DNA from: Methanoregula sp.
Lineage (GTDB): Archaea; Halobacteriota; Methanomicrobia; Methanomicrobiales; Methanospirillaceae
Assembly: GCA_028679075.1 (NCBI GenBank)
Contig: JAJRCF010000001.1
Coordinates: 62,001 to 126,000, forward strand
Direction of reading: 5' to 3'
DNA: 64,000 bases
Of this stretch, positions 1-64,000 are shown one piece after another. Position numbers and translations under genes: made by a program. The notes beneath the pieces are model-generated. The model had not been told where the DNA came from. It ran no database searches and saw nothing but the letters and a program-made list of their open reading frames with translations. Numbering within the stretch: position 1 is the first letter of the stretch; each line of letters begins with the position of its first letter.

Positions 1-1342
1 GGGACTGCTGCCACCCGGACAACTTTTCCGTCCATCCCTGCCAGAGGTCCGGGTAGTCCTCTGCGATCATGTGTAATAATGCCATATCACTGGACGGGCA
101 CATGAAGCAACCGATCCGGTCCAGCCGGTGCCGGTACAGGACATTGTACGGCGCCTGCTCCCGCAGGATGTACAGCCAGACATGGAGGGCAGTCCAGTTA
201 TGGATCGGGGCCGCAGAGAGCTGGGCCCGTACGTTCCGGTTCCTCCAGACCCGCTCGCTCTGCGCCCGGGCTGCCGATTCGTACCGCCTCTGGCCAATGA
301 ACGAGAGGCATTCGCCCCACCGTTCCGTGATCAGGTTTAAGACCGGCGTCAGCTTGCAGACCTTGCAGCACCAGCGGGCATTGACCGCGGGCGGTCCCTG
401 CTTTTCGAACGTCTCCCAGAAGGTATTGATGCCGTTCGTGCGGAGCACTTCAAGGCCGTACTTTTCCGAGACTTCCTTCACATTCGCGTACGTCTCCGGG
501 AACTCGAGGCCGGTATCGGCAAAGAGAAGCGGGACCCTGCCCACTGCTTTCATCACCACGAGCAGGGTGGCGAGGCTGTCCTTGCCACCGGAGTACGAGA
601 CATTGGCAACAAGACCGGGGTTCCGTTCCGTAACCGCTTTTATGAACGCGACGGCTTCTGCTTCCGTATTCTCAAGCACGCGGGCATTTGCCAAGACCGC
701 ATCGTCCCATGTGGCTGCGCCGGGCACGATCTGCGATCCGATATTGCGCCGGGTCCGGACCACGGAGCCTTTCCCCATTGTCCGTGCCGTGGCAGCGTCG
801 ACCTTTGCCCGGCCGACACCAATGCAGGTGCCGTCCCGGGCCAGGATGAAAACCTCATCGCCGGCCCGGACCGAGTCCTCAATGGAGACGAGGCCGGGTG
901 CGAGCACGCTCATGCCCTGGTCGCGGATGAACGGGACTGCATCGTCGCTCACAACCACGACCCGTTTTGTGGGGGTGAAGAGCCGGCACGCCTCGGGCCG
1001 GGGCACCGGTTCCCACCGGCGCTCGTCCGGGAAATACCGGATGATGCCGGCAACTCCACCGCCAGCGATCACTTCTTCCATCCGGTCCTTGTCGGGCACC
1101 TTGTTCAGGAGCGCAATATGCCCTTCCGGTATGAGGGGGGCGCCGAAATGTTCCGTATAGATCCGGTTGATCAGCGCAATGTCATCGGGAAATGCCGGGC
1201 GTGCATCTCCCGGGGGCGTGACCGGGACTTCCCGGGTCTCGGCACCGCAGGCACAGCGTTTTGAGAGTACCGGAGTATGGCAGGCATCGCACCAGCGGAG
1301 CAGGATCTTGCCAAGATAGGAGGGGTGCATCTCTCTACCCAT
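1..1342 (-). CDS. PAPS reductase family protein with zinc ribbon and PUA-like domain (3' end outside window)
   Basis: The C-terminus lies outside the window; about 447 codons are visible. Residues 18-32 hold four cysteines (CDAC and CAC) that fit a zinc ribbon. Residues about 95-180 resemble a PUA domain. An ATP-pyrophosphatase loop SGGKDS lies near residue 250, followed by a CCKVCK motif near 323 and CFMC near 414. This order matches methanogen proteins annotated as phosphoadenosine phosphosulfate reductases, but the PUA domain also fits an RNA-modifying or sulfur-transfer role, so the substrate is uncertain. ATG 1342 was chosen; ATG 1330 is also possible. Family confidence is high and reaction confidence low. 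Confidence 0.85.
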   Translation of the reverse strand, partial: MGREMHPSYLGKILLRWCDACHTPVLSKRCACGAETREVPVTPPGDARPAFPDDIALINRIYTEHFGAPLIPEGHIALLNKVPDKDRMEEVIAGGGVAGIIRYFPDERRWEPVPRPEACRLFTPTKRVVVVSDDAVPFIRDQGMSVLAPGLVSIEDSVRAGDEVFILARDGTCIGVGRAKVDAATARTMGKGSVVRTRRNIGSQIVPGAATWDDAVLANARVLENTEAEAVAFIKAVTERNPGLVANVSYSGGKDSLATLLVVMKAVGRVPLLFADTGLEFPETYANVKEVSEKYGLEVLRTNGINTFWETFEKQGPPAVNARWCCKVCKLTPVLNLITERWGECLSFIGQRRYESAARAQSERVWRNRNVRAQLSAAPIHNWTALHVWLYILREQAPYNVLYRHRLDRIGCFMCPSSDMALLHMIAEDYPDLWQGWTEKLSGWQQS

Positions 1343-1456
1343 ACGTGCTCCGGAAATAAAAAATGAGCCGGCGCCCCGGACAATAATCGCTTCACACGCC
1401 GGGAAGGGCGTGTCCGTTGGGGGGATTATTGATAAATACCCATCCTTCACACAGGT

Positions 1457-1726
1457 ATGGTAGACATGATCGATACCTGGCTCTTTGCCGCATTCTGCCT
1501 TGCGCTCCTCACGGTGGGGGCGCTCATCCGCGTGTTCCGCTCAGCGAAACGGGATGACCGGTACCTCGCCGCAATGGTCGCAGTCATGACCGGCGCGGCA
1601 GTGGGACTTACCGTAAGTATCGGCATGGGGACCATCCTCATCCTTGACATCACCATCATCCTTGCACTGCTCTGCTTTGCCGGTATCATTGCAAAGGCGA
1701 AGTTCACCGGGGGTGCCGGAGCATGA
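1457..1726 (+). CDS. MrpF/MnhF-like cation antiporter subunit
   Basis: An 89-residue protein that is almost wholly hydrophobic, with three predicted membrane helices and a short basic stretch (RSAKRDDR) between the first two. Size and pattern match subunit F of multisubunit Na+/H+ antiporters and the related membrane subunits of energy-converting hydrogenases. Its last four bases overlap the ATG of the MrpG-like gene, which implies translational coupling. The large subunits (A, B, C, D) and MrpE are absent on both sides, so its complex must be encoded elsewhere or be reduced. ATG 1466 is an alternative start. Confidence 0.7.
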   Translation: MVDMIDTWLFAAFCLALLTVGALIRVFRSAKRDDRYLAAMVAVMTGAAVGLTVSIGMGTILILDITIILALLCFAGIIAKAKFTGGAGA

Positions 1727-2079
1727 GCTCGCTTGTTGCCGATATCATCATCTGGGCCCTCCTTGCCGGAGGGGTCGGGTTCGTGGCACTCGGCTTTGTG
1801 GGACTCCTGATCTTCCCGGATATAAAGAGCCGGCAGTTCACGGCATCGCGGGCCACGCTGATCGGGATCAGCCTTGTCACAATATCAGCAGTCCTGTACG
1901 GGATCAATGGTTTTCTTGGAGGCGGGGGAGATAGTTATGCGATCCTCGTCATCCACACGGTCTTCCTCTTTGCCATTCTTGCAATTGGCAGCATTGTGAT
2001 CACTCGGATCATCCCGGTCCTGCTCCCGGTTCCGGGTGCTGCCACGGAAACAAAAGATCAGGCGATCACGCAGGAATAA
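1723..2079 (+). CDS. MrpG/MnhG-like cation antiporter subunit
   Basis: A 118-residue membrane protein with three predicted helices. The segment GLLIFPDIKSRQ near residues 25-36 corresponds to the G-x-x-x-FPD-x-x-xR signature of the MrpG family. The C-terminal tail is hydrophilic and acidic. It overlaps the upstream MrpF-like gene by four bases. After its stop the sequence turns into T-rich DNA with no further antiporter genes, so the operon seems to be just these two subunits. Confidence 0.7.
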   Translation: MSSLVADIIIWALLAGGVGFVALGFVGLLIFPDIKSRQFTASRATLIGISLVTISAVLYGINGFLGGGGDSYAILVIHTVFLFAILAIGSIVITRIIPVLLPVPGAATETKDQAITQE

Positions 2080-2184
2080 CCGGATACTTTTTTAATATTT
2101 TTTCCTGCCACGATGTGTGCAGGTGACAGATAAAAAAAAGATTTTTATATTTTTTTGTCTGCAGGGCCAGGTGCCGGCAGAAGA

Positions 2185-2523
2185 TTATTCGGGCTCCACC
2201 GGCTCGGGGATCGGCTCCATGAAACAGAGCACTGCGGCGATCCCGAGGATGATCACGGCCGGCATGTAGAGGAAGAGCAGGTTTAAGGATCCTGCAAGCG
2301 GGACGGAGAGTGTGATGAATACGGCGGCAAAGATGAGCATCCACCCGGCAAACCGCGTCTCCTTGTTTGCAATGGCCGCTCCCATCAGGGCGAGACTGGA
2401 GAACAATGCGGTCTGGACCCCGGAGAGAGTCTGCTCATTGCTGACTGCGGAAAGGATGACGAAGACCGCGGTCAGGATTCCGAGGACTCCGCCGATCAGT
2501 CCCAGAATGAACTGCTTTTTCAT
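2185..2523 (-). CDS. Small four-helix membrane protein, unknown function
   Basis: A 112-residue hydrophobic protein with about four predicted helices and an acidic, proline-rich tail ending PIPEPVEPE. ATG 2523 is preferred because the first helix follows directly (MKKQFILG); an upstream in-frame start would add a hydrophilic, proline-rich segment. I do not recognise the family. It stands alone on the minus strand, facing the MrpFG-like pair. Confidence 0.6.
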   Translation of the reverse strand: MKKQFILGLIGGVLGILTAVFVILSAVSNEQTLSGVQTALFSSLALMGAAIANKETRFAGWMLIFAAVFITLSVPLAGSLNLLFLYMPAVIILGIAAVLCFMEPIPEPVEPE

Positions 2524-2895
2524 AGGTTTACGATGGTTGCAGGGACGAATAAAGGTTGCCGTCCCGGGATCGGGCGGGGGTATTGTTTTTTTGCGGCACA
2601 CGGTATTCCGGCACCCCGCAAAATGCGCGTTCCTCCCCGGAGAATCGGGCCTTAATCAGGAATCTTAATCGTTCATATGCACGTGAATTTAGAAACCGGG
2701 CATTTTACAAAGGATTGCGCATTTCGTGATGTATTGCTTTGATAATCAGTTTTTAGGAAAATAGTGCCAATTTGCATTGAACAAAGTGATGGTTTATAGC
2801 GATTCTATGCCTCAAAACGCCTTTGCGACCAAAATATTTATTAATAGACAAATCCAGAGACAATGTAACCCTTTCCGGTAGGAGGTGGATACCAC
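2524..2895. other. Intergenic region, AT-rich towards its right end
   Basis: This gap of about 370 bases separates a minus-strand membrane-protein gene from a plus-strand basic peptide. The left half is of ordinary composition; the right half (about 2690-2850) is AT-rich and contains the likely promoter of the basic peptide. I see no convincing additional gene in it. Confidence 0.5.
2831..2845 (+). promoter_or_regulatory. TATA-like promoter of the basic peptide gene
   Basis: The stretch AAAATATTTATTAAT ends 50 bases before the ATG at 2896. That leaves room for a leader of roughly 25-30 nt that includes the strong GGAGGT ribosome site at 2881-2886. Confidence 0.45.
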
Positions 2896-2988
2896 ATGGC
2901 AGCAGCAAAGAAGGCGGCAGCTAAGAAGCCGGCAAAGAAAGTAGCAGCAAAGGCCCCCGCGAAGAAGGCGGCACCCAAGAAGAAATAA
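2896..2988 (+). CDS. 30-residue Lys/Ala/Pro-rich basic protein (histone H1 tail-like)
   Basis: A 30-codon gene built only from Ala, Lys, Pro, one Val and the initial Met, with repeated AAKK and PAKK units like the C-terminal tails of histone H1 and bacterial Hc1/AlgP-type proteins. A strong ribosome site GGAGGT lies about nine bases upstream and a TATA-like box further up, so it is probably expressed. Twelve lysines and no acidic residues predict nucleic-acid binding, perhaps chromatin or ribosome association; this is inference. Confidence 0.65.
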   Translation: MAAAKKAAAKKPAKKVAAKAPAKKAAPKKK

Positions 2989-3121
2989 CCTTTGCAGAAT
3001 TACTCGACACTTTTTTTTGAAAAAATATTATTCTGGTTTTCTAAAACGAATACTCGTCTATTCAATTCGTTTTCATGCCGGAATACATGAAGACAAACGT
3101 ATTCACCGGCTGTACATCACA

Positions 3122-3415
3122 TCAGTCCTTCTCTCTTCTCTCCAGGGCATCCAGCCGCTGATCGATGCGGGCGATATCCGCTTTCATTGCCGCAACGGAT
3201 TCGCTGATCCTTCCGGATTCCGCAGGAGATACCCGGGTACCATTTGCGATTTTTTCAACCTGCACCTCCACCCATTTTTTACCATTTGCGATAATCAGAA
3301 AAATAATCGCGACAACCACAACCATCCATACCAGTAAAAGCTGCATGGTCACAATCCCGAAAAATGCAAGGAGCATCCCGAGGATTGTAATAATAATGAG
3401 ACGTTTTTGTTCCAT
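3122..3415 (-). CDS. Small two-helix membrane protein with C-terminal coiled coil
   Basis: A 97-residue protein. Residues about 5-45 form two membrane helices, followed by a basic turn (NGKKW) and a charged C-terminal helix about 60-97 with heptad spacing (AAMKADIARIDQRLDALE) that probably forms a coiled coil. The ATG lies two bases after the corrected stop of the frameshifted gene upstream, so the two are probably cotranslated. Function unknown. Confidence 0.65.
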   Translation of the reverse strand: MEQKRLIIITILGMLLAFFGIVTMQLLLVWMVVVVAIIFLIIANGKKWVEVQVEKIANGTRVSPAESGRISESVAAMKADIARIDQRLDALERREKD

Positions 3416-3417
3416 GA

Positions 3418-4142
3418 TTAACCACTTCTCCGTTTTATCTCTTTTCTACCTGTGAAGACCAGGCCGGCTGCAATGATGGCGATAAAGATACTAAACATCT
3501 GAACGATACGCCCGGCAGGCACGGCATTCGTGACCGGGTAAGAGGGAGATACTCCATCCGGATGACCGCCACCGATTGTGGCGGGACAAATGCCGACAGG
3601 TTCCCACGGTCCGGGATGATTGATGCAGTCATGGACTGGTTCCGTAATGCAGATTTTTCTGCATCTGAAAAGCGGGAAAAATAGTCCGGGCAGACTGTTT
3701 CCAGGTAGGTTCCAACCGATATCTCGTTGCCAGCCAGCGAATTCGAGACGGCGATCATGGATTCACTCATGGTACACTGCCCGGTATAATTCCCCGGGGA
3801 TAGAGGTCGCTGGCCTTCCGGTACCTCCCGGTACCCGGCAATGGCGATGGCAGCGCTGCGTTCACCAAATTGCATGCCTTCATCCGGGTTGCTGAGGTTC
3901 GGCACCCGTACTTTCAGTTTGGAATATCCTTCCCGGATATCCTCCGGCCGGGATTCAAGGTACCCCGGATTCGTAATATCCAGGTATTCTTCTGCCGTCA
4001 CTTCCTGCCCGGCATGCTGCTGTATCCACGAGGTAACGTTTGAAGCGTGATCTCTCTCAGCCTTCTGGACAGCCAGTACAGAGATCGCGGCGACAAGAAT
4101 TATCACGGCAGCCAGTATCAGGATTTTTTTATTCACGTTCAT
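3418..4142 (-). CDS. Membrane-anchored extracytoplasmic protein, interrupted by a one-base frameshift
   Basis: The gene starts at ATG 4142 (MNVNKK, then a signal-anchor helix) and codes an extracytoplasmic domain of about 195 residues with two CxxE/CPDY cysteine regions. Read as is, it ends at 3435 with an atypical tail. If one base is restored near 3545-3552, in the GAGGG/CTCCC run, the tail becomes YPVTNAVPAG plus a membrane helix (MFSIFIAIIAAGLVF) and a basic end, stopping at 3418, two bases before the next gene. That tail looks genuine, so this is a real deletion, a sequencing error or programmed shifting. The family is unknown. Confidence 0.6.
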
Positions 4143-4190
4143 GGATCTTCCTCGCATTTTTACAGATATTCAGGTAATTTCCCCATTTAC

Positions 4191-6332
4191 TCACCCGGGA
4201 TACTCCTTGAATGCGAAAAGGACCCGTTCATCTGCATCGAGCCTGGCAAGGTTCTTCTCCTGCTCCTCTTTATCAGGTTCCATCCGTGAGGTATACTCAA
4301 TATACACCCGTTTCATCGGCGTCAGGTTCATCCCGCTTGCGGAAAGCCTCAGGGTATTTGCCTCAACTGGATTAGCAACTACGAGCGGAATCCTTACCCT
4401 CCCGTTTGTCTGTTTCACTTCCCGCACAAAGTCCCAGTTGTTCTCTATTTCGTAGTTGTATACTCCGCCGACTTCCCGGAGGAGAGAGAAGGTACGGTTG
4501 TAATCTGCATCCGGGATGTCCAGGCAATACCCGTGACTTCCAGATGATTCATAGGCAGGATAAATTTTCAACCGGTAACCAGAGGAAACATAATCGTGAA
4601 CGATTTTATCGATCTCCGCATCGCTCATCGCGGCATCTACATAGAATGCCGAGAACCAGTCCGCCCGTTCATGCCATGCCAGTGTAGACGGCGCAAGAGT
4701 GGGCCGGGGACCCGGTGCCGGGTACACCGGATCGAAGAGTTCCGGAAAAATGGTTGTCTCAGTCTGGAAAATGTATGTCCCGAGCGTGATGACCTCCGGG
4801 CGGGTTAGCGGCCGCTCCCGGGATATACCGGACCGTTCTGCAAACCCGGTCAGGTTCTTCACCTTTTTATCTTCGTTCTCCCATCGTTCGCAGTTGTCGG
4901 CAAAATCTTCGGGTGTTACTTCAGAGAAGATAGAGGGATACGCATCCGTTTCGTTCCCCGGGATTACAGTTCCGGATGAGACTGACAGGGTGTAAGTATC
5001 AACCAGGATCCGGTGGACCTCCCGGGTTACGGGATCATCGGCCTCCAGTATGATCGTAACATTATGGCAGCAGTTGTCCCTGAGTGAATACACCGGGCGC
5101 ACGGAACGTACGGTATCGCCGGGATAGTCATGAGCCGCCGTCTCCCGGGCAACCCGTGTCGCGTTCGCGAGATCATATTCTGAATGGGCGGTTTCCAGCC
5201 CGAACCGGTGCGTGTACAGTCCTTTATTGGCAGTAACAATGATATCGTTGACCGGGACCTCGTCACGTTCGACACCGAAGACGTAATAGAGTTCCCTCCC
5301 TTCGAAGTCCTCGATCACGAACGGGTCTTTCGTGCTCATGCGGGTATTCCGCCATGAACGATCTGCATAACGGTCAGGCCGGTCGGTCACAATGTGCCAG
5401 AGTTTCACGAGCGCATGGTCACGGGAGGTCCCGGCCGGTACCACATTCTCGCTGATCAACCCCTCCGTTACCGGGCGCACCTCGCGTTCATCCGAAGACC
5501 CCGGCGCTCCAGTTTCGGTGTCCGAAGACTCTGCCGTATAGTACTCCTTCAGGATACCCGCACTCTGCTCTGAAAGCGGGGCATGGGGATCGATCCCCCG
5601 GGCCAGTGCATAGTTTAAGATCCGACTTGAGTTTGAGTACTGCACCTGCCACTGCACGCGGCGGTCTGCATAGTCAGTCTCCGGGATCCAGTCGAGGACC
5701 GATTGTGCAACAACATGGCCTTCATAACCGGGAGGAGCCGGGAAGGGAATGATCTGATGGGTATAATCATCGATCACGATCGTCTCCTCGCTGCCGGAGG
5801 ACTTGTTCAGGATCGTAAACATCGTGCCGGTACGGGGATCGCTGTAGAAAACCGTCTTTTTTGCATGGACCGGCCAGCCCGGGTACTGTGCTCCAACAAC
5901 CCGTTCCGCTTCGGTCACGAGAAGGGAGCCGTTCCGTGGCGGGGGAGACTCAAAGATCCGGAACACGCCATGCCCCAGACGTTTGTCTGCCACGGTCCAG
6001 AAGTATCCGGGAACAGTACCGTTGTTCCGCAAGTAAAATTCGTAATATAATGGTGCGCCATTGACATCGTAGATGACAGCGGGCAGGGGATCGAGTGCAG
6101 CCGTAGTCCAGTTCGGGTTCGCAGCGTACGGGCCCTCGATCGCAAAGCCCCAGAAGACGGAGAGGGTCTGGTTGAATGCCGTCATGACCGGAACTGTATC
6201 GGGACCTGCCCCGACGGGAAATTCTTCCGGAAGGGATTGGGATAACGAGAGGTTACGGGACCCCGCACTATCCGTACACCCCGCCCCGATCACCAGCAGC
6301 AAAGCGATCAGGACAAAAGAATATTTTTTCAT
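4191..6332 (-). CDS. Large secreted lipoprotein, unknown function
   Basis: A 713-residue protein with a lipoprotein signal peptide (lipobox VIGAGC, Cys at residue 19) and no other membrane segment, so it should be lipid-anchored outside the membrane. Its repeated segments (VFRIFE, EEYVV/DDYTHQI, VDTYTLSVSSG) recall PepSY/YcdB-like beta modules, but I cannot assign a family. The start has a good ribosome site (GGAAGGAAG). It lies in a run of minus-strand genes for exported proteins, only 17 bases after the preceding gene, suggesting one operon. Confidence 0.7.
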   Translation of the reverse strand: MKKYSFVLIALLLVIGAGCTDSAGSRNLSLSQSLPEEFPVGAGPDTVPVMTAFNQTLSVFWGFAIEGPYAANPNWTTAALDPLPAVIYDVNGAPLYYEFYLRNNGTVPGYFWTVADKRLGHGVFRIFESPPPRNGSLLVTEAERVVGAQYPGWPVHAKKTVFYSDPRTGTMFTILNKSSGSEETIVIDDYTHQIIPFPAPPGYEGHVVAQSVLDWIPETDYADRRVQWQVQYSNSSRILNYALARGIDPHAPLSEQSAGILKEYYTAESSDTETGAPGSSDEREVRPVTEGLISENVVPAGTSRDHALVKLWHIVTDRPDRYADRSWRNTRMSTKDPFVIEDFEGRELYYVFGVERDEVPVNDIIVTANKGLYTHRFGLETAHSEYDLANATRVARETAAHDYPGDTVRSVRPVYSLRDNCCHNVTIILEADDPVTREVHRILVDTYTLSVSSGTVIPGNETDAYPSIFSEVTPEDFADNCERWENEDKKVKNLTGFAERSGISRERPLTRPEVITLGTYIFQTETTIFPELFDPVYPAPGPRPTLAPSTLAWHERADWFSAFYVDAAMSDAEIDKIVHDYVSSGYRLKIYPAYESSGSHGYCLDIPDADYNRTFSLLREVGGVYNYEIENNWDFVREVKQTNGRVRIPLVVANPVEANTLRLSASGMNLTPMKRVYIEYTSRMEPDKEEQEKNLARLDADERVLFAFKEYPG

Positions 6333-6349
6333 GTATCTTCCTTCCTCAT

Positions 6350-7324
6350 TCAGCTACCGCACCCGGTGCTCTCGCGGGAGAGCCACCAGCTCGAACCTGC
6401 CGAGGTCCCATCGTGGACCTGCACGTAAGGCCCGGTGGCGATAAGGTGCGATTGTATCATCCGTTCCGACCCGCGTGCCAGCCTGACCGTATGATTCAGT
6501 CTCCCTATGCTGCCGTCTTCGTTGGTGATCGTGGTCTGCTGCGAACAGAGGGTCCAGGATGGATCGAGTGAATGTGCCGGGCTCGCGACAACGCGTTCGA
6601 CCCGCTGCCCGTACAGTACATAAAATGTTCCTGTTGTCGAGAGTGCGGCAAACGGGGTACCATCGGGCGAGAGATAGATCGCAGCCTGGGTCTTTTTTAC
6701 AATATACAAGGGAGCAGTCCCGTTTTCCGGTGAGGGGAGTGCCAGAAAGACCCGCTTAATGGTGATGTCATAATCCGACGTGAAGTTATAGACGCCCTTC
6801 TGCAGGGCATGCCCGGTGGCGTTGGGCCCCATGCGCCGGTCCCCCACCGGTTCGGGCACCAGGGTACGGGTATGGATCTCTCCACCGGTCTCGAGTATTT
6901 CAGTCATACTCGTACCCTGATCGATGAGAAGGAGCCGTGAGCCCGGAAACTCGTACAGCCCGATAATGGAATCTTCGGTGCCGGTGACGTTTGCCCGGGC
7001 CATGAGACCATCGATGGCCTCCTTGCGAAGGGGATAGTCCAGGATATGCGGCAGGTCCGGCGCCGGCCCCGGTTCACGTACCCCGAATTCATACAGGAAG
7101 CTCGTGGCAAACGCGGGTGTGATCGCACTGGTTATGTTCACCGGGAGGGTATCCGGGCCGCTGGTGCCGACAGGGATGCCGGACCAGGTGCCGGCCGGGA
7201 TAAAATACATATTCGCGACCATATGTGCCGGGTTCAGGACGAGAGTACCAAGCCCTGCAATAAAGATGATACAGATAACAGCGATCAGGATCCAGTTTCG
7301 TTTTTTATTATCCGGAGAATTCAT
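6350..7324 (-). CDS. Membrane-anchored extracytoplasmic protein, unknown function
   Basis: A 324-residue protein with a basic N-terminus, one signal-anchor helix (residues about 11-30) and an extracytoplasmic domain; no C-terminal helix. ATG 7324 is chosen because a purine-rich ribosome site (GAGAGGGAT) precedes it. The domain includes the sequence FAALSTTGTFYVLYG and ends with WWLSRESTGCGS. It sits in the operon-like run of secreted proteins, 17 bases before the large lipoprotein. No recognised family. Confidence 0.6.
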   Translation of the reverse strand: MNSPDNKKRNWILIAVICIIFIAGLGTLVLNPAHMVANMYFIPAGTWSGIPVGTSGPDTLPVNITSAITPAFATSFLYEFGVREPGPAPDLPHILDYPLRKEAIDGLMARANVTGTEDSIIGLYEFPGSRLLLIDQGTSMTEILETGGEIHTRTLVPEPVGDRRMGPNATGHALQKGVYNFTSDYDITIKRVFLALPSPENGTAPLYIVKKTQAAIYLSPDGTPFAALSTTGTFYVLYGQRVERVVASPAHSLDPSWTLCSQQTTITNEDGSIGRLNHTVRLARGSERMIQSHLIATGPYVQVHDGTSAGSSWWLSRESTGCGS

Positions 7325-7392
7325 GAGATCCCTCTCATTTTTCCCGTACTGCAGCAACCGGCAGACAAACCAGAAGACAGAAACCGCATCGC

Positions 7393-8232
7393 TCATCCCC
7401 TCGTGGCATTAATCAGCAGAGGAAAAGGGTCGAGATCAGTTCCCGGTTTAAACCCGTAAAAAATCCAGACCGGGATAACGGTATCCGGTGGGGTCTCCGG
7501 TCCCGGGGCGTACGGGAACCTTGTGTCGAATGCCCTGACATAATACCCGGACTGCACCCGGGTTATGTGGTAACCGTCAAGACTGCTTTGGATAGGTCTG
7601 AGCAGGTCACGGGCCCTGAGTTTTTCCATCGCCTCTTCTGCAGAAATGACCGGAACTTCTCCGGCAGGGGCAAGGGTGCTCCAGTCTTTTGAGATATCCA
7701 ATAGTTCCCCGCCTTCCCCAAGCAGGACCGAAAGCCCGGAATTCATCACCGGGGAACCGTTGACGTACTGGCGGTATATCACCTGCGTGTACTGCGGGTA
7801 CTGCTCCTCAACGGTTTCGGTCATGAGGTTGTATTTTTTCATGAAGACCTGTTCTGTCCGTTCAAGGACCGCATCGGCCGGCAGACCGCCGTACGCAACA
7901 AGGGCTTTCTCTGCAAGCCCGGGTGCTTCCCCAACTGCCGGGATCTCTTTTTTTACCGTTAAGGCCGTGCCGGTGCCGGCAGAGTACTGCTCAACGGATA
8001 CGACACGGTAGAGCGGGACGGTTACCGGGGATGCAGGCAGCAGGACGTCTAGGGTGATCGTGCGGTCGTATGCCGCGAGGTCCGTGGAAGGGCCGGTATT
8101 CACCGGAGGAGACATAGGCACTGCCGGGTGTCCCGGGATCCCGAGCATGCTGATGGTAAAGACCATGCACCCGGCAAGGAATACTGCGATGACGAGCCCG
8201 CTGCCAATGGCGATAAGTTCACGGGCATTCAT
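7393..8232 (-). CDS. Membrane-anchored two-domain protein of the YcdB/PepSY-like type
   Basis: A 279-residue protein: N-terminal anchor or lipoprotein-like signal (VFLAGC), then two alpha/beta modules. The first includes GLPADAV; the second carries YRQYVNGSPVMNSGLSVLLG, the same pattern as VWFGRELNGIPVEGTQL and FNYRRIIQGVPCSNNGF in the proteins at 49330-50313 and 31648-32778, and it ends with VIPVWIFYG. These are therefore distant paralogs. PepSY-like domains often accompany or inhibit extracellular peptidases, but nothing here fixes a function. Start choice is moderate; no clear ribosome site. Confidence 0.6.
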   Translation of the reverse strand: MNARELIAIGSGLVIAVFLAGCMVFTISMLGIPGHPAVPMSPPVNTGPSTDLAAYDRTITLDVLLPASPVTVPLYRVVSVEQYSAGTGTALTVKKEIPAVGEAPGLAEKALVAYGGLPADAVLERTEQVFMKKYNLMTETVEEQYPQYTQVIYRQYVNGSPVMNSGLSVLLGEGGELLDISKDWSTLAPAGEVPVISAEEAMEKLRARDLLRPIQSSLDGYHITRVQSGYYVRAFDTRFPYAPGPETPPDTVIPVWIFYGFKPGTDLDPFPLLINATRG

Positions 8233-8536
8233 GGGAGGCAACGAGACGCTGGCAGGGTACCGGGCCCTGTGACCGTCACACCGGGATGAGCGGAGATTTT
8301 CCGGCATTCACCGGACTCATGCCGGGGTGCCCATGCGGGAATACCGGAAAAGAAGATCGCATCGCCGGGTATCGCGGCGTTTATTTTATAATTCATGTAA
8401 CAACCAAATCCCTGGATCAAAAACCGGTGGAATTTTATTATATATATAATTTCTAGACATTTACTCGACCGATGAATCAGGAAAACTGGAAAATTACGGG
8501 AGAGGTGACCTGACCGGTCCCGTACACGTCCCTGCA

Positions 8537-9376
8537 TCACTTCGATATGCTCCGGGCCATGACTTTCTGCCAGACCGGGCTGGTGAGGTTCGGGTAGTCC
8601 CCCCCGGCTGCCGAATAGATCCCGCCGGACTCCTGCCAGCCATGTACTTCCCCGGTGTGGAACCAGGAGTACCCGTCGGAACAATGATTATCCTTGGTGC
8701 GCCAGCTCTCCTTCCAGCTGTTTTCAACAATAACGTGGGAAGCGATATTCACGACTGCTGATGGCGATGATGAGTAATCGATGTAGATCATCAGGTGCTG
8801 GGGGACTACATCAACCTCATGATACTTCGTGAGATCAGGGTCCTTGCTGGCGATCATCTCTGTTGATTCCGGTGAAAACTTTACTTTCTGCAGGAAGAGG
8901 GACTGGTTGCCGATAGGATAGACGGTCTCCTGGAATTCAAGCGGGGAATCCAGGGGGGTGCGTTCCTCGTGGATGAACAGGAACTCGGTCCCGTGCGTCT
9001 CGTTCGGGTATAACCGGTCGGCGGTCAGTTTCAGGTACAGCGGTTGTGAACCATTGACTGGAATTGTCCAGTCGGGGTCCATGCCGGGAGGGGATCGGAC
9101 GAACGCGACCGAGATGTTCTCCCGCGCAAAAAATTCCTCGGTTAAGTAAAATGATCCGGCAACGGGCGAACCATTCTTTATCGGCAGCGGGAGATAGAGG
9201 GTCACGTTGGTGAGCGGTTCCGTTGAGTGGATCATCATCTGGTAGTGCTCGCTGGAGGAAAACTCGTGGGGGTCGGGATCAAAAATGAACCCGTTACTGA
9301 GCATGAAGTGTGCCAGCATGAAGAGTATGATACAGAGCAGGAGCAGGACCGCCGGGTGCCGGATATTCAGGTTCAT
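8537..9376 (-). CDS. Secreted/membrane-anchored protein, unknown function
   Basis: A 279-residue protein with one N-terminal helix (residues about 9-28) and an extracytoplasmic beta-rich domain containing many N-x-S/T sites (NVTLYLPLP, ENISV). ATG 9376 with CAGGGA just upstream marks the start; the longer reading upstream is antisense to the gene at 9512-9814. It is the first gene of the minus-strand exported-protein run, with an AT-rich gap of about 300 bases separating it from the next. Family not recognised. Confidence 0.6.
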   Translation of the reverse strand: MNLNIRHPAVLLLLCIILFMLAHFMLSNGFIFDPDPHEFSSSEHYQMMIHSTEPLTNVTLYLPLPIKNGSPVAGSFYLTEEFFARENISVAFVRSPPGMDPDWTIPVNGSQPLYLKLTADRLYPNETHGTEFLFIHEERTPLDSPLEFQETVYPIGNQSLFLQKVKFSPESTEMIASKDPDLTKYHEVDVVPQHLMIYIDYSSSPSAVVNIASHVIVENSWKESWRTKDNHCSDGYSWFHTGEVHGWQESGGIYSAAGGDYPNLTSPVWQKVMARSISK

Positions 9377-9511
9377 TCCCTGATCGTCAGATGCAGGAGT
9401 AAATAAAAATGGTGAAATGATCCTGGCAAAATAGATCCGGTACCGGAATACTATCCGGATGAACGGATTCGGACCGCTATCTTTTTTGCACCGGCCCATG
9501 CATGAATCCGT

Positions 9512-9814
9512 ATGGCAGCAACAACCTACATCATAAAACAGCTCGGTATCGAAAGTGTCGGGAAATTTTTTGCAGTCTTCGGACTGGTCTGGGGATTTTT
9601 TGTGGGACTCGTCTTCGCAGCCGGGGTCACTACAATGGGGGTCGGGATGGGTGTTGCCCCTGTCGGGTTTTTCGGGGGGCTCGTTGCGCTGGGCATCACG
9701 ACAATCATCGGCGGAGTTATGGGATTCATTGGCGGGGCAATCGTTGCCATCATCTACAACCTTGTGCTCGGGGCGACCGGGGGCATTGAGATGGACCTGG
9801 AAGTCAAGGCGTAA
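9512..9814 (+). CDS. Small DUF3566-like membrane protein
   Basis: A 100-residue protein. A short amphipathic start (TYIIKQLGIESVGKF) leads into two long glycine-rich membrane helices (GLVWGFFVGLVFAAG and LGITTIIGGVMGFIGGAIVAIIYN). The arrangement resembles the DUF3566 transmembrane family found in archaea and actinobacteria. No function is known, and the match is from pattern only. Confidence 0.6.
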   Translation: MAATTYIIKQLGIESVGKFFAVFGLVWGFFVGLVFAAGVTTMGVGMGVAPVGFFGGLVALGITTIIGGVMGFIGGAIVAIIYNLVLGATGGIEMDLEVKA

Positions 9815-10006
9815 CAATTTCTTTTTTAAAAATTTTCACCTGCACAGGGAGGGGTAATCTTAAAAATATTTTTTCTCCATCATCTCAGGGTCTTCTCTTG
9901 TTGATGTGCTGATGAAAATTTGTAGTAACCGAAAGCGAACCGGTATTTTCAAAGAGAGATAAAACCGCAATAATAATATTTCTGAGGCTCCCATATCACG
10001 TAGCTC

Positions 10007-11116
10007 ATGGTCCGGTTGCATTACATTGACAATCTGCGGTGGATGACGATCCTCCTGCTCTTCCCCTTCCATGCCGCAGCCATATTCTGTGCAGAATGGT
10101 ACGGCTATTATGTCTCTTCCGGTGACTCGTCCACGGCCGCACACCTGCTCCTCGTCACTACCGAGCCCTGGATCATGCCGCTGCTCTTCTGTATTGCCGG
10201 ACTGAGCACGAGATACGCGTTACACAAACGTTCCCCCCATGCGTACCTGAAAGAGCGTGTCAGGAAACTCCTCATCCCGTTCCTTGCAGGACTGGTCCTC
10301 ATCTGTCCCGTTATTGCCTACTATGCCCTGAAATTCCACACCGGCTACACCGGCAGCTTTGCCGGTGCATTCGTACATTTCTTCACCTCGGTCCAGTATA
10401 GTCCGGGCATCAACGGGATCATGGGGAATTTCAGCGTTGACCACCTCTGGTTCATCGCCTTCCTGTTCATCTTCTCCGTTGCGGCAATCGGCCTGATCCT
10501 TCTTGGACGGCAACTCCCGCACGTTCGCTTCAGTCCCGGAAACGTCCCCCTCCCGGTCATCTGTCTCCTGTTCATCCCGCTCTGGCTCCTGAACCTTGTC
10601 GGCTACCACGTGACACGCTATTCCATCCTTACGTACTTCGCGATGTTCCTGATCGGGTATTACCTGCTCGCGTGCGATCCGGTCCAGGCAAAGCTGGAAA
10701 AGTACTGGGCAGTCCTCCTTGCTGCATGGGTTGTCCTTGCCATTGGTGTGACATGGACGTACGGACTGTTCATGGGGCATGGCGAAGTCTTCTGGGGGTA
10801 TTCCCCCCTCTTCGTCCTGACCGGATGGATCGCCGTTCTTGCGTTTATGGGTACGGGCCGGCACCTGCTTGACCATTCCAATGCCTTCGCAACGTACATG
10901 AATTCGGCATCGTACCCGGTGTACATTATTCACCAGCCGGTAATGGTGGCGATTGCGTACTATGTGCTGATGCTCGCAATTCCCCAGGCATTGCAGTACG
11001 CGGTCATTGTGATCGGAAGCATCCTGCTGACATTTGCCTGTTACGAGATCCTCAGGAGAATCCCGGGAGTGCGGGCGCTGTTCGGGATTATTGAGCCGGA
11101 GAAGAACGCTGCGTGA
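10007..11116 (+). CDS. Acyltransferase family 3 (OpgC/OafA-like) membrane protein
   Basis: A 369-residue polytopic protein with about ten predicted helices. It opens with the family signature YIDNLRWMTILLLFPFHAA, including the conserved Arg and His, and has SVDHLWFIAFLFIFS in the middle, as in acyltransferase-3 proteins of the OpgC branch. Such enzymes move acyl or succinyl groups onto extracellular glycans or lipids. The substrate cannot be told from sequence; it stands alone, preceded by AT-rich DNA. Confidence 0.85.
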   Translation: MVRLHYIDNLRWMTILLLFPFHAAAIFCAEWYGYYVSSGDSSTAAHLLLVTTEPWIMPLLFCIAGLSTRYALHKRSPHAYLKERVRKLLIPFLAGLVLICPVIAYYALKFHTGYTGSFAGAFVHFFTSVQYSPGINGIMGNFSVDHLWFIAFLFIFSVAAIGLILLGRQLPHVRFSPGNVPLPVICLLFIPLWLLNLVGYHVTRYSILTYFAMFLIGYYLLACDPVQAKLEKYWAVLLAAWVVLAIGVTWTYGLFMGHGEVFWGYSPLFVLTGWIAVLAFMGTGRHLLDHSNAFATYMNSASYPVYIIHQPVMVAIAYYVLMLAIPQALQYAVIVIGSILLTFACYEILRRIPGVRALFGIIEPEKNAA

Positions 11117-11205
11117 GCTGCCCAATAATTTTTTCTTTCCGGTTACCGGAAATAATTATGGATATCAGTCATCACGGTTAAGGTCCGTGAGGATGTTTTT
11201 TAACA

Positions 11206-11472
11206 ATGTCAGGATTCACACAATCGTCGCTCGCCCGGTTCGTACTGTTCATGATCGCACTCTCGGTTGCCGGGATTATCGTTGCCGGCGTCCACTATGC
11301 GGTCGTTGACCTCCCGGCACAGGAGAAGATGAAAACAGCGATGACAGAATATACCCGGTGCACCGGTGGGTGCGTCCATACCAATGTCATGTACACTACC
11401 CCCACAGGCACAAAGAACCCGGCCGATGACACGTGCGTGCAGAAATGCCGCGACGAATATCTCCGGCCATGA
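11206..11472 (+). CDS. Small single-helix membrane protein with two Cys-x3-Cys motifs
   Basis: An 88-residue protein: N-terminal helix about residues 10-33, then a soluble tail with CTGGC and CVQKC separated by about 23 residues. The paired cysteines could form disulfides outside the cell or bind metal, as in twin CX3C-like hairpins. No family recognised. It follows the acyltransferase gene by 90 bases and may share its transcript. Confidence 0.55.
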   Translation: MSGFTQSSLARFVLFMIALSVAGIIVAGVHYAVVDLPAQEKMKTAMTEYTRCTGGCVHTNVMYTTPTGTKNPADDTCVQKCRDEYLRP

Positions 11473-12393
11473 CACGGGAATACCTACCGGGTCTCGCACT
11501 GTCGATGATACCCGGGGCATCTTCCCGTCCCCGGTCGTCTGGTGAAGGTCCCGGGCCAAAAACGAAGGGTCTTTTCAATTGACCCATGCTGCACCCTTCA
11601 CCCTCTTCACTTTTGCCTCCCGTTAGCGTACATTAGCGTTTTACAGCGCCACGTAAAACCGTCCGTTTGGCGTAAAACGCCCTTTAATACAGGATTCCGG
11701 AAAACGTGAGCAAAAGTGTACCTGAATTTGCAGTTTATGCATGAGATCAACACCAGAAACAGGCAATCCGGGGCCGTAAAGTGCCCCATTTCGCCAGGAA
11801 TGGGGCATGAGAAGAACCCAAAGAGGGTTCTTCGAAGGGCCGGATTAGCATGGTTATTCCGGAGAAATCGAATATGCCAGTACCAATAGCGAATATCCGA
11901 TAGAGTAGGAGGGATGCTCGGATCTCAATGATACGGGCTCCGATTATGCCGGTTTCCGTATCCAGAGGTCGTATTTCGCGAAAATGAGGTCATAATTCAT
12001 CAGTTTTCGGGGTTTTTACGTCGTAGAATGAGAGGTCATATTTGGGCGCATTTGTACAATGAAAAAGAACCTGCCACAGGGTTTTGGGCATCATGCCATT
12101 GCTTTCAGCCACCAAATGACGCTATGACCTGTTTTAAGGCAAAGGGGATTTTTACGTCGTAGAAACAATGAGATTAGGTGTAGGAGCGGGAGCGGGAATA
12201 GATCGGCCGGGAAATTTTTCCGGGCGGTGCAGAAATTTTTTAAAAATATTTTAGAAATTTTTTTGTAATTTTTTATTTTTAAAAATTTGTAAGATGCGAT
12301 GCCAGACGCGCAAGATTCGATATTTTACGCTACGCACTCACGGGTATGGGAATTTGCGGACAAGCCGTTGCCCAGCAAGGGGGGAAAACCCGT
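11473..12393. other. 920-base intergenic region with hairpins and a direct repeat
   Basis: No convincing gene is seen. It contains a 9-bp inverted repeat (11782-11790 with 11799-11807), a GAAGAA-type hairpin (11811-11833), two copies of the 16-mer TTTTTACGTCGTAGAA (12013-12028 and 12149-12164), and a very AT-rich stretch at about 12230-12292. A partial match to the GC-rich dispersed motif (GTTGCCCAGCAAGG) lies near 12367. The PAS gene ends at 12394 from the other side. Confidence 0.5.
11782..11833. repeat. Two adjacent inverted repeats, the second of the GAAGAA hairpin family
   Basis: First hairpin: TGCCCCATT and AATGGGGCA around an eight-base loop. Second: GAAGAACCC and GGGTTCTTC around AAAGA. 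Both stems are nine perfect pairs. The second shares its outer GAAGAA/TTCTTC with hairpins at 25992, 26028, 26639, 57175 and 61894. Confidence 0.65.
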
Positions 12394-14970
12394 TCAATCC
12401 TCCGGGCCGGGCTTGCTATCCCTGCTGGCAACCTGTTCAATGATCTGCCGTTTTGGTTCTCCGCCCTCCTTCAGGGCCCTCAGGATCCGTTTTTTCCCGC
12501 TGATGTCACGGACACAGACAAGGGTGACATCTTTGCCCTGGTACCTGAACGGCATTGCGGATGTCTCGACATCGATCTCGCTCCCGTCGAGCCGGATGAA
12601 CACCATTTCGCATGGTAGCGAAGGGTGCCGGTCGCGGCAGATACTCTGCGCACGTTGCCGGATGAGTTCATGATAGTCACTGCGGACCCGGTTGCGTAAC
12701 GATTCCTCTGCAAGATCGTTTTTGGACAAAGCCCCGAAGAGTTGAAGGGCGGCAGGGTTCAGGTAGATGAAGTTCCATTTATCTGCGATATAGACGGCAT
12801 CCGACATGGCATCGATGGTATTCCGCAACATCTCAGCGCTCTCCACCAGTGCGTTCACCATCTGTATCCTCTCGGTGATGTTCCGGGCAAAACAGAACAC
12901 GAACTCCGCCTCCCCCTGAGTAACGTACACCAGTCCGATATCCATATCGAGAATCCTGCCGTTCCTGCACCGGTGCCGGGTCTGGAAGTACTGCCGCCTG
13001 TTTTTCCGCAGGCCTTCCAGGGACCGTTCCCAGAGTTCCTGAGTGAAGTCGGGATCCAGGAAAAAGATCTTCGTCCCGCAGAGTTCCTCGCGGGAGAAAC
13101 CGGTTGTCATGCACACGGCATCGTTGACATAGATGATATTCGCACCGGTGTCCATCCAGAATACCTCGTCATACGCATTGTCGACCGAGGTCTTCAGCAG
13201 GTTCAGCCGGTCTTCCGCACGCTTGCGTTCCGTGATGTCGCGGACAAAACAGATCTTGTACTCTTCATCGCCTTTCCTGACATAGACCGTACCGACTTCC
13301 ACATCGATCAGGGTGCCGTCCCTGCACCGGTGACGGCTCTGGAAGAACTGGGTCCGGTTCTTCCGGGCATCGGCAGTATGCTCCCCGAACAGTGCGGGAG
13401 TCATGTCCGGAACGAGATCGAAGATGGTCAGCGTACAGAGTTCTTCCCGCGAATAACCGAGTGTCCTGCAGGATGCATCATTGACGTACAGGAAATTTCC
13501 CTTCAGGTCCATCCAGAATACTTCGTCATATGCATTATCGACCGAGGTTTTCAGGAGCCGGAGCCTGTCTTCCGCGTCCCTGCGTTCGGTGATATCCCTG
13601 ATAAAGAAACAGCAGGTCTCGCTGTCATCGAAGAACAGGAAATTGCCCAGGATCTCGACGGGGATTGTCCTGTTGTTCCTGTCATGTATCAATGCCTCGA
13701 AGAGGACAAAACCGTCCTGTTTCATGGATCCCCAGGTCTGCTGCCAGGGAACGGGCACGGGCGTGCCAGTAGTTGATGGCTGTAAAAAGACCAGCCTGTC
13801 ACCGGGCCCCTTCCCCAGGATGCTGAGTGCGGACTTGTTGGAAGAAGTGATGGCCCCGTGCTCGTCCGTCCAGAAGATCATGTCGCTGGAGTTGTTGACG
13901 CAGAACTGGATCTTCTGCAGGCTCTTTTCAGTCTCCCTGCGCTTACGGATCTCCCCGAGCAGGTCATGGTTGATCTTTTTTAACTCGTCGGTCTTCTCCT
14001 TCACCAGCACCTCAGTGTTCTCGTGATAATACCGGAGTCTCTTCTGGATTGCCACAAGTTCCGTGATGTCGGTGCCATGCGAATGGATCTCTGTTATGAC
14101 CCCATCCCGGAATATGGCCCGGTGCCTCCACCGGATCCACCGGTACTCTCCCGTAGGAGCCAGGGTGCGGTGCTCGATAACCTGTTCGGGTTTTTCAGGA
14201 CTGATGGACCGGTACTGCTCCCGCGCAGCCGGCCGGTCTTCCTCCGGGACCCGTGGCCAGTACTTTGTCCCGATCAACTGCCCGCAGGGTGTCCCGGTAA
14301 AGCCCGCAAATGCGGGATTTGCAAAGAGGATCGTGCGGTCGGGAAGCGACCGTACGATAAATTCTGTCTGCGCTTCGGCCAGTGCCCGGTACCGTTCTTC
14401 GAGCAGGGCGATCGTTTCGGTTGCGGTTTCCAGAAACGTGATGTCCTTAATGAGCAGTGCGCTGCCGGTTGTGGAGTCGGGGAAGACAACCGGAATACTC
14501 CGGACTTCATAATACCCCAACATCTCCTGCTTCGGGCATGTGAGCCTGACCATGTCCGTAAACGATGAAAAACCGGCTCTTGCCAGTTCCTCAGGCACAT
14601 TCTGCTGGAGAAGGGGGACGGGCAGGGACCGTACCGGCTTACCGCGGATGTCTTCCCTGGTGCAACCGGACCATGCATAAAAACCGGTATTTGCGTCAAC
14701 GGCATGCAGGTTCCGGTCGATACCAAGCAGATAATCGGGACATATCTCTGCCAGCAGCTCGAACGGCGCACGTTTCGAGAGCGCAAAGACCTTTGCCTTG
14801 CCGATATGCCTGAGACCAACCTTCCCCTGGTGGAGCAGGATTCCCAGGTATTGTGCCGTTGCGTTACGGTTCAGCCCGAGTGCAGCAGCAATATTTTTTA
14901 CCATCAATCCTTCGGGATGTGTGGAGAGAACCCGAACTATTGAGGCAAGGTGGTCCTGGGTATCGGGCAT
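12394..14970 (-). CDS. Multi-PAS sensor protein with N-terminal winged HTH, no kinase domain
   Basis: An 858-residue soluble protein. Residues about 5-65 form a winged helix-turn-helix (IAAALGLNRNATAQYLGIL). About six PAS domains follow, starting near 75, 195, 350, 475, 600 and 715, with a coiled-coil linker near 325-350. Domains four and five are near-duplicates (both contain LKTSVDNAYDEVFWMD). There is no histidine-kinase, GGDEF or receiver domain, so it probably binds DNA directly in response to redox, ligand or protein signals. Proteins of this HTH-PAS plan are common in Methanomicrobiales. Ligands are unknown. Confidence 0.85.
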   Translation of the reverse strand: MPDTQDHLASIVRVLSTHPEGLMVKNIAAALGLNRNATAQYLGILLHQGKVGLRHIGKAKVFALSKRAPFELLAEICPDYLLGIDRNLHAVDANTGFYAWSGCTREDIRGKPVRSLPVPLLQQNVPEELARAGFSSFTDMVRLTCPKQEMLGYYEVRSIPVVFPDSTTGSALLIKDITFLETATETIALLEERYRALAEAQTEFIVRSLPDRTILFANPAFAGFTGTPCGQLIGTKYWPRVPEEDRPAAREQYRSISPEKPEQVIEHRTLAPTGEYRWIRWRHRAIFRDGVITEIHSHGTDITELVAIQKRLRYYHENTEVLVKEKTDELKKINHDLLGEIRKRRETEKSLQKIQFCVNNSSDMIFWTDEHGAITSSNKSALSILGKGPGDRLVFLQPSTTGTPVPVPWQQTWGSMKQDGFVLFEALIHDRNNRTIPVEILGNFLFFDDSETCCFFIRDITERRDAEDRLRLLKTSVDNAYDEVFWMDLKGNFLYVNDASCRTLGYSREELCTLTIFDLVPDMTPALFGEHTADARKNRTQFFQSRHRCRDGTLIDVEVGTVYVRKGDEEYKICFVRDITERKRAEDRLNLLKTSVDNAYDEVFWMDTGANIIYVNDAVCMTTGFSREELCGTKIFFLDPDFTQELWERSLEGLRKNRRQYFQTRHRCRNGRILDMDIGLVYVTQGEAEFVFCFARNITERIQMVNALVESAEMLRNTIDAMSDAVYIADKWNFIYLNPAALQLFGALSKNDLAEESLRNRVRSDYHELIRQRAQSICRDRHPSLPCEMVFIRLDGSEIDVETSAMPFRYQGKDVTLVCVRDISGKKRILRALKEGGEPKRQIIEQVASRDSKPGPED

Positions 14971-15653
14971 TCGTCACAAGACCTTGCATTTATTGGGATA
15001 AAAACGTGAATGGAATTATTTTTTAATGCAAGGCATTGATGGGATGCCATTGGGCAATTATAATATCCTCCCGGTTCTTCGGGAACTTGTGTAAAAGCGA
15101 TCGGATGCCATGTTCCCCGGAACAAGGCAATCCGGTCGCTTACTCGGTACCAGCATTATCGGTTTTCCGGTTGTTTTCCGTTCAACAGCCTGCATAGTGG
15201 AACGGAACGCTGCCGTTACATCCGGTGAGGCCGGTATCAGGACGATGACTGACGTGACGGAACAGAGTGAACGGGCCTTGGAAAACGGCGCATTACCGAC
15301 AAGTCTGGTGAAGGAGAAGGCTGCCGGGACCGGCAGGACCCCTGACAGGGATCCAAAAACGCCTGATGCAAAAAATACCGTGGAACATTACCAGCAGACC
15401 CTGGACCAGCTGTCAGAAGAACTGGACGCGTATTTTTTGATGAGGCGCCTGATGCCCCGGGAGTAAGGAATGAAAAACATCATCACGTGCAGTCATGGGA
15501 ACGGAAAAGGGAATTTCCGGCATGCTCATCATAGGACGTCCCCGGTATTAACGGGGCGCCCCCCACCGGGGCGAACCGTGCCAGTTTTGTATGCCTGGCT
15601 GCACACGGCCAGCGTGGATGAGACAGACGAAATACTCAAAGACAGAGTGATTC
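14971..15653. other. Mostly non-coding stretch between the PAS sensor and the acetate transporter
   Basis: This holds the upstream region of the PAS sensor (minus), a doubtful short reading frame at 15245-15466, and about 190 bases before the transporter, including a GC-rich segment near 15545-15575 (GGGGCGCCCCCC). I see no strong promoter motif. Confidence 0.4.
15245..15466 (+). CDS. Doubtful small hydrophilic protein
   Basis: A 73-codon frame starting MTDVTEQSER and ending in a helical, acidic segment (HYQQTLDQLSEELDAYFLMRRL). The C-terminal part has protein-like composition, resembling short signal-transduction linkers, but the upstream part does not. It could be a remnant of a signalling gene. 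No homolog is recognised. Confidence 0.3.
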   Translation: MTDVTEQSERALENGALPTSLVKEKAAGTGRTPDRDPKTPDAKNTVEHYQQTLDQLSEELDAYFLMRRLMPRE

Positions 15654-16253
15654 ATGACGTCAACAACAACGACAGATCCGGTATTCAAGAATGAGATGCG
15701 AATTTCCGACACGACAGCGAACCCGGGAGCCCTTGGCCTGCTCGCGTTCGGGATGACAACGGTAATCCTGAACCTGCATAATGCAGGGCTCTTCAGTATG
15801 GGTTCTGCAGTCTTTGCCATGGGCATATTCTATGGAGGCATTGCCCAGGTCATTGCCGGCATCATGGAATGGAAGAAGAAGAACACGTTCGGCATGACCG
15901 CGTTCATCTCGTACGGGTTCTTCTGGATCGTGCTGGTATTCATGCTGCTGATGCCGGCACTGGGGTGGACCGGTGCGCTCGACAAGATGTCGCTCATCTG
16001 TTACCTCGCGTTGTGGGGCCTGTTCTCCCTGGTGATGTTTGTCATTACATTCCGGCTTTCAAAGGCACTCCAGGTGGTCTTCGGACTGCTTGTCCTGCTC
16101 TTCTTCCTGCTGGTCATCGGAAACGCACTGGGCAGCGAGACGATCCTCCACATTGCCGGGAAAGAGGGAGTCATCTGCGGGCTCTCCGCGATGTATACCG
16201 GCCTGGGCGAGGTCATGAACGAAGTATACCGGGATAAGATCATCCCCCTTTAG
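15654..16253 (+). CDS. Acetate uptake transporter (GPR1/FUN34/YaaH family)
   Basis: A 199-residue, six-helix protein with the family motif near residues 23-36 (NPGALGLLAFGMTTVILNLHN, where most members have NPAPLGL). Characterised members move acetate or succinate with protons. It is followed after nine bases by the chemoreceptor and then CheW, so uptake and sensing of acetate or a similar acid may be coupled; that link is inference from gene order. Start ATG 15654 lies before a hydrophilic N-terminus typical of the family. Confidence 0.85.
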   Translation: MTSTTTTDPVFKNEMRISDTTANPGALGLLAFGMTTVILNLHNAGLFSMGSAVFAMGIFYGGIAQVIAGIMEWKKKNTFGMTAFISYGFFWIVLVFMLLMPALGWTGALDKMSLICYLALWGLFSLVMFVITFRLSKALQVVFGLLVLLFFLLVIGNALGSETILHIAGKEGVICGLSAMYTGLGEVMNEVYRDKIIPL

Positions 16254-16262
16254 GTGAAAACA

Positions 16263-17744
16263 ATGATTGAGATACAGGAATTCGAACAGATGTTTGATGC
16301 ATCCCCGCTCGCCCAGGCGATCGTGGATAAGAATTTTAAATTTGTAAAGATTAACGCCGCGTTTGTCAGGCTCTTCGGTTTTTCCATGGACAGGATACTC
16401 GCGATGAAGATCACGGACCTGAAAACCCAGGGACTGATCACCTACCGGAAAGACACGGGCAAGTCCATCCAGGACGTCCTGGCCAGCAAGACAAACGAGT
16501 TCGGGGAGTCCACGTTCGAAGGGCCGACCGGAGTCCATGTCATCCAGCGGGCATTCCTCCCCCTCCTTGACGAGAAACGGGAGGTGCGGTATATCTTCAT
16601 CACCTATAATGAAATCTCGCTGGTGGTGAAGAGCCAGGAATACCTGGAGCAGGAGATCAATGAATTCATCAGGGTCTATGAAAAAATGGCCACGGGCGAT
16701 CTTACCGTAAGCCATTCGGTCGAAAAGCCCGAGGACAAGGATCTCGAAGCCACGTACGAGATCCTCGCACGGCTGCGGGGATCGGTCCGGAATATCATCG
16801 CAGCGCTCAAGGTCAATATCAAGGATGTCAACCGGCAGATGGCCGACCTGACTACCATCACCAATGATGCCACGCACAGCGTGGAGGATGCATCCAAGGG
16901 TGTCGACCATATCGCGCAGAACACCTCGATCGTTTCCGATAGTACACGTAAGGTATCCGAAGGCATCGGGCAGATGACCCAGGCCATGCAGGACATGAGC
17001 GCGGCTGTCGAAGAGATCTCCTCCAGCATGGAGAGCGTCTCCACCCAGGCCCACAACGCGAACAGTTCTGCCCGGAGCGGTGCGCAGCTGGCCGAGGGGG
17101 TCAACCATAACATGTCGGAGATTACCGGCGCAACGAACAACGTGTACGGGATTGTCAAGGATATCGAGAAACAGATGAACGATATCGGCAAGATCATCGT
17201 CCTGATCCGGGACCTTGCCAGCCAGACAAACCTGCTCGCGCTCAACGCGGCCATCGAGGCGGCCCGTGCCGGCGAGCACGGCAGGGGTTTTGCCGTGGTT
17301 GCATCGGAGGTCAAGTCCCTTGCCCAGGAGTCCCGGCAGAGCGCCGAGAAGATCGAGGACATGATCAAACAGCTCAACAGCGCCACGAAGAAGGCCATGG
17401 ATGCGATGGACGGGTCAAAGGTTCTGGTCCAGAAAGGATTTGAGGAGTCGCAGGCCGCGCTCGATGCATTCCGGCAGATCCAGAAGGCCGCAGAAGCGGT
17501 GGCAAACAGCGCGTCCGAAGTTGCCGCTGCAACGGAGGAACAGGCCGCGACAACGGAGGAGATTACGGCAAGCGTCCATGAAGTTTCCAGCCTGATCGAC
17601 AAAACGGCAAAGGAGGCAGGGGATGCGGCTGCCGCTACCGAGGAGTCTGCCGCTGCTATCAGCGACATCGCCCGCATTGTCAGGACCGTAAACGAGTCTG
17701 CGGTGCAGGCCATGGAAGCCAACAAGAAGTTCCGGGTGGACTAA
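16263..17744 (+). CDS. Soluble PAS-containing methyl-accepting chemotaxis protein
   Basis: About 493 residues without membrane helices. Residues about 1-125 form a PAS domain ([19 protein letters not shown]), then a HAMP-like linker, and about 200-490 the signalling coiled coil. The hairpin tip is well preserved ([20 protein letters not shown]). ATG 16263 is favoured over GTG 16254 because AGGTGA lies five bases upstream. It should sit in the cytoplasmic chemosensory array with CheW, encoded 17 bases downstream. Glutamine/glutamate-rich methylation regions are present. The PAS ligand is unknown. Confidence 0.9.
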
Positions 17745-17761
17745 AACAGGGTGACCAGCCC

Positions 17762-18295
17762 ATGACGGCAAGAGCATCCGAACCCGGAAAGGCTGCACGG
17801 GCGCACGATCCCGTGGAGGAGAAGGCAGAAGACATCCAGATCGTTGAATTCGTCCTTGGCAGCGAACGATTCGCCGTAGACCTCTTCAATGTCAGGGAAG
17901 TTGTGGAGTACACGACCATCACCAGGCTCCCGAATGTGCCGGCCTATGTGCGGGGGATTATCGACCTGCGGGGCGAGATCACGATGATCATCGACCTCAA
18001 GCACCGGCTGAATATCCCGGGATCCGGCGGGGTTCCCGCTGACTCTTCGCGGATCATCGTGCTGGACGACACGATCGCCCGGTCCAAGATCGGGATCCTT
18101 GTCGATGATGTCACCTCGGTCTCCACCTTTGAGGCACGCCAGGTCGATTATACATCGGCATCTGTAAACCGGGAAGAGACGGCGATCATCGGTATCATCA
18201 AGCGCATGACCCGGGTCCGGGACAAGGAGATCAATGAACTGATCATATGGATTGATATCAAGAAGCTCCTGGCCGATATCGACGCTTCCCTGTAA
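17762..18295 (+). CDS. cheW: Chemotaxis adaptor CheW
   Basis: A 177-residue protein. After a hydrophilic leader of about 25 residues, the CheW fold is clear: IVEFVLGSERFAVDLFNVREVV, then LPNVPAYVRGIIDLRGEI, the most conserved CheW segment, and GILVDDVTSVSTF. It links chemoreceptors to CheA. No cheA or cheY lies in the window, so this is an accessory copy dedicated to the adjacent receptor, or the main cluster is elsewhere. A factor-independent style terminator follows. Confidence 0.92.
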   Translation: MTARASEPGKAARAHDPVEEKAEDIQIVEFVLGSERFAVDLFNVREVVEYTTITRLPNVPAYVRGIIDLRGEITMIIDLKHRLNIPGSGGVPADSSRIIVLDDTIARSKIGILVDDVTSVSTFEARQVDYTSASVNREETAIIGIIKRMTRVRDKEINELIIWIDIKKLLADIDASL

Positions 18296-18297
18296 CA

Positions 18298-18335
18298 TCT
18301 CCCGGCAATTGCCCTGTCGGGAGATCTCTTTTTTT
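18298..18335 (+). terminator. Hairpin plus T-run after cheW
   Basis: A perfect seven-base-pair stem (TCTCCCG with CGGGAGA) closes a 13-base loop and is followed by TCTCTTTTTTT. It lies three bases after the cheW stop and would end the transporter-receptor-CheW transcript. Confidence 0.6.
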
Positions 18336-18474
18336 CCTTTTCAGCGTGAACTATCCCGTTGTCCAGGGAAATTATTACTGATTCATCGGGATGGTTGTCC
18401 AGGAACGGATGCGTGGAAAAATCCACGTTAATCCTTGCGAAAGCTTCACCGTCCCGGATCAGGAATCCCAAACA

Positions 18475-19188
18475 TTATTTTTTCTTTTTCCCGGGTGCGG
18501 GAGGTTCGGCCAGAAAGAATCCATATGATGCGAAATCCCCGGCATCCATGTCCCGGGATTTCCCGGAAGCAATTGCCGGGAGAATGAACCGGAAGAATTC
18601 GATGGTGTACTGTTCGTAGCTGAACCCTTCCGCTGCAATCACCATTTTCCACTTGTCTTCCATGGAGAGGATTCCCATGAAGGAGATCATCAGGTACATG
18701 GAGGTGAGGAACGGGTCGAGGTTTGCCCTGATGGTCCCGTCTTCAATGCCCTCCCGGACCGCGTCCCGCAAAAACAGGCGGCAGACCCCGTACCCCTTCC
18801 CGATCTCAGCAGTGCACGGGTTCTCCTTTGAGAAACGTTCGGAGCCGTAAAAGTGGATCATCCGGAGGTAATCCGGGTATTCCTGTGCAAACCGGTAATA
18901 GGCCTGGCCCAGGAGGGCGACCTTGACAATCCCCGGTGCCTTCGTCTCCATGCATTCCATGTATTTTTCCTTCAGGATCGCGATGCCCCGGAGGACGATG
19001 GCAGCGTACAGCGCCTCCTTGCTCCCGAAATAGAGGTAGATGGTGGCCTTGTTCAACTCAACCCCGCGGGCGATCTCGTCCATCGAGACCTCTTCGTAAT
19101 TCTTCGAGAAGAAGAGCCGCTCGGCTGCGTCGAGGATTTCCGTCCTCCGCTGCTCCTTCTCACGCTGCCTCCTGTCGGATATTCCCAT
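18475..19188 (-). CDS. TetR/AcrR family transcriptional regulator
   Basis: A 237-residue protein. Residues about 5-60 match the TetR DNA-binding domain (RRTEILDAAERLFFSKNYEEVSMDEIARG then KATIYLYFGSKEALY). The C-terminal ligand domain has no assigned inducer; the extreme C-terminus is four lysines. ATG 19188 follows a strong site (GGAGGGAAG). It lies downstream of the flavodoxin-ferredoxin gene on the same strand and may regulate it. Confidence 0.9.
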   Translation of the reverse strand: MGISDRRQREKEQRRTEILDAAERLFFSKNYEEVSMDEIARGVELNKATIYLYFGSKEALYAAIVLRGIAILKEKYMECMETKAPGIVKVALLGQAYYRFAQEYPDYLRMIHFYGSERFSKENPCTAEIGKGYGVCRLFLRDAVREGIEDGTIRANLDPFLTSMYLMISFMGILSMEDKWKMVIAAEGFSYEQYTIEFFRFILPAIASGKSRDMDAGDFASYGFFLAEPPAPGKKKK

Positions 19189-19242
19189 TCTTCCCTCCGT
19201 CTGACTGCTGGTTATTCCCTTACCGCTTGTTACATGCGTTTC

Positions 19243-19258
19243 GGAATGAAGGTATTCC
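19243..19258. promoter_or_regulatory. Possible operator upstream of the TetR gene
   Basis: GGAAT and ATTCC flank six bases, 55 bases before the TetR start. Dyads of this size can be TetR sites, but the stem is short and the assignment is a guess. Confidence 0.25.
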
Positions 19259-19291
19259 AATGTTGTGTTGTTCCCTGCCGGTTCCTCCGGA

Positions 19292-20092
19292 TCAGAAGAA
19301 GCATTCCGGCTCCTTGCGGTCAGGGTAGAGCGTGTGGAGACGCAGCTGGGCGTCCTTCACCCGACCGGGCTTTATCGAACGGGCATGCTCCGGGCAGTAC
19401 CGGATGCACGCACAGCAGGAGACACAGAGTTTTGCATCGATCTTCTTCGAATCCTCCGCATCGATCGCACCCACGGGACATTGCCCTGCACAACTCCCGC
19501 ACTGCGTGCACGCGTCGCTGACTTCGATGAAATCCTCTGTCCAGAGCCGGGAGTCTCCGCGGTACGGGTACTGGCCGGGAATTGCTGCTTCCGGGACCGG
19601 TGAGCCCGGTGAAACGGACCGGAGCTGTTCCCGGATTTTCTGCCCGAACTCTTCTGCACGGCGGAGGTCGCCGGCATCGGGACGCCCCGCTGCAATCGGT
19701 GTCCCGGCATCCGAGAACGAATGCTCCCCGAGGAATGCAGCGCCCGCAACTGCCCTGCACCCACATTGCGTGACGAGATTCCGGAGTTCGAGCAGGGTGT
19801 CCTCGTAGGTCCGGTTGCCGTACAGGACAACGCAAACCGCAGGAGTGTTTTGGGCCCGGATCGCTTTCAGCCAGGGAAGTACGATGGCCGGTACTCTCCC
19901 CACGTACACCGGGACGCCGATGATGAGCAGATCGTCTTCCGATGTCTGCAGGGGCCGGACGCGTGCTGCCGGTTTTGTAATATCGATCTCTTCGATGCTG
20001 CCCGGGTTCAGGCCGCGGGCGATGGCCCGGACAACTTTCTGCGTTGTGCCGGTTGGCGAGAAGTACACGAGTTTCGCGGTATCGATTTGCAT
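19292..20092 (-). CDS. EFR1-type flavodoxin-ferredoxin protein
   Basis: A 266-residue two-domain electron carrier. Residues 1-160 are flavodoxin-like (YFSPTGTTQKVV binds the FMN phosphate), and the C-terminal third has two 4Fe-4S motifs: CTQCGSCAGQCPVGA and CVSCCACIRYCP. Ferredoxin-linked flavodoxins of this kind are common in methanogens and clostridia; partners are unknown. ATG 20092 has a good ribosome site (AGGAGA). An upstream in-frame extension to 20182 lacks such a site. Confidence 0.88.
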   Translation of the reverse strand: MQIDTAKLVYFSPTGTTQKVVRAIARGLNPGSIEEIDITKPAARVRPLQTSEDDLLIIGVPVYVGRVPAIVLPWLKAIRAQNTPAVCVVLYGNRTYEDTLLELRNLVTQCGCRAVAGAAFLGEHSFSDAGTPIAAGRPDAGDLRRAEEFGQKIREQLRSVSPGSPVPEAAIPGQYPYRGDSRLWTEDFIEVSDACTQCGSCAGQCPVGAIDAEDSKKIDAKLCVSCCACIRYCPEHARSIKPGRVKDAQLRLHTLYPDRKEPECFF

Positions 20093-20190
20093 TTTTTCTT
20101 CTCCTTTTTGGAAATCACCGGATTGTTCCGGAATTTTTTTAAAATTTTTTAATTTTTCTTTGTCATTCAGGCTTGCACTCAAACGCCCGG

Positions 20191-20589
20191 TTACAGGATC
20201 TGTTTTCCCGGCTCGGGACCCGGTTTGACAATATACACACCGGTAATCTTCACGAGCACTGCGGACTTGGGCGTAAATTTCGGCCAGCTCTCTTTCATCC
20301 AGGCAATATTTTCCCGGAAGATTTCATCGTCCGTGTGGACCGTGACGGTACCCTTGATCTGGAAACCGCCTTTCTCCCCCCACCATGACAGGGCAATCTC
20401 CGGGTTTTGCTTCATGTTGGCGAGCGTCTTGTTGAAGTACTGGTCCGAGATGAGCAGTGTCCCGTCATCGCGTACCTTGAACGCTGCGATCGGTACAACA
20501 TTGGGGATGCCGGTTTTCGATGCGGTTGCAAGGAAAACGATCTTTGCTGCCTGCAGCGATTCTTTGATCTCCGGTGTCAGGGTAACCAT
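20191..20589 (-). CDS. Pyridoxamine 5'-phosphate oxidase-like FMN-binding protein
   Basis: A 132-residue single-domain protein with the split-barrel pattern: FLATASKTGIPNVVPIAAFKVRDDGTLLISD, then LANMKQNPEIALSWWG. Small proteins of this family bind FMN, F420 or haem; the cofactor here is not determined. It is transcribed divergently from the TIM-barrel gene, with a palindromic site in between, and may lead the EFR1-TetR run. Confidence 0.8.
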   Translation of the reverse strand: MVTLTPEIKESLQAAKIVFLATASKTGIPNVVPIAAFKVRDDGTLLISDQYFNKTLANMKQNPEIALSWWGEKGGFQIKGTVTVHTDDEIFRENIAWMKESWPKFTPKSAVLVKITGVYIVKPGPEPGKQIL

Positions 20590-20617
20590 GGATCTCACGC
20601 AAGAAAGTGTACTCGCG

Positions 20618-20630
20618 GTTATATTATAAC
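20618..20630. promoter_or_regulatory. Palindrome GTTATATTATAAC in a divergent promoter
   Basis: A perfect six-base arm dyad with a one-base centre, 29 bases upstream of the PPOX-like start and within the 132-base gap to the divergent gene. It coincides with a TATA-like sequence, so a bound repressor would block transcription. Confidence 0.4.
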
Positions 20631-20721
20631 TATCGGTTAGTGAATAACTGTGAGTTGGGGGCCGCAGGGAACCGGGAGTATTAACATACCGGAGGGATAA
20701 GTACCGGGAATCGCGTGCAGG

Positions 20722-21717
20722 ATGGCTGATATGCAGCAGTTGCTGAGTGTGCCGGAGGACCGGGTTGGCAGGAATCATTACCGGCACAGCTGGGACATTG
20801 TCGGGTCGTTTATCCGTGGAGAAGGACTGGACGGGATCGAGCTGGTCCTCGGGACCGGGTCCGGGACCGTACCGGTACCAAAGGGACTGGTGAAGACAGT
20901 CCACCTGCCGATATGGCCCGGGTGGACCCGGGCCTGGCAGGAGCCGCAGTCGATCCCTGCCGGCTGGGATCCCGCCCGGATCGCTGCGCATTATGGCGCA
21001 ACCACACGGGAAAGTCTCATGGACCGGTTCTGCCAAAACCTTGGGAGGGCGGCGGCGTACCGGGCCGCATATGCCGTTGTCCATCCTAGCTACAACGAGC
21101 CGTGGGAGACCGGATTGCAACCCGCCCGGTACGGGTCGCGTGAAGTCCTTGCTGCCACGGCATCGTTTGCCAATGCGCTCGCCGTACGATCTCCCGGCGG
21201 CGAACCACAGGTCACGCTCGCCTTCGAGAACCTCTGGTCCCCGGGCCTCACCTTCCTTTCCCCCGGTGAGGCAGAATATTTCACAAGCCTCCTTACGTTC
21301 GATAACTGGATCTTCGTTTTGGATACCGGCCACCTGATGAATGCATTGCAGTCCCACAGCGAACGTGAGGGAATCCGCAACGTGATCCGGGTCATCGGCC
21401 AGCTCCCTGCGGTAACGCGGCAGCGGATCCGTGCCGTGCACTTTCACTGCAGTACTTCCGGGAAGTACCAGCAGGCGCAGGCCTGTCCCCTGCTGCATCC
21501 CGGCATGACGCACGGGGAAAAAGCCCGGGCCCATGCGGACCACCGTCGCCGGATCGACGAGCACCGGCCGTTCTCGGACACCGCCTGCAGGGAAATTGTC
21601 CGGATGATCCGCCCCGAATTCCTTGTCCACGAGTTCGTTACCGACACTCCCGAAAAGATGCAGGCTGCCATACAACAGCAGAAAACGCTTCTTATGAATC
21701 CCGGCAGGAAGAGTTAG
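20722..21717 (+). CDS. Xylose-isomerase-like TIM-barrel protein
   Basis: A 331-residue soluble protein. Segments LDGIELVLG, AYAVVHPS, VTLAFENLW and FVLDTGHLMNA follow the strand order of AP-endonuclease-2/xylose-isomerase TIM barrels, with His and Glu/Asp residues able to bind metal. The C-terminus has RAVHFHCSTSGKY. No specific reaction is known. Divergent from the PPOX-like gene. Confidence 0.65.
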   Translation: MADMQQLLSVPEDRVGRNHYRHSWDIVGSFIRGEGLDGIELVLGTGSGTVPVPKGLVKTVHLPIWPGWTRAWQEPQSIPAGWDPARIAAHYGATTRESLMDRFCQNLGRAAAYRAAYAVVHPSYNEPWETGLQPARYGSREVLAATASFANALAVRSPGGEPQVTLAFENLWSPGLTFLSPGEAEYFTSLLTFDNWIFVLDTGHLMNALQSHSEREGIRNVIRVIGQLPAVTRQRIRAVHFHCSTSGKYQQAQACPLLHPGMTHGEKARAHADHRRRIDEHRPFSDTACREIVRMIRPEFLVHEFVTDTPEKMQAAIQQQKTLLMNPGRKS

Positions 21718-21915
21718 TTCAGGGAGAGGATTCCGGAATAATCCTTTCAGGCACTTTTTCTCTGCAGGAAATACCGGGATCCTGTTCCCGGGGTCTGTGA
21801 GAGGAGGGAACCCTGCAGCCAGCCGTGATCTCATAAAACCCAACGAACGATCCCCGGTTCCTTAACGGTGCCGGGCGCCGGCAATACCCCGGCATCCATG
21901 TCCCGGGAAAAAGGA

Positions 21916-24180
21916 TCACTTCACCCAGTGCAGGACATTGCGCAGGACCGACCAGCGGGGCCCGTTGACAGAGGGGATGTTCCCCAGTACCCAGTAATCG
22001 TATTTTTTGTCAAGCATGCCGTAGGTTTTCTCTGTTGTGATCCAGTAGTTGACAGCATGCCGGTAAGACTCGCTGCTGTTAAGGGGAATCGGGTACGCGT
22101 ACATGATCTGGTAGGTGTCGTACGGCTGGATGATGGCCACATCGTAGAACGGGTAAAGGAGGGTGAGGGTATACCCTTCCTCGGCCGGGACAAACAGGGC
22201 ATCGGCCGTTTTCTTCTCAAAGAAATCCTCCCGTGTCTCAATCGGCACGATGACCGCATCGGGGAAGAGTGCGCGGGCCATATCCGCTGCTGCGGTATTA
22301 TTGAAGGCGGCGATCCTCACCCCGTGCATCTTCCGGACATCATCAAGCTGCGTGAACGCGTCTTTCCGGCCGTCAGGGACAACGAAACCGAGATGGACCG
22401 TGACAACCGGATCGGAAAATTTCATTGTCTCAAACCGCTTCTCGTTCACCATGACTGCGGCCATGACGATATCACAGTAACCGCTGTCCAGGGAGGAGGC
22501 CAGGGTACTGCCCTTGATCGGGACGAACTCAATTTGGGACACGTTCAGGAACCGGGCAAGATCGTATGCCATCTCCACATCGTACCCGACCAGTTCACCC
22601 TTCCCGTTGAAGAAGACAAACGGGACGTTGTTGCTGTTGTATCCTACGCGAAGGCTTCCCCGCTCGCGGATCTCCCGGAGCTTGTCATTTCCCGTTGTCG
22701 CAGCGGGGGGCCTGACAGGCGGTACATCCTCCGGGCGGAGGTACACGGTCGTATTGACGAACGCGTCCGGCCGGTTGCCGGCAGGGTCCGGGGGCAGGCT
22801 GATTGCCGAGATATGGTCCCCGCCCTGGTACGTGCCGGCCAGCATGCCGGCAAATCCCATGTTCAGTCCGGCGATGACCACGGCGCCTGCTGCAAGGAAG
22901 AGCACGAAGAGAACGGCGGCCCGTTTCCCGCGGAACTGCGCCCGTCCGGTAGTCAGCGCGATGGTTATGACCGAGAACGAGAAGATCGAGATGACACTCA
23001 GGGGCGCAACGAACGCCTGGCGTAGGATCCCGGAGCTGATGTACAGGTTGTAAGCATCTGCCGGAAGGCGCATCAGGTCAAGAAGCGATATGACCGAGAT
23101 CTTGGACGACCCGAAGAAACTGGGGATTCCCACAACGATCAGGTTCAGCTGCTGCAGGAGATCCAGGGGGCTGTTGTACATCCAGGCCACGAACAGGATG
23201 AAGAGGAAGGGGACAAGCCCGCCCAGCAGCGGGAACGTGTAGGCAATGGGCACCAGGATCTCGCTGAACGACCGGACCTCCGGCAGCCTGGGATCCGTTC
23301 CCGGCGCATGTTCGTTTCGGGTATCCCTGTCCCGGATAATTGCATCGGGCTTCCCGGCCTGCCCCGAGAAGAGTTTCTCCACGCCCTCGGAGATCTGCGG
23401 GAGGGTGATGAACTCGGTGCCCGTGGAGAAGGCAAGGATCATGGGCCGGGATGCGGCAGTAAGGATCTCCCGGTAGGTGAACGTGGTGAGGCAGGTGACA
23501 AGGAGCGGCAGGACGACCAGGCCGAGCAGGACGGCAGCAGCGGCAAGGGTGATGAGGAAGACCTGGAGCTGCAGGAAGCCCTCGATCGTGATGGTGCCTG
23601 CCATGACAGTAGTGATGACAAAGACGCCGGGCGGGAATGTCCATGCGATGATATGCGTCATGTTCTCCAGCGCCCGCAGCAGGATCTTGAGGACACTGAC
23701 GATCGGCCCGCTCCCGTTGTCCAGCATCAGGGCAAAGCCTAAGAAGAGGCAGAAGAGCACGGTGGCCGGAATAACCCCTTCGGACAATGACGAGAAGGGG
23801 TTGGACGGGATGAACTCATCGATGAGGCTGATGCCGGTCTTTGGTGCGAGATCCTGGGTGGAGAAGAACGAGGCGACCTCATGGGGGGGAAATGCGAGCT
23901 GGAAGGTGAAGTACCCGATGGTGCCGATCACCCAGATCATGAGGATGACAAGGAATGCTTTTACGGCGATCTTTTTTGCCGTATCCCTCTTCAGGCTGCC
24001 GATGCCAACGATCAGGGAGATCGCAACAGAGGGGAGAATGGTGATCTGCCAGATCTTGATGAACGCCTCGCTGAGCGGCTTCATGGCAGAACTGAGATCG
24101 CCAAAGACAAGACCGGTCAGGATGCCAAGAAGGAAACCTGCCAGTATCCAGACTGTGATGTTAAGACGGGGTAGTTTCAT
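21916..24180 (-). CDS. Fusion of an SDF-family (dicarboxylate/amino acid:cation symporter-like) transporter to a type-3 solute-binding protein
   Basis: A 754-residue protein. Residues about 1-410 are polytopic and resemble the sodium:dicarboxylate symporter family (MKLPRLNITVWILAGFLLG). A final helix near 417-440 leads to an extracytoplasmic solute-binding domain, about 497-754 (LREIRERGSLRVGYNSNNVPF, GYDVEMAYDLARFL), as in amino-acid ABC transporters. The canonical NMDGT sodium-site motif is not visible and the serine-rich hairpin is replaced by AFSTGTEFITLP, so coupling may differ. A binding protein tethered to a secondary carrier could deliver amino acids directly. Confidence 0.85.
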   Translation of the reverse strand: MKLPRLNITVWILAGFLLGILTGLVFGDLSSAMKPLSEAFIKIWQITILPSVAISLIVGIGSLKRDTAKKIAVKAFLVILMIWVIGTIGYFTFQLAFPPHEVASFFSTQDLAPKTGISLIDEFIPSNPFSSLSEGVIPATVLFCLFLGFALMLDNGSGPIVSVLKILLRALENMTHIIAWTFPPGVFVITTVMAGTITIEGFLQLQVFLITLAAAAVLLGLVVLPLLVTCLTTFTYREILTAASRPMILAFSTGTEFITLPQISEGVEKLFSGQAGKPDAIIRDRDTRNEHAPGTDPRLPEVRSFSEILVPIAYTFPLLGGLVPFLFILFVAWMYNSPLDLLQQLNLIVVGIPSFFGSSKISVISLLDLMRLPADAYNLYISSGILRQAFVAPLSVISIFSFSVITIALTTGRAQFRGKRAAVLFVLFLAAGAVVIAGLNMGFAGMLAGTYQGGDHISAISLPPDPAGNRPDAFVNTTVYLRPEDVPPVRPPAATTGNDKLREIRERGSLRVGYNSNNVPFVFFNGKGELVGYDVEMAYDLARFLNVSQIEFVPIKGSTLASSLDSGYCDIVMAAVMVNEKRFETMKFSDPVVTVHLGFVVPDGRKDAFTQLDDVRKMHGVRIAAFNNTAAADMARALFPDAVIVPIETREDFFEKKTADALFVPAEEGYTLTLLYPFYDVAIIQPYDTYQIMYAYPIPLNSSESYRHAVNYWITTEKTYGMLDKKYDYWVLGNIPSVNGPRWSVLRNVLHWVK

Positions 24181-24951
24181 GATCAGGCTACTCCGGATCC
24201 GGTCGCTGCGGGATTCGTTCAGACAGGGATATTATTGCTTGGTATTATTTAACGGTTACAACATGAGGTTCTGTTGCGCTGGGGCTTGACCGGCGTTTCG
24301 CAGATCCATCCCGGCATCTGCCTTGTCATCTGCACCGGGTTCTGCACCGCGACGCTGGTTGCCGGGGCGTACCTGTTCCGGAAGGTACAGTGAGGGAGAG
24401 AGCTTCCGATAACCGCAATTTTTTTCACATTTCACCCATTGCCCGGTTCTTTTTGTTCCTCTGCTCCGACAAAACCGTATCTCCGGGCGATCAGGGGTAC
24501 GCAGCAGGTCAGCCAGAACAGGACCACGGTCATGGAGAACACGGTGAGGGCATGTTCGAAGGGATCCGGAAAGTTGCAGGCCTCGCGGGTCGTTGTGATG
24601 ATCCACCATACGGCAAGCGTTGAACCCGTGCCAAGAACGGCTTTATGCTGCCCGGTTCCGGCGGAGGTGCTGGCAGGGTGTTCGGGTTTCCGACGGAGGG
24701 GGTCCGGAACACCCGCCCGGCCGGTCAGCTACTGAACAGAAACATGGGATGCCCCGGCCAACCGCTATTGTAACATTGCTGCGAACAACCTCACCAATTC
24801 CCGTCGGAGAATGCCGGTTTATTCCGGAAGAATTACCGTGTTTTCCGGAATCATTACCTCATCAAAAAAGGGGGGTGAGGCAAAACGCATGCAACCGGGC
24901 CTGATACGGGCCCGGAATCCCTACCCCGTATGGAGGGGGAAAATAGGGGCG
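24181..24951. other. Gene-poor stretch with membrane-protein debris
   Basis: On the minus strand a 98-residue open frame without a start (24432-24728) looks like a membrane-protein fragment. On the plus strand a TTG-initiated frame at 24274-24393 would give a 39-residue one-helix peptide (ICLVICTGFCTATLVAGAYLF). The right part holds repeated TTCCGGAA-like words near 24823-24852. No intact gene is evident. Confidence 0.4.
24432..24728 (-). pseudogene. Fragment of a membrane protein
   Basis: The open frame has no start codon before its last third and is bounded upstream by a stop. It contains two helix-like parts (STLAVWWIITT and HALTVFSMTVVLFWLTCCVPLIA) and an acidic end. Composition is protein-like, so this is probably a decayed or 5'-truncated gene. 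Family not recognised. Confidence 0.35.
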
Positions 24952-25380
24952 TTACGACAGTGGAGTAACTCCCCCTCCCTTCTCCTTCTCGGCAACCCCG
25001 GCAAGGTACTCGATCGTCTTCCCGGACTCAAGCCGGTTCCCGTTACGGTCGATCTCCACGATCGTGGATGGCGTGACCTGGAAAAATCTCCACGTGCCGT
25101 GCCGGGACCGGATCCAGAGCTCGGTCACCACCGCAGCGTCGCGGGCGATGACCCGGAGCCGGGCGAGATCGCTCGCATAATACTCCATAAGCTCAGGAAC
25201 CGGTGCGAGAATTTTTGGCGCAAACATGATGGTCGCGAACACGACCGGGATCTTCGAGACAATGGAGAGATCGTAGATCCGCTCCGGTCCTCCCATCGCC
25301 AGTTGGATGAGGCCGCGGGCTTTCGCGATCGGGATCGCATCCCTGAATGCCCGGTGGGCACGGCCGCTGCGGTGGATCAT
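24952..25380 (-). CDS. Conserved-looking hypothetical protein
   Basis: A 142-residue soluble protein with a basic first third (MIHRSGRAHRAFRDAI) and a segment with alternating hydrophobics (ILAPVPELMEYYASDLARLRVIARDAAVVTELWIRS). Codon use and GC content agree with the neighbours. The C-terminus is glycine-rich. No domain is recognised. Confidence 0.5.
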   Translation of the reverse strand: MIHRSGRAHRAFRDAIPIAKARGLIQLAMGGPERIYDLSIVSKIPVVFATIMFAPKILAPVPELMEYYASDLARLRVIARDAAVVTELWIRSRHGTWRFFQVTPSTIVEIDRNGNRLESGKTIEYLAGVAEKEKGGGVTPLS

Positions 25381-26217
25381 GAAGGGCTGCCCCGAAAGAT
25401 TCCGCGGGCCCGTCCCGGAACCTGCGGGTTGTTCAACGATGTATTCATTGATTCCGGCTCGCGGAGAAAAGTCGCGGACGGCCGGGTTTTTTCGCGGAAG
25501 GTTGTGCTTATAGTTTCATCTCCATTGTTCGGAGTTGGTTGTAGTCTGGTGGTTCGGTACGAACGGGTCCGTCCTCCCGGGGTTTTAAGAGCCTATGGGA
25601 GTGTGGCGAATTTCATTGTATAAAAAAAGATATAATTTGATAATATGTTGTTGGTTGAATGGACGATGGGCTGGTTTCCGCTGAAGGAGTGGGGCCATCG
25701 TCACGATGCCCTGCGCATGTGCCTGTCCGCTTGGCCGGATGAGGGGGCCGTTGACGGAATGTGGGGGAGATGGGGGTCCGGCGGGTATGGTGTTTTGATC
25801 AGGCTCTGGCTAAAAAAATTTTACCGGACCATGATCAAACTTTTTTTAACGCGATTGCAATCCCGATTGATTTTACGATACGGAGTAATCAGACCTTGTT
25901 TAAAATTTTTTTGAGCAGACTTTTGTTGTGAAATGGGAATCTCATGTAGATGAGATGAGCCAGACGCGCAAAACGCCTCGTCGGATTCTTCGAAGAATGC
26001 TCACGCATTCTTCTCGTGTCTCATATCGAAGAACGCTCACGCGTTCTTCTCTTATCTCAAGTCTGATGACTTTCGACATTCTGAAGAGTCTCGACATTGC
26101 GCAACTCACTAACCTGTACGCGAATTTGCGTACGGGCCGTTACCCAGCGAGGGCCCGACGAGGCGCCCGAGCGACTCCACGCGTAGCGTGGAGGGGAAGA
26201 ATCGCGTTTATGTTATC
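25381..26217. other. Intergenic region at the left edge of the accessory segment
   Basis: No convincing gene. GC content falls from about 25600 on. The right part (25964-26194) is a cluster of inverted repeats described separately. An apparent 89-codon frame at 25645-25914 is rich in Trp and Gly and has no protein-like pattern. Confidence 0.5.
25964..26194 (+). repeat. Composite dispersed repeat with four hairpins
   Basis: In order: a 61-base unit (25964-26024) repeated at 26611-26671 with two differences; GAAGAA-type hairpins at 25992-26013 and 26028-26049; a dyad around CGTACGC...GCGTACG near 26115-26134; the GC-rich 33-nt motif at 26143-26175; and a terminal hairpin with GTA loop (26176-26194). 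No transposase is nearby. Confidence 0.65.
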
Positions 26218-26541
26218 TCAGCTCAGGTCAACATCGTCCCAGGGTCGTAGTAACCGACCTTTGTTGTCTTCAAGAAATTTCTGATTGACAATATCATCAA
26301 CCCGCTTTGTCCGGTCTGTGATAGCAGGATCATCGAGATCTAAGTTCGGTGCAGCATCAAATCGAAGTGCAGGTGGGTTCTCTTCCTCGTCTTCAGTCAA
26401 TGGTGGCATCTTAATTGGACGAGCTAATTCCTGCATTTCTTCGAATGATGCAGGTTCGGGTTCCGCTACGTAGCCGGGTTTTTCCTCTGCGTAAAGATGG
26501 TCGAATGTTATCGGACGCGGGAAAGGATCATCGTCTTCCAT
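26218..26541 (-). CDS. Acidic hypothetical protein flanked by repeats
   Basis: A 107-residue, strongly acidic, proline-rich protein (MEDDDPFPRP, LTEDEEENPP, NLDLDDPA), probably largely disordered. It lies between two copies of the 61-base repeat. The reading frame is intact and protein-like in composition. No family or role recognised; a short-lived adaptor or mobile-element passenger are both possible. Confidence 0.5.
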   Translation of the reverse strand: MEDDDPFPRPITFDHLYAEEKPGYVAEPEPASFEEMQELARPIKMPPLTEDEEENPPALRFDAAPNLDLDDPAITDRTKRVDDIVNQKFLEDNKGRLLRPWDDVDLS

Positions 26542-26610
26542 CAGATAACCATGGTATAATGGTTATGAAATTCGTTGCGGCTGTTGCTCTCATCGAAGAG
26601 GTGATGCCCT

Positions 26611-26671
26611 ACGCGCAAAACGCCTCGTCGGGTTCTTCGAAGAATGCTCACGCATTCTTCTCGTGCCTCAT
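26611..26671 (+). repeat. Second copy of the 61-base repeat
   Basis: It differs from 25964-26024 at two positions and includes a complete GAAGAATGC hairpin (26639-26660). It continues into TGTCTGATGA, which also resembles sequence after the first copy (26065-26074). Confidence 0.7.
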
Positions 26672-26798
26672 GTCTGATGAGATTCGGCATTTCGTTACGC
26701 ACTTAATCTGTTTCACGTTATTTGTTAAATACGAGAAAAAGGAAAAATCAGAAATTTAATGCTTACACCCTTACTTATTGAATCAGTCTTTAAATTTA

Positions 26799-27023
26799 CT
26801 ATCTTTTTTCTTTTTGTTTTCCTGCGCTGGGACCACTCACATTCACTTCATAATTACTCGGTATCGAACCAGAATCTTTCCCCTCAGCAGTATTTTGGTG
26901 ATACTGTTTTTCCGCTTGTTCTCTTGCTGCAGCCTCTCTTTCGGCCTCTTGTCTTGCTTGATTTTCGCGCTGATTTTTATCATACCCTTCCTTGATTTGT
27001 TTTTTGTCCTTTTCGTCAGCCAT
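26799..27023 (-). CDS. Highly charged helical hypothetical protein
   Basis: A 74-residue hydrophilic protein dominated by Lys, Glu, Gln, Arg and Ala (DKKQIKEGYDKNQRENQARQ), predicted as one long helix or coiled coil with a disordered end. It is AT-rich like its surroundings. No Shine-Dalgarno site is clear. Possibly carried in with the accessory segment; function unknown. Confidence 0.45.
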   Translation of the reverse strand: MADEKDKKQIKEGYDKNQRENQARQEAEREAAAREQAEKQYHQNTAEGKDSGSIPSNYEVNVSGPSAGKQKEKR

Positions 27024-27403
27024 TTTAATCAAAAGGGAATTGATCTATCAGATATATTAAAATTATCTATATAACGCCCTCCATCCGTCCGACTAGTTTA
27101 TAGTCCAATCTCTTCTAAAATTTGGAAAAGTTCGGATAATAGATGACGAGTAACTCGTCGTCGGCTGATTATTATGGTATTTAATGAAACTCTGAATAGC
27201 GGAGCGGAGGTTACCAACTTCCCTGCCCAGTGAGGCCCCGACGAGGCGGCCGAGCGGTCCCACGCGTGGCGTCGAGGGGGGGGAATTATCATTTGAATTT
27301 AGAAAGCAGAATCATGCAAAATTATGCAATTGTATATTGTTTAAAAAAACATTTCAATATACACAAATACTTATTTTACATATTTTTACTTATTGAGTTA
27401 TAA
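27024..27403. other. Intergenic region with one dispersed element and an AT-rich promoter
   Basis: It holds a degenerate copy of the GC-rich motif (27226-27257) and then about 110 bases of very AT-rich DNA leading into the nuclease gene, with TATA-like words at about 27371-27390. No gene is seen. Confidence 0.45.
27226..27272 (+). repeat. Degenerate copy of the GC-rich dispersed motif
   Basis: CCCAGTGAGGCCCCGACGAG matches the motif at 26143 with a few changes and is again followed by a dyad (CCACGCGTGG). Confidence 0.55.
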
Positions 27404-28018
27404 ATGGCAATAAAGACTACAAAGGAACAAAATAATTCAGATGCTCAATCTCGTCGTGTATTAAGTGGTATTGAATTTGAACGTGAAATTTTTGAGTATA
27501 TTAAAGGCGAGGTTGGAAAATGTTCTCATATAGCCATTCTTAAACCAAAAACACATGTTTACCCCCCAGGGTCCGATCGAGATTATGATTTTTCTTGCAT
27601 GCAAATCAAAACACCTCATGGAGATGTCATTGGCGATACTGATATCGTTGTTTTTGATAAAAAGAGAAACAAACCCTTGATACTTGTCAGCTGTAAAATT
27701 TCTCTTAGAGAGAGAATGTCCCAATCTCTTTTTCATTGGTTCCTTTATAGAGCAGAAAAAGATCCAGAGATCAAACTTTTTTTTGTTACTAAAGATCCTG
27801 ACCTTGAATTTGGAAGCAGGGAAAACCCGCGAAAATGGGGCGTTCTTGCAGCCCATCTTGGTGTATATTGTTATTCCCAAAATCCGAAAACGGAGAGTTG
27901 GGGAACCATATTTCCCTTTGAAAACATGATTCGAGATCTCAAACGTATGTCTAGGATTAGTAAAAAGAAAAAACCGCTAAGAAAAAATACAAATGCGAAA
28001 AAGCGAGTGAAAAATTAA
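27404..28018 (+). CDS. Type II restriction endonuclease-like PD-(D/E)XK nuclease
   Basis: A 204-residue protein. A probable catalytic core is GDTDIVVFDKKRNKPLILVSCKISLRER: Asp, then Cys-Lys with the Ser-Leu-Arg-Glu-Arg tail typical of BsaWI-like type II enzymes. The C-terminus is very basic. It lies 69 bases upstream of a DNA methyltransferase on the same strand, which supports a restriction-modification pair. The gene is much more AT-rich than the host, suggesting transfer. The recognition site cannot be read from sequence; BsaWI likeness is tentative. Confidence 0.75.
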   Translation: MAIKTTKEQNNSDAQSRRVLSGIEFEREIFEYIKGEVGKCSHIAILKPKTHVYPPGSDRDYDFSCMQIKTPHGDVIGDTDIVVFDKKRNKPLILVSCKISLRERMSQSLFHWFLYRAEKDPEIKLFFVTKDPDLEFGSRENPRKWGVLAAHLGVYCYSQNPKTESWGTIFPFENMIRDLKRMSRISKKKKPLRKNTNAKKRVKN

Positions 28019-28087
28019 TCACACTTTCACGGTGTGCATATGAAGGTATTATCGTCATGATCAGGGATAACGAAGCGAGGTGAGATC

Positions 28088-29131
28088 GTGAATAAGAACA
28101 ATATTTTCTTTCAACACGGAGATCGAGTTCTTATCATCAATGATAATATTTTCAATACAACATTAGTTAAACGAAAATCTATTGACTTGATTGTTACTTC
28201 ACCCCCTTACAACGTTGATATTAATTATAATTCACATAATGACAAGATTAGTTACGAGCAATACATAAAATTCAGTAAAAAATGGATGAGTCGTTGTTAT
28301 TCTTGGCTCAAGGATGACGGAAAATTCTGTCTAAATATCCCTCTTGATAAAAATAAGGGTGGACAACAAAGTGTTGGAGCTGATTTAACAAAAATTGCGA
28401 CCGAAGATGTTGGATTTAAGTATTATACTACAATCGTTTGGAATGAAGGGAATATTTCTCGAAGAACCGCATGGGGGTCATGGAAAAGTGCATCCGCACC
28501 CTATGTAATTAGTCCAGTAGAATTGATCGTTGTGTTTTACAAAAAAAATTGGGAAAAAACGAGTGGGACACAAGAATCTGATATCGAAAAAGGGGAGTAT
28601 TTAGAGTGGATCAATGGGTTTTGGACATTTAATGGGGAAAAGAAAAAGAAAATCGGGCATCCTGCTCCTTTTCCTGTAATGCTGCCCCAAAGATGTATGA
28701 AACTATTTAGCTTTAAAGGTGATACCGTTTTAGATCTTTTCTTAGGAAGTGGAACAACATTAGTGGCATCGTATCAAAATGATAGAAATGGGATTGGTAT
28801 CGAAGTCGATCCTTATTATTGTCAAATTGCCCTTAATCGATTAAAAAAAGAGACTGATATTGACTCGGGGATTGTAAAAAAATTCGATATGCCTCTTGAT
28901 AGAAAAACTCGGTTAAAAAAATACTTTATCACTCAATCAGATTTGATTTTACAGCATTTCAAAGATTATCCAGCAGAATTAATGACCTATAATGATATTC
29001 GTGAATGGATTAAAGATGAGGTCACCAAAGGCTCTTTCGAGCCGATTAAGGCTCCTGAAAAAATCATGCGGAGTTTAGTGAAAAATAAACAGATAAGGAG
29101 ACTGCAATCGGGTCAATTTGTATATAGATAA
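28088..29131 (+). CDS. Site-specific DNA methyltransferase (N6-adenine or N4-cytosine)
   Basis: A 347-residue protein with motif IV TSPPYN near residue 37 and motif I FLGSGTT near 220, so the catalytic motif precedes the AdoMet motif, the beta-type order. TSPPY occurs in both N4-cytosine and N6-adenine enzymes. The C-terminal 90 residues may be a target-recognition or accessory domain. GTG 28088 follows GAGGTGA. It presumably protects sites cut by the upstream nuclease. AT-rich, foreign-looking composition. Confidence 0.88.
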   Translation: MNKNNIFFQHGDRVLIINDNIFNTTLVKRKSIDLIVTSPPYNVDINYNSHNDKISYEQYIKFSKKWMSRCYSWLKDDGKFCLNIPLDKNKGGQQSVGADLTKIATEDVGFKYYTTIVWNEGNISRRTAWGSWKSASAPYVISPVELIVVFYKKNWEKTSGTQESDIEKGEYLEWINGFWTFNGEKKKKIGHPAPFPVMLPQRCMKLFSFKGDTVLDLFLGSGTTLVASYQNDRNGIGIEVDPYYCQIALNRLKKETDIDSGIVKKFDMPLDRKTRLKKYFITQSDLILQHFKDYPAELMTYNDIREWIKDEVTKGSFEPIKAPEKIMRSLVKNKQIRRLQSGQFVYR

Positions 29132-29163
29132 TTGTTAACAACAATCGATGTTATGATCTCCGA

Positions 29164-29412
29164 CTATTCCCCTCCATCCCCATCCACCGGATACAAAAAC
29201 CCCTCCGCCACCCGGGCAACAAAAGGCATCACAACCCACGTCAACAACACAACCAGCAACGTAACAAACACAACCTTCTGCACAAGGAACGGCTCGCCAT
29301 CCAGAAACGGGCCAGTCAAAAGGGAAATAACAATCGAGACCGGCAACGCCGCACATCAGGTCACGACCACCTGCCGTGCCTTGGTCAGCGACCGGAGAAG
29401 ATGATCTGTAAA
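29164..29412 (-). pseudogene. C-terminal remnant of a membrane protein with an in-frame stop
   Basis: The minus frame reads DHLLRSLTKARQVVVT, then TGA, then CAALPVSIVIS and a second helix ending in TWVVMPFVARVAEGFLYP. This ending resembles the membrane tail of proteins related to antibiotic-biosynthesis-monooxygenase family members. TGA replaces what could have been TGG. The N-terminal domain is missing, cut off at the tRNA side. Confidence 0.45.
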
Positions 29413-29451
29413 ATCGCTTCCGCTCTTTTGTAAAAAATTTTAAAACCAGAG

Positions 29452-29523
29452 TGCGCCGACCGGGACTCGAACCCGGGTTTAGGCGTTGGCAACGCCTAGT
29501 GATAACCACTACACTATCGGCGC
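29452..29523 (-). tRNA. tRNA-Gly (anticodon GCC)
   Basis: The minus strand folds as a complete cloverleaf: acceptor GCGCCGA with TCGGCGC, anticodon stem AGGCG/CGCCT around loop TTGCCAA, and T-loop TTCGAGTC. The anticodon GCC reads glycine codons GGC/GGT. No intron is present and CCA is not encoded. Its 3' end faces the restriction-modification genes. Confidence 0.95.
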
Positions 29524-29552
29524 AGTGTGCTCTACAATGTGGGTAGTCAAAC

Positions 29553-29562
29553 GATTTAAGTA
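29553..29562 (-). promoter_or_regulatory. TATA box of the tRNA-Gly gene
   Basis: On the minus strand TACTTAAATC lies about 30 bases before the mature 5' end, the expected archaeal spacing for a short tRNA leader. Confidence 0.5.
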
Positions 29563-29657
29563 TTGCGAAGAACGGGAGATGCGGGCTGTGTTCTTTCCTG
29601 ACGGAACCGAACAAATATCATAGGATTTTTGAGTATGATCGCTCTATCTTATACCAG

Positions 29658-30284
29658 ATGATCCCTCTCTTTGTGGACTGTTCCAACAGGCGCATTGTGA
29701 TCTTCGGAGGGGGGGCCGTGGCTGCACGGAAGGCTGCCTATTTTTCCGGGAAGGCTCACGTAACGGTCGCGAGCCGGTCGTTCGTCCCGGCATTCGACGA
29801 CCTCGCGGTCACCCGCGTGGAACTCGACCTTGGGACAACGAGCGACCTGAAGCTGCTGGCACTCACAAAAGACGCGTTCCTCGTGATTGCCGCGGTCTCC
29901 GACCCGGCGGTCAACAACCGGATCGGCGGGCTCTGCAAAGCAAAGGGCATCCTCTTCAACAACGCGGACGGGGAGAAAGGCGACGTGGTCCTGCCTGCGG
30001 TGACAGGAGGGGAGCACTACACGATCGCGGTCAGCACGCACGGGGCAAGCCCGGCCGTTGCCCGGTTCGTCCGCGAGGAACTCGAAGACGAGTTCCCGGC
30101 GCTGGACGCAATGATCGTGCTGCAGGAAAAACTGCGTGAAGCGCTGAAGAAGTCCGAGCCGGACCAGGGACGGAGGAACATAATCCTGCGGGACGTGCTG
30201 GACGACCACACGGTCTGGGAACAGCTCATGACCGATGAGGCCGCTGCATGGAATGACGTGCAGAAGAGGTACCTGCATGGCTGA
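29658..30284 (+). CDS. Precorrin-2 dehydrogenase / sirohydrochlorin ferrochelatase
   Basis: A 208-residue protein with an N-terminal NAD-binding fold (VIFGGGAVAARKAAYF) and the conserved NADGEKGDVVLPAV segment of the CysG N-terminal / Met8 family. It oxidises precorrin-2 to sirohydrochlorin, the branch point to sirohaem, cobamides and coenzyme F430. It overlaps hemA by eight bases, so the two are translationally coupled. The methyltransferase half of CysG is a separate gene here (38019-38777). Confidence 0.9.
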   Translation: MIPLFVDCSNRRIVIFGGGAVAARKAAYFSGKAHVTVASRSFVPAFDDLAVTRVELDLGTTSDLKLLALTKDAFLVIAAVSDPAVNNRIGGLCKAKGILFNNADGEKGDVVLPAVTGGEHYTIAVSTHGASPAVARFVREELEDEFPALDAMIVLQEKLREALKKSEPDQGRRNIILRDVLDDHTVWEQLMTDEAAAWNDVQKRYLHG

Positions 30285-31551
30285 GACCATTGCACCGCTC
30301 GCGATTGCCGGCGTGAGCCACCATACCGCGAACGTGACCACGATCGAGGCGTTCCGGTTCGCAGACGAGGAGGCGTTCCTAGCAGCAGCACGCAACCGGT
30401 TCTGTGGCGTCATCATCCTCCAGACCTGCAACCGCGTTGAGGTGATGGTGGAAGGCAACGAGGCAGAGCTCCGGAAATTCCTGGAAGAACAGGGCCGGAA
30501 GGACTTTTTTGTCCATGAAAGTGCCGGTGCCCTCCGCCACCTCTTTGCCCTCGCGTCCGGCATCGACTCGATGATCGTGGGCGAGGACCAGATCATCGGG
30601 CAGCTCAAGAAGGCGCTCTCGGATGCGCAGGAAGCGGACACCGCAAGCCCGTTCCTCGAGACCTGCATCAACAAGGCAATCCATGTCGGCGTCGAAGTCC
30701 GGCGCCGGACGCTCATCAACCGGGGCTCGGTCTCGGTCGGCTCCGCAGCAGTCCGCCTTGCTGAGGCGGAGATCGGCACCCTTGCCGGGAAACACATCCT
30801 TGTGGTCGGCAGCGGCGAGATGGGGCTCCTTGTCGCCCAGGCGCTTGCGGCAAAACACCTGACCGCGATGTACGTGGCGAACCGGACCTACAAGCGGGCC
30901 GAGATCCTTGCCGGCAAGATCGGCGGCAAGGCCGTGAAGTTTGCGGAGCTCTACCACTACATCTCGCTCTCCGATGTCGTGATCTCCTGCACCGCCGCCC
31001 CGCATGCAGTGATCAAAAGAACGGAGCTCGCCCATGCAATGAAGGAGCGGTGCTGGCCTCCCGAGGGGCACCCCCGCCCGCTCATCCTCGTTGATATTGC
31101 CCAGCCCCGCGATGTGGAAGAAGGCGCCGGGACCGTTGACGGTGTCCGGCTCTACACGATCGATGACCTGCGTTCCGTGAACGAGCAGACCATGAGCACC
31201 CGGAAGGCCGAGGCGGACCGGGCCCACGGGTTTGTCGAAGCCGAGCTCGCTCTCTTCCTCCGGCACCTCAACCGGCTGAACGCGGACGAATGCTTAAGCT
31301 CGCTCCATACCTGGGCCGAGGCCGTGAGGGTGCGGGAGCGGGAACGTGCCCTCACCCGGCTGGGGACTGCGGACGAGAAGACCGCCGCGGTCATCGACGA
31401 CCTGACCCGCGTGCTCGCAAAGAAACTGCTGACCGACGCCACCTTCGCCATCCGCACCTGTGCCGAGGAAGGCGACATCGCCGCTGCCGAGGCGCTCACG
31501 AACGCGATCACGAAAGGCAACCGCATCGGGGCACAGCCGCCAAAAGAATAA
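30277..31551 (+). CDS. hemA: Glutamyl-tRNA reductase
   Basis: A 424-residue enzyme for the first committed step of C5-pathway tetrapyrrole synthesis, reducing glutamyl-tRNA to glutamate-1-semialdehyde. Visible motifs: GVSHHTANVTTIEAFRF, LQTCNRVEVM with the catalytic Cys, GIDSMIVGEDQIIGQLKKA, NRGSVSVGSAAVRLAE and a VVGSGEMG nucleotide loop, then the C-terminal dimerisation helix. ATG 30277 overlaps the upstream stop. The next pathway gene is 3.4 kb away. Confidence 0.95.
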   Translation: MAETIAPLAIAGVSHHTANVTTIEAFRFADEEAFLAAARNRFCGVIILQTCNRVEVMVEGNEAELRKFLEEQGRKDFFVHESAGALRHLFALASGIDSMIVGEDQIIGQLKKALSDAQEADTASPFLETCINKAIHVGVEVRRRTLINRGSVSVGSAAVRLAEAEIGTLAGKHILVVGSGEMGLLVAQALAAKHLTAMYVANRTYKRAEILAGKIGGKAVKFAELYHYISLSDVVISCTAAPHAVIKRTELAHAMKERCWPPEGHPRPLILVDIAQPRDVEEGAGTVDGVRLYTIDDLRSVNEQTMSTRKAEADRAHGFVEAELALFLRHLNRLNADECLSSLHTWAEAVRVRERERALTRLGTADEKTAAVIDDLTRVLAKKLLTDATFAIRTCAEEGDIAAAEALTNAITKGNRIGAQPPKE

Positions 31552-31647
31552 TCCGGGTTAAGATCAGTCCGGAATACTTTTTTTAAAAGAATCAGGTCAG
31601 GATATTAAAAAAATAATACAAGTTCCCGTCCTTTGTATCAGGAAAAA

Positions 31648-32778
31648 TTAAGGTCCGGAGCGGTTATGGAAGTAGGTAATCGACAACAGGGTGCCGTTCT
31701 GCGCATCGACCCATCCCTCTTCCGGGACAGGGAATTGCCATGCCCGGATCGTGTTATCATCAAACCGGACCCTCCAGACAAGGGGGATGACGCCGGGCAA
31801 TGGGAGATACTTTTCATGGTTGTAGGTATCCATCCACAGGAGATCCGCAGATACGATCCTGAAACTGCCAGCCGATTCCGGATAGCATGCCTTGGCTTCC
31901 CGCTCAACAAGCGCTATCGCTGCGTCACGGGAAATGGCCGGGACGGATTGTGCTGCGACTGCATTCTCCGGTGTGTCCCATGCCTTATAGTACATGACGA
32001 CGTTACCGGTTCCGGGATCCACCCTGATGTTAAAACCGTTGTTGCTGCAGGGAACTCCCTGGATGATTCTCCGATAATTAAAGAGGTATTCGTTACCGTC
32101 AAGATGTGAATCGATCAGTTGGAGAGGGAGTTCACCATTCCGTTCCCGGATCTCGTCCTCCGCAGTCAGCCGTGCACTCTCCATGGTTGTAGCGGCGAGA
32201 TGGGGGACCTCCACCGGACCTATCCACGACCGGTGTGAAACAACAGAATATAACATGAGATCGCCGGTATACGCATCAAGTGTACCAACGACAAGTTGTT
32301 GATCGCCCATACGCATGTTAAAATGCCACATCCGGTTGTTGACAGAGCCATCGGAATACTCCATCTCAATACGGTCGGGGGAATATTGCGGGAACGCTGA
32401 TCGGGCAATACTTTCCGCCTCTTCTCTCGTTATCACCGCTCCTTTCTTCGTGTACTGAGAGGAGTAGTTTCCCGCTGATACCGCAGTGAATGCCGATGTA
32501 TTGTAATAGGAGAAACCGTCTATACTCGGGACGTTCACGTCTTCAAACCGGACCATGGAACATTTGTTTGCAGTTTTTTCAGAAGATGAGTCCGTTGCTG
32601 TTGTTGTCAGCCCGGTTGGTACCGGAACAGCAGGATTCGCCTTGACACCGGTATCGGACAGGACAGGGGGATTGATTTCATGGCTGTCTATGAGCGCAGG
32701 AACGATGATCCCTGTTGCAATGATGACGAGTATCGCAGCCAGAATAATACCGGTATACGCGAGATACCTCTTTTTCAT
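31648..32778 (-). CDS. Membrane-anchored YcdB/YcdC-like domain protein
   Basis: A 376-residue protein with one N-terminal helix (residues about 6-28), a Thr/Ser-rich linker and two repeats of a YcdB-like module. The phrase NYRRIIQGVPCSNNGFNIRVDPGTGNVV is characteristic of YcdB/YcdC domains, and VWRVRFDD follows. It ends DAQNGTLLSITYFHNRSGP. It is related to the anchored proteins at 7393, 49330 and 51507. It sits on the opposite strand between hemA and hemB. Role unknown. Confidence 0.7.
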   Translation of the reverse strand: MKKRYLAYTGIILAAILVIIATGIIVPALIDSHEINPPVLSDTGVKANPAVPVPTGLTTTATDSSSEKTANKCSMVRFEDVNVPSIDGFSYYNTSAFTAVSAGNYSSQYTKKGAVITREEAESIARSAFPQYSPDRIEMEYSDGSVNNRMWHFNMRMGDQQLVVGTLDAYTGDLMLYSVVSHRSWIGPVEVPHLAATTMESARLTAEDEIRERNGELPLQLIDSHLDGNEYLFNYRRIIQGVPCSNNGFNIRVDPGTGNVVMYYKAWDTPENAVAAQSVPAISRDAAIALVEREAKACYPESAGSFRIVSADLLWMDTYNHEKYLPLPGVIPLVWRVRFDDNTIRAWQFPVPEEGWVDAQNGTLLSITYFHNRSGP

Positions 32779-33053
32779 TAAAACACCGTGCAATATAATT
32801 TGTGCATTATGTTAAAAATATTTATCTTTTTATCTTTAATTGCATGGGAACTCCAGATCCGCGCCGGATTGTATTTCTCCTGCATAATAATAAATCTCTA
32901 AAATACCTGAGACATTGGGTTGAACGTCCCGGTTTGATCCTGAACTGGCAGGTCAGTCTTTAAAGGAGTAATTTTTTTTAAAGTATTGTCCCGTTCACGG
33001 GATCTTCTAAATCCGACAGGTCCGTCAGGACCTGGAGGAGGAGAAGATTCCCA

Positions 33054-33728
33054 TCAGGGAATCTTCGCATATGCCTTCTGTGCGATGGCGATCGCTGCCT
33101 TATCGTCCACAACCGGCCCGCTCATCCGGATCACTTCAAGGGTCGTTCCTTTGGAGAAAACGATCTCAACAAAATTCTGCCCGAGGGTATTCTGGTTCGT
33201 ATTCTCCATCGTGAGCCCTGTTGCAGAAAGAGGGGCGGATGTCCTGGATGCGGTTATTACGGCCGGGGACAGACCCGGGTTCCGGACACCCGCGACAAAT
33301 CCCCGGTAGTTCTCACCCAGTCCCGACAGCCGGAGGTCCGTATACACGAGGTCGCTGTAGGAATGGTCCGTCCTGTTGATATACTCGATGATGTCCGGCA
33401 TGCTGCTCTCCGGATAGGTGGCGAGAGACTGGAGGACGACAAACGGGGATTGCCCCGGGACATCTTTTGTATCCGTGTACTCCACGACATACCCGGCCCG
33501 CCAGCCGAGACTCATGGCAAGGCTTCCCATTTCTGTGGCGTTCTTCTGCCGGACCATGGTCAGGACATAGCCTTCCGGGAGATCGGTGCGGTCGAGGGCA
33601 AGCGAAGAGAGTGAGATGGCCGGTGAGTGCGTGGCTGTTGCGGAAGGGGTCGGGGCAGTCGTGCATCCCGCGAAGGCAAGTGCAGCACACACGAGCACCG
33701 CAAGGATGAGGGAGGAGTGATTGTTCAT
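33054..33728 (-). CDS. Small secreted lipoprotein
   Basis: A 224-residue protein with a lipobox (LAFAGC, Cys at residue 21), a Thr/Pro/Ser linker and one soluble domain (LPEGYVLTMVRQ, VVEYTDTKDVPG, FVEIVFSKGTTLEVI). The fold is probably alpha/beta; no family is recognised. It would be anchored outside the membrane. Confidence 0.65.
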   Translation of the reverse strand: MNNHSSLILAVLVCAALAFAGCTTAPTPSATATHSPAISLSSLALDRTDLPEGYVLTMVRQKNATEMGSLAMSLGWRAGYVVEYTDTKDVPGQSPFVVLQSLATYPESSMPDIIEYINRTDHSYSDLVYTDLRLSGLGENYRGFVAGVRNPGLSPAVITASRTSAPLSATGLTMENTNQNTLGQNFVEIVFSKGTTLEVIRMSGPVVDDKAAIAIAQKAYAKIP

Positions 33729-33796
33729 ACTCTCCGGTCAACCCGGAAGTATGAAAAAGATTGTGCACGCGGCACAACGGGGCCGCAGGCACGGGA

Positions 33797-34039
33797 TTAT
33801 TTCTGTTCCTGTTCCGTGCCCCGGATACAATAGTAGGCTTTCTTCAGGCCAAGGACTTTCGTGACCGGGCATGCCGGGCACAGGCACCCTTTCGGATCGA
33901 ACTTACAATCCTTGCTCCTGCCGGTTACGCAGAAGAGCAGCTCAGCACCTGCCCGCATGCATTCCGTGTAACTCGGGCACGATCCGCAGATACATTTCTT
34001 CTTGTTCTCTTCCATCATCGCCCGCTCTTTTTCGTCCAT
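33797..34039 (-). CDS. DUF2769 cysteine-rich protein
   Basis: An 80-residue protein with nine cysteines (CICGSCPSYTEC, C-x6-C, CLCPACPV), matching the methanogen-enriched DUF2769 family. The spacing could hold zinc or an iron-sulfur cluster; no function is established. It is divergent from the flavodoxin-like gene, and about 50 bases separate the starts, so they probably share a regulatory region. Confidence 0.85.
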   Translation of the reverse strand: MDEKERAMMEENKKKCICGSCPSYTECMRAGAELLFCVTGRSKDCKFDPKGCLCPACPVTKVLGLKKAYYCIRGTEQEQK

Positions 34040-34092
34040 GACTTCACCCTGATCAACAAGTAGATTATCCCCCTCTCCATGATAATTAAATC

Positions 34093-34821
34093 ATGCCTGC
34101 ACCACTTGTCGGAAGAAAACTGGGGGTCAACATCATCCCGGTCCCGGACAAGGATACCTGCCGGAAGGTCCGGGTCCTCGGTATCTCGGGATCGAGCCGC
34201 CAGCAGCCGGGGATGAGCAAGTCCGAAGCGCTCCTCGACTCTGCACTCAAAAAGTACCGGGAGTATGGCTGCCAGACCGAATTTATCCGGTTAAAGGACC
34301 TGAAGGTCTATGACTGCGAGGGAAATTATTCCGAGAACCCCGCGTACTGCACGTATCCCTGCCAGAGTTCCCTGAAGTATGAAGACGACCAGATGCAGAC
34401 GGTGTACGATGCCGTCCTTGCCTGCGACATCCTGATCCTCGCAACTCCGATCCGCTGGAACAACCACTCGGCCCTTGTCCAGAAATTTATCGAACGCATG
34501 AATGCGATCGAGAACCAGTACGCGTGGTTCGGCAACCGCATGATCACGAACAAGGTCGCCGGCCTGATTGTCATAGGCCATGTCGATGGCATCCAGCACG
34601 TTGCGGGAAACCTGTTGAATTTCTTCTCCTGGGCCGGCTTCCATATCCCCGAAGTGGCGATCGCATCATGGGTCGGGGAGAACGACGAGGACACGACCAA
34701 AGACCGGGACCTGATAGACAACAACCAGTACACGCAGGAAGATCTCAGCAACCTTGTTGCAAGTGCGCTCCGGCTTGCCTGTGCCCTGAAGCGGCAGTGT
34801 GAGGCCGAGAATACGGGCTGA
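34093..34821 (+). CDS. NADPH-dependent FMN reductase / flavodoxin family protein
   Basis: A 242-residue protein. LGISGSSRQ near residue 31 starts the FMN-binding loop, and ILATPIRWNNHSALVQKFIERMN matches the family. Two cysteine-containing segments (YDCEGNY, CTYPC) near 75-90 recall iron-sulfur flavoproteins of methanogens, though the full cluster motif is not clear. An electron-transfer role beside DUF2769 is plausible but unproven. Confidence 0.85.
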   Translation: MPAPLVGRKLGVNIIPVPDKDTCRKVRVLGISGSSRQQPGMSKSEALLDSALKKYREYGCQTEFIRLKDLKVYDCEGNYSENPAYCTYPCQSSLKYEDDQMQTVYDAVLACDILILATPIRWNNHSALVQKFIERMNAIENQYAWFGNRMITNKVAGLIVIGHVDGIQHVAGNLLNFFSWAGFHIPEVAIASWVGENDEDTTKDRDLIDNNQYTQEDLSNLVASALRLACALKRQCEAENTG

Positions 34822-34908
34822 AACCGTGATCCCTGCTGCCCGTCAGGTACACAGATACTGCAACCATAAATACGATGGATCTCAAAAAATGTATTCAACC
34901 AATAACGG

Positions 34909-35907
34909 GTGGTGGCACACACGAGTATCTTTCCCAAACGCCGGATGAGGCGAACACGGTCCCGGAATATCCAGCCGCTCCTGCGCGAGTGCAGCCTCTC
35001 GAAGAACGACCTGATCGCCCCCCTGTTTGTTGATGAACTGATCACCGCCCAAAAGCCCATCGAGGCAATGCCCGGCCAGTTCCGCTACCCCATCAGCGGT
35101 ATTTCCGGCGTGGCATCGGCCCTCTGGAAGAAAGGGATCCGGGCGATCCTCCTCTTCGGCATCCCGAAAGACAAGGACCCCGAGGCAAAGTCCGCGTACC
35201 ACCCGGAAGGCGTTGTGCAGCAGGCAGTCCGACGGGTCAAGGAAGATGTGCCGGGGATGGTCGTCATCACGGACGTCTGCGCCTGCGAGTACACCGACCA
35301 CGGCCACTGCGGGATCATCGGGGAGACCCGGGGCGGCACGGACCTGCTCAACGATGCATCGCTCGTCCTCATGAACCGGATCGCGCTCAGCCACGCCGAG
35401 GCCGGCGCCGATATCGTTGCCCCCTCCTGCATGCTGGACGGGATGGTCGGGTCGATCCGCACGGCGCTGGACGAAGCCGGGTATGACGAGGTCCTGATCA
35501 TGTCCTATTCCACCAAGTTCTCGTCCGCACTGTACGGCCCGTTCCGGGAAGCGGCAGACTCCGGGTTCTCGTTTGGCGACCGCTCGACCTACCAGATCAA
35601 TCCCGGCAACAGCCGCGAGGCATTCCTCGAATCGCAGATGGACGCGGACGAAGGGGCCGACATCCTGATGGTGAAGCCAGCCGGGTTCTACCTTGACGTG
35701 CTCTCGGAAGTCGCAACAATCGGGCTGCCGGTCGCCGCGTACCAGGTGAGCGGGGAGTACTCGATGATCAGGGCCGCTGCAAAGAACGGCTGGCTGAAAG
35801 AGAAGGAAACGATCATCGAGAGCCTCACCTGCATCAAACGGGCCGGGGCGGATCTCATCATCACCTATTTTGCGGGCGAGGTTGCCGGGTGGCTTGATGA
35901 GGCATAA
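34909..35907 (+). CDS. hemB: Porphobilinogen synthase (5-aminolevulinate dehydratase)
   Basis: A 332-residue enzyme that condenses two 5-aminolevulinates to porphobilinogen. The cysteine-rich zinc site [14 protein letters not shown] is intact, as are [18 protein letters not shown] with the Schiff-base region and [14 protein letters not shown] start at 34909 or 34912 is likely. Its end overlaps hemL by eleven bases, beginning a tightly packed run hemB-hemL-hemC-cobA. Confidence 0.95.
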
Positions 35908-37147
35908 TACAAGCAGCGATCTCTTCGAGCTCGCAAAGACCCTGATGCCCGGCGGTGTCAGCAGCCCGGTCCGGGCGATCAAACCGTACCCGTTCTACAC
36001 GGAACAGGCAGAGGGTTCGCATATCAGGACCGTTGACGGCACCGAACTCCTCGACTGCTGCATGGCCTACGGCCCGCTGATCCTCGGGCATGCATGCCCG
36101 ACCATCCGCAGTGCAATCGAAGACCAGCTCAGTCGTGGCTGGCTGTACGGCACGCCCACGCCGCTTGAACCGGCCTACGCAAAGCGGATCACCGGCGACC
36201 ACCCGGGCATGGACATGGTCCGGTTCGTTTCGAGCGGTTCGGAAGCAACCATGGCCGCGATCCGACTCGCACGCGGGTTCACCGGGAAAAAAGACATCGT
36301 GAAGATCGAGGGCGGGTTCCACGGGGCGCACGATGCTGTGCTCGTGAAGGCCGGGTCCGGCGCAACCACGATGGGTGTCCCGGACTCCGCCGGTGTCCTT
36401 GCCGATCTCGTGGCCCACACCCGGCAGGTGCCGTTCAATGATCCCGATGCGCTGGAATCCCTGCTCTCGGCCCACAACGATGTTGCCGCTCTCATCATCG
36501 AGCCGGTGATGGGCAACATCGGCCCCATCCTCCCGCAGGACAATTACCTCCGCGATATCCGGGAGATCACGAAAGCCCATGACGTGCTCCTCATCTTCGA
36601 TGAAGTGATCACCGGCTACCGCGTGGGTATCGGCGGGGCACAGGTAAAGTACGGCGTAAAACCCGATCTCACCACGCTCGGCAAGATCATTGGCGGCGGC
36701 CTGCCCATCGGCGCCTTTGGCGGTCGGCGGGAGATCATGGAGATGGTAGCCCCGCAGGGCCCGGTATACCAGGCCGGGACGTACTCCGGCAACCCCCTCT
36801 CGCTCGCGGCCGGCATGGCAACGATCGAATGGCTCCATGCGAGACCGGAACTCTACCGCGAACTTGACGACAGGACGCGGTCACTGGAGGAATCGCTCGG
36901 GCGAAAGGCCGGTGGCTCGTTTGTCCGGCTCGGCTCGATGTTCAAGTACTTCTTCCGCAGCAGCCCGCCACAGAACTACCGGGACGTAAAGGAATGCGAC
37001 ACGGCCGCGTTTTCCACGTTCTGGAAGAAGATGCTGGATGCCGGGATCTTCCTGCCGCCCTCCCAGTTCGAGACCAACTTCCTCTCCGCAGCGCACACCG
37101 ACCGCGATCTCACTGCCCTGGCACAGGCGTACACAACATGTCGATAA
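35897..37147 (+). CDS. hemL: Glutamate-1-semialdehyde 2,1-aminomutase
   Basis: A 416-residue PLP enzyme that converts the HemA product to 5-aminolevulinate. It begins with the family phrase [12 protein letters not shown], has [25 protein letters not shown] and the PLP-lysine segment [20 protein letters not shown] 35897 lies inside the hemB end, and its stop overlaps the hemC start by ten bases, so expression should be coupled. Confidence 0.95.
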
Positions 37148-38022
37148 GGATCGGGACACGGGGGAGCAAACTTGCCCTCGCACAGACCGGGACGGTCATA
37201 AAGAAGCTGGAGTCACTGGATATCCCGGCCGAGAAGATCATCATCAATACGCAGGGCGATACCACAACGCACGTGCCCCTCCACGCGATCGGGGGGCAGG
37301 GCGTCTTCGTCCGGGCGCTCGACGACGCGATCCTTGACGGGACCATCGACTGTGCGGTCCACAGCATGAAGGACATCCCGGCGTACCGGCCGAGCGGCCT
37401 CTTCACCGCCGCGATCCTGAAACGCGACTCGCCGGCCGATTTCATCGCCCACCGGGGCGAACTGGCGAATGTCCGCGTGATTGGGACCTCGAGCACACGG
37501 AGACGCGCCCAGCTCCTCCGCCACGACCCGGATATCACGATCAAGGACCTCCGCGGGAACGTGGACACCCGGATCCGTAAGATGAGTGCCGGCGAATACG
37601 ATGCAATCATCCTTGCCGAGGCCGGCCTCACCCGGCTCGGGATCCAGATCAAGGGCGAATCATTCCCCCCGGAGAAGTTTGTCCCGTCGCCCAACCAGGG
37701 CACGATCGCGGTGGTCAGCCGAGCCGACCCCTCGCTGATGGAAGTCCTCTCCGCGCTCGACCACCCGCAGACCCGGACCGATGTACTGATCGAGCGGGCT
37801 GTGATGGAGCAGCTGGGCGGCGGCTGTTTCACGCCGCTCGGCATCTACTGCAAGGCCGGCCACCTCATTGCCGAGGTGCTCTCGCTGGACGGGAAACGGA
37901 CCGAGCGGATCGAGGTCGATGTGACAACGATCGATGAGGCACGGCAGCAGGGCCGCCAGCTGAGGGAGAAGGCGCAGGGCCTTATCGACGAGGCATACAA
38001 GACACTGGGGATTACGCCATGA
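37138..38022 (+). CDS. hemC: Hydroxymethylbilane synthase
   Basis: A 294-residue enzyme that links four porphobilinogens into hydroxymethylbilane. Motifs: [37 protein letters not shown] and GGGCFTPLG, whose Cys carries the dipyrromethane cofactor. Its stop overlaps the cobA start by four bases. Confidence 0.95.
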
Positions 38023-38777
38023 AAGGAAAAGTGTATCTGGTGGGCTCGGGGCCCGGGGCAGAGGGGCTCCTCACGCAGCGGGGCCGCGAGGTAATCGACA
38101 GCGCGGACGTGGTGCTGTTCGACCAGTTGCCTGGCGAGGAGATCCTTGCCACCCTCCCGGACCGTGCCGAGAAGATCGACTGCGGCAAGTACGGCGGGAA
38201 GCATACGCTCGAACAGGACGAGATCGAGGCGCTGATGGTGGACCGTGCAAAGAAAGGCAAGCTCGTGGTCCGGCTCAAGGGCGGCGACCCGTTCCTCTTC
38301 GGCCGGGGCGGCGAGGAACTCGAGACCGTCCGGGCCGCGGGGATACCGGTCGAGATGGTCCCCGGTATCTCAAGCGCCCTTGCCGTTCCCGCATCGGTCG
38401 GCATCCCGCTCACCCACCGGAAGTACGCCTCGCAGGTCACGGTGCTGACGGGGAACGAGGACCCGACGAAAGAGGAACCGGCCCTTGACTGGGAACTGCT
38501 GGCAAAGAGCCGTGGGACGATCGTCATCCTTATGGGTGTTGCGAACCTTGGGAAGATTGCAGCAGTCCTGGTAAAGAACGGGAAACCCGAAACGACCCCG
38601 GTCGCCATCATCGAACGGGGCCTGCGGAAGGATCGCCGTGTCACCGCCGGCACCCTTGCCACGATCGCCGGTGACGCAAAGAGGGCCGGGGTCAAACCCC
38701 CGGCAGTAATCGTAATCGGGGACGTCGTGAACCTGTATGACCCGGCACTGCCGGACCTGATACCGTTTGAGGGATGA
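38019..38777 (+). CDS. cobA: Uroporphyrinogen-III C-methyltransferase
   Basis: A 252-residue SAM-dependent enzyme making precorrin-2. Motifs: LVGSGPGAEGLLT, RLKGGDPFLFGRGGEE, VPGISSALAVPA and GIPLTHR. It overlaps hemC upstream and the PsiE-like gene downstream (four bases each). Its substrate needs uroporphyrinogen-III synthase (HemD), which is not seen next to it. Confidence 0.95.
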   Translation: MKGKVYLVGSGPGAEGLLTQRGREVIDSADVVLFDQLPGEEILATLPDRAEKIDCGKYGGKHTLEQDEIEALMVDRAKKGKLVVRLKGGDPFLFGRGGEELETVRAAGIPVEMVPGISSALAVPASVGIPLTHRKYASQVTVLTGNEDPTKEEPALDWELLAKSRGTIVILMGVANLGKIAAVLVKNGKPETTPVAIIERGLRKDRRVTAGTLATIAGDAKRAGVKPPAVIVIGDVVNLYDPALPDLIPFEG

Positions 38778-39283
38778 AAATGGAAATTGTTGGCCCTGTT
38801 GAAAAGTTTGAAAAGATCATCTATGCTGTGCTGATGATCATGCTCATGGTGGTTGTGATCGCCGCAATCATCGATCTCGTAGTGTACCTCTACAAGTCCC
38901 TCTGGGTTGAAACACCCTACCTCCTGGAATCCCATGAAATGCTCCTCGTGCTCGGTGCATTCCTGCTGGTGCTCATCGGCGTCGAGCTGCTTGATACGAT
39001 CAAGGCATACTTCCGCGAGAACACGATCCACGTGGAGATCGTTGTCCTGCTTGCGATCATTGCGGTGGCCCGTAAAGTGATCCTTCTCGATCCCAACACG
39101 TATACTACGACGCTGGTGGATGGCAAGGCGGTGACCACCGCGGTAGCCATGAGCGGTTATGAGTTTGGCTTTGAAATGATGGGGGGCGGTGTGATCCTGG
39201 TCTGTCTTGCTGCAGGCTACTATATGATCAAGAAGGCCGGGATCATGATCGGGCCGGGCCATATAAAGAAAGACGGGGAGTAA
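38774..39283 (+). CDS. PsiE-like membrane protein
   Basis: A 169-residue protein with four predicted helices and the PsiE-family phrase LESHEMLLVLGAFLLVLIGVELLDTI followed by HVEIVVLLAIIAVARKVI. The name comes from phosphate-starvation induction in E. coli; the function is unknown. It overlaps cobA by four bases, so it is probably cotranscribed with the tetrapyrrole genes, with no obvious link. Confidence 0.8.
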   Translation: MKMEIVGPVEKFEKIIYAVLMIMLMVVVIAAIIDLVVYLYKSLWVETPYLLESHEMLLVLGAFLLVLIGVELLDTIKAYFRENTIHVEIVVLLAIIAVARKVILLDPNTYTTTLVDGKAVTTAVAMSGYEFGFEMMGGGVILVCLAAGYYMIKKAGIMIGPGHIKKDGE

Positions 39284-39368
39284 AAAAGAGACGATCTCCC
39301 GTCATATAAACGCACAAAATAATTTGGAAAATTTTTTATCTTTTTTGGTACTGCATCGCCACGATATA

Positions 39369-40169
39369 TCAGGCCTTCACCGGAGGGTTCTTTGCCATCT
39401 CCGCATCCTGTTCATCGAAGTAGGTCTCGAGGAAGACGAGCGTCTCCAGGTCAACATCGGCATACGCATCCGGCCCGAACTCGAACGGGTTGTCCATGTC
39501 ATGGATGAGGAGGAGCAGGCCGATGAGCATGGTGCAGATCACGGCAAAGATTACCGTGCTCTCCAGGATCCCGTCCATCCTGATGAAGAGCAACAGGAGA
39601 ATGACGCCACCGGTCGCGATCTCGGCAAGCGCATACGCAGCCGGGATAAAATCCGTCCGGATGATCACTTCGATCCGGTTGCAGATCTTATCAATGATCC
39701 CCAGTTCGTTCCGCAGCTTTGCGATGAGCGGGGGTGCGACGTTCAGGAACGCGAGGGTCCGGATATCATTGTTCAGGACATTCATCGCACGGTTGGTATC
39801 CGCAAGGCTGAAGCGGTTTTCCAGCAGGCCGTCCCGGATCGTGCGGTGGAGGTCACGGAGGTGCGCCCGGAATACTTTTGTCGGTTCATCATCCGCCAGC
39901 GGCAGCACCCGGCTGTCGTTATACAGCGCCTTGAGGGCCGAGGCAAGTTCTCCCCCCACCTTCTCGCTCTCCTTGAAATCGGTGAACGTCCCGGTGAAGA
40001 TGATGGCAATCGTGAAGATGGCGCCCGTGATAAACGCGCCCACCACGGGAGTGATCGGGATCAGGTCGAACCCGATGAGATCGACAACAGTCCGTATGAC
40101 AAGGAGGACCAGCATCATGATGATCGCCTTGAACATGATGCCCCACTTCTTTTTGGATTCTGGCTCCAT
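39369..40169 (-). CDS. Bestrophin-like (DUF4239-type) membrane protein
   Basis: A 266-residue protein with two N-terminal and two C-terminal helix pairs around a soluble helical middle. The phrase DMDNPFEFG after the last helices resembles the conserved end of DUF4239/bestrophin-like proteins, which are thought to form anion channels. The assignment rests on topology and one motif. Confidence 0.55.
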   Translation of the reverse strand: MEPESKKKWGIMFKAIIMMLVLLVIRTVVDLIGFDLIPITPVVGAFITGAIFTIAIIFTGTFTDFKESEKVGGELASALKALYNDSRVLPLADDEPTKVFRAHLRDLHRTIRDGLLENRFSLADTNRAMNVLNNDIRTLAFLNVAPPLIAKLRNELGIIDKICNRIEVIIRTDFIPAAYALAEIATGGVILLLLFIRMDGILESTVIFAVICTMLIGLLLLIHDMDNPFEFGPDAYADVDLETLVFLETYFDEQDAEMAKNPPVKA

Positions 40170-40240
40170 AGAGATCTGTTCACCGTCCGGGATTAAAAAG
40201 AGGGTGATATATACCAGGTCCCGGGTCCCGCACCCGCCGG

Positions 40241-41482
40241 TCAGGCCGGTTTTTCCATTATTTTTTTCCGGATTGCCATTGCCGCGAGGTACCCGGTCGA
40301 GAACGCGGCCTGCAGGTTATAGCCACCGGTGTCGCCGTCAATGTCCAGCACTTCCCCGGCAAAGAAGAGGCCGGGCACGCACTTTGATTCCATCGTCTTC
40401 TGGTTGACGTGGTCGAGCGCAACGCCGCCCCGGGTTGCCATCGCAACGGAGAACTCCCCGAGCCGTTCAACAACCAGCGGGAGCTCCGTGCAGTTCGTCA
40501 CAAGCCGGCTCCGTTGTTCCGCCGAGAAGTGGGCGCACTTCAGCTCCTCCGGGATATCGGAGAGTTTCAGCAGTTTCCGGTTCAGCCGCTCCGGGATCGG
40601 GTACTTGGCAAGGATCGTGCTCACCTGCCAGCCGGTGTTTTCGGCAGCACGCTTCGCGATGTCAGCGGCAAATTCCTCGCGCCGCATTTCACCGACGAAC
40701 GAGAGCCGGACCACGTCGCCGGGCCGGATATCCCGCGAGGCATCGAGGATCCCCGGGCCGGAGAGGCCAAGGTGGGTGAAGAGGACGTCCCCCGTATAAT
40801 CCGCGAGCTTCTTCCCGTCGCGCCAGACCGAGAAGTGCATCCCCTCGAACGAGATGCCGGCAAGGCCGGCAAACGGGAACGGGCGAATTAACAGCGGGGC
40901 AAGGGCGGGGGCGATCTCCGTTACCGGCTGCCCGAGCGCTTCTGCAAAACGGTACCCGTCCCCGGTTGTCCCGCATTTCGGGTACGAAGCCCCCCCGGTG
41001 GTGATGACAAGGGTGCCGGAACGGTACTCTCCTTTGCCGGTAGCGATGACAAATGAATCGTCCCTGCGGGACACGGCCAGTACCGGCTCGCTGCAATGGA
41101 TCGAGACACCCCGGTCCCTGCATTCCGCAAGGAGGACTGCCAGCACATCCTCCGCCTGCCGGGTCTTCGGGAAGACCTTCCCGTTCTCTTCCGTCATCAC
41201 TGCAAGGCCCCGTTCACGGAAAAACCCAATGAGATTTTTGTTGGTAAACGACATGAGGGATGGTTTCACAAATTTCCCGTGGTCGCCGTAATGGGTGACG
41301 AACTCCCGGATCTCCCCGTCATGCGTGAGGTTGCACTGCCCGGTCCCGGAGAGCAGGAGCTTCGTGCCGGGCCTCTCGTTCTTCTCAAAGAGCACGACCC
41401 GGCAGCCCGGGGCAGACGCATGGATCGCACAGAAGAGCCCGGCCGGGCCCCCGCCAATCACTGCAACATCGTACGAATCCAT
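40241..41482 (-). CDS. BaiN/HI0933-family FAD-dependent oxidoreductase
   Basis: A 413-residue flavoprotein: FAD-binding AVIGGGPAGLFCAIHA at the N-terminus, LSGTGQCNLTH, ITTGGASYPKCGTTGDGY and the C-terminal GEVLDIDGDTGGYNLQAAFSTG. The family uses NAD(P)H, and members act on varied or unknown substrates. It is divergent from the MFS exporter, with 157 bases between their starts. Confidence 0.9.
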   Translation of the reverse strand: MDSYDVAVIGGGPAGLFCAIHASAPGCRVVLFEKNERPGTKLLLSGTGQCNLTHDGEIREFVTHYGDHGKFVKPSLMSFTNKNLIGFFRERGLAVMTEENGKVFPKTRQAEDVLAVLLAECRDRGVSIHCSEPVLAVSRRDDSFVIATGKGEYRSGTLVITTGGASYPKCGTTGDGYRFAEALGQPVTEIAPALAPLLIRPFPFAGLAGISFEGMHFSVWRDGKKLADYTGDVLFTHLGLSGPGILDASRDIRPGDVVRLSFVGEMRREEFAADIAKRAAENTGWQVSTILAKYPIPERLNRKLLKLSDIPEELKCAHFSAEQRSRLVTNCTELPLVVERLGEFSVAMATRGGVALDHVNQKTMESKCVPGLFFAGEVLDIDGDTGGYNLQAAFSTGYLAAMAIRKKIMEKPA

Positions 41483-41639
41483 GGGTATTCACCAGATCAA
41501 TGCTCTCCCATATCATGGAGGTATCGCCCCGCACCATGCGCGAATGCAGCCGCGGAACGGGAAAAAACGTATCCGGCAGACCCGGCCTACGGTTACTGCA
41601 ATACCCTTAATCGCGATCAGCGCCAACCCCGGGTTACCC

Positions 41640-43022
41640 ATGATAGACGACCGCGAGAAGAAGATCATCCTCATCGTCGCCGCCCTTTCCAGTTTCCTGG
41701 TCCCGTACACCGGCTCGTCCATCACCGTTGCGCTGCCGGCCATGGCTGCGCAGTTCAATGTCGATGCCGTCACGCTGGGCTGGATCACCTCCGCGTATAT
41801 CATCTCCGCCGCCGTCTTCATCGTGCCGTTCGGGAGGTATGCCGACATCATCGGGCGGAAAAAGATCTTCCTTGTCGGGCTTGCCATCTTCACCATCGCA
41901 TCGCTCTGCTGTGCCCTTGCCCCGACCGAGGCGCTCCTGATCGCGGCCCGGTTCCTGCAGGGGGTTGGCGGTGCCATGATCTTTGCAACCTCCGTCGCTA
42001 TCATCACCCAGGTCTACGGGCCGGGCGAACGGGGCTGGGCGCTCGGCATCACCATTGCAACCGTTTATGCGGGTCTCTCCATCGGGCCATTCCTCGGGGG
42101 GATCCTGACAGACCGTTTCGGCTGGCCGGCCATCTTCCTTGTCAATGTCCCCCTCGGCCTGTTGACCATTGCCCTCACCCTGCAGGGCGTCCGGCATGAA
42201 TGGGCCGATGCTGCCGGGGAGAGACTGGACCTGTACGGGGCAATCATCTATGGCATCATGCTCTTTGTCTTCATCTATGGCATGCTCCTCCTCCCGGACC
42301 CGGTGGGCCTTGTATGGATCGTTGCCGCGATCGCTTCGGGTGCCCTCTTTGTCTGGCGGGAGAAACGGACAGAGCACCCGCTCATCGACCTCTCCGTCTT
42401 CTCGGACAACCGGACCTTCGTATTCTCGAATATTGCCGCCATGATCAACTACGGCGCCACCTTCGGTGTCGGCGTCCTCCTCTCGCTCTACCTCCAGTAC
42501 ATCCAGGGGTTCTCTGCCGAATCCGCCGGGCTCATCCTGGTGGCGCAGCCGGTCATCCAGGTGATCTTTTCCCCTATTGCCGGCCGGCTCTCCGACCGCA
42601 TCGAGCCCCGCATTGTCTCAACTGCCGGCATGGCCATCACGGGGCTCGGGCTCTTCATCTGCATCTTCATCACGCCCGCTACACCGGTCTGGGTCATTGT
42701 CGGCAGCCTGATGGTGATGGGACTCGGGTACGGCCTCTTCTCCTCGCCCAACACCAATGCCATCATGAGCTCGGTGGAGAACAAGCACCTGGCCATCGCC
42801 TCCGGCATGAATGCCACAATGCGGTCGGTCGGGCAGCTCCTCTCCATGGCGATCGCGATGTTCTGCTTTGCCATCTTCATCGGCCCGGAGACGATCACGC
42901 CCGCGGTATACCCGGCACTCATGACCAGCGTAACCGTGGCCTTCGTGGTATTCACCGTCCTGTGCCTGGCCGGCGTTGCCGCTTCGTACGTGCGCGGAAC
43001 AATCCATTCCGATGACGCGTAA
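41640..43022 (+). CDS. MFS multidrug exporter, DHA2 (14-helix) type
   Basis: A 460-residue polytopic protein. It has the loop 2-3 motif GRYADIIGRKKIF and the exporter motif C-like GLSIGPFLGGILTDRFGW in helix 5, with about 14 helices, as in EmrB/QacA proton antiporters. ATG 41640 was chosen because upstream sequence lacks protein character. Substrate unknown. Confidence 0.9.
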   Translation: MIDDREKKIILIVAALSSFLVPYTGSSITVALPAMAAQFNVDAVTLGWITSAYIISAAVFIVPFGRYADIIGRKKIFLVGLAIFTIASLCCALAPTEALLIAARFLQGVGGAMIFATSVAIITQVYGPGERGWALGITIATVYAGLSIGPFLGGILTDRFGWPAIFLVNVPLGLLTIALTLQGVRHEWADAAGERLDLYGAIIYGIMLFVFIYGMLLLPDPVGLVWIVAAIASGALFVWREKRTEHPLIDLSVFSDNRTFVFSNIAAMINYGATFGVGVLLSLYLQYIQGFSAESAGLILVAQPVIQVIFSPIAGRLSDRIEPRIVSTAGMAITGLGLFICIFITPATPVWVIVGSLMVMGLGYGLFSSPNTNAIMSSVENKHLAIASGMNATMRSVGQLLSMAIAMFCFAIFIGPETITPAVYPALMTSVTVAFVVFTVLCLAGVAASYVRGTIHSDDA

Positions 43023-43064
43023 TCCTCAGGAAAAACAAAATCAGGATAAAATAAAAAATGCAGG

Positions 43065-43346
43065 TCAGTGCACGGAGTTGTGCTTTTTCGTGCGCAGGTG
43101 CGTGGTGTAATGGTGGCGCAGTTCCTCGGTCTCTTCCGGGGTGAAGTCCTTCTTTTTCGTGGCGTGGAGGTGCTTCTCCATCTGGCGGACGATGTGCTCG
43201 GCCTCGTGGTGGTCATGGACATCGAGATAGGTCGGGGCCTTTGCCACCTCATAGGCGTGCCCGCAGGTGGGACAGAGTTTCCAGCGCTGGAAATTGTCCG
43301 CGTAGGTGAATGTCCTGCAGCTCGGACACCGGATTATGAGGTACAT
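43065..43346 (-). CDS. DUF1922 zinc-ribbon protein
   Basis: A 93-residue protein starting MYLIIRCPSCRTFTYADNFQRWKLCPTCG: two CPxC knuckles about 18 residues apart, as in the methanogen DUF1922 family. The rest is a charged, His-rich helical tail. Role unknown; zinc ribbons of this kind often bind RNA or protein. Confidence 0.88.
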   Translation of the reverse strand: MYLIIRCPSCRTFTYADNFQRWKLCPTCGHAYEVAKAPTYLDVHDHHEAEHIVRQMEKHLHATKKKDFTPEETEELRHHYTTHLRTKKHNSVH

Positions 43347-43745
43347 ATCAAAGGGGTAATAGACACGATCATGATAAAAATATATCGGCGCGTGGGAGCC
43401 ATATTATTAAAATAAAAAACGGAAAAAAGATGGCTCCCCGCCTCAGGGCCTCTCCAAGGAGCGAGGAGTTCAACAGAACCCCGAGATCGAGAAGTTCGTA
43501 AGAACTTTGAGGCACGGCGGGGCAAGTAAATTTTTTCCTAAAAAATTAGTTCACTGATCCGCCGCGGGGGCGCCCCTCCGGGGGCGGCGGAGTCTATCGT
43601 AACCGGGGAATGGGGGTATCAACCCCCATCGTTCAATCGGGAGAGTTCGAATTTTCGGGAAGGACGACACTCTGACAGTCACTGCTCCCCATCTCCACAA
43701 TCATTCCGAAATCCTGATATCGGCTGTTCGTCTCATAGAGATGTG
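43347..43745. other. Structured GC-rich intergenic region
   Basis: No gene is seen, but three strong dyads occur: a long-range pairing CCCCGCC (43436-43442) with GGCGGGG (43516-43522), enclosing smaller hairpins such as GAAGTTC/GAACTTT (43491-43508); a GC-rich hairpin near 43557-43590 (CCGCCG/CGGCGG); and TGGGGGT/ACCCCCA near 43612-43629. This could be a noncoding RNA or a long leader of cofE. Confidence 0.45.
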
Positions 43746-44498
43746 ATGACAGGATCAATCCAGGTGATCGGTGTGCAGGGGCTCCCCCTCATCCATGCCG
43801 GCGACGATGTCGCAGCGCTGGTCTGCGAACGCCTGCCGGTCAACGATGGCGACATCCTCTGCATCGCCTCCACCATCTACTCAAAATCGAAAGGCTATAC
43901 CAAATCCCTTGCAGCGATCACGCCCACGGAACGGGCCGTGCGTCTCGGCAAACTGAACGGCGAGGACCCGCGTTTCGTGCAGGCCGTGCTCGATGCCTCC
44001 ACGGACATCATCATGGAGCACCCGTTCATCCTCTCCGAGCTCTCGTTCGGCCACATCGGCGTACGGGCCGGGGTGGACCAGAGCAATATCGAGGACGGCA
44101 TGGTGATCTTCCTCCCGCCCGAGCCGATGAAGGCGGCTGATGATGTACGGAAGAGGATCAAAGAGATCTCCGGTAAGGATGTCGGCGTGATCATCACCGA
44201 TACCTGCGGGAGGTCGTTCAGGCGCGGCCAGACCGGCAACGCGATCGGGTGGAGCGGCATGACCGCGATCCGCGATTTCCGGGGCGACACGGACCTCTTC
44301 GGCCACGTGCTCAAGATTACGGAGGAGGCGGTCGTCGATGAGATCGCCGGGTTCTCCAACTTCGTAATGGGCGAGAGCAACAATGGCGTCCCCGCCGTGG
44401 TCTTCCGGAACTGCCCGTCATGGACAGGGCACGACAACCTCTACTTCTCGGGAGAAGAGGACATCACGCGGCGCGTGCTGAAGAAGGAATGGTCATAA
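43746..44498 (+). CDS. cofE: Coenzyme F420-0:L-glutamate ligase
   Basis: A 250-residue enzyme that adds glutamates to F420-0 with GTP, completing the deazaflavin coenzyme of methanogenesis. Clear motifs: GDILCIASTIYSKSKG, SFGHIGVRAGVDQSN, ITDTCGRSFRRGQTGNAIGW. ATG 43746 is preferred over GTG 43743. It is single, convergent with Sec61-beta. Confidence 0.95.
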   Translation: MTGSIQVIGVQGLPLIHAGDDVAALVCERLPVNDGDILCIASTIYSKSKGYTKSLAAITPTERAVRLGKLNGEDPRFVQAVLDASTDIIMEHPFILSELSFGHIGVRAGVDQSNIEDGMVIFLPPEPMKAADDVRKRIKEISGKDVGVIITDTCGRSFRRGQTGNAIGWSGMTAIRDFRGDTDLFGHVLKITEEAVVDEIAGFSNFVMGESNNGVPAVVFRNCPSWTGHDNLYFSGEEDITRRVLKKEWS

Positions 44499-44513
44499 AA
44501 AAAGAGTGCCCGG

Positions 44514-44678
44514 TTATCCGGGGAACACGATATTGAGGGTCATGATGATGATGCCGATCACGGCTGCGGCGACCATCACGGTAATGGGGCTGATATGGAC
44601 AGCCCGACGGTCCTCGCTCTCATAATAATTGACGAGTCCTGCTGAGGAAAGTAATCTTCCACCTTGCTTCTTTGCCAT
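44514..44678 (-). CDS. secG: Sec61-beta / SecG subunit of the protein-conducting channel
   Basis: A 54-residue protein: basic glycine-rich start (MAKKQGGRLLSSAGLVNYYE), the cytosolic segment, then one C-terminal helix (ITVMVAAAVIGIIIMTLNIVF). This matches archaeal Sec61-beta, the small tail-anchored part of SecYE-beta. It starts about 25 bases from a TATA-like sequence, so the mRNA may be almost leaderless. Confidence 0.92.
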   Translation of the reverse strand: MAKKQGGRLLSSAGLVNYYESEDRRAVHISPITVMVAAAVIGIIIMTLNIVFPG

Positions 44679-44694
44679 GCAAATATATTTCATT

Positions 44695-44710
44695 TTTCGA
44701 TATATAAAAG
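44695..44710. promoter_or_regulatory. Shared divergent TATA region
   Basis: TTTCGATATATAAAAG lies between secG (minus, start 44678) and the amidohydrolase (plus, start 44724). Only 45 bases separate the starts, so overlapping promoters are likely. Confidence 0.5.
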
Positions 44711-44723
44711 AGAGATACGCTCT

Positions 44724-45773
44724 ATGAAAAAAGACCCGCAGATCATCTCCGGAACTGCCTTGGTGGGGGAGGAGCTCGCGCTCGTCCCGGCCGATATCAT
44801 CATTGAGAACGGGATGATCACGGCAATCGAAGAGAATCCCCGGGCGCCCCCGGCATGGATCTGCCCGGCGTTTTTCAATGCCCACACGCACCTCGGCGAT
44901 ACCATCGCGATGGACTGCGGGGCAACCGGTGACCTTGTCGCGCTGGTCACCCCGCCGGACGGCCTGAAGCACCGGCTGCTCCGGGCCGCATCCCGGGTGG
45001 ACCTTGTTGCCGGCATGCGGGCGAGCATGGATGGGATGATCAGAGCGGGCACTGCCGGGTGTGCGGACTTCCGCGAGGGCGGCGCTGATGGCGTGATTGC
45101 CCTGCAGGAAGCCTGCAACGGGCTGCCCTTCCGGGCAGAGATCTTCGGGCGGGACGGTGGCGAGCAGATCGCGGGGGGCCTTGGGATCAGCAGCGCCCGG
45201 GATGTTCCTGACCTTGAACGAACGGTGGCGGCTGCACGGGCCGCGGGTAAAAAAATTGCATTCCATGCAGGGGAACGCGATGCAGAGGATATCGATGCGG
45301 CCCTTGTGTTCGACCCTGACTTCATCGTCCACGCAACCCATGCAACAAAAAAGCAGCTCCGTGCCTGTGCGGATGCGGAGATCCCGGTTGTCATATGTCC
45401 GCGGTCAAACTGGACGCTCGGTGTCACGAGCTCCTCCCGCCATCCCCCGGTCCGGGTGATGGAGGAACTGGGCTGCACGGTCTGGCTGGGGACCGACAAC
45501 GTGATGTTCGTGCCGCCGGACCTGTTCGGGGAGATGGCGTTTATGTCAACGGTTTACCGGACCAGTCCCGGTGCAATTCTCCGGTCCGCCATTGCCGGTT
45601 CCGCCCTGGCCGGTGAACCATTTTATATCCGGGAAGGTGCACCGGCAAATTTGTTCATGATCCGGCCGGAAAAAAACGCGCTGAATTTCAGCCGCGATCC
45701 TGTTACTTCAATCATTAAACGGGCTTCATTTGGCTCGATCGGCACAAATGTTTTTAATTCAAACATCCTATAA
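44724..45773 (+). CDS. Amidohydrolase family deaminase-like protein
   Basis: A 349-residue metal-dependent hydrolase. Metal-binding FNAHTHLGD, later FHAGERD, HATHATKKQL and WLGTDNVMF match the cytosine-deaminase/chlorohydrolase branch. Likely a deaminase of a purine, pteridine or adenosine derivative; the substrate cannot be assigned. The protein is shorter than usual (about 400-450 for this branch). Confidence 0.8.
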   Translation: MKKDPQIISGTALVGEELALVPADIIIENGMITAIEENPRAPPAWICPAFFNAHTHLGDTIAMDCGATGDLVALVTPPDGLKHRLLRAASRVDLVAGMRASMDGMIRAGTAGCADFREGGADGVIALQEACNGLPFRAEIFGRDGGEQIAGGLGISSARDVPDLERTVAAARAAGKKIAFHAGERDAEDIDAALVFDPDFIVHATHATKKQLRACADAEIPVVICPRSNWTLGVTSSSRHPPVRVMEELGCTVWLGTDNVMFVPPDLFGEMAFMSTVYRTSPGAILRSAIAGSALAGEPFYIREGAPANLFMIRPEKNALNFSRDPVTSIIKRASFGSIGTNVFNSNIL

Positions 45774-45802
45774 AACAGGCATGTTTGTTCTGGGTGATTT
45801 TC

Positions 45803-46231
45803 ATGTTTAATACTATTCTTGTAGCACTCGATGGCTCGCCGGCAGGACAATATGCCCTCAACCGGGCAATTGAGATGACCAAGGCCGGGAACACAAAGCT
45901 TCACGCGGCATACGTTGTCGAGACGGGTCTCTTCTCCTCGCTCCCGACCGATAATACCGTGGAGATTATGTACAATGTCCTCCAGAAAGAGGGCGAGGCA
46001 GTCATCGACAAGGCAAAGACAGAGGCTGCTTCCCATGGCGTCACCCTCATCACCCACCTCAAGTTCGGCCATGCCGGCAGCGAGATCATCGCCCTTGCCG
46101 ATACGATCAAGGCCGACCTCGTCATCGTCGGTTCCCATGGCAAGAGCCAGACGGACCGGCTCCTCATCGGATCGGTGAGCACGTTCATCGTCACCCACAG
46201 TAAGGTTTCCACCATGGTGGTGAGATCATAA
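45803..46231 (+). CDS. Universal stress protein (UspA family)
   Basis: A 142-residue protein with ILVALDGSPAGQYAL at the start and the ATP-binding G-x2-G-x9-GS pattern near the end (GSHGKSQTDRLLIGSVS). It is followed after five bases by a CBS-domain protein, and both can bind adenine nucleotides, suggesting a joint energy- or stress-sensing role. Confidence 0.92.
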   Translation: MFNTILVALDGSPAGQYALNRAIEMTKAGNTKLHAAYVVETGLFSSLPTDNTVEIMYNVLQKEGEAVIDKAKTEAASHGVTLITHLKFGHAGSEIIALADTIKADLVIVGSHGKSQTDRLLIGSVSTFIVTHSKVSTMVVRS

Positions 46232-46236
46232 CAGAC

Positions 46237-47085
46237 ATGATTGTCAGAGATTACATGACATCCGACGTGGTCCACGTCGAAATTCCGGGCAACCGCGATG
46301 ATGTCCTCAAGATCCTCAAGCGCACGGGAATCTCCGGTGTACCGGTCATCAAGAACAAGAAGATCGTCGGTATCATCACCCGGAAAGACCTGCTCCGTAA
46401 GCCGGAAGAGACCCAGCTCGGGCTCCTGATGACCTCAAAGCCGATCACCATCGGACCGGATATGGAGATCCGCGAGGCCGCAAAACTCCTTGTCACGAAG
46501 CGCATCCGGAGGCTGCCGGTCGTGGAGGACAACCACCTGCTCGGCCTCCTCTCGGTCGCGGATATCGTCCATGCCCTTGCCCAGATGAAGATCAAGGACG
46601 AGATCAAGGACAAGTATACCAGCAGCACGTTTGCCCTCTGGGAAGAGACCCCCCTGCCGGTCGTGGGCCGCGTCATGGAGATCTCCGGTGTCGATGCGGT
46701 CCCGATCCTCGACAGCGAGAACAGGCTGCAGGGCATCATCTCGGAGCGGGACCTGATCCGGAGCTCGAGCATCGAGGATTCCGTTGGCGTCTCCGATTTC
46801 TCCAACGGGACCGATGACGACGAATGGACCTGGGAGAGCATCCGGGACAACCACACGATCAGTTTCGGCATCTCGAAAGTGCAGCTGCCCAACCGGCCGG
46901 TCAAGCTTGCGATGGTCAAAAATGTCGTGGCAGTCCCGCAGAACGCGGAAGTGAGCGAGTGTGCCTTAAAGATGCGCCGCTCGCGTGTTGACCAGTTGCC
47001 CGTCGTGAACGGCGACAAGAAACTGGTGGCCATGCTCTATGACCGCGACCTGATCAAGGCCTTCTGCAACGAAGAGCCTGAATAA
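46237..47085 (+). CDS. Four-CBS-domain protein
   Basis: A 282-residue protein made of four CBS motifs (MTSDVVHVEIP, MTSKPITIGPD, VMEISGVDAVPIL, AMVKNVVAVPQ) with no other domain. CBS pairs bind adenosyl ligands such as AMP, ATP, SAM or methylthioadenosine. Probably cotranscribed with the universal stress protein. Confidence 0.92.
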   Translation: MIVRDYMTSDVVHVEIPGNRDDVLKILKRTGISGVPVIKNKKIVGIITRKDLLRKPEETQLGLLMTSKPITIGPDMEIREAAKLLVTKRIRRLPVVEDNHLLGLLSVADIVHALAQMKIKDEIKDKYTSSTFALWEETPLPVVGRVMEISGVDAVPILDSENRLQGIISERDLIRSSSIEDSVGVSDFSNGTDDDEWTWESIRDNHTISFGISKVQLPNRPVKLAMVKNVVAVPQNAEVSECALKMRRSRVDQLPVVNGDKKLVAMLYDRDLIKAFCNEEPE

Positions 47086-47565
47086 AAACCTTTAGAGCCG
47101 CATCAACGCGATAAAAAATATTTCTTTTTTATGATCTATCTACAAAGCGCAGCCATTCCTTTGCCGGGCCTCTTAAAAAAAATGTCGTGGGCAAGGAGAT
47201 GATGAAACGTGGGGCCCACCTGATGTTCGTGGTTTATACTGGCATTAAAACATAAAAAGGTTTTTTAAAAATAATTAATAATTTTAATGTCGTTGTAAAA
47301 TTTTAACATGCTTTTAAAATTTTTATAGCAATTAACATTTTTAAAAATAAAAAACAAAAGATATATAGTTATTAATTGTGAAATCACAATTGTGGCAGTT
47401 GAAAATCATTGCCCAATCCAACTCGCTCAAAAGAAAGGACGGACTCACCCATCTTACGAGGGTCGGATGAGTCCATTCCTGCCTGTAAGGCATGATACAA
47501 TTTACTTCTCGGCTTATGAAGATTTGTGTCGTGCCTCTGCAAGGCTGAATAGGAGGCATCAGCAC
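47086..47565. other. AT-rich promoter and long leader of the DUF6345 locus
   Basis: About 47230-47370 is extremely AT-rich. A TATA-like word and an inverted repeat follow (47360-47390), then about 175 bases of leader with a GGACTCA/TGAGTCC dyad (47442-47475) and AGGAGG at 47551-47556 before the ATG. The leader is open in frame 1 but has no signal-like character. Confidence 0.5.
47360..47390 (+). promoter_or_regulatory. TATA box followed by inverted repeat ATTGTGA-AA-TCACAAT
   Basis: AGATATATAG is followed within five bases by a perfect seven-base dyad at 47375-47390. A dyad just downstream of TATA is well placed for a repressor of the DUF6345 cassettes. Confidence 0.45.
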
Positions 47566-49311
47566 ATGAAATTATGGAAATCAGACACTATTCTGTTCAT
47601 CGCAGTGATAATGATCCTGATCATCATTCCCGTGGTCAGTGCGAACCCGGTATTGAATGGCACGGTAAATGAAAGTATAACCGAATCAACAATTGTACCT
47701 TCTGATAATGATACCAGATTGAATTTCCAACCCGATACAATGAGTAATACCAGTACGTCGTATGGAGGAGAATCCTCCTCTAACACTACATTTGCGGCAA
47801 GGAATTCGACTGCTGCAACAAGTCTGGCGGCGTTGGGTTCGCCATTCATCTTTAGCGGGAAATATGCCAGTCCCCCTTCCGGTGCAAAGTCTGCCCAGGA
47901 CTACGATCATTATGTATCGTTCACAATGCGGGCAAATTCTCTCGCCCCGAATTATGCGTACGATCTGGTGAACCGCGGTGATCTGTCAGACGGTTCCCGC
48001 TGGGTCTATAACATGTACATGTACGGAACCTCCAGCTCAGGACTCAACGGGCGCATCCAGGTCTCGGGTAATAATCATGTAACGCACAGCTGGTGTGACC
48101 TATCCCCCCTGTCGTCTACAGTCATTTCACCGCTGACGAATTATTCTATCGTCTGGCAGTACAGTAATACGTCCGGTGGGGAACTGTTCATCAACAATGT
48201 ATCACAGGGAAGTACTAGCTCGGCTTGTCTGGACACTTCTCTGTCATCCGCATTTCATGTCGGGGAGAACATGTACAATGGAGGCGGACGCCAGCATTCG
48301 GCATTCTATGGGACGATCTCAAACGTTTACCATTTCGAGCGGGACCTGGTCCCCGTCGCCAACTTCACCGGCAGTCCGCTCTCCGGCACCGCGCCGTTAA
48401 ACGTAACCTTCACCGATACCTCAACCGGCTCGCCAACCAATTGGTCGTGGAATTTTGGCGATGGTGGGAATTCGACTGCCCGTAACACATCACACACGTA
48501 TACTGTAGCGGGAACGTATGATGTCAGCCTGACGGCGGCGAATGCAGATGGGAGCGATACGGAGGAGAAGGAGGGGTATGTGGCAGTCAACGCGAGGACA
48601 ACGTATTATGTGTATGCCGACGGTGTTGGAAAGTACAACGGATACCAGGAAGATCTATGGTGGGGCAATAAGACGCCCGTCGATTTCTTTACCAACCTTT
48701 CAGGGAAACAAGGTGACCCTTACTCAACAATTCATTGGGAAGGAATAGCGAACCCCATCGATGATACCACCGGAGAAAGGAATTGGAATAAATCTGAGGA
48801 TGCAAATACAATGGCTAATAATGCCGACTTCGCGTTCCATGCCGGTCATGGTGAAGCCGATCGCATTGCCTTTGGCACCCAGAACACAGCATATGATTTG
48901 TACCGATCGGATATGGAGTTCGGAGGGAACAACGGGAAAGCCAAATGGGTTGCGCTATCAGCATGCAAAGTCCTCAATCAGAGCACCTGGACAAATTGGA
49001 AATCCGTATTCAACGGCCTTCATATCCTGATGGGATTTGATACCGAAGGGAAATTGGGACCGGATCAAGGGGGCCAGTTCGCGAAACGGATGACGGGAGG
49101 CGGGTTATATCCGGCGCCAGTTTCAATTAGTGATGCTTGGAAGTATACCCTCCAGAATACTGTTGATGATACCTCAGTCAAGGGAGCCTATATGTGGGCT
49201 GAGCCTTGTATGGATGATTATCTCCCGGGGTTTGGCAGTTTCAGTGAACCAACAAAAGACAGTAACGGCCAGTATACGATTAACTGGACATCATTTGAGT
49301 GTATTTTGTAA
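47566..49311 (+). CDS. Secreted LamG-PKD-DUF6345 protein, copy 1 (caspase-like motifs)
   Basis: A 581-residue protein. Signal peptide residues 1-28 (WKSDTILFIAVIMILIIIPVVSA); a concanavalin/LamG-like domain about 90-260; a PKD domain about 264-345 (WSWNFGDG); and a C-terminal DUF6345 domain about 350-581. The last has HAGHG at 425-429 and SAC with Cys 467, the order and spacing of the His-Gly and Ala-Cys dyad of clan CD (caspase, gingipain, CHAT) peptidases. No C-terminal anchor. AGGAGG precedes ATG 47566. Peptidase activity is inference. It leads a likely four-gene operon. Confidence 0.8.
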   Translation: MKLWKSDTILFIAVIMILIIIPVVSANPVLNGTVNESITESTIVPSDNDTRLNFQPDTMSNTSTSYGGESSSNTTFAARNSTAATSLAALGSPFIFSGKYASPPSGAKSAQDYDHYVSFTMRANSLAPNYAYDLVNRGDLSDGSRWVYNMYMYGTSSSGLNGRIQVSGNNHVTHSWCDLSPLSSTVISPLTNYSIVWQYSNTSGGELFINNVSQGSTSSACLDTSLSSAFHVGENMYNGGGRQHSAFYGTISNVYHFERDLVPVANFTGSPLSGTAPLNVTFTDTSTGSPTNWSWNFGDGGNSTARNTSHTYTVAGTYDVSLTAANADGSDTEEKEGYVAVNARTTYYVYADGVGKYNGYQEDLWWGNKTPVDFFTNLSGKQGDPYSTIHWEGIANPIDDTTGERNWNKSEDANTMANNADFAFHAGHGEADRIAFGTQNTAYDLYRSDMEFGGNNGKAKWVALSACKVLNQSTWTNWKSVFNGLHILMGFDTEGKLGPDQGGQFAKRMTGGGLYPAPVSISDAWKYTLQNTVDDTSVKGAYMWAEPCMDDYLPGFGSFSEPTKDSNGQYTINWTSFECIL

Positions 49312-49329
49312 AAGGAAGCGGGTGTCAAA

Positions 49330-50313
49330 ATGGAAAAAAGAAACATTATCGGAATTACTTTGATTATTGGGATTGTTGTTGTGATTTTATTGTTATGGGG
49401 TCACAATAACATCATCATTCCGGTGGAAACGAACAAGACAACACAACCGATTACTGTACCGGAATCTCAATCCGATCAGGTAATGGGAAAGGTATCTCAT
49501 TCAATAACTCTTGAGAAAAGTGTGAAGGATAACGTGGGGAAAATTATGGTATACAAAACGGTACCTCAACACTACACTCGCCAGGACATCCTCACACTAG
49601 CAAAGAAATTCAATATAAGTCCCATTGGGCGGATAAAGGAAGTGGCAGAGGGTTCCAGTGTTGCATCGTTTGATGGGAAAATTCAAGCTATCCTCCATAA
49701 TTCCGGATTTGCCGAGTATCACAATTCCAACCAAAAACGTACTGTTAATTCCCTTGACGTTCCGGGAAATTTTCCATCCGATGATGAAGCAGTGAAGATT
49801 GCAACAAAGTTCCTGAAAGATCAGGATCTTTTACCCGATGGAGCCGTTTTTAGTGGAACAACTTACGGAGAAATTCATGGGACCGCAAAAGATGGCACTG
49901 ATATCGTATTTCGGGAAGATATCGAAGTTTGGTTCGGGCGAGAATTAAATGGCATCCCTGTCGAAGGAACGCAACTGATGCTGGCCATTGGTGCAGATGG
50001 CACACCGATTGATTATTTTACCAATTGGCGAAACTACGAACAATATAAGGAAATGCTGGTAAAAACCCCCGAACAAGCATTCGAAGACCTCAAAGTAAAA
50101 GGTGTTTCTGTCGGGATGAATGTCCCCGATAAGGTTACAATCACTAATATGTATTTGGCATACAGGACAAAAGCCGGAGCAGAAACCGAGGAATATCTCG
50201 AACCGGTCTGGGTATTCAAAGGCGATGTAATAGTGAACGATAAATCCGTTATGCCAATTAAGGCATACATCCCGGCACTCACCGATGAATCTGTGAAATC
50301 ACTCTCTTCATAA
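49330..50313 (+). CDS. Membrane-anchored partner protein, copy 1
   Basis: A 327-residue protein with a signal-anchor helix (residues about 5-23) and two extracytoplasmic alpha/beta modules. The first includes LAKKFNIS and SLDVPGNFPSDDEAVKIATKFL; the second WFGRELNGIPVEGTQLMLAIG. This resembles PepSY/YcdB/YycI-type folds. It starts 18 bases after the DUF6345 gene. About 45% of residues appear shared with the copy at 51507 by eye. A role as inhibitor, chaperone or receptor of the secreted protein is inference from pairing alone. Confidence 0.75.
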   Translation: MEKRNIIGITLIIGIVVVILLLWGHNNIIIPVETNKTTQPITVPESQSDQVMGKVSHSITLEKSVKDNVGKIMVYKTVPQHYTRQDILTLAKKFNISPIGRIKEVAEGSSVASFDGKIQAILHNSGFAEYHNSNQKRTVNSLDVPGNFPSDDEAVKIATKFLKDQDLLPDGAVFSGTTYGEIHGTAKDGTDIVFREDIEVWFGRELNGIPVEGTQLMLAIGADGTPIDYFTNWRNYEQYKEMLVKTPEQAFEDLKVKGVSVGMNVPDKVTITNMYLAYRTKAGAETEEYLEPVWVFKGDVIVNDKSVMPIKAYIPALTDESVKSLSS

Positions 50314-50323
50314 TTTTTTCTCT

Positions 50324-51499
50324 ATGAGATTTTCCATTTCATCTGTCTCAGGCAACCGTTATATCAACAATGTTTCACAGGGCCCGGCAACCGGCACCGG
50401 AACGCTGGACACTTCTCTGTCATCCGCATTTCATGTCGGGGAGAACATGTACAATGGAGGCAGACGCCAGCATTCGGCATTCTATGGGACGATCTCAAAC
50501 GTTTACCATTTCGAGCGGGACCTGGTCCCCGTCGCCAACTTCACCGGCTCGCCCCTTTCCGGCACCGCACCGTTGAACGTCACCTTCACCGATACCTCAA
50601 CCGGCTCACCTACCAATTGGTCGTGGAATTTTGGCGATGGCGACAGCACGAATTCCACCATGCGGAATCCACTGCATACATATGCTTCGGTCGGGATGTA
50701 TAATGTCAGCTTAACGGCGGCGAATGCGTTCGGTAACGATACAGAGGAGAAGGTAGGGTATGTGATAGTGACGGCACCGCAAACGATGTTTTATGTGTAT
50801 GCTGAAGGCGTCGGAATGTATCATGGAACGCAGGACGATTTAAGCCTGGGAAATCAAACGCCCGGGGATTTTTATAATCTCATTAATGGCCAGTGTGGCA
50901 CGGTCGATACCGATAAGTGCTGGTATGGGCGGGGGATATACCTCGATGATAATGCCGGCTCAGTTCATTGGAGTACCACTGAACAGGCAAGCAGTTATGC
51001 AGATAATGCGGATTTCTCTGTATTTGTAGGTCATGGATCGAATAATGGCATAGTTTTCGGCACACAAAATACAGCCCTTGAATTATCCCGTTCAAACATG
51101 CAGTTCGGAGGCAACCAGGCAAAATGGGTGACGTTCTTTGCATGCGATGTGCTGAACCAGAGCACCCAGACGAATTGGGAATCCGTGTTCAACGGGGTGC
51201 ATATTGTGAACGGGTTCGATACTCACGGACTGTTGTATGAAGAGCAGGGAACAAAATATGCGCAGATGTTGACTGGGTTGGGTGGGGGATATGATCGAAT
51301 GAAAATCCGAGATGCTTGGAGAATGACGTTACAGGAAACAATCAACAAAGAATATATCAAGGGGGCTTACATGTGGGCAAATCCCTGCGGGAACGACTAT
51401 CTCCCGGGATTCGGGGATTATTGCACATCATCTCCGACAAAGGACCAGAATGAAAATTACGATATCGAATGGGAGAATTTCGAATGTATAACATCATAA
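50324..51499 (+). CDS. PKD-DUF6345 protein, copy 2, lacking the signal peptide
   Basis: A 391-residue protein that begins inside the LamG-like domain (INNVSQG) and lacks the signal peptide and about 210 N-terminal residues of copy 1. The PKD domain (about 70-150) and DUF6345 domain are complete, with VGHG (His 237) and FFAC (Cys 274) retained. ATG 50324 has no good ribosome site. DNA at 50405-50547 matches copy 1 with one difference. It may be a cytoplasmic form, a recombination reservoir or a decaying gene. Confidence 0.7.
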   Translation: MRFSISSVSGNRYINNVSQGPATGTGTLDTSLSSAFHVGENMYNGGRRQHSAFYGTISNVYHFERDLVPVANFTGSPLSGTAPLNVTFTDTSTGSPTNWSWNFGDGDSTNSTMRNPLHTYASVGMYNVSLTAANAFGNDTEEKVGYVIVTAPQTMFYVYAEGVGMYHGTQDDLSLGNQTPGDFYNLINGQCGTVDTDKCWYGRGIYLDDNAGSVHWSTTEQASSYADNADFSVFVGHGSNNGIVFGTQNTALELSRSNMQFGGNQAKWVTFFACDVLNQSTQTNWESVFNGVHIVNGFDTHGLLYEEQGTKYAQMLTGLGGGYDRMKIRDAWRMTLQETINKEYIKGAYMWANPCGNDYLPGFGDYCTSSPTKDQNENYDIEWENFECITS

Positions 51500-51506
51500 G
51501 ACGGTG

Positions 51507-52511
51507 ATGATGATGAAAAAAGAACATATTATCGGATTATGCCTGATTCTAGTAATTGCAGGTATTAGTGGGATTGCTTTCTGGCTTCAGCCATCAAGTA
51601 CGTCTCAAAAAATACTGACCAATGAATCTCTTCAAGAACAATTCCAGAGTACTTATGGTGAAGTGGCGGGAGGATCGTTATCCTATAAAATCGAATTCAC
51701 TGCCAAGAAACCAAATGCACCTGAAAAGGTTGCCGTATATAAGACGGTTCAGCCGAAGGTGACGAAAACCAATGCCATTGCGTTTGCGAAGAAATTCAAT
51801 ATCACTGATTTCAACGAACCAAAAGAAGGAGACTCAGTTATTTCGGTATCTTCAAAGAATATGAGATATCGTGTGATGTTATATAAAAATGGCGGGAGTG
51901 TGTATTGGGATTCAGAAAGATCCGATACTCCTAATGAGATCGACATTACAGAAAACCTCCCCTCCGATGAAGAAGCAAAGAAGATTGCCACATCATTCTT
52001 GAAAGAACGGGATCTTTTACCAGACGGTGCAGTTGTCGGAGGTACAGAACACCGGAAAGCATACAAATCGAATAAGAGCAGCGGATCGAAAACGGTAGTT
52101 TGGGAGGATATTCTTGTCTGGTATACCCGCGAACTCAACGGCATGAAAGTAGAAGGAACCCAATTCGAGGTGGAAGTTGGCGGACACGGGGATATCATTC
52201 GGTTCTTCTCCAACTGGAAAGATTACGAGACAATCGGAGAATACCCTATCAAATCCCAAGAATCTTCTATTGAGACCTTGAAACAAAAAGGAGTTTCAAC
52301 CGCAGCCGGTCCGGATAAACCCGACACGATCTCGATCAACGAAATATACCTAGGATATGAAACAACAGCGGTAGCGTACAAGGAAGAATATCTGGAACCG
52401 GTCTGGGTGTTCAAAGGGGAAGCGCTGAAGAACGGGACTTCAATCGGGCCGGTAAAGGAATTCGTTCCTGCACTTACTGAAGATTCAAAGAAATCACTTT
52501 CATCAATATAA
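51507..52511 (+). CDS. Membrane-anchored partner protein, copy 2
   Basis: A 334-residue paralog of the protein at 49330: anchor helix near residues 6-25, then the same two modules (FAKKFNITDF, ENLPSDEEAKKIATSFLKERDLLPDGAV, WYTRELNGMKVEGTQFEVEVGG) and the end VFKGEALKNG...FVPALTEDSKKSLSS. A GTG at 51504 and ATGs at 51507, 51510 and 51513 are all possible starts. It follows DUF6345 copy 2 by only a few bases. Confidence 0.75.
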   Translation: MMMKKEHIIGLCLILVIAGISGIAFWLQPSSTSQKILTNESLQEQFQSTYGEVAGGSLSYKIEFTAKKPNAPEKVAVYKTVQPKVTKTNAIAFAKKFNITDFNEPKEGDSVISVSSKNMRYRVMLYKNGGSVYWDSERSDTPNEIDITENLPSDEEAKKIATSFLKERDLLPDGAVVGGTEHRKAYKSNKSSGSKTVVWEDILVWYTRELNGMKVEGTQFEVEVGGHGDIIRFFSNWKDYETIGEYPIKSQESSIETLKQKGVSTAAGPDKPDTISINEIYLGYETTAVAYKEEYLEPVWVFKGEALKNGTSIGPVKEFVPALTEDSKKSLSSI

Positions 52512-52517
52512 TTTTTC

Positions 52518-52787
52518 ATGCTGATGGAACCAATCCCTTCCGGTCCATCCGGCCCCGGCATATACACGGTCAACATAGACCTCCACTGGACTGATGGCTA
52601 TACCTGCAACAACACAACCCCAACGCCCGACCCGAACTCGACCACGACAGCTACCCCGACACTAATGTCCGGCACGGTGCCGTTGAACGTCACCTTCACC
52701 GATACTAGTATTAACACCCTGACCCTCGTCCCAAGAAAAAATGATTATCCTGCGCGCAGAATGTATATTCAGTGTTCGGCGGAGTGA
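52518..52787 (+). pseudogene. Remnant of a third PKD/DUF6345 gene
   Basis: The frame starts after the partner gene and contains a short PKD piece (SGTVPLNVTFTDTS, about 52670-52711) whose DNA closely matches the PKD start of copies 1 and 2. The flanking sequence is Thr/Pro-rich and then loses protein character. There is no LamG or DUF6345 part. Confidence 0.5.
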
Positions 52788-52840
52788 GAGACAATTCACG
52801 CGGCAATGCACCGTTAGAAACCTTTAAGTTTCCCAATATC

Positions 52841-52856
52841 ATTTAAATTATTTAAA
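52841..52856 (+). promoter_or_regulatory. Promoter of psmB
   Basis: ATTTAAATTATTTAAA, an AT-rich TATA-like sequence, lies 48 bases before the psmB ATG in otherwise GC-rich DNA. Confidence 0.45.
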
Positions 52857-52903
52857 GCGCTTTTAGCAAATTTTAGGCGTTTATTTGTTTTTGGGGTGTT
52901 AAT

Positions 52904-53545
52904 ATGCCTGAACAGTTACAGGAGTCCATGAAGGGGACCACCACCATCGGCATTGTTTTTGCCGGTGGCGTCATCCTCGCAACCGAGAAACGGGCGACCA
53001 TGGGCAGCATGATCGCAAGCAAGAAAGCGAAGAAAGTATACCAGGTCGCAGACCGGATCGGCCTGACCACGGCCGGCGGTGTCGGCGATGCACAGCAGCT
53101 TGCACGCATCCTCTCGGTGGAATGCAACCTGTACCAGATCCGCAGGTCCCGCCCGATCACGGTCGGTGCCACTGCAACGCTTCTTTCGAACTATCTCAAC
53201 CAGAACCGCATGTACCCGTACTATGTCCAGCTCCTTGTTGGCGGCATTGACGAGAAGGGCCCGAGTGTCTATTCCGTTGATGCGATGGGCGGTGCAACAA
53301 AGGAAGAGGAGATCGTGTCAACCGGTTCCGGTTCGCCCATGGCGTACGGTGTGCTGGAAGACAGGTTCAAGCCGGACATGAGCGAGGACGAGGCGATCGA
53401 GCTCTCGATCCGCGGCCTGAAATCCGCAATGAAGCGCGATTCCGCATCCGGTGAAGGGATCCATGTTGTAGTGATCACGAAAGACAAGTACCAGGAACTC
53501 AGCGAGGATGCAGTCAGGAAATATTCTGCCAAAACCGCAGCATAA
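52904..53545 (+). CDS. psmB: 20S proteasome beta subunit
   Basis: A 213-residue precursor. An 11-residue propeptide (MPEQLQESMKG) precedes TTTIGIVFAGGV; cleavage frees the catalytic Thr 12. The catalytic Lys (ATEKRATMGS) and the SGSP loop (STGSGSPMAYG) are present. It forms the inner rings of the archaeal proteasome with an alpha subunit not encoded here. fttA follows 22 bases downstream, an association known in archaeal genomes. Confidence 0.96.
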   Translation: MPEQLQESMKGTTTIGIVFAGGVILATEKRATMGSMIASKKAKKVYQVADRIGLTTAGGVGDAQQLARILSVECNLYQIRRSRPITVGATATLLSNYLNQNRMYPYYVQLLVGGIDEKGPSVYSVDAMGGATKEEEIVSTGSGSPMAYGVLEDRFKPDMSEDEAIELSIRGLKSAMKRDSASGEGIHVVVITKDKYQELSEDAVRKYSAKTAA

Positions 53546-53567
53546 CTTTTTTTAGGACGACTATTTT

Positions 53568-55478
53568 ATGCAGATTGAAGAACGGCTCAAAGAGCTCAAA
53601 GAAAAAATCAATACCAAAGTGCCCCGCGGCATCAATGTAACGCAGGTCGAGTTTGAAGGACCCGAGCTGGTCATCTATACCGACGACCCCAAGCGGTTTG
53701 CCGATGAGGCGGACTTGATCAAGATCCTGGCCCGCGACCTGCGCAAGCGGATTGTTGTCAGGCCTACCATCCTTGAAGACCCGGAGAAGGCGTACAACGA
53801 TATCAAGGCCGTTGTCCCGGAAACGGCCGGCATCACCGATATCTTTTTTGATGCCGACACCGGCGAAGTGCTCATCGAAGCCGAGAAACCCGGCGTTGTC
53901 ATTGGCAAGAACGGCACAACGCTGCGGGATATCACGAAGCACATCGGCTGGACGCCCAAGGTTGTCCGGACCCCTCCCATCGAGAGCACCACGGTCAAGC
54001 AGGTCCGGCAATACCTCCGTTCCTCAAACGAGGACCGCAAGCAGTTCCTCCGCACTATCGGCCGCAGGATCCACCGGGACCTCCCGGGGAAGGGAGACGA
54101 GACTGCCCGTAAAGACCAGTGGGTCCGGGTCACAACCCTCGGGTGCTGCCGTGAAGTCGGCCGGGCCGCGTTCCTCCTCTCGACCCCGGACAGCAAGGTG
54201 CTGATCGACTGCGGGGAGAAACCCGATAATGCCGGTGCAACGCCCTACCTCTACGTGCCGGAGATCTTCCCGCTCACCGGGCTCGATGCCGTGGTGCTGA
54301 CGCACGCCCACCTCGACCACTGTGCGCTCATCCCCCTGCTCTACAAGTACGGGTACGAAGGCCCGGTCTATGCGACACCCCCTACCCGGGACCTCTCCGT
54401 GATGCTCCAGCTCGATTACCTCGACGTGATCAACAAGGATGGGCGCAAGGTGCCGTACTCATCGAACGAGGTCAGGACCTATATCCGGCACTCCATCACG
54501 CTCAACTACGGCAGCGTGACCGACATTGCACCGGACATCAAGCTCACGTTCCATAACGCGGGCCACATCCTCGGCTCCGCGATCGCCCACTTCCATCTCG
54601 GCGACGGGATGTACAACATCGCGTTCACCGGCGATTTCAATTACGCGAAGAGCCGGCTCTTCAACCCGGCGATCAACCAGTTCCCGCGGCTCGAAGCGCT
54701 CTTCATGGAGAGCACGTACGGCGGCAGCAACGACTTCCAGCAGCCCCGGACGGATGCTGAGGCACGGCTGTACGAGACGATCAACAACGTCCTCCAGCGT
54801 GGCGGCAAGGTGATCATCCCTGCATTCTCGGTAGGCCGGTCGCAGGAAGTCATGCTCGCGCTCGAAGAGGGTATGAGGCTCGACAAGATCCCGAAGGTGA
54901 AGATCTACCTCGACGGCATGATCCGCGAGGCAACTGCGATCCACACCACCTACCCGGAGTACCTGAACACCGAGCTCCGGAACCTGATCTTCCGCGAAGG
55001 CATGAACCCGTTCCTTGCCGAATGCTTCCAGCAGGTGGACAGCCAGGAACTCCGCGAGAACGTGATCGCGGGCGACCCGTGCGTCATTATCACGACAAGC
55101 GGGATGCTCAATGGCGGCCCGGTCATGGAATACCTCCTGAACCTTGCGCAGGACGAGAAGAACGCGCTCATCTTTGTCGGGTACCAGGCAGACGGCACCT
55201 ACGGCCGCCGGATTCAGAAAGGCTGGCGCGAAGTGCCGATGGGCAGGAAAGGGACGATCACGATCAACCTCGAGATCGTTACGGTCGACGGGTTCTCCGG
55301 CCACTCCGACCGCCGGCAGCTGATGAACTACATCGGACAGATCTCACCACGCCCCGAGAAGATCTTCTGCATCCATGGCGATGAGAATAACACGATCGAT
55401 CTCGCTAGCTCCATCTACAAGCGCTACCATATCGAGACCCATTCCCCCATGAACCTCGAGACCTACCGAATGGTCTGA
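53568..55478 (+). CDS. fttA: Archaeal termination/cleavage ribonuclease aCPSF1 (FttA)
   Basis: A 636-residue beta-CASP ribonuclease. Residues about 1-145 hold two KH-like RNA-binding domains (VVIGKNGTTLRDITKHIGW). The metallo-beta-lactamase core has LTHAHLDHCALIP and ESTYGG, and the beta-CASP part ends with the histidine motif GFSGHSDRRQ. The family cleaves and ends transcription at U-rich 3' ends in methanogens. Length is typical. Confidence 0.95.
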   Translation: MQIEERLKELKEKINTKVPRGINVTQVEFEGPELVIYTDDPKRFADEADLIKILARDLRKRIVVRPTILEDPEKAYNDIKAVVPETAGITDIFFDADTGEVLIEAEKPGVVIGKNGTTLRDITKHIGWTPKVVRTPPIESTTVKQVRQYLRSSNEDRKQFLRTIGRRIHRDLPGKGDETARKDQWVRVTTLGCCREVGRAAFLLSTPDSKVLIDCGEKPDNAGATPYLYVPEIFPLTGLDAVVLTHAHLDHCALIPLLYKYGYEGPVYATPPTRDLSVMLQLDYLDVINKDGRKVPYSSNEVRTYIRHSITLNYGSVTDIAPDIKLTFHNAGHILGSAIAHFHLGDGMYNIAFTGDFNYAKSRLFNPAINQFPRLEALFMESTYGGSNDFQQPRTDAEARLYETINNVLQRGGKVIIPAFSVGRSQEVMLALEEGMRLDKIPKVKIYLDGMIREATAIHTTYPEYLNTELRNLIFREGMNPFLAECFQQVDSQELRENVIAGDPCVIITTSGMLNGGPVMEYLLNLAQDEKNALIFVGYQADGTYGRRIQKGWREVPMGRKGTITINLEIVTVDGFSGHSDRRQLMNYIGQISPRPEKIFCIHGDENNTIDLASSIYKRYHIETHSPMNLETYRMV

Positions 55479-55488
55479 TGCGATTGCG

Positions 55489-56553
55489 ATGAAATCGCAA
55501 ATCACTCTTTTCTTAGGTATCTTCTCCGTGATGGCGTTGTCCAACGCCATTGTCCCGGTACTTCCCGCGTTTGCCACAACCTCATCCTGGTCCGGCGCGA
55601 TCTACGCCGCGTACTTCCTCGGAGCAACGATTAGTACGCTCCCCTCGGGCTACCTCTCGGACCGGTACGGCCGGCTCGCGATGATGCGGACCGGCCTCAT
55701 CGTGACGGTCGTGACCGGGGCCGTGCTCTGCCTGACCACTGCCGCAGTGCCGGCGCTTCTCGCGAGGTTCATCGAGGGGATCGGCGCCGGCCTCTTCGTT
55801 GCCCCGGCCCTTTCCCTTGTCAATGCGGAGGAGCACCACGAGAAGCTGAGCGGCTATTTCATGGCGCTGATGAATGCCGGGCTCGTACTCGGGCTGCTCA
55901 TTGCCGGCGAGATGGCGAAGCTCTTCAGCCTGCCCGCCACCGGGATCATTTTCTTTACTGCACTTACGGTGATCCCGGCCGTCACTTCCCTGCTCACCCG
56001 CGAGCCGCACGCACCGGCCCCGGGTCCTGCCGATGGGTGGGACCTTCCCGCGTTCCTCTCGCTCGTCCGGGAGTACAAGTGGATCTGGTATTCGTCCATT
56101 GTCCTGATCGGCATCACCGGTGTCGTCACCTCCCTCTACCCGAAATTTTCCGGTGCGTCTTCAGAGATTCTCGGGCTCTGGATTGCAGGCATGAGTGTTG
56201 CTACTATTGTTGCTGTGCTCGTCATCTCCCGGTTCCCGTTCGATGAGATCCTCGCGATCCGGGTCTCTGCTGTGCTGATGGTAATGGGCGTCATGACCTC
56301 GTTCTTTTCTCCGGCCGGATTTCTCGTGCTCGGTTTCCTCGCGGGCATTGTGATGATCGCCCAGATGGGGTTCCTCGCCCGGGTCCGCGAGCACCAGGGG
56401 ATGGCGATGGGGATGTTTTCTACGATGAGTTATCTGGGGATGGCCGTGTTGCCTTTTATTGCCGGGATTGTTGCGGATGGCGCGGGGTTCTTTGTTGCAT
56501 TTTGTGTAACGGCCTTGGCTGCGGTGACGGTGGCGGTAGTGGTCCGGAGATGA
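55489..56553 (+). CDS. Small MFS transporter
   Basis: A 354-residue protein of about 11-12 short helices with the MFS loop motif GYLSDRYGRLAMMR and a helix-5-like segment. It is about 50 residues shorter than usual MFS proteins, mainly in loops. It follows fttA by ten bases. Substrate unknown; a drug or sugar exporter is possible. Confidence 0.85.
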   Translation: MKSQITLFLGIFSVMALSNAIVPVLPAFATTSSWSGAIYAAYFLGATISTLPSGYLSDRYGRLAMMRTGLIVTVVTGAVLCLTTAAVPALLARFIEGIGAGLFVAPALSLVNAEEHHEKLSGYFMALMNAGLVLGLLIAGEMAKLFSLPATGIIFFTALTVIPAVTSLLTREPHAPAPGPADGWDLPAFLSLVREYKWIWYSSIVLIGITGVVTSLYPKFSGASSEILGLWIAGMSVATIVAVLVISRFPFDEILAIRVSAVLMVMGVMTSFFSPAGFLVLGFLAGIVMIAQMGFLARVREHQGMAMGMFSTMSYLGMAVLPFIAGIVADGAGFFVAFCVTALAAVTVAVVVRR

Positions 56554-56636
56554 ATTTAATACGCTGCCCCTCCAAAGATCTCATCTGAAACAGTCAGGAT
56601 TTATAAAAAAAGATACACCGGGAGGAATTGTAAACA

Positions 56637-56897
56637 ATGATCCTGCAATATATTGAGAAAGCCCTCGCCCATGCACGGTATGAGATCATCGAGGATGACG
56701 AACCATATTACGGAGAGATCCCGGAGCTCGCCGGCGTCTATGCGACCGGGAAGACTCTTGAAGATTGCCGGGCAAACCTCATGGAAGTGATCGATGGCTG
56801 GATCATTGTCCGGCTGCGTCGGGGACTTCCAATTCCCCCGATCGACAATTGCACCATCGAGGAACTCGTAAGGCTTGATCAGAGTGCCCGGGCATAA
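56637..56897 (+). CDS. hicB: HicB-like antitoxin
   Basis: An 86-residue protein with the partial RNase-H-like HicB fold: YEIIEDDEPYYGEIPELAGVYATGKTLEDCRANLMEVIDGWI. No added DNA-binding domain, so repression may be weak. It overlaps the HicA-like toxin by 14 bases, antitoxin first. Confidence 0.88.
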   Translation: MILQYIEKALAHARYEIIEDDEPYYGEIPELAGVYATGKTLEDCRANLMEVIDGWIIVRLRRGLPIPPIDNCTIEELVRLDQSARA

Positions 56898-57111
56898 ACT
56901 TGTTCCGGTCTCATGGACTGATCTTGTCCGCCAGCTGAAAACTTTTGGTTTTGACGGTCCGTTCCAGGGAGGGAAACACCCGTATATGGTTCGTGGCGAT
57001 CTCGTTCTTACCATCCCGAATCCGCACCGGTCCGTGATAAGTGTGGATCTCCTGCTCAGGATCCTCCGGCAGGCCGGCATTTCCCGGGAAGACTGGATTC
57101 GCAGTGAGTGA
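56884..57111 (+). CDS. hicA: HicA-like mRNA interferase toxin
   Basis: A 75-residue double-stranded RNA-binding-like protein: SWTDLVRQLKTFGFDGPFQGGKHPYMVRG, with the catalytic His in GGKHPYM, and LLRILRQAGISREDW at the end. GTG 56884 is preferred; TTG 56875 is possible. In family members it degrades mRNA until HicB binds. Confidence 0.88.
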   Translation: MPGHKLVPVSWTDLVRQLKTFGFDGPFQGGKHPYMVRGDLVLTIPNPHRSVISVDLLLRILRQAGISREDWIRSE

Positions 57112-57557
57112 GAAATTTTTTTTTAGATTTTGATTGAGGGTTTTACTAACGAAGGAGATTTGGTGTTTCACGTCGAAGAAACCTAATGGTTTCTTCTCAT
57201 CCTCTGGGTTTGGAAAGGTTGAAAACCTCGACGAGCTGAAGGAAGGCGAAAGCCGATCTTCAGGTCTGATGACCCATCGGATGTCGGAGAAATGCAACGC
57301 CAGACTCCCAATACCATCGCTTAACGGGTGTAGTAACCTGATGGGAGACCTGCACCCCCGGTTCTGTCCATCCGGGCACGCATCAGCCCCGGATTGCCCC
57401 TTTTCATCAATACCCGACCGGCCTGTTTCGGGGGTTTTTGGGGGAAGTGTTCCGGAAAACCCCTGTGCGGCCCCATTTTGGGGAAAATGGCTGATCTCCG
57501 CAGAGAAAAACCGGCCTGTTTAAAACCTGTTTCCTTTGAGGAGAGATAGCTGCCGCG
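57112..57557. other. Intergenic region with a GAAGAA hairpin
   Basis: A T-rich run follows hicA. A perfect hairpin (57175-57196) of the GAAGAA family is preceded by TTTCACGTCG, similar to the 16-mer near 12013. The remainder has high local GC and no coding signal, apart from a Pro/Cys-rich frame I do not trust. Confidence 0.45.
57175..57196 (+). repeat. GAAGAA-family hairpin
   Basis: GAAGAAACC and GGTTTCTTC pair perfectly around TAAT. Confidence 0.65.
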
Positions 57558-57710
57558 ATGTTCTGGTCGCGGGAGGGTGGAGATGATGAAAGCCGGGTTT
57601 TGGAGATCCCTGTCGGTGCAGATGTCCACCAGCTTGTCTTTGAGGTTATTGATGAGGGGCGAACGAAAGTCTTACTGATTGATATGAGAGCTCACGAAGA
57701 AGTGCATTAA
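57558..57710 (+). CDS. Possible 50-residue protein
   Basis: An ATG frame (MFWSREGGDDESRVLEIPVG) continuing ADVHQLVFEVIDEGRTKVLLIDMRAHEEVH. The second half alternates hydrophobic and charged residues like a real beta-alpha unit. No homolog is recognised. It may be a small protein or the end of a decayed gene; start uncertain. Confidence 0.4.
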   Translation: MFWSREGGDDESRVLEIPVGADVHQLVFEVIDEGRTKVLLIDMRAHEEVH

Positions 57711-57786
57711 TTTTTTTAGTTCATCCCGGTTTTCCCGCTTAATCAATACATTCATCTGCGATCAGGGGAAATTTCGTCATGAGAAT

Positions 57787-58770
57787 ATGCAGTCAAAAAC
57801 ACTGATCCTGGTCCTTCTTGCCATGCTCCTGCTCGTCCCGGCAGTCCATGCCGAAGACGCCCTCGACTGGACAACCAGGGGACTGGCGGCCCTTGATGCG
57901 GGGAAATATGCAGACGCGCTCACCTGTTTCAATAACGCCCTCGCGCTCGAGAAGAATTTTACCTCGGCGCTGTCGGGAAAGGCTGTGGCCCTCAATGCCC
58001 TTGGCGATTACCCGGGCGCGCTTGATGCAGCAAACCAGGCCCTCGCGACCCGGGCACTGGACAAGAACGGCCTCAGCGCAAAGGCCCTTGCGCTCTTCAA
58101 CCTCCAGAGGTACGAGGAGGCGGTGGTTGCTTATGACGACCTGTATGCTGTCCAGATCAACAACCCGGACGCCTGTTACAAGCAGGCATATGCCTACCAG
58201 ATGCTGAACCAGTCGGAAAATGCGGTTGTGGCGTACCGGAAATGCACGGTCATCGATCCCGTGAATATGCAGTTGTGGAACAACCTCGGCCTTTCTTACA
58301 TGAACCTGGGACAGTATGAGGACGCACTCTCCGCATTTGACCGGGCAACCAGCATAACCACAAAGAATGCAACGGTCTGGAACAACAAGGGAAAAGCGCT
58401 TGCGTCACTGGGAAGGCCGGGCGATGCAACGGAATGTTTCAGCAGGGCGCTGGGGATCGATCCGGGTTTCACCGAGGCGCTGAACAACCGGGAGAGCATG
58501 AGGGGGAAATTCCAGACATTCAATTACAGCGAGACGGCAACGGTCACCCCCACGATGAGCAGGCTCGGGACCTATTATACGACCGCCCCGGTCCCGACAA
58601 TGACCACGGTTGCCCCGGCTGCTGAAGAGACCACCCGGCATGCCCCGGTCACCACCACTGCAACGGTCGAAAAGAAGACGACATATGCCCCGCTCTCCCC
58701 GCTCACGGCACTGGGAGCCCTTGCTGTCATCGCCGGGTTTACAGTGATCGTAAGGAACAGGAAAGAATAA
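57787..58770 (+). CDS. Secreted TPR protein with C-terminal membrane anchor
   Basis: A 327-residue protein: signal peptide (residues 1-22, ending VHA), about six tetratricopeptide repeats from 25 to 235 (WNNLGLSYMNLGQYEDALSAFDRA), a Thr/Pro-rich stalk about 245-300 and a terminal helix with a basic end (VRNRKE). This is the layout of methanogen surface proteins that hold partners outside the cell. Partners unknown. Confidence 0.85.
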   Translation: MQSKTLILVLLAMLLLVPAVHAEDALDWTTRGLAALDAGKYADALTCFNNALALEKNFTSALSGKAVALNALGDYPGALDAANQALATRALDKNGLSAKALALFNLQRYEEAVVAYDDLYAVQINNPDACYKQAYAYQMLNQSENAVVAYRKCTVIDPVNMQLWNNLGLSYMNLGQYEDALSAFDRATSITTKNATVWNNKGKALASLGRPGDATECFSRALGIDPGFTEALNNRESMRGKFQTFNYSETATVTPTMSRLGTYYTTAPVPTMTTVAPAAEETTRHAPVTTTATVEKKTTYAPLSPLTALGALAVIAGFTVIVRNRKE

Positions 58771-59259
58771 TTCACATCATCATTTTTTTGGATCCGTATT
58801 GGTAACTGATCCAGGGACCGGCCATCCGCCATTTCATTATCTATAGCCGGGACCCGGAAAAACTGGAGATTGTTTTTAAAAAATGGGCTTTGTTGAAACC
58901 CTTATCCAGCTATGTAAATACTGGTCCGTGAGAGCAAAGCTCCCATTTGAATTTGAAGGAGTTTCACGAGAATACTCTGACAATGTGAGCATCCCCACCC
59001 CCTACGGGGGTCGCTCGGGCGCCTCGTTGGGCCCTCGCTGGGCAAGATGGTTAATCGGAAAACAGGTATGCCGGAAGGGGGGTCAAGGGGTGCTCCCCTT
59101 GGGCTGCCTCCCTCTCTGGGGAGACAATCCCTCTTCAGAGGGATTGGCTGGAGAAAAACGAAGTTCTTCGACTAGGAGAGGGGGTCACCCTCATAACTAC
59201 CATAGAGGATTCCCAAACTGCGTATAAATCGAGGATTTCAACAGAGCCGAAAAATAGTG
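58771..59259. other. Intergenic region with an inverted dispersed element
   Basis: It holds the inverted copy of the GC-rich motif (58998-59042) and other GC-rich short dyads (CCCCTTGGGC, CCCTCTTCAGAGGG near 59129-59142). The apparent 114-codon frame through it is made by the repeats and is not trusted. No gene is seen. Confidence 0.45.
58998..59042 (-). repeat. GC-rich dispersed motif with terminal hairpin, inverted copy
   Basis: On the minus strand the 33-nt motif differs from 26143-26175 at one position and is again followed by a hairpin with a GTA loop (CCCCC-GTA-GGGGG). The stem sequence differs from the first copy but pairing is kept. Confidence 0.65.
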
Positions 59260-60444
59260 TTACTTCAGCGGGACAGCACCGGCATAGTGCCGCATGATGC
59301 CACCATAAATGCCGGTTGCTTTTTCCAGGGAATCGATCGAGACCCGCTCGTTCACCGCATGCAGGCACGAGATCTCCCCGGGGCCGTACTCGATCACATT
59401 GAACCCGCACCTTCGGAGGTGACGGGCATCGCTTGCCGCCCACTGGACGATGGGGGACACGTCCCCGCCATATGCCCGTTCAATTTCCCCGCAGGTAACG
59501 GCGACAAGCCGCGACGAGGGGTCGGTGATGGAAGGTTCAAAGGACTCCTGCGTTGTCACCGTTCCCGTTCCGGCATGGGCTGATATGCCGGAAAGGAGCT
59601 CCGGGATATGACACCCCCACGGGATCCGCATCTCGAGTTCGAGCTCGCAGTGCTGGGCAACGATATTGGACTTCTCGCCTCCCCCGATCACTCCCGGGTT
59701 GAAGGTCAGTCTCTTTAAGATATTGCTCACTCCCGCGATCTTCAGTTCCTTCCCGAGCTCTTCCGAAGACCGGGAGATGATCTCCTGCAGGGAATGGTCA
59801 ACCGGATAATCCGTATCGTAAAGGGTCCTCACGTACGCGAGGAACGTCATCGCTTCCATGATGGCGCTTGTGCCGACTGCCGGGTAGAGCGACCCGTGGG
59901 CCGGGACACCGTCAAAGGTAATATGGAACCGGCAGAGCCCTTTCTGCCCGATGGTGGGATGGCGGGCCGGCGTGGGCTCGGCAATGATGCAGTCGCAGGG
60001 CGGGATCGCATCGTGGGCGAGCAGGTAGCGGGCCCCGTTCTCCCCGCCGGTCTCCTCATCGCAGACAAAGGCGAGCGTTGCCGGTACCTCTTCACCCGCA
60101 TCCGCGAGATGTCTGCATGCAGCGAGGATCGCGGCGCAGCCGCCCTTCATGTCCGTGGCACCCCGGCCCCAGACGTAACCCTCGTCGATTGCACCGGAGA
60201 ACGGGGGCCGGCTCCAGCCGTTATCGAGCGCAGGCACAACATCCACATGCCCGCAGAGCATCAGCCTCGCGTCCTTTTTCCTGGCCACGAGGTTCTCCAT
60301 GCCGTCACCGTTCCCGGAGATGGACGAGCAGATGCCGATGCCGTCAAGGAAGTCCCGGACGTATTCGATTGCTTCGCTGGTCCTGCCCGGGGGATTCTCG
60401 CTCCTTATCTTAACAAGGTCTGAACAGATACGGCTGACATGCAT
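59260..60444 (-). CDS. M20 metallopeptidase (ArgE/DapE family)
   Basis: A 394-residue di-zinc hydrolase: LCGHVDVVPA (His, Asp), GATDMKGG (Asp) and DEETGG (Glu pair) are intact, and a dimerisation domain lies between. Family members deacylate amino acids such as N-succinyl-diaminopimelate or N-acetylornithine. The sequence cannot decide; no lysine or arginine genes are nearby. Confidence 0.9.
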   Translation of the reverse strand: MHVSRICSDLVKIRSENPPGRTSEAIEYVRDFLDGIGICSSISGNGDGMENLVARKKDARLMLCGHVDVVPALDNGWSRPPFSGAIDEGYVWGRGATDMKGGCAAILAACRHLADAGEEVPATLAFVCDEETGGENGARYLLAHDAIPPCDCIIAEPTPARHPTIGQKGLCRFHITFDGVPAHGSLYPAVGTSAIMEAMTFLAYVRTLYDTDYPVDHSLQEIISRSSEELGKELKIAGVSNILKRLTFNPGVIGGGEKSNIVAQHCELELEMRIPWGCHIPELLSGISAHAGTGTVTTQESFEPSITDPSSRLVAVTCGEIERAYGGDVSPIVQWAASDARHLRRCGFNVIEYGPGEISCLHAVNERVSIDSLEKATGIYGGIMRHYAGAVPLK

Positions 60445-60466
60445 GGTGAAGGCTCATAAGTACGTA

Positions 60467-60976
60467 TCAGTGGTCGGCACAATACGCGGCAAAGAGGGTG
60501 CCAAGCGAGGCATCCGCGTACAGGCTTTTCAAAAATTCCGCGTCGAAGAACTCATCGATGACCGCAAAGAAGAAATCCGGGGGGAGCGGTCGCTTGCTGT
60601 CCGGGTCGGGCACGATCCGGAAACTCCGGTAGCTGGCCGGATCTTCGGTATCGTAGATCATCTGCCAGAGCGAGGGAAGGGCATTGAACTTCTCCGGCTT
60701 GTTCTCCCTGAGCCAGTTGACAAAACCGGGGAATTTTGCCCGGTCGCCTTTCTTCTCCTCGTCAATGCGCCAGCGCATGTATTCGGCTCCGATGATATTC
60801 TTCGGCGACCCGAAATTATAGGCATAGATCCCCGCAGTATAGTCAATATGGGCGAGGGAGTCGATGAGATAGAAATACAGGGCCTTGTCAAACCCCCCCG
60901 TGTCCTGCAGCATCAGGGACTTATTGTAAAGATAGTCAAGAACGGTGAGGTATTCATTCTCTTCTTCCATATCCAC
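60467..60976 (-). CDS. Hypothetical soluble protein
   Basis: A 169-residue protein rich in aromatic residues (NEYLTVLDYLYNKSLMLQD, ALYFYLIDSLAHIDYTAGIYAYNFG), mostly helical, with a proline turn near 130. It lies 22 bases upstream of the M20 gene and may be cotranscribed. ATG 60970 is an alternative start. No family recognised. Confidence 0.6.
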   Translation of the reverse strand: MDMEEENEYLTVLDYLYNKSLMLQDTGGFDKALYFYLIDSLAHIDYTAGIYAYNFGSPKNIIGAEYMRWRIDEEKKGDRAKFPGFVNWLRENKPEKFNALPSLWQMIYDTEDPASYRSFRIVPDPDSKRPLPPDFFFAVIDEFFDAEFLKSLYADASLGTLFAAYCADH

Positions 60977-61027
60977 TGGTTCGTTACGGGATTGTAAATA
61001 TATTCCCGTAGGGGATCACGGGGAGAG

Positions 61028-61097
61028 AGGGGCGCGAGTGCCGGGTTCTGCCCGCGTATCCACCAGCCAGCACCGACCAGTGCAGCGGTTCCTTTAC
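61028..61097 (-). pseudogene. Fragment of a surface-protein C-terminal anchor
   Basis: The minus strand reads ALVGAGWWIRGQNPAL, the same as the end of the large surface protein (VALIGAG ... WWIRRQNPAL) with about 45 bases deleted in the middle. No signal peptide or body remains. Confidence 0.55.
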
Positions 61098-61160
61098 ATC
61101 CCCTTGACCATACTCTTATTGTACTGGAATTACCAAACACCATAATCAGGAAGTGAGCAT

Positions 61161-61484
61161 ATGCCCGGACTGACGACACTGAACAGGCGAAAAAGTCCTG
61201 TAATAAAGAAACTGGAAGCCGCAGCACCGGCTATCCGTTCCCGGTTTGGTGTTACCCGGATCGGCATCTTCGGTTCGTTTGCACGGGGGGAGCAGACCCG
61301 CACGAGCGACGTGGATGTGCTGGTGGATTTTGCCAGCGGGTATGCAACTCTCAAAAACTTTATCGGGCTTTCCGATCACCTTGAGGCGCTGTTCCAAAAG
61401 AAAGTGGATCTCCTCACGGTCGAAGGGATTGACAAGTATATCCGCCCCGCAGTTGAATCCGAGGTGATCTGGGTTGAAGGATGA
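61161..61484 (+). CDS. mntA: MntA-like nucleotidyltransferase antitoxin
   Basis: A 107-residue minimal nucleotidyltransferase with GSFARGEQTRTSDVDVLVDF (the GSx10DxD active site). In studied pairs it adds AMP to HepT and so blocks its RNase. GGAAGTGAG precedes ATG 61161. It overlaps the HEPN gene by eleven bases. Confidence 0.9.
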   Translation: MPGLTTLNRRKSPVIKKLEAAAPAIRSRFGVTRIGIFGSFARGEQTRTSDVDVLVDFASGYATLKNFIGLSDHLEALFQKKVDLLTVEGIDKYIRPAVESEVIWVEG

Positions 61485-61824
61485 GACCGTCTACCTCCGG
61501 CATATCCTTGACGAGATCGCATTCCTGAAACGGATATCCGCTGGCCGCACCCTTGACGATCTCAAAAGCGATGACTATTTTGCGCACGCAGTCCGGAGTG
61601 CGATTGAAGTAATCGGGGAAGCGTCAATGAATGTCCCTGCCGGGATTAAATCCGGGAACCCGGATATCCCGTGGCGGGAGATGGCATCACTCCGTAATAA
61701 GATCATTCATGGCTATTTCCGGATAGATTATTCGATTGTCTGGAATGTGATCCAGCAGGACCTCCCGGATACAGGACCAAAAATTGCAGCACTTCTGAAA
61801 AGGATAGATGAGCGATCAGGATAA
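61474..61824 (+). CDS. hepT: HepT-like HEPN ribonuclease toxin
   Basis: A 116-residue all-helical HEPN protein with the catalytic R-x4-H motif in RNKIIHGYF near residue 77, including the Tyr that MntA modifies. The start is probably TTG 61474. Paired with the nucleotidyltransferase just upstream. Confidence 0.9.
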   Translation: MKDETVYLRHILDEIAFLKRISAGRTLDDLKSDDYFAHAVRSAIEVIGEASMNVPAGIKSGNPDIPWREMASLRNKIIHGYFRIDYSIVWNVIQQDLPDTGPKIAALLKRIDERSG

Positions 61825-61893
61825 GTTTCCTGCCCCATCATTGGATTAATCGTACTCCATGAAATCCGACTGGCCATCAGGCCAGGAGGACGA

Positions 61894-61915
61894 GAAGAAT
61901 ACGTCAGTATTCTTC
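61894..61915. terminator. GAAGAA-family hairpin at the 3' end of the surface-protein gene
   Basis: GAAGAATAC and GTATTCTTC form nine pairs around GTCA. The hairpin contains the stop codon of the surface-protein gene and lies 70 bases after hepT, so it may end both convergent transcripts. Confidence 0.5.
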
Positions 61916-64000
61916 GAAGAGCGCCGGGTTTTGCCGACGAATCCACCAGCGCCTCACCCACCACCCACCGCCAGCGAGCACCACGCACCCGGCACCGATC
62001 AGCGCAACGGTCGCGAGCGGGAAGCCGGTGTCCGGTAATGCCGGCGCCGGCGCAACTGCCGGAACTGCGGTGATCTTTGTGGTTACGGGAGCTGTGGTAT
62101 GACGGGTGTACGTGAATGCCGCTTTCGGAACTGTCGTGACACTGGCAATCAGGACGTCACCTGATCGGGTTGTTTCAACGGCAGTTGTCGAAGACATGTT
62201 TGCCTTAGTATTATTCCCGAATGTCACCGCGAAGTACGAGAACCCGGGCGTTGTTGCCGTGAAATAGTATCCCGTGCCGGTCCTGCCGTCATAGGTTGTC
62301 GGGAGGGACGTCCAGGTCCCGTCATGATACCGCATCAGGGCGACATCTGATATTTTCAGGTTATGGCCCTCCAGCCAGTCGGCGTTCACGACAAACGTGA
62401 TCGTTCCTTTGGAAATGCCGGCTTCCTCAACATCTACCGGTGTTACGGACAAGTATCCGGCAACGGTCCTCCCGCTTAATGGCGATGATGATACATACTG
62501 CGGGACTGGCATGGCTGTTACTTCCAGCGACGTCAGGGAATCAGCTGTCGTGACGGTAACCTCTTCGACCGTCGGGGGATCGGCAGATGAGGCCGGTACC
62601 TGGAAGAAATTGAGGATAACCGTCGACCCTGCCGGAACGTCTCCCGCATCGGCAACCGTAACCGCCGTTGTCCCGGGTTTCGAGACGATGATACTGCCCT
62701 CTGATGAAGAACTATCGCTGGCCGTTGTCTGGGTCGGGATGGGAGCTGGTGTGGAAGTTGGTGTGAGAGTCGGCGAGGACCCTTCGATGACCGTGAACGT
62801 AACCCGGGAGTTGGTTCCTTCCTCGCCACCCGGGTTCACAACGATTACGTTCCAGATACCGGCAATTTCGTTTGCAGGAATGGTTATATCGAGCGAGCCC
62901 CTGGAGATATTTGTCCCGGTCAGCGTGACGTTTGCATACCCGCTCCTGGTCAGGTTCACGGTCGGGGATGTGGTGGCGTTGAAGTTCATCCCGGTAATCG
63001 TCACCAGGGTGGCAGAGGTGTTTATTCCTTCCGTCGGGGTGATCCCGGTCACTACCGGAAGATCGGTCACCGTAAACGTGACCGATGGATTGGAATCTTC
63101 TTCACCATTCGGATTTACGACCGTCACATTCCAGGCACCGGCTATAAGATATGCAGGCACAGTCCTGACGAGCAATGTGCTGGTATCGCTCACGACATCA
63201 AGGGTAACGTTGCTGTATCCGTCACGGGTCAGGTTCACGGTCGGTGAGGTTGTGGCGTTGAAGTTCATCCCGGTGATCGTCACCGGGGTGGTGGTGGCGT
63301 TTGTCCCGCCCGCCGGGCTGATCCCGGTCACCACCGGGGGAGCGGTCACGGTGAACGTGACCGATGCATTGGTACCTTCCCCCTCCGGGTTTACGACCGT
63401 CACATTCCAGACACCCGCTGTAAGATATGCGGGAATAGTCCTGATGAGCAATGTGCTCGTCCCGCTCACGACGCCAAGGGTGACGTTGCTGTATCCGTCA
63501 CGGGTCAGGTTCACGGTCGGGGGGGTTACCGTGTTGAGGTCCCGTCCGGTAATCTCTACGTTCATCTCAGATATGTTGGCACCGCTCATGGGGTTGATCC
63601 CGGTCACCACCGGGGGAACAACCGCCGTGAACGTAACCGATGCGTTGGTCCCTTCATCCCCATTCGAGTTGGCTACGGAAACGTTCCAGGCACCGGCGGT
63701 AAGATATGCGGGCACGTTCCTGACGAGCAATGACTCGCTATCGCTCACGACATCAAGGGTAACGTTGCTGTATCCGTCACGGGTCAGGTTCACGGTCGGG
63801 GATGTTACCGTGTTGAAGTTCCTTCCGGTAATCCTCACCTGAGTCGCGCTCGTGTTGAGACCGGTTACCGGAGAGATGGAGATCACCTCGGGGGGAAGGT
63901 TTGTCTCTACGTAAACCAGGGCATCCACTGACTGGTTGTCAACCGTGACCCTGACCGTTGATATACCGATAACGGGCAGGCTTAACGTGGTTGCGTTCAT
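61904..64000 (-). CDS. Large surface protein: IPT/TIG repeats, PGF-pre-PGF-like domain, LPDTG tail (5' end outside window)
   Basis: At least 698 residues; the N-terminus lies beyond the window. Four IPT/TIG repeats, about 35-125, 130-212, 213-297 and 298-385, share PTVNLTRDGYSNVTL and AYLTAGAWNVTV. A Pro/Thr/Ser stretch about 400-430 is followed by a domain about 440-600 (ADWLEGHNLKISDVALMRYHDGTW, TTPGFSYFAVTF) matching the archaeal PGF-pre-PGF domain. The tail has LPDTG near 655, a helix and an Arg-rich end, like a sortase signal. It is probably an S-layer-associated adhesin. Confidence 0.88.
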   Translation of the reverse strand: MNATTLSLPVIGISTVRVTVDNQSVDALVYVETNLPPEVISISPVTGLNTSATQVRITGRNFNTVTSPTVNLTRDGYSNVTLDVVSDSESLLVRNVPAYLTAGAWNVSVANSNGDEGTNASVTFTAVVPPVVTGINPMSGANISEMNVEITGRDLNTVTPPTVNLTRDGYSNVTLGVVSGTSTLLIRTIPAYLTAGVWNVTVVNPEGEGTNASVTFTVTAPPVVTGISPAGGTNATTTPVTITGMNFNATTSPTVNLTRDGYSNVTLDVVSDTSTLLVRTVPAYLIAGAWNVTVVNPNGEEDSNPSVTFTVTDLPVVTGITPTEGINTSATLVTITGMNFNATTSPTVNLTRSGYANVTLTGTNISRGSLDITIPANEIAGIWNVIVVNPGGEEGTNSRVTFTVIEGSSPTLTPTSTPAPIPTQTTASDSSSSEGSIIVSKPGTTAVTVADAGDVPAGSTVILNFFQVPASSADPPTVEEVTVTTADSLTSLEVTAMPVPQYVSSSPLSGRTVAGYLSVTPVDVEEAGISKGTITFVVNADWLEGHNLKISDVALMRYHDGTWTSLPTTYDGRTGTGYYFTATTPGFSYFAVTFGNNTKANMSSTTAVETTRSGDVLIASVTTVPKAAFTYTRHTTAPVTTKITAVPAVAPAPALPDTGFPLATVALIGAGCVVLAGGGWWVRRWWIRRQNPALFEEY

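Follow-up and report, generated by a model that had tools for sequence, protein, structure and literature searches.

Two D-T gene pairs between conserved neighbors

The window, a 64,000-nt stretch of a Methanoregula sp. contig, carries two gene pairs in tandem on its + strand (47566-52511), the strand of all features given below; in each pair a gene for a DUF6345 protein (D) is followed by one for a membrane-anchored partner (T). The original prediction described this order in two copies, and D1-T1 and D2-T2 bear it out. The two were also taken for equal cassettes, which they are not: copy 2 is probably an orphan, whose D2 lacks the signal peptide of D1 and shows no visible ribosome-binding site. 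Spacers measure 18 nt from the D1 stop to the T1 ATG, 10 nt from the T1 stop to the D2 ATG and 4 nt from the D2 stop to the T2 GTG.

D1 (47566..49311, 581 aa) has AGGAGG before its ATG and encodes a predicted exported protein with a signal-peptide type N-terminus (a hydrophobic segment with a mean of 3.5 over 15 residues), a stalk, a PKD domain (48361..48588; Pfam PF18911/PF00801) and a DUF6345 domain (48619..49272; PF19872, 91.4 bits) in which the codons of His428 and Cys467 lie at 48847 and 48964. We labeled the D1 stalk LamG-like by eye; Pfam shows no match there. D2 (50324..51499, 391 aa) consists of a truncated stalk, a PKD domain also recognized by Pfam, and a DUF6345 domain (50804..51403, 104.6 bits; codons of His237 and Cys274 at 51032 and 51143), and both DUF6345 scores stand well above the Pfam gathering cut-off of 26.9. 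The start region of D2 showed no signal-type N-terminus, earlier in-frame start or visible ribosome-binding site. Because it has no signal peptide and its stalk is truncated, D2 is probably a silent orphan module. A signal-type N-terminus is likewise absent from ten single-copy D genes. The partner genes are T1 (49330..50313, 327 aa) and T2 (51504..52511, 335 aa), whose products are 41% identical over 338 columns.

The island is an insertion between two conserved neighbor genes, one for a CBS-domain protein (46237..47085; Pfam CBS) and psmB, for the proteasome beta subunit (52904..53545; Pfam Proteasome), which lie only 88-184 nt apart in 29/29 relatives for which the psmB locus was fetched. 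Between T2 and psmB is an 89-aa ORF with a PKD fragment (52518..52787), the remnant of a third cassette. The PKD remnant claimed earlier is real: a 38-nt repeat found in both copies recurs in it at about 52668-52705 with 92% identity, and residues 7-69 of the ORF share 39% identity with residues 136-225, part of the stalk, of another D protein of the same genome (C10). Folding of 52760-52860, at the right island edge, gave no remarkable hairpin (z -0.92). Plasmid and phage collections queried with D1 returned no match at E ≤ 0.01, nor did viral contigs searched with an 8-row D alignment return any, and therefore we name no mobile carrier for D-T.

Folds of D and of its partner

A His in an xGHG motif and a Cys in an AC motif had been pointed out in both D proteins as a clan CD-like dyad. 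The conserved pair is present, but in D1 it is His428/Cys467; His425 is the first His of FHAGHG, with Val at that place in D2, where the pair is His237/Cys274. Among 87 aligned D domains (near-identical genomes included) this His and Cys are each found in 87, the Gly after the His in 80, and a further His in 84.

Clan CD is defined (PMC4357240) by a His followed by a Cys, each ending one of two consecutive strands, with a Gly beside the His. Our structure model of D, of modest confidence (9 alignment rows, mean pLDDT 64, pTM 0.74), shows this order at the C-terminal ends of successive core beta strands: a predicted strand 81-85 leads into G86-H87-G88, and strand 120-126 ends in Cys126, with short strands at 92-94 and 103-105 in between. 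Foldseek with this model gave four matches at E ≤ 0.001, all to SAVED-CHAT 8tl0 (best 2.9e-5), followed mostly by caspases, plus CED-3, MALT1 and gingipain R (E 0.002-0.2); TM-scores were low, about 0.2-0.5, and from rank 17 onward the weaker matches include some unrelated folds. The modeled D domain is computationally assigned to the caspase/haemoglobinase (clan CD-type) fold class, and the earlier suggestion of such a fold and dyad, which an unrelated fold could have overturned, agrees with the model, the Foldseek matches and the 87/87 dyad.

Sequence-level proof of clan CD membership was sought and had to be given up. Profile comparison of D with four archaeal CHAT proteins was not significant (hhalign E 0.029, probability 1.7%), nor was it with 87 D rows (E 0.035); controls were weaker still (T, E 0.72 and 0.41; five column shuffles, E 0.17-0.8). 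A PDB sequence search with D gave four matches at E 0.35-1.1, none of clan CD, and a Pfam scan of 23 D members found no clan CD family. Since the CHAT profile comparison was not significant, the fold evidence is the main argument for clan CD. D is like the clan CD peptidases (caspases C14, gingipain C25, legumain C13, CHAT) in the order His then Cys and in the Gly beside the His, and members of this clan are its best structural matches; it differs from them in lacking a significant sequence match, in its extra, largely conserved His, and in being paired with a PepSY/YycI-like membrane protein.

That partner had been described as anchored and PepSY/YcdB-like. The membrane anchor (helix 4-22 in T1, followed by an alpha+beta outer part) and a YycI/metallopeptidase-propeptide fold are upheld, but the Pfam matches of T1 and T2 themselves all fall below threshold (FTP 16.4 vs 21 for T1, DUF4901 17.7 vs 27 for T2). 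Among 30 T members, Pfam matches at E ≤ 0.05 were to FTP (9), DUF4901 (8) and YycI (7). The best structure matches of the modeled T were to 5coz (1.1e-7), YycI 2o3o (3.9e-7) and the Aspergillus metalloproteinase chain 4k90_B (2.1e-4), so that T appears to resemble YycI more strongly than the propeptides. YycI has a single N-terminal helix with its modules outside, and is a regulator, not a peptidase inhibitor.

Adjacency, co-inheritance and exchange

Adjacency of D and its partner, which might have been peculiar to this genome, is conserved far beyond it: T is next downstream in 73/75 near-complete D genes with room downstream, a set that includes 19/20 loci fetched from outside the order, where most loci hold a compact pair of signal-bearing D and T. 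The two are encoded in trans in 68 of the 73 pairs and fused in the other five; such fusions are odd for pure immunity. Distances among D and among T proteins correlate (Mantel r 0.82), and none of 2000 within-genome T swaps reached this r; by these computations D and T are co-inherited.

T is not exclusive to D, contrary to the idea of a dedicated partner: 71 of 232 genomes have T and 45 have D, and 29 genomes contain T but no match to D. It also occurs solo or as the C-terminal part of large surface proteins, and at some loci a single D is accompanied by as many as five T genes. We looked for another conserved secreted enzyme beside solo T genes, but the upstream ORFs differ between loci, except at L143 and L144, which resemble each other and belong to the same genus. 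Against the reading preferred below stand L093 and the second cassette of L086, where an intact D neighbors a broken T. A case of D decay beside an intact T (L031, with two D genes, the middle seemingly missing) was dropped as evidence because the gaps are runs of N.

Between the two window copies, a 236-nt stretch of stalk and PKD (48229..48464 in D1, 50405..50640 in D2) is 95% identical, whereas the D domains are only 58% identical in DNA. The change-point of similarity in D2 lies between about 50630 and 50870, and from 50756 to 52516 the D2-T2 unit is 79.7% identical in DNA (1768 columns) to a pair in Methanoregula STB_131 (G061), where it sits on a different stalk; this similarity begins at the D domain and ends just past the T2 stop. 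Another locus (L034) also has a shared stalk (86% over 646 columns) with diverged D (51%). The shared-stalk signature is thus found in 2/6 loci with two near-complete D genes; the other four lack it (one 64-nt match in L035). Comparison of these sequences indicates computationally that the D domain and T have been exchanged as one unit between different surface stalks. A conserved N-terminal part with an exchangeable C-terminal module, a criterion for polymorphic toxins, is seen in the window copies, G061 and L034.

Function of the D-T pair

The signal peptide and PKD stalk would present a caspase-like domain with its His/Cys dyad outside the cell. Its cognate partner T would be anchored in the cytoplasmic membrane through a single N-terminal helix, with the PepSY/YycI-like modules facing outward, and most likely binds and restrains D much as FTP/PepSY propeptides do their peptidases. 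D domain and T would be inherited together and transferred jointly to different surface stalks. Since older units would persist as orphans that are no longer exported, and additional T genes would be kept, the system probably serves archaea in competing with, or recognizing kin among, one another, with T conferring immunity.

Most likely, D is a cysteine peptidase that is exported and T its cognate inhibitor, the two perhaps forming an effector-immunity system; the peptidase activity of D, the inhibition by T and the role in competition are what we infer. We give an even chance to the proposal as a whole, namely that D is an exported cysteine peptidase of clan CD type, that T is its cognate membrane-anchored partner, and that the two are swapped as a unit, probably for competition or kin recognition with T as immunity. 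More tentative is the idea that methanogenic and related archaea possess a polymorphic effector-immunity system, in which caspase-like modules and their cognate PepSY/YycI-like immunity would be swapped between PKD stalks, resulting in silent orphans and T-rich arrays.

Known systems offer partial parallels. Polymorphic toxins with Tox-Caspase C-terminal domains (PMC3482391, in the text available) resemble D-T in the variable C-terminal module, the partner immediately downstream and orphan modules without an N-terminal part, and tandem T genes recall their polyimmunity loci. D differs in being carried on PKD stalks behind an apparent Sec-type signal, with a C-terminal domain confined to one family, and T in being PepSY/YycI-like, a term with no occurrence, as PepSY, in that text, which describes polymorphic toxin systems as generally absent from archaea with rare exceptions. 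Our search of partial literature texts found no earlier PepSY-type immunity family. The VARTIG modules of Thermococcales (PMC8416519) are, from its available text, likewise hypervariable archaeal islands in which variable genes come after one for a surface stalk protein, but they are centered on CARDB Ig domains, and peptidase, PepSY and caspase do not occur in that text, which does mention PKD loci in Methanomicrobiales. T shares its fold with YycI regulators and FTP/PepSY metallopeptidase propeptides; unlike the latter, it adjoins a cysteine-type rather than a metallopeptidase candidate, and mostly in trans.

D could instead be a housekeeping peptidase for maturation or turnover of the archaeal cell surface, with T as membrane tether, chaperone or zymogen-type inhibitor, T arrays as gene-dosage or specificity variants and no intercellular conflict. 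The fusions, which join T to D in the manner of a C-terminal prodomain acting in cis, the likeness of T to metallopeptidase propeptides, the compact pairs prevailing outside the order and the lack of any PADLOC match (none of the four proteins matched a family of its anti-phage models at E ≤ 0.01) suit this alternative. We consider it rather unlikely given the patchy presence of D, the exchange of D-T units between stalks, the orphan modules without signal peptide and the 29 genomes that retain T alone. It is improbable that T senses and transmits like YycI, with D cleaving T or another surface protein to relay a signal: T does have YycI as one of its best structural matches, but ORFs upstream of solo T genes revealed no common kinase or regulator by eye, and multi-T arrays and module exchange would be unusual for such systems. 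That D is a caspase-like but non-enzymatic binding or adhesion domain, as its attachment to PKD stalks and lack of a known activity might suggest, is very improbable given the strict conservation of His and Cys.

An extracellular peptidase with a membrane regulator, as originally proposed, gains from the modeled clan CD-like fold and dyad, the anchored T and the wide adjacency, and loses its equal cassettes and the exclusivity of T. For DUF6345, a domain of unknown function, a fold and a dyad are now likely and a partner is named, each of them open to direct testing. If D is a housekeeping peptidase, the family would still be a widespread exported cysteine-peptidase candidate with a candidate membrane-bound inhibitor. 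If D-T serves competition, archaea would gain a weapon that is based on a peptidase and acts at the envelope, along with a new immunity fold; as a polymorphic effector-immunity system, it would bring an extracellular peptidase to act at the envelope.

D-T pairs in the window and in its genome

The two predicted gene pairs of one order, with a trailing remnant, were confirmed on the + strand at 47566-52787. D1 (47566-49311, +), a DUF6345 (PF19872) protein in which a signal-type N-terminus leads into a stalk, a single PKD and the DUF6345 domain, has AGGAGG before its start and is followed by T1 (49330-50313, +), the anchored partner, whose outer part is preceded by a single N-terminal helix. The second copy of this order is D2 (50324-51499, +) with its partner gene T2 (51504-52511, +), and the remnant lies 3′ of T2 (52518-52787); D1 and D2 alike pass the DUF6345 cut-off in the Pfam scan. 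To the left is a CBS-domain gene (46237-47085) and to the right the proteasome beta gene, psmB (52904-53545). Loci were obtained for 30 of the 97 genomes with a psmB match, the window's own included, and at all 29 other psmB loci fetched the CBS-psmB distance, measured between alignments, is 88-184 nt; in the window it is 5.8 kb. The D-T island is an insertion between these two genes.

A hydrophobic N-terminus, an earlier in-frame start and a visible ribosome-binding site were all looked for in D2 and none was found, so copy 2 reads as an orphan module, probably not exported and perhaps without expression. In the six loci with two near-complete D genes, the hydrophobic N-terminus of the second copy is clearly absent in four, borderline in L035 and present in L181; that of the first copy is present in five, while in L034 the gene is cut off where the fetched sequence ends. 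Its absence is not confined to second copies, since ten single-copy D genes without an edge flag have none either.

The assembly around the window (2.5 Mb, 40 contigs) has five D domains, two in the window and three outside it, on separate contigs (C5, C15 and C10). T adjoins all five, and on C15 the two share a single ORF of 558 residues. Among the named genomes found, the closest D genes come from bins of Methanoregula and Methanolinea. A further T-like protein in the window (7396-8307, -) matches the T profile at E 3.4e-37, has only a sub-threshold Pfam match, and has no adjoining D match; four neighbor ORFs scanned around it, at 3435-9817, gave no Pfam match at E <= 0.01.

Predicted folds of D and T

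The structure model of D was built from nine rows (the window and loci L073-L077 and L079), with mean pLDDT 64 and pTM 0.74. GHG follows strand 81-85, and strand 120-126 ends in Cys126; this arrangement in the model agrees with clan CD as PMC4357240 defines it. The suggested comparison with clan CD structures bore out the original prediction for the modeled fold: Foldseek against PDB gave four matches at E <= 0.001, each to a chain of SAVED-CHAT 8tl0, and the next were caspase-11, caspase-1, CED-3, MALT1 and gingipain R at E 0.002-0.2, with TM-scores of about 0.2-0.5 and a few unrelated folds interspersed from rank 17 on. By its model, D is caspase-like. Sequence profiles gave no significant connection between D and clan CD. 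With hhalign, D against four archaeal CHAT proteins reached E 0.029 at a probability of 1.7%, aligning the Cys half alone; the 87-row D profile against archaeal CHAT brought the HG and SAC motifs into register at E 0.035, controls giving E 0.17-0.8.

The proposed catalytic dyad of D1 had been placed at His425 and Cys467. The Cys stands, but the conserved His is His428, His425 being a neighboring His that is Val in D2; the conserved dyad is His428/Cys467 in D1 and His237/Cys274 in D2. Across 87 aligned D domains of at least 120 positions each, near-identical genomes included, the dyad His and Cys are both invariant (87/87 each), 80 have Gly directly after this His, and 84 have a third His, which in D1-like members lies in GLHxxxGF.

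The T1 model (11 rows, pLDDT 78) matches 5coz, an uncharacterised Eubacterium protein, at E 1.1e-7 and YycI 2o3o at E 3.9e-7, and more weakly the Aspergillus metalloproteinase chain 4k90_B (2.1e-4) and vibriolysin 3nqz_A (0.019), both of which we take to be propeptide chains. When 30 T rows were scanned singly, Pfam matches at E <= 0.05 were to FTP in nine, DUF4901 in eight and YycI in seven. T is a PepSY/YycI-like membrane protein. Elsewhere in the window, a protein at 31651-32793 (-) passes the Pfam cut-off for DUF4901/YcdB (35 bits vs 27), has a sub-threshold PepSY match and is weakly related to T (E 5.8e-4).

T also occurs in larger proteins. In L133 and L134 it terminates surface proteins that by eye are YVTN-propeller/IPT/PKD-like, and in a second class of surface proteins (four scanned) it comes with 2 to 11 PKDs. 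The T proteins of L094, L098 and L099 have 1228-1370 residues and 10-11 PKD domains, the stalk here being on the partner; in L105, L141 and L142 T is C-terminal to some 200-350 additional residues.

Adjacency, co-inheritance and exchange

D was found in 45 and T in 71 of 232 genomes of the Methanomicrobiales (E <= 0.001); comparison of the two lists gives 42 genomes with both, three with D alone (G041 and G044, fragments, and G150, with a divergent partner) and 29 with T alone. Several of these 29 are incomplete bins, and T without D also occurs in one-contig genomes such as G068, G153 and G221. Surveyed across genomes, the adjacency is not confined to this one: among 75 near-complete D domains (at least 120 profile positions) with at least 400 nt downstream in the fetched loci, T is next on the same strand in 73, five of them fused. 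Of the remaining two, L129 has a weak D match and L189 has T on the opposite strand; the count excludes L100 and L118, which lack the room, as well as D fragments and the G150 array. Outside the order, T adjoins D in 19 of 20 loci fetched; these loci represent 20 genomes of the 27 that gave a match.

The 1.8-Mb genome G150 has ten D copies inside 58 kb, three with an internal stop. By eye a similar ORF follows nine of them, the tenth having none, and four of these ORFs, aligned, match T with a probability of 96.5% in profile comparison. The array (G150:C1, about 1403800-1461400, L080-L083) consists of repeats, several kb long, together with a gene on the minus strand that by eye resembles an HUH-type Rep and has no Pfam match; it is possibly an integrated element amplified in tandem.

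The 73 pairs include near-identical genomes; 65 remain when identical pairs and those with a T shorter than 150 residues are set aside. For these 65 the D and T distance matrices correlate at r = 0.82. The maximum over 2000 free permutations of the pairing was 0.12; swapping T within genomes averaged 0.61 and peaked at 0.80, with none of 2000 reaching the observed value. Nearest neighbors of D and T are concordant in 39 of the 65 pairs. D and T are inherited together.

The cassette of D and T genes is also exchanged as a unit. The two window copies have 95% DNA identity across 236 nt of stalk and PKD, whereas the DNA of their D domains is 58% identical. D2-T2 (50756 to 52516), however, shares 79.7% DNA identity with the pair in another Methanoregula genome, G061, whose D is on a different, signal-bearing stalk. 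Sliding identity places the switch in copy 2 between about 50630 and 50870, and a 38-nt PKD repeat occurs at 48382, 50558 and 52668. L034, from another species, is similar: its copies are 86% identical in the stalk (646 columns) and 51% in D. A long shared stalk was not found in L035, L086, L124 or L181, the remaining loci where two D genes are near-complete, and in L031 two copies are alike in both stalk and D.

T arrays and a proposed action

Several loci have more than one T for a single D: five in L085 and L088, four in L087 and two in L084. Paralogues inside arrays are 66-83% identical, and to the D-adjacent T of L087 the second T of L085 is closer (82%) than the first T of L085 (63%). 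The arrays resemble homogeneous polyimmunity loci, which PMC3482391 describes as uninterrupted by toxin genes. An intact T stands next to a broken D in L103, L113, L115 and L119 and next to D fragments in L114 and L035. The reverse, a broken T with D intact, is seen in L093 and in the second cassette of L086; several of these loci are in draft genomes, where sequencing error is possible.

Our literature search found no paper that names DUF6345 or PF19872, although mention in a review of archaeal polymorphic toxins is possible. PMC3482391 includes caspase-like C-terminal toxins in polymorphic toxin systems, PMC3501461 describes archaeal metacaspases and PMC8416519 a hypervariable archaeal Ig module.

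From its fold and conservation, D is most likely exported and presented by its stalk, with the dyad cutting peptide bonds outside the cell. T, anchored in the producer's membrane, would bind and restrain its cognate D, as adjacency, fusions and co-inheritance suggest. Direct action of T on D is what the fusions argue for, and an inhibitor or prodomain explains them more easily than immunity alone. Genome architecture suggests that exchange of the D-T unit would bring new specificity with self-protection kept, and that additional T genes may protect against the D of neighbors.
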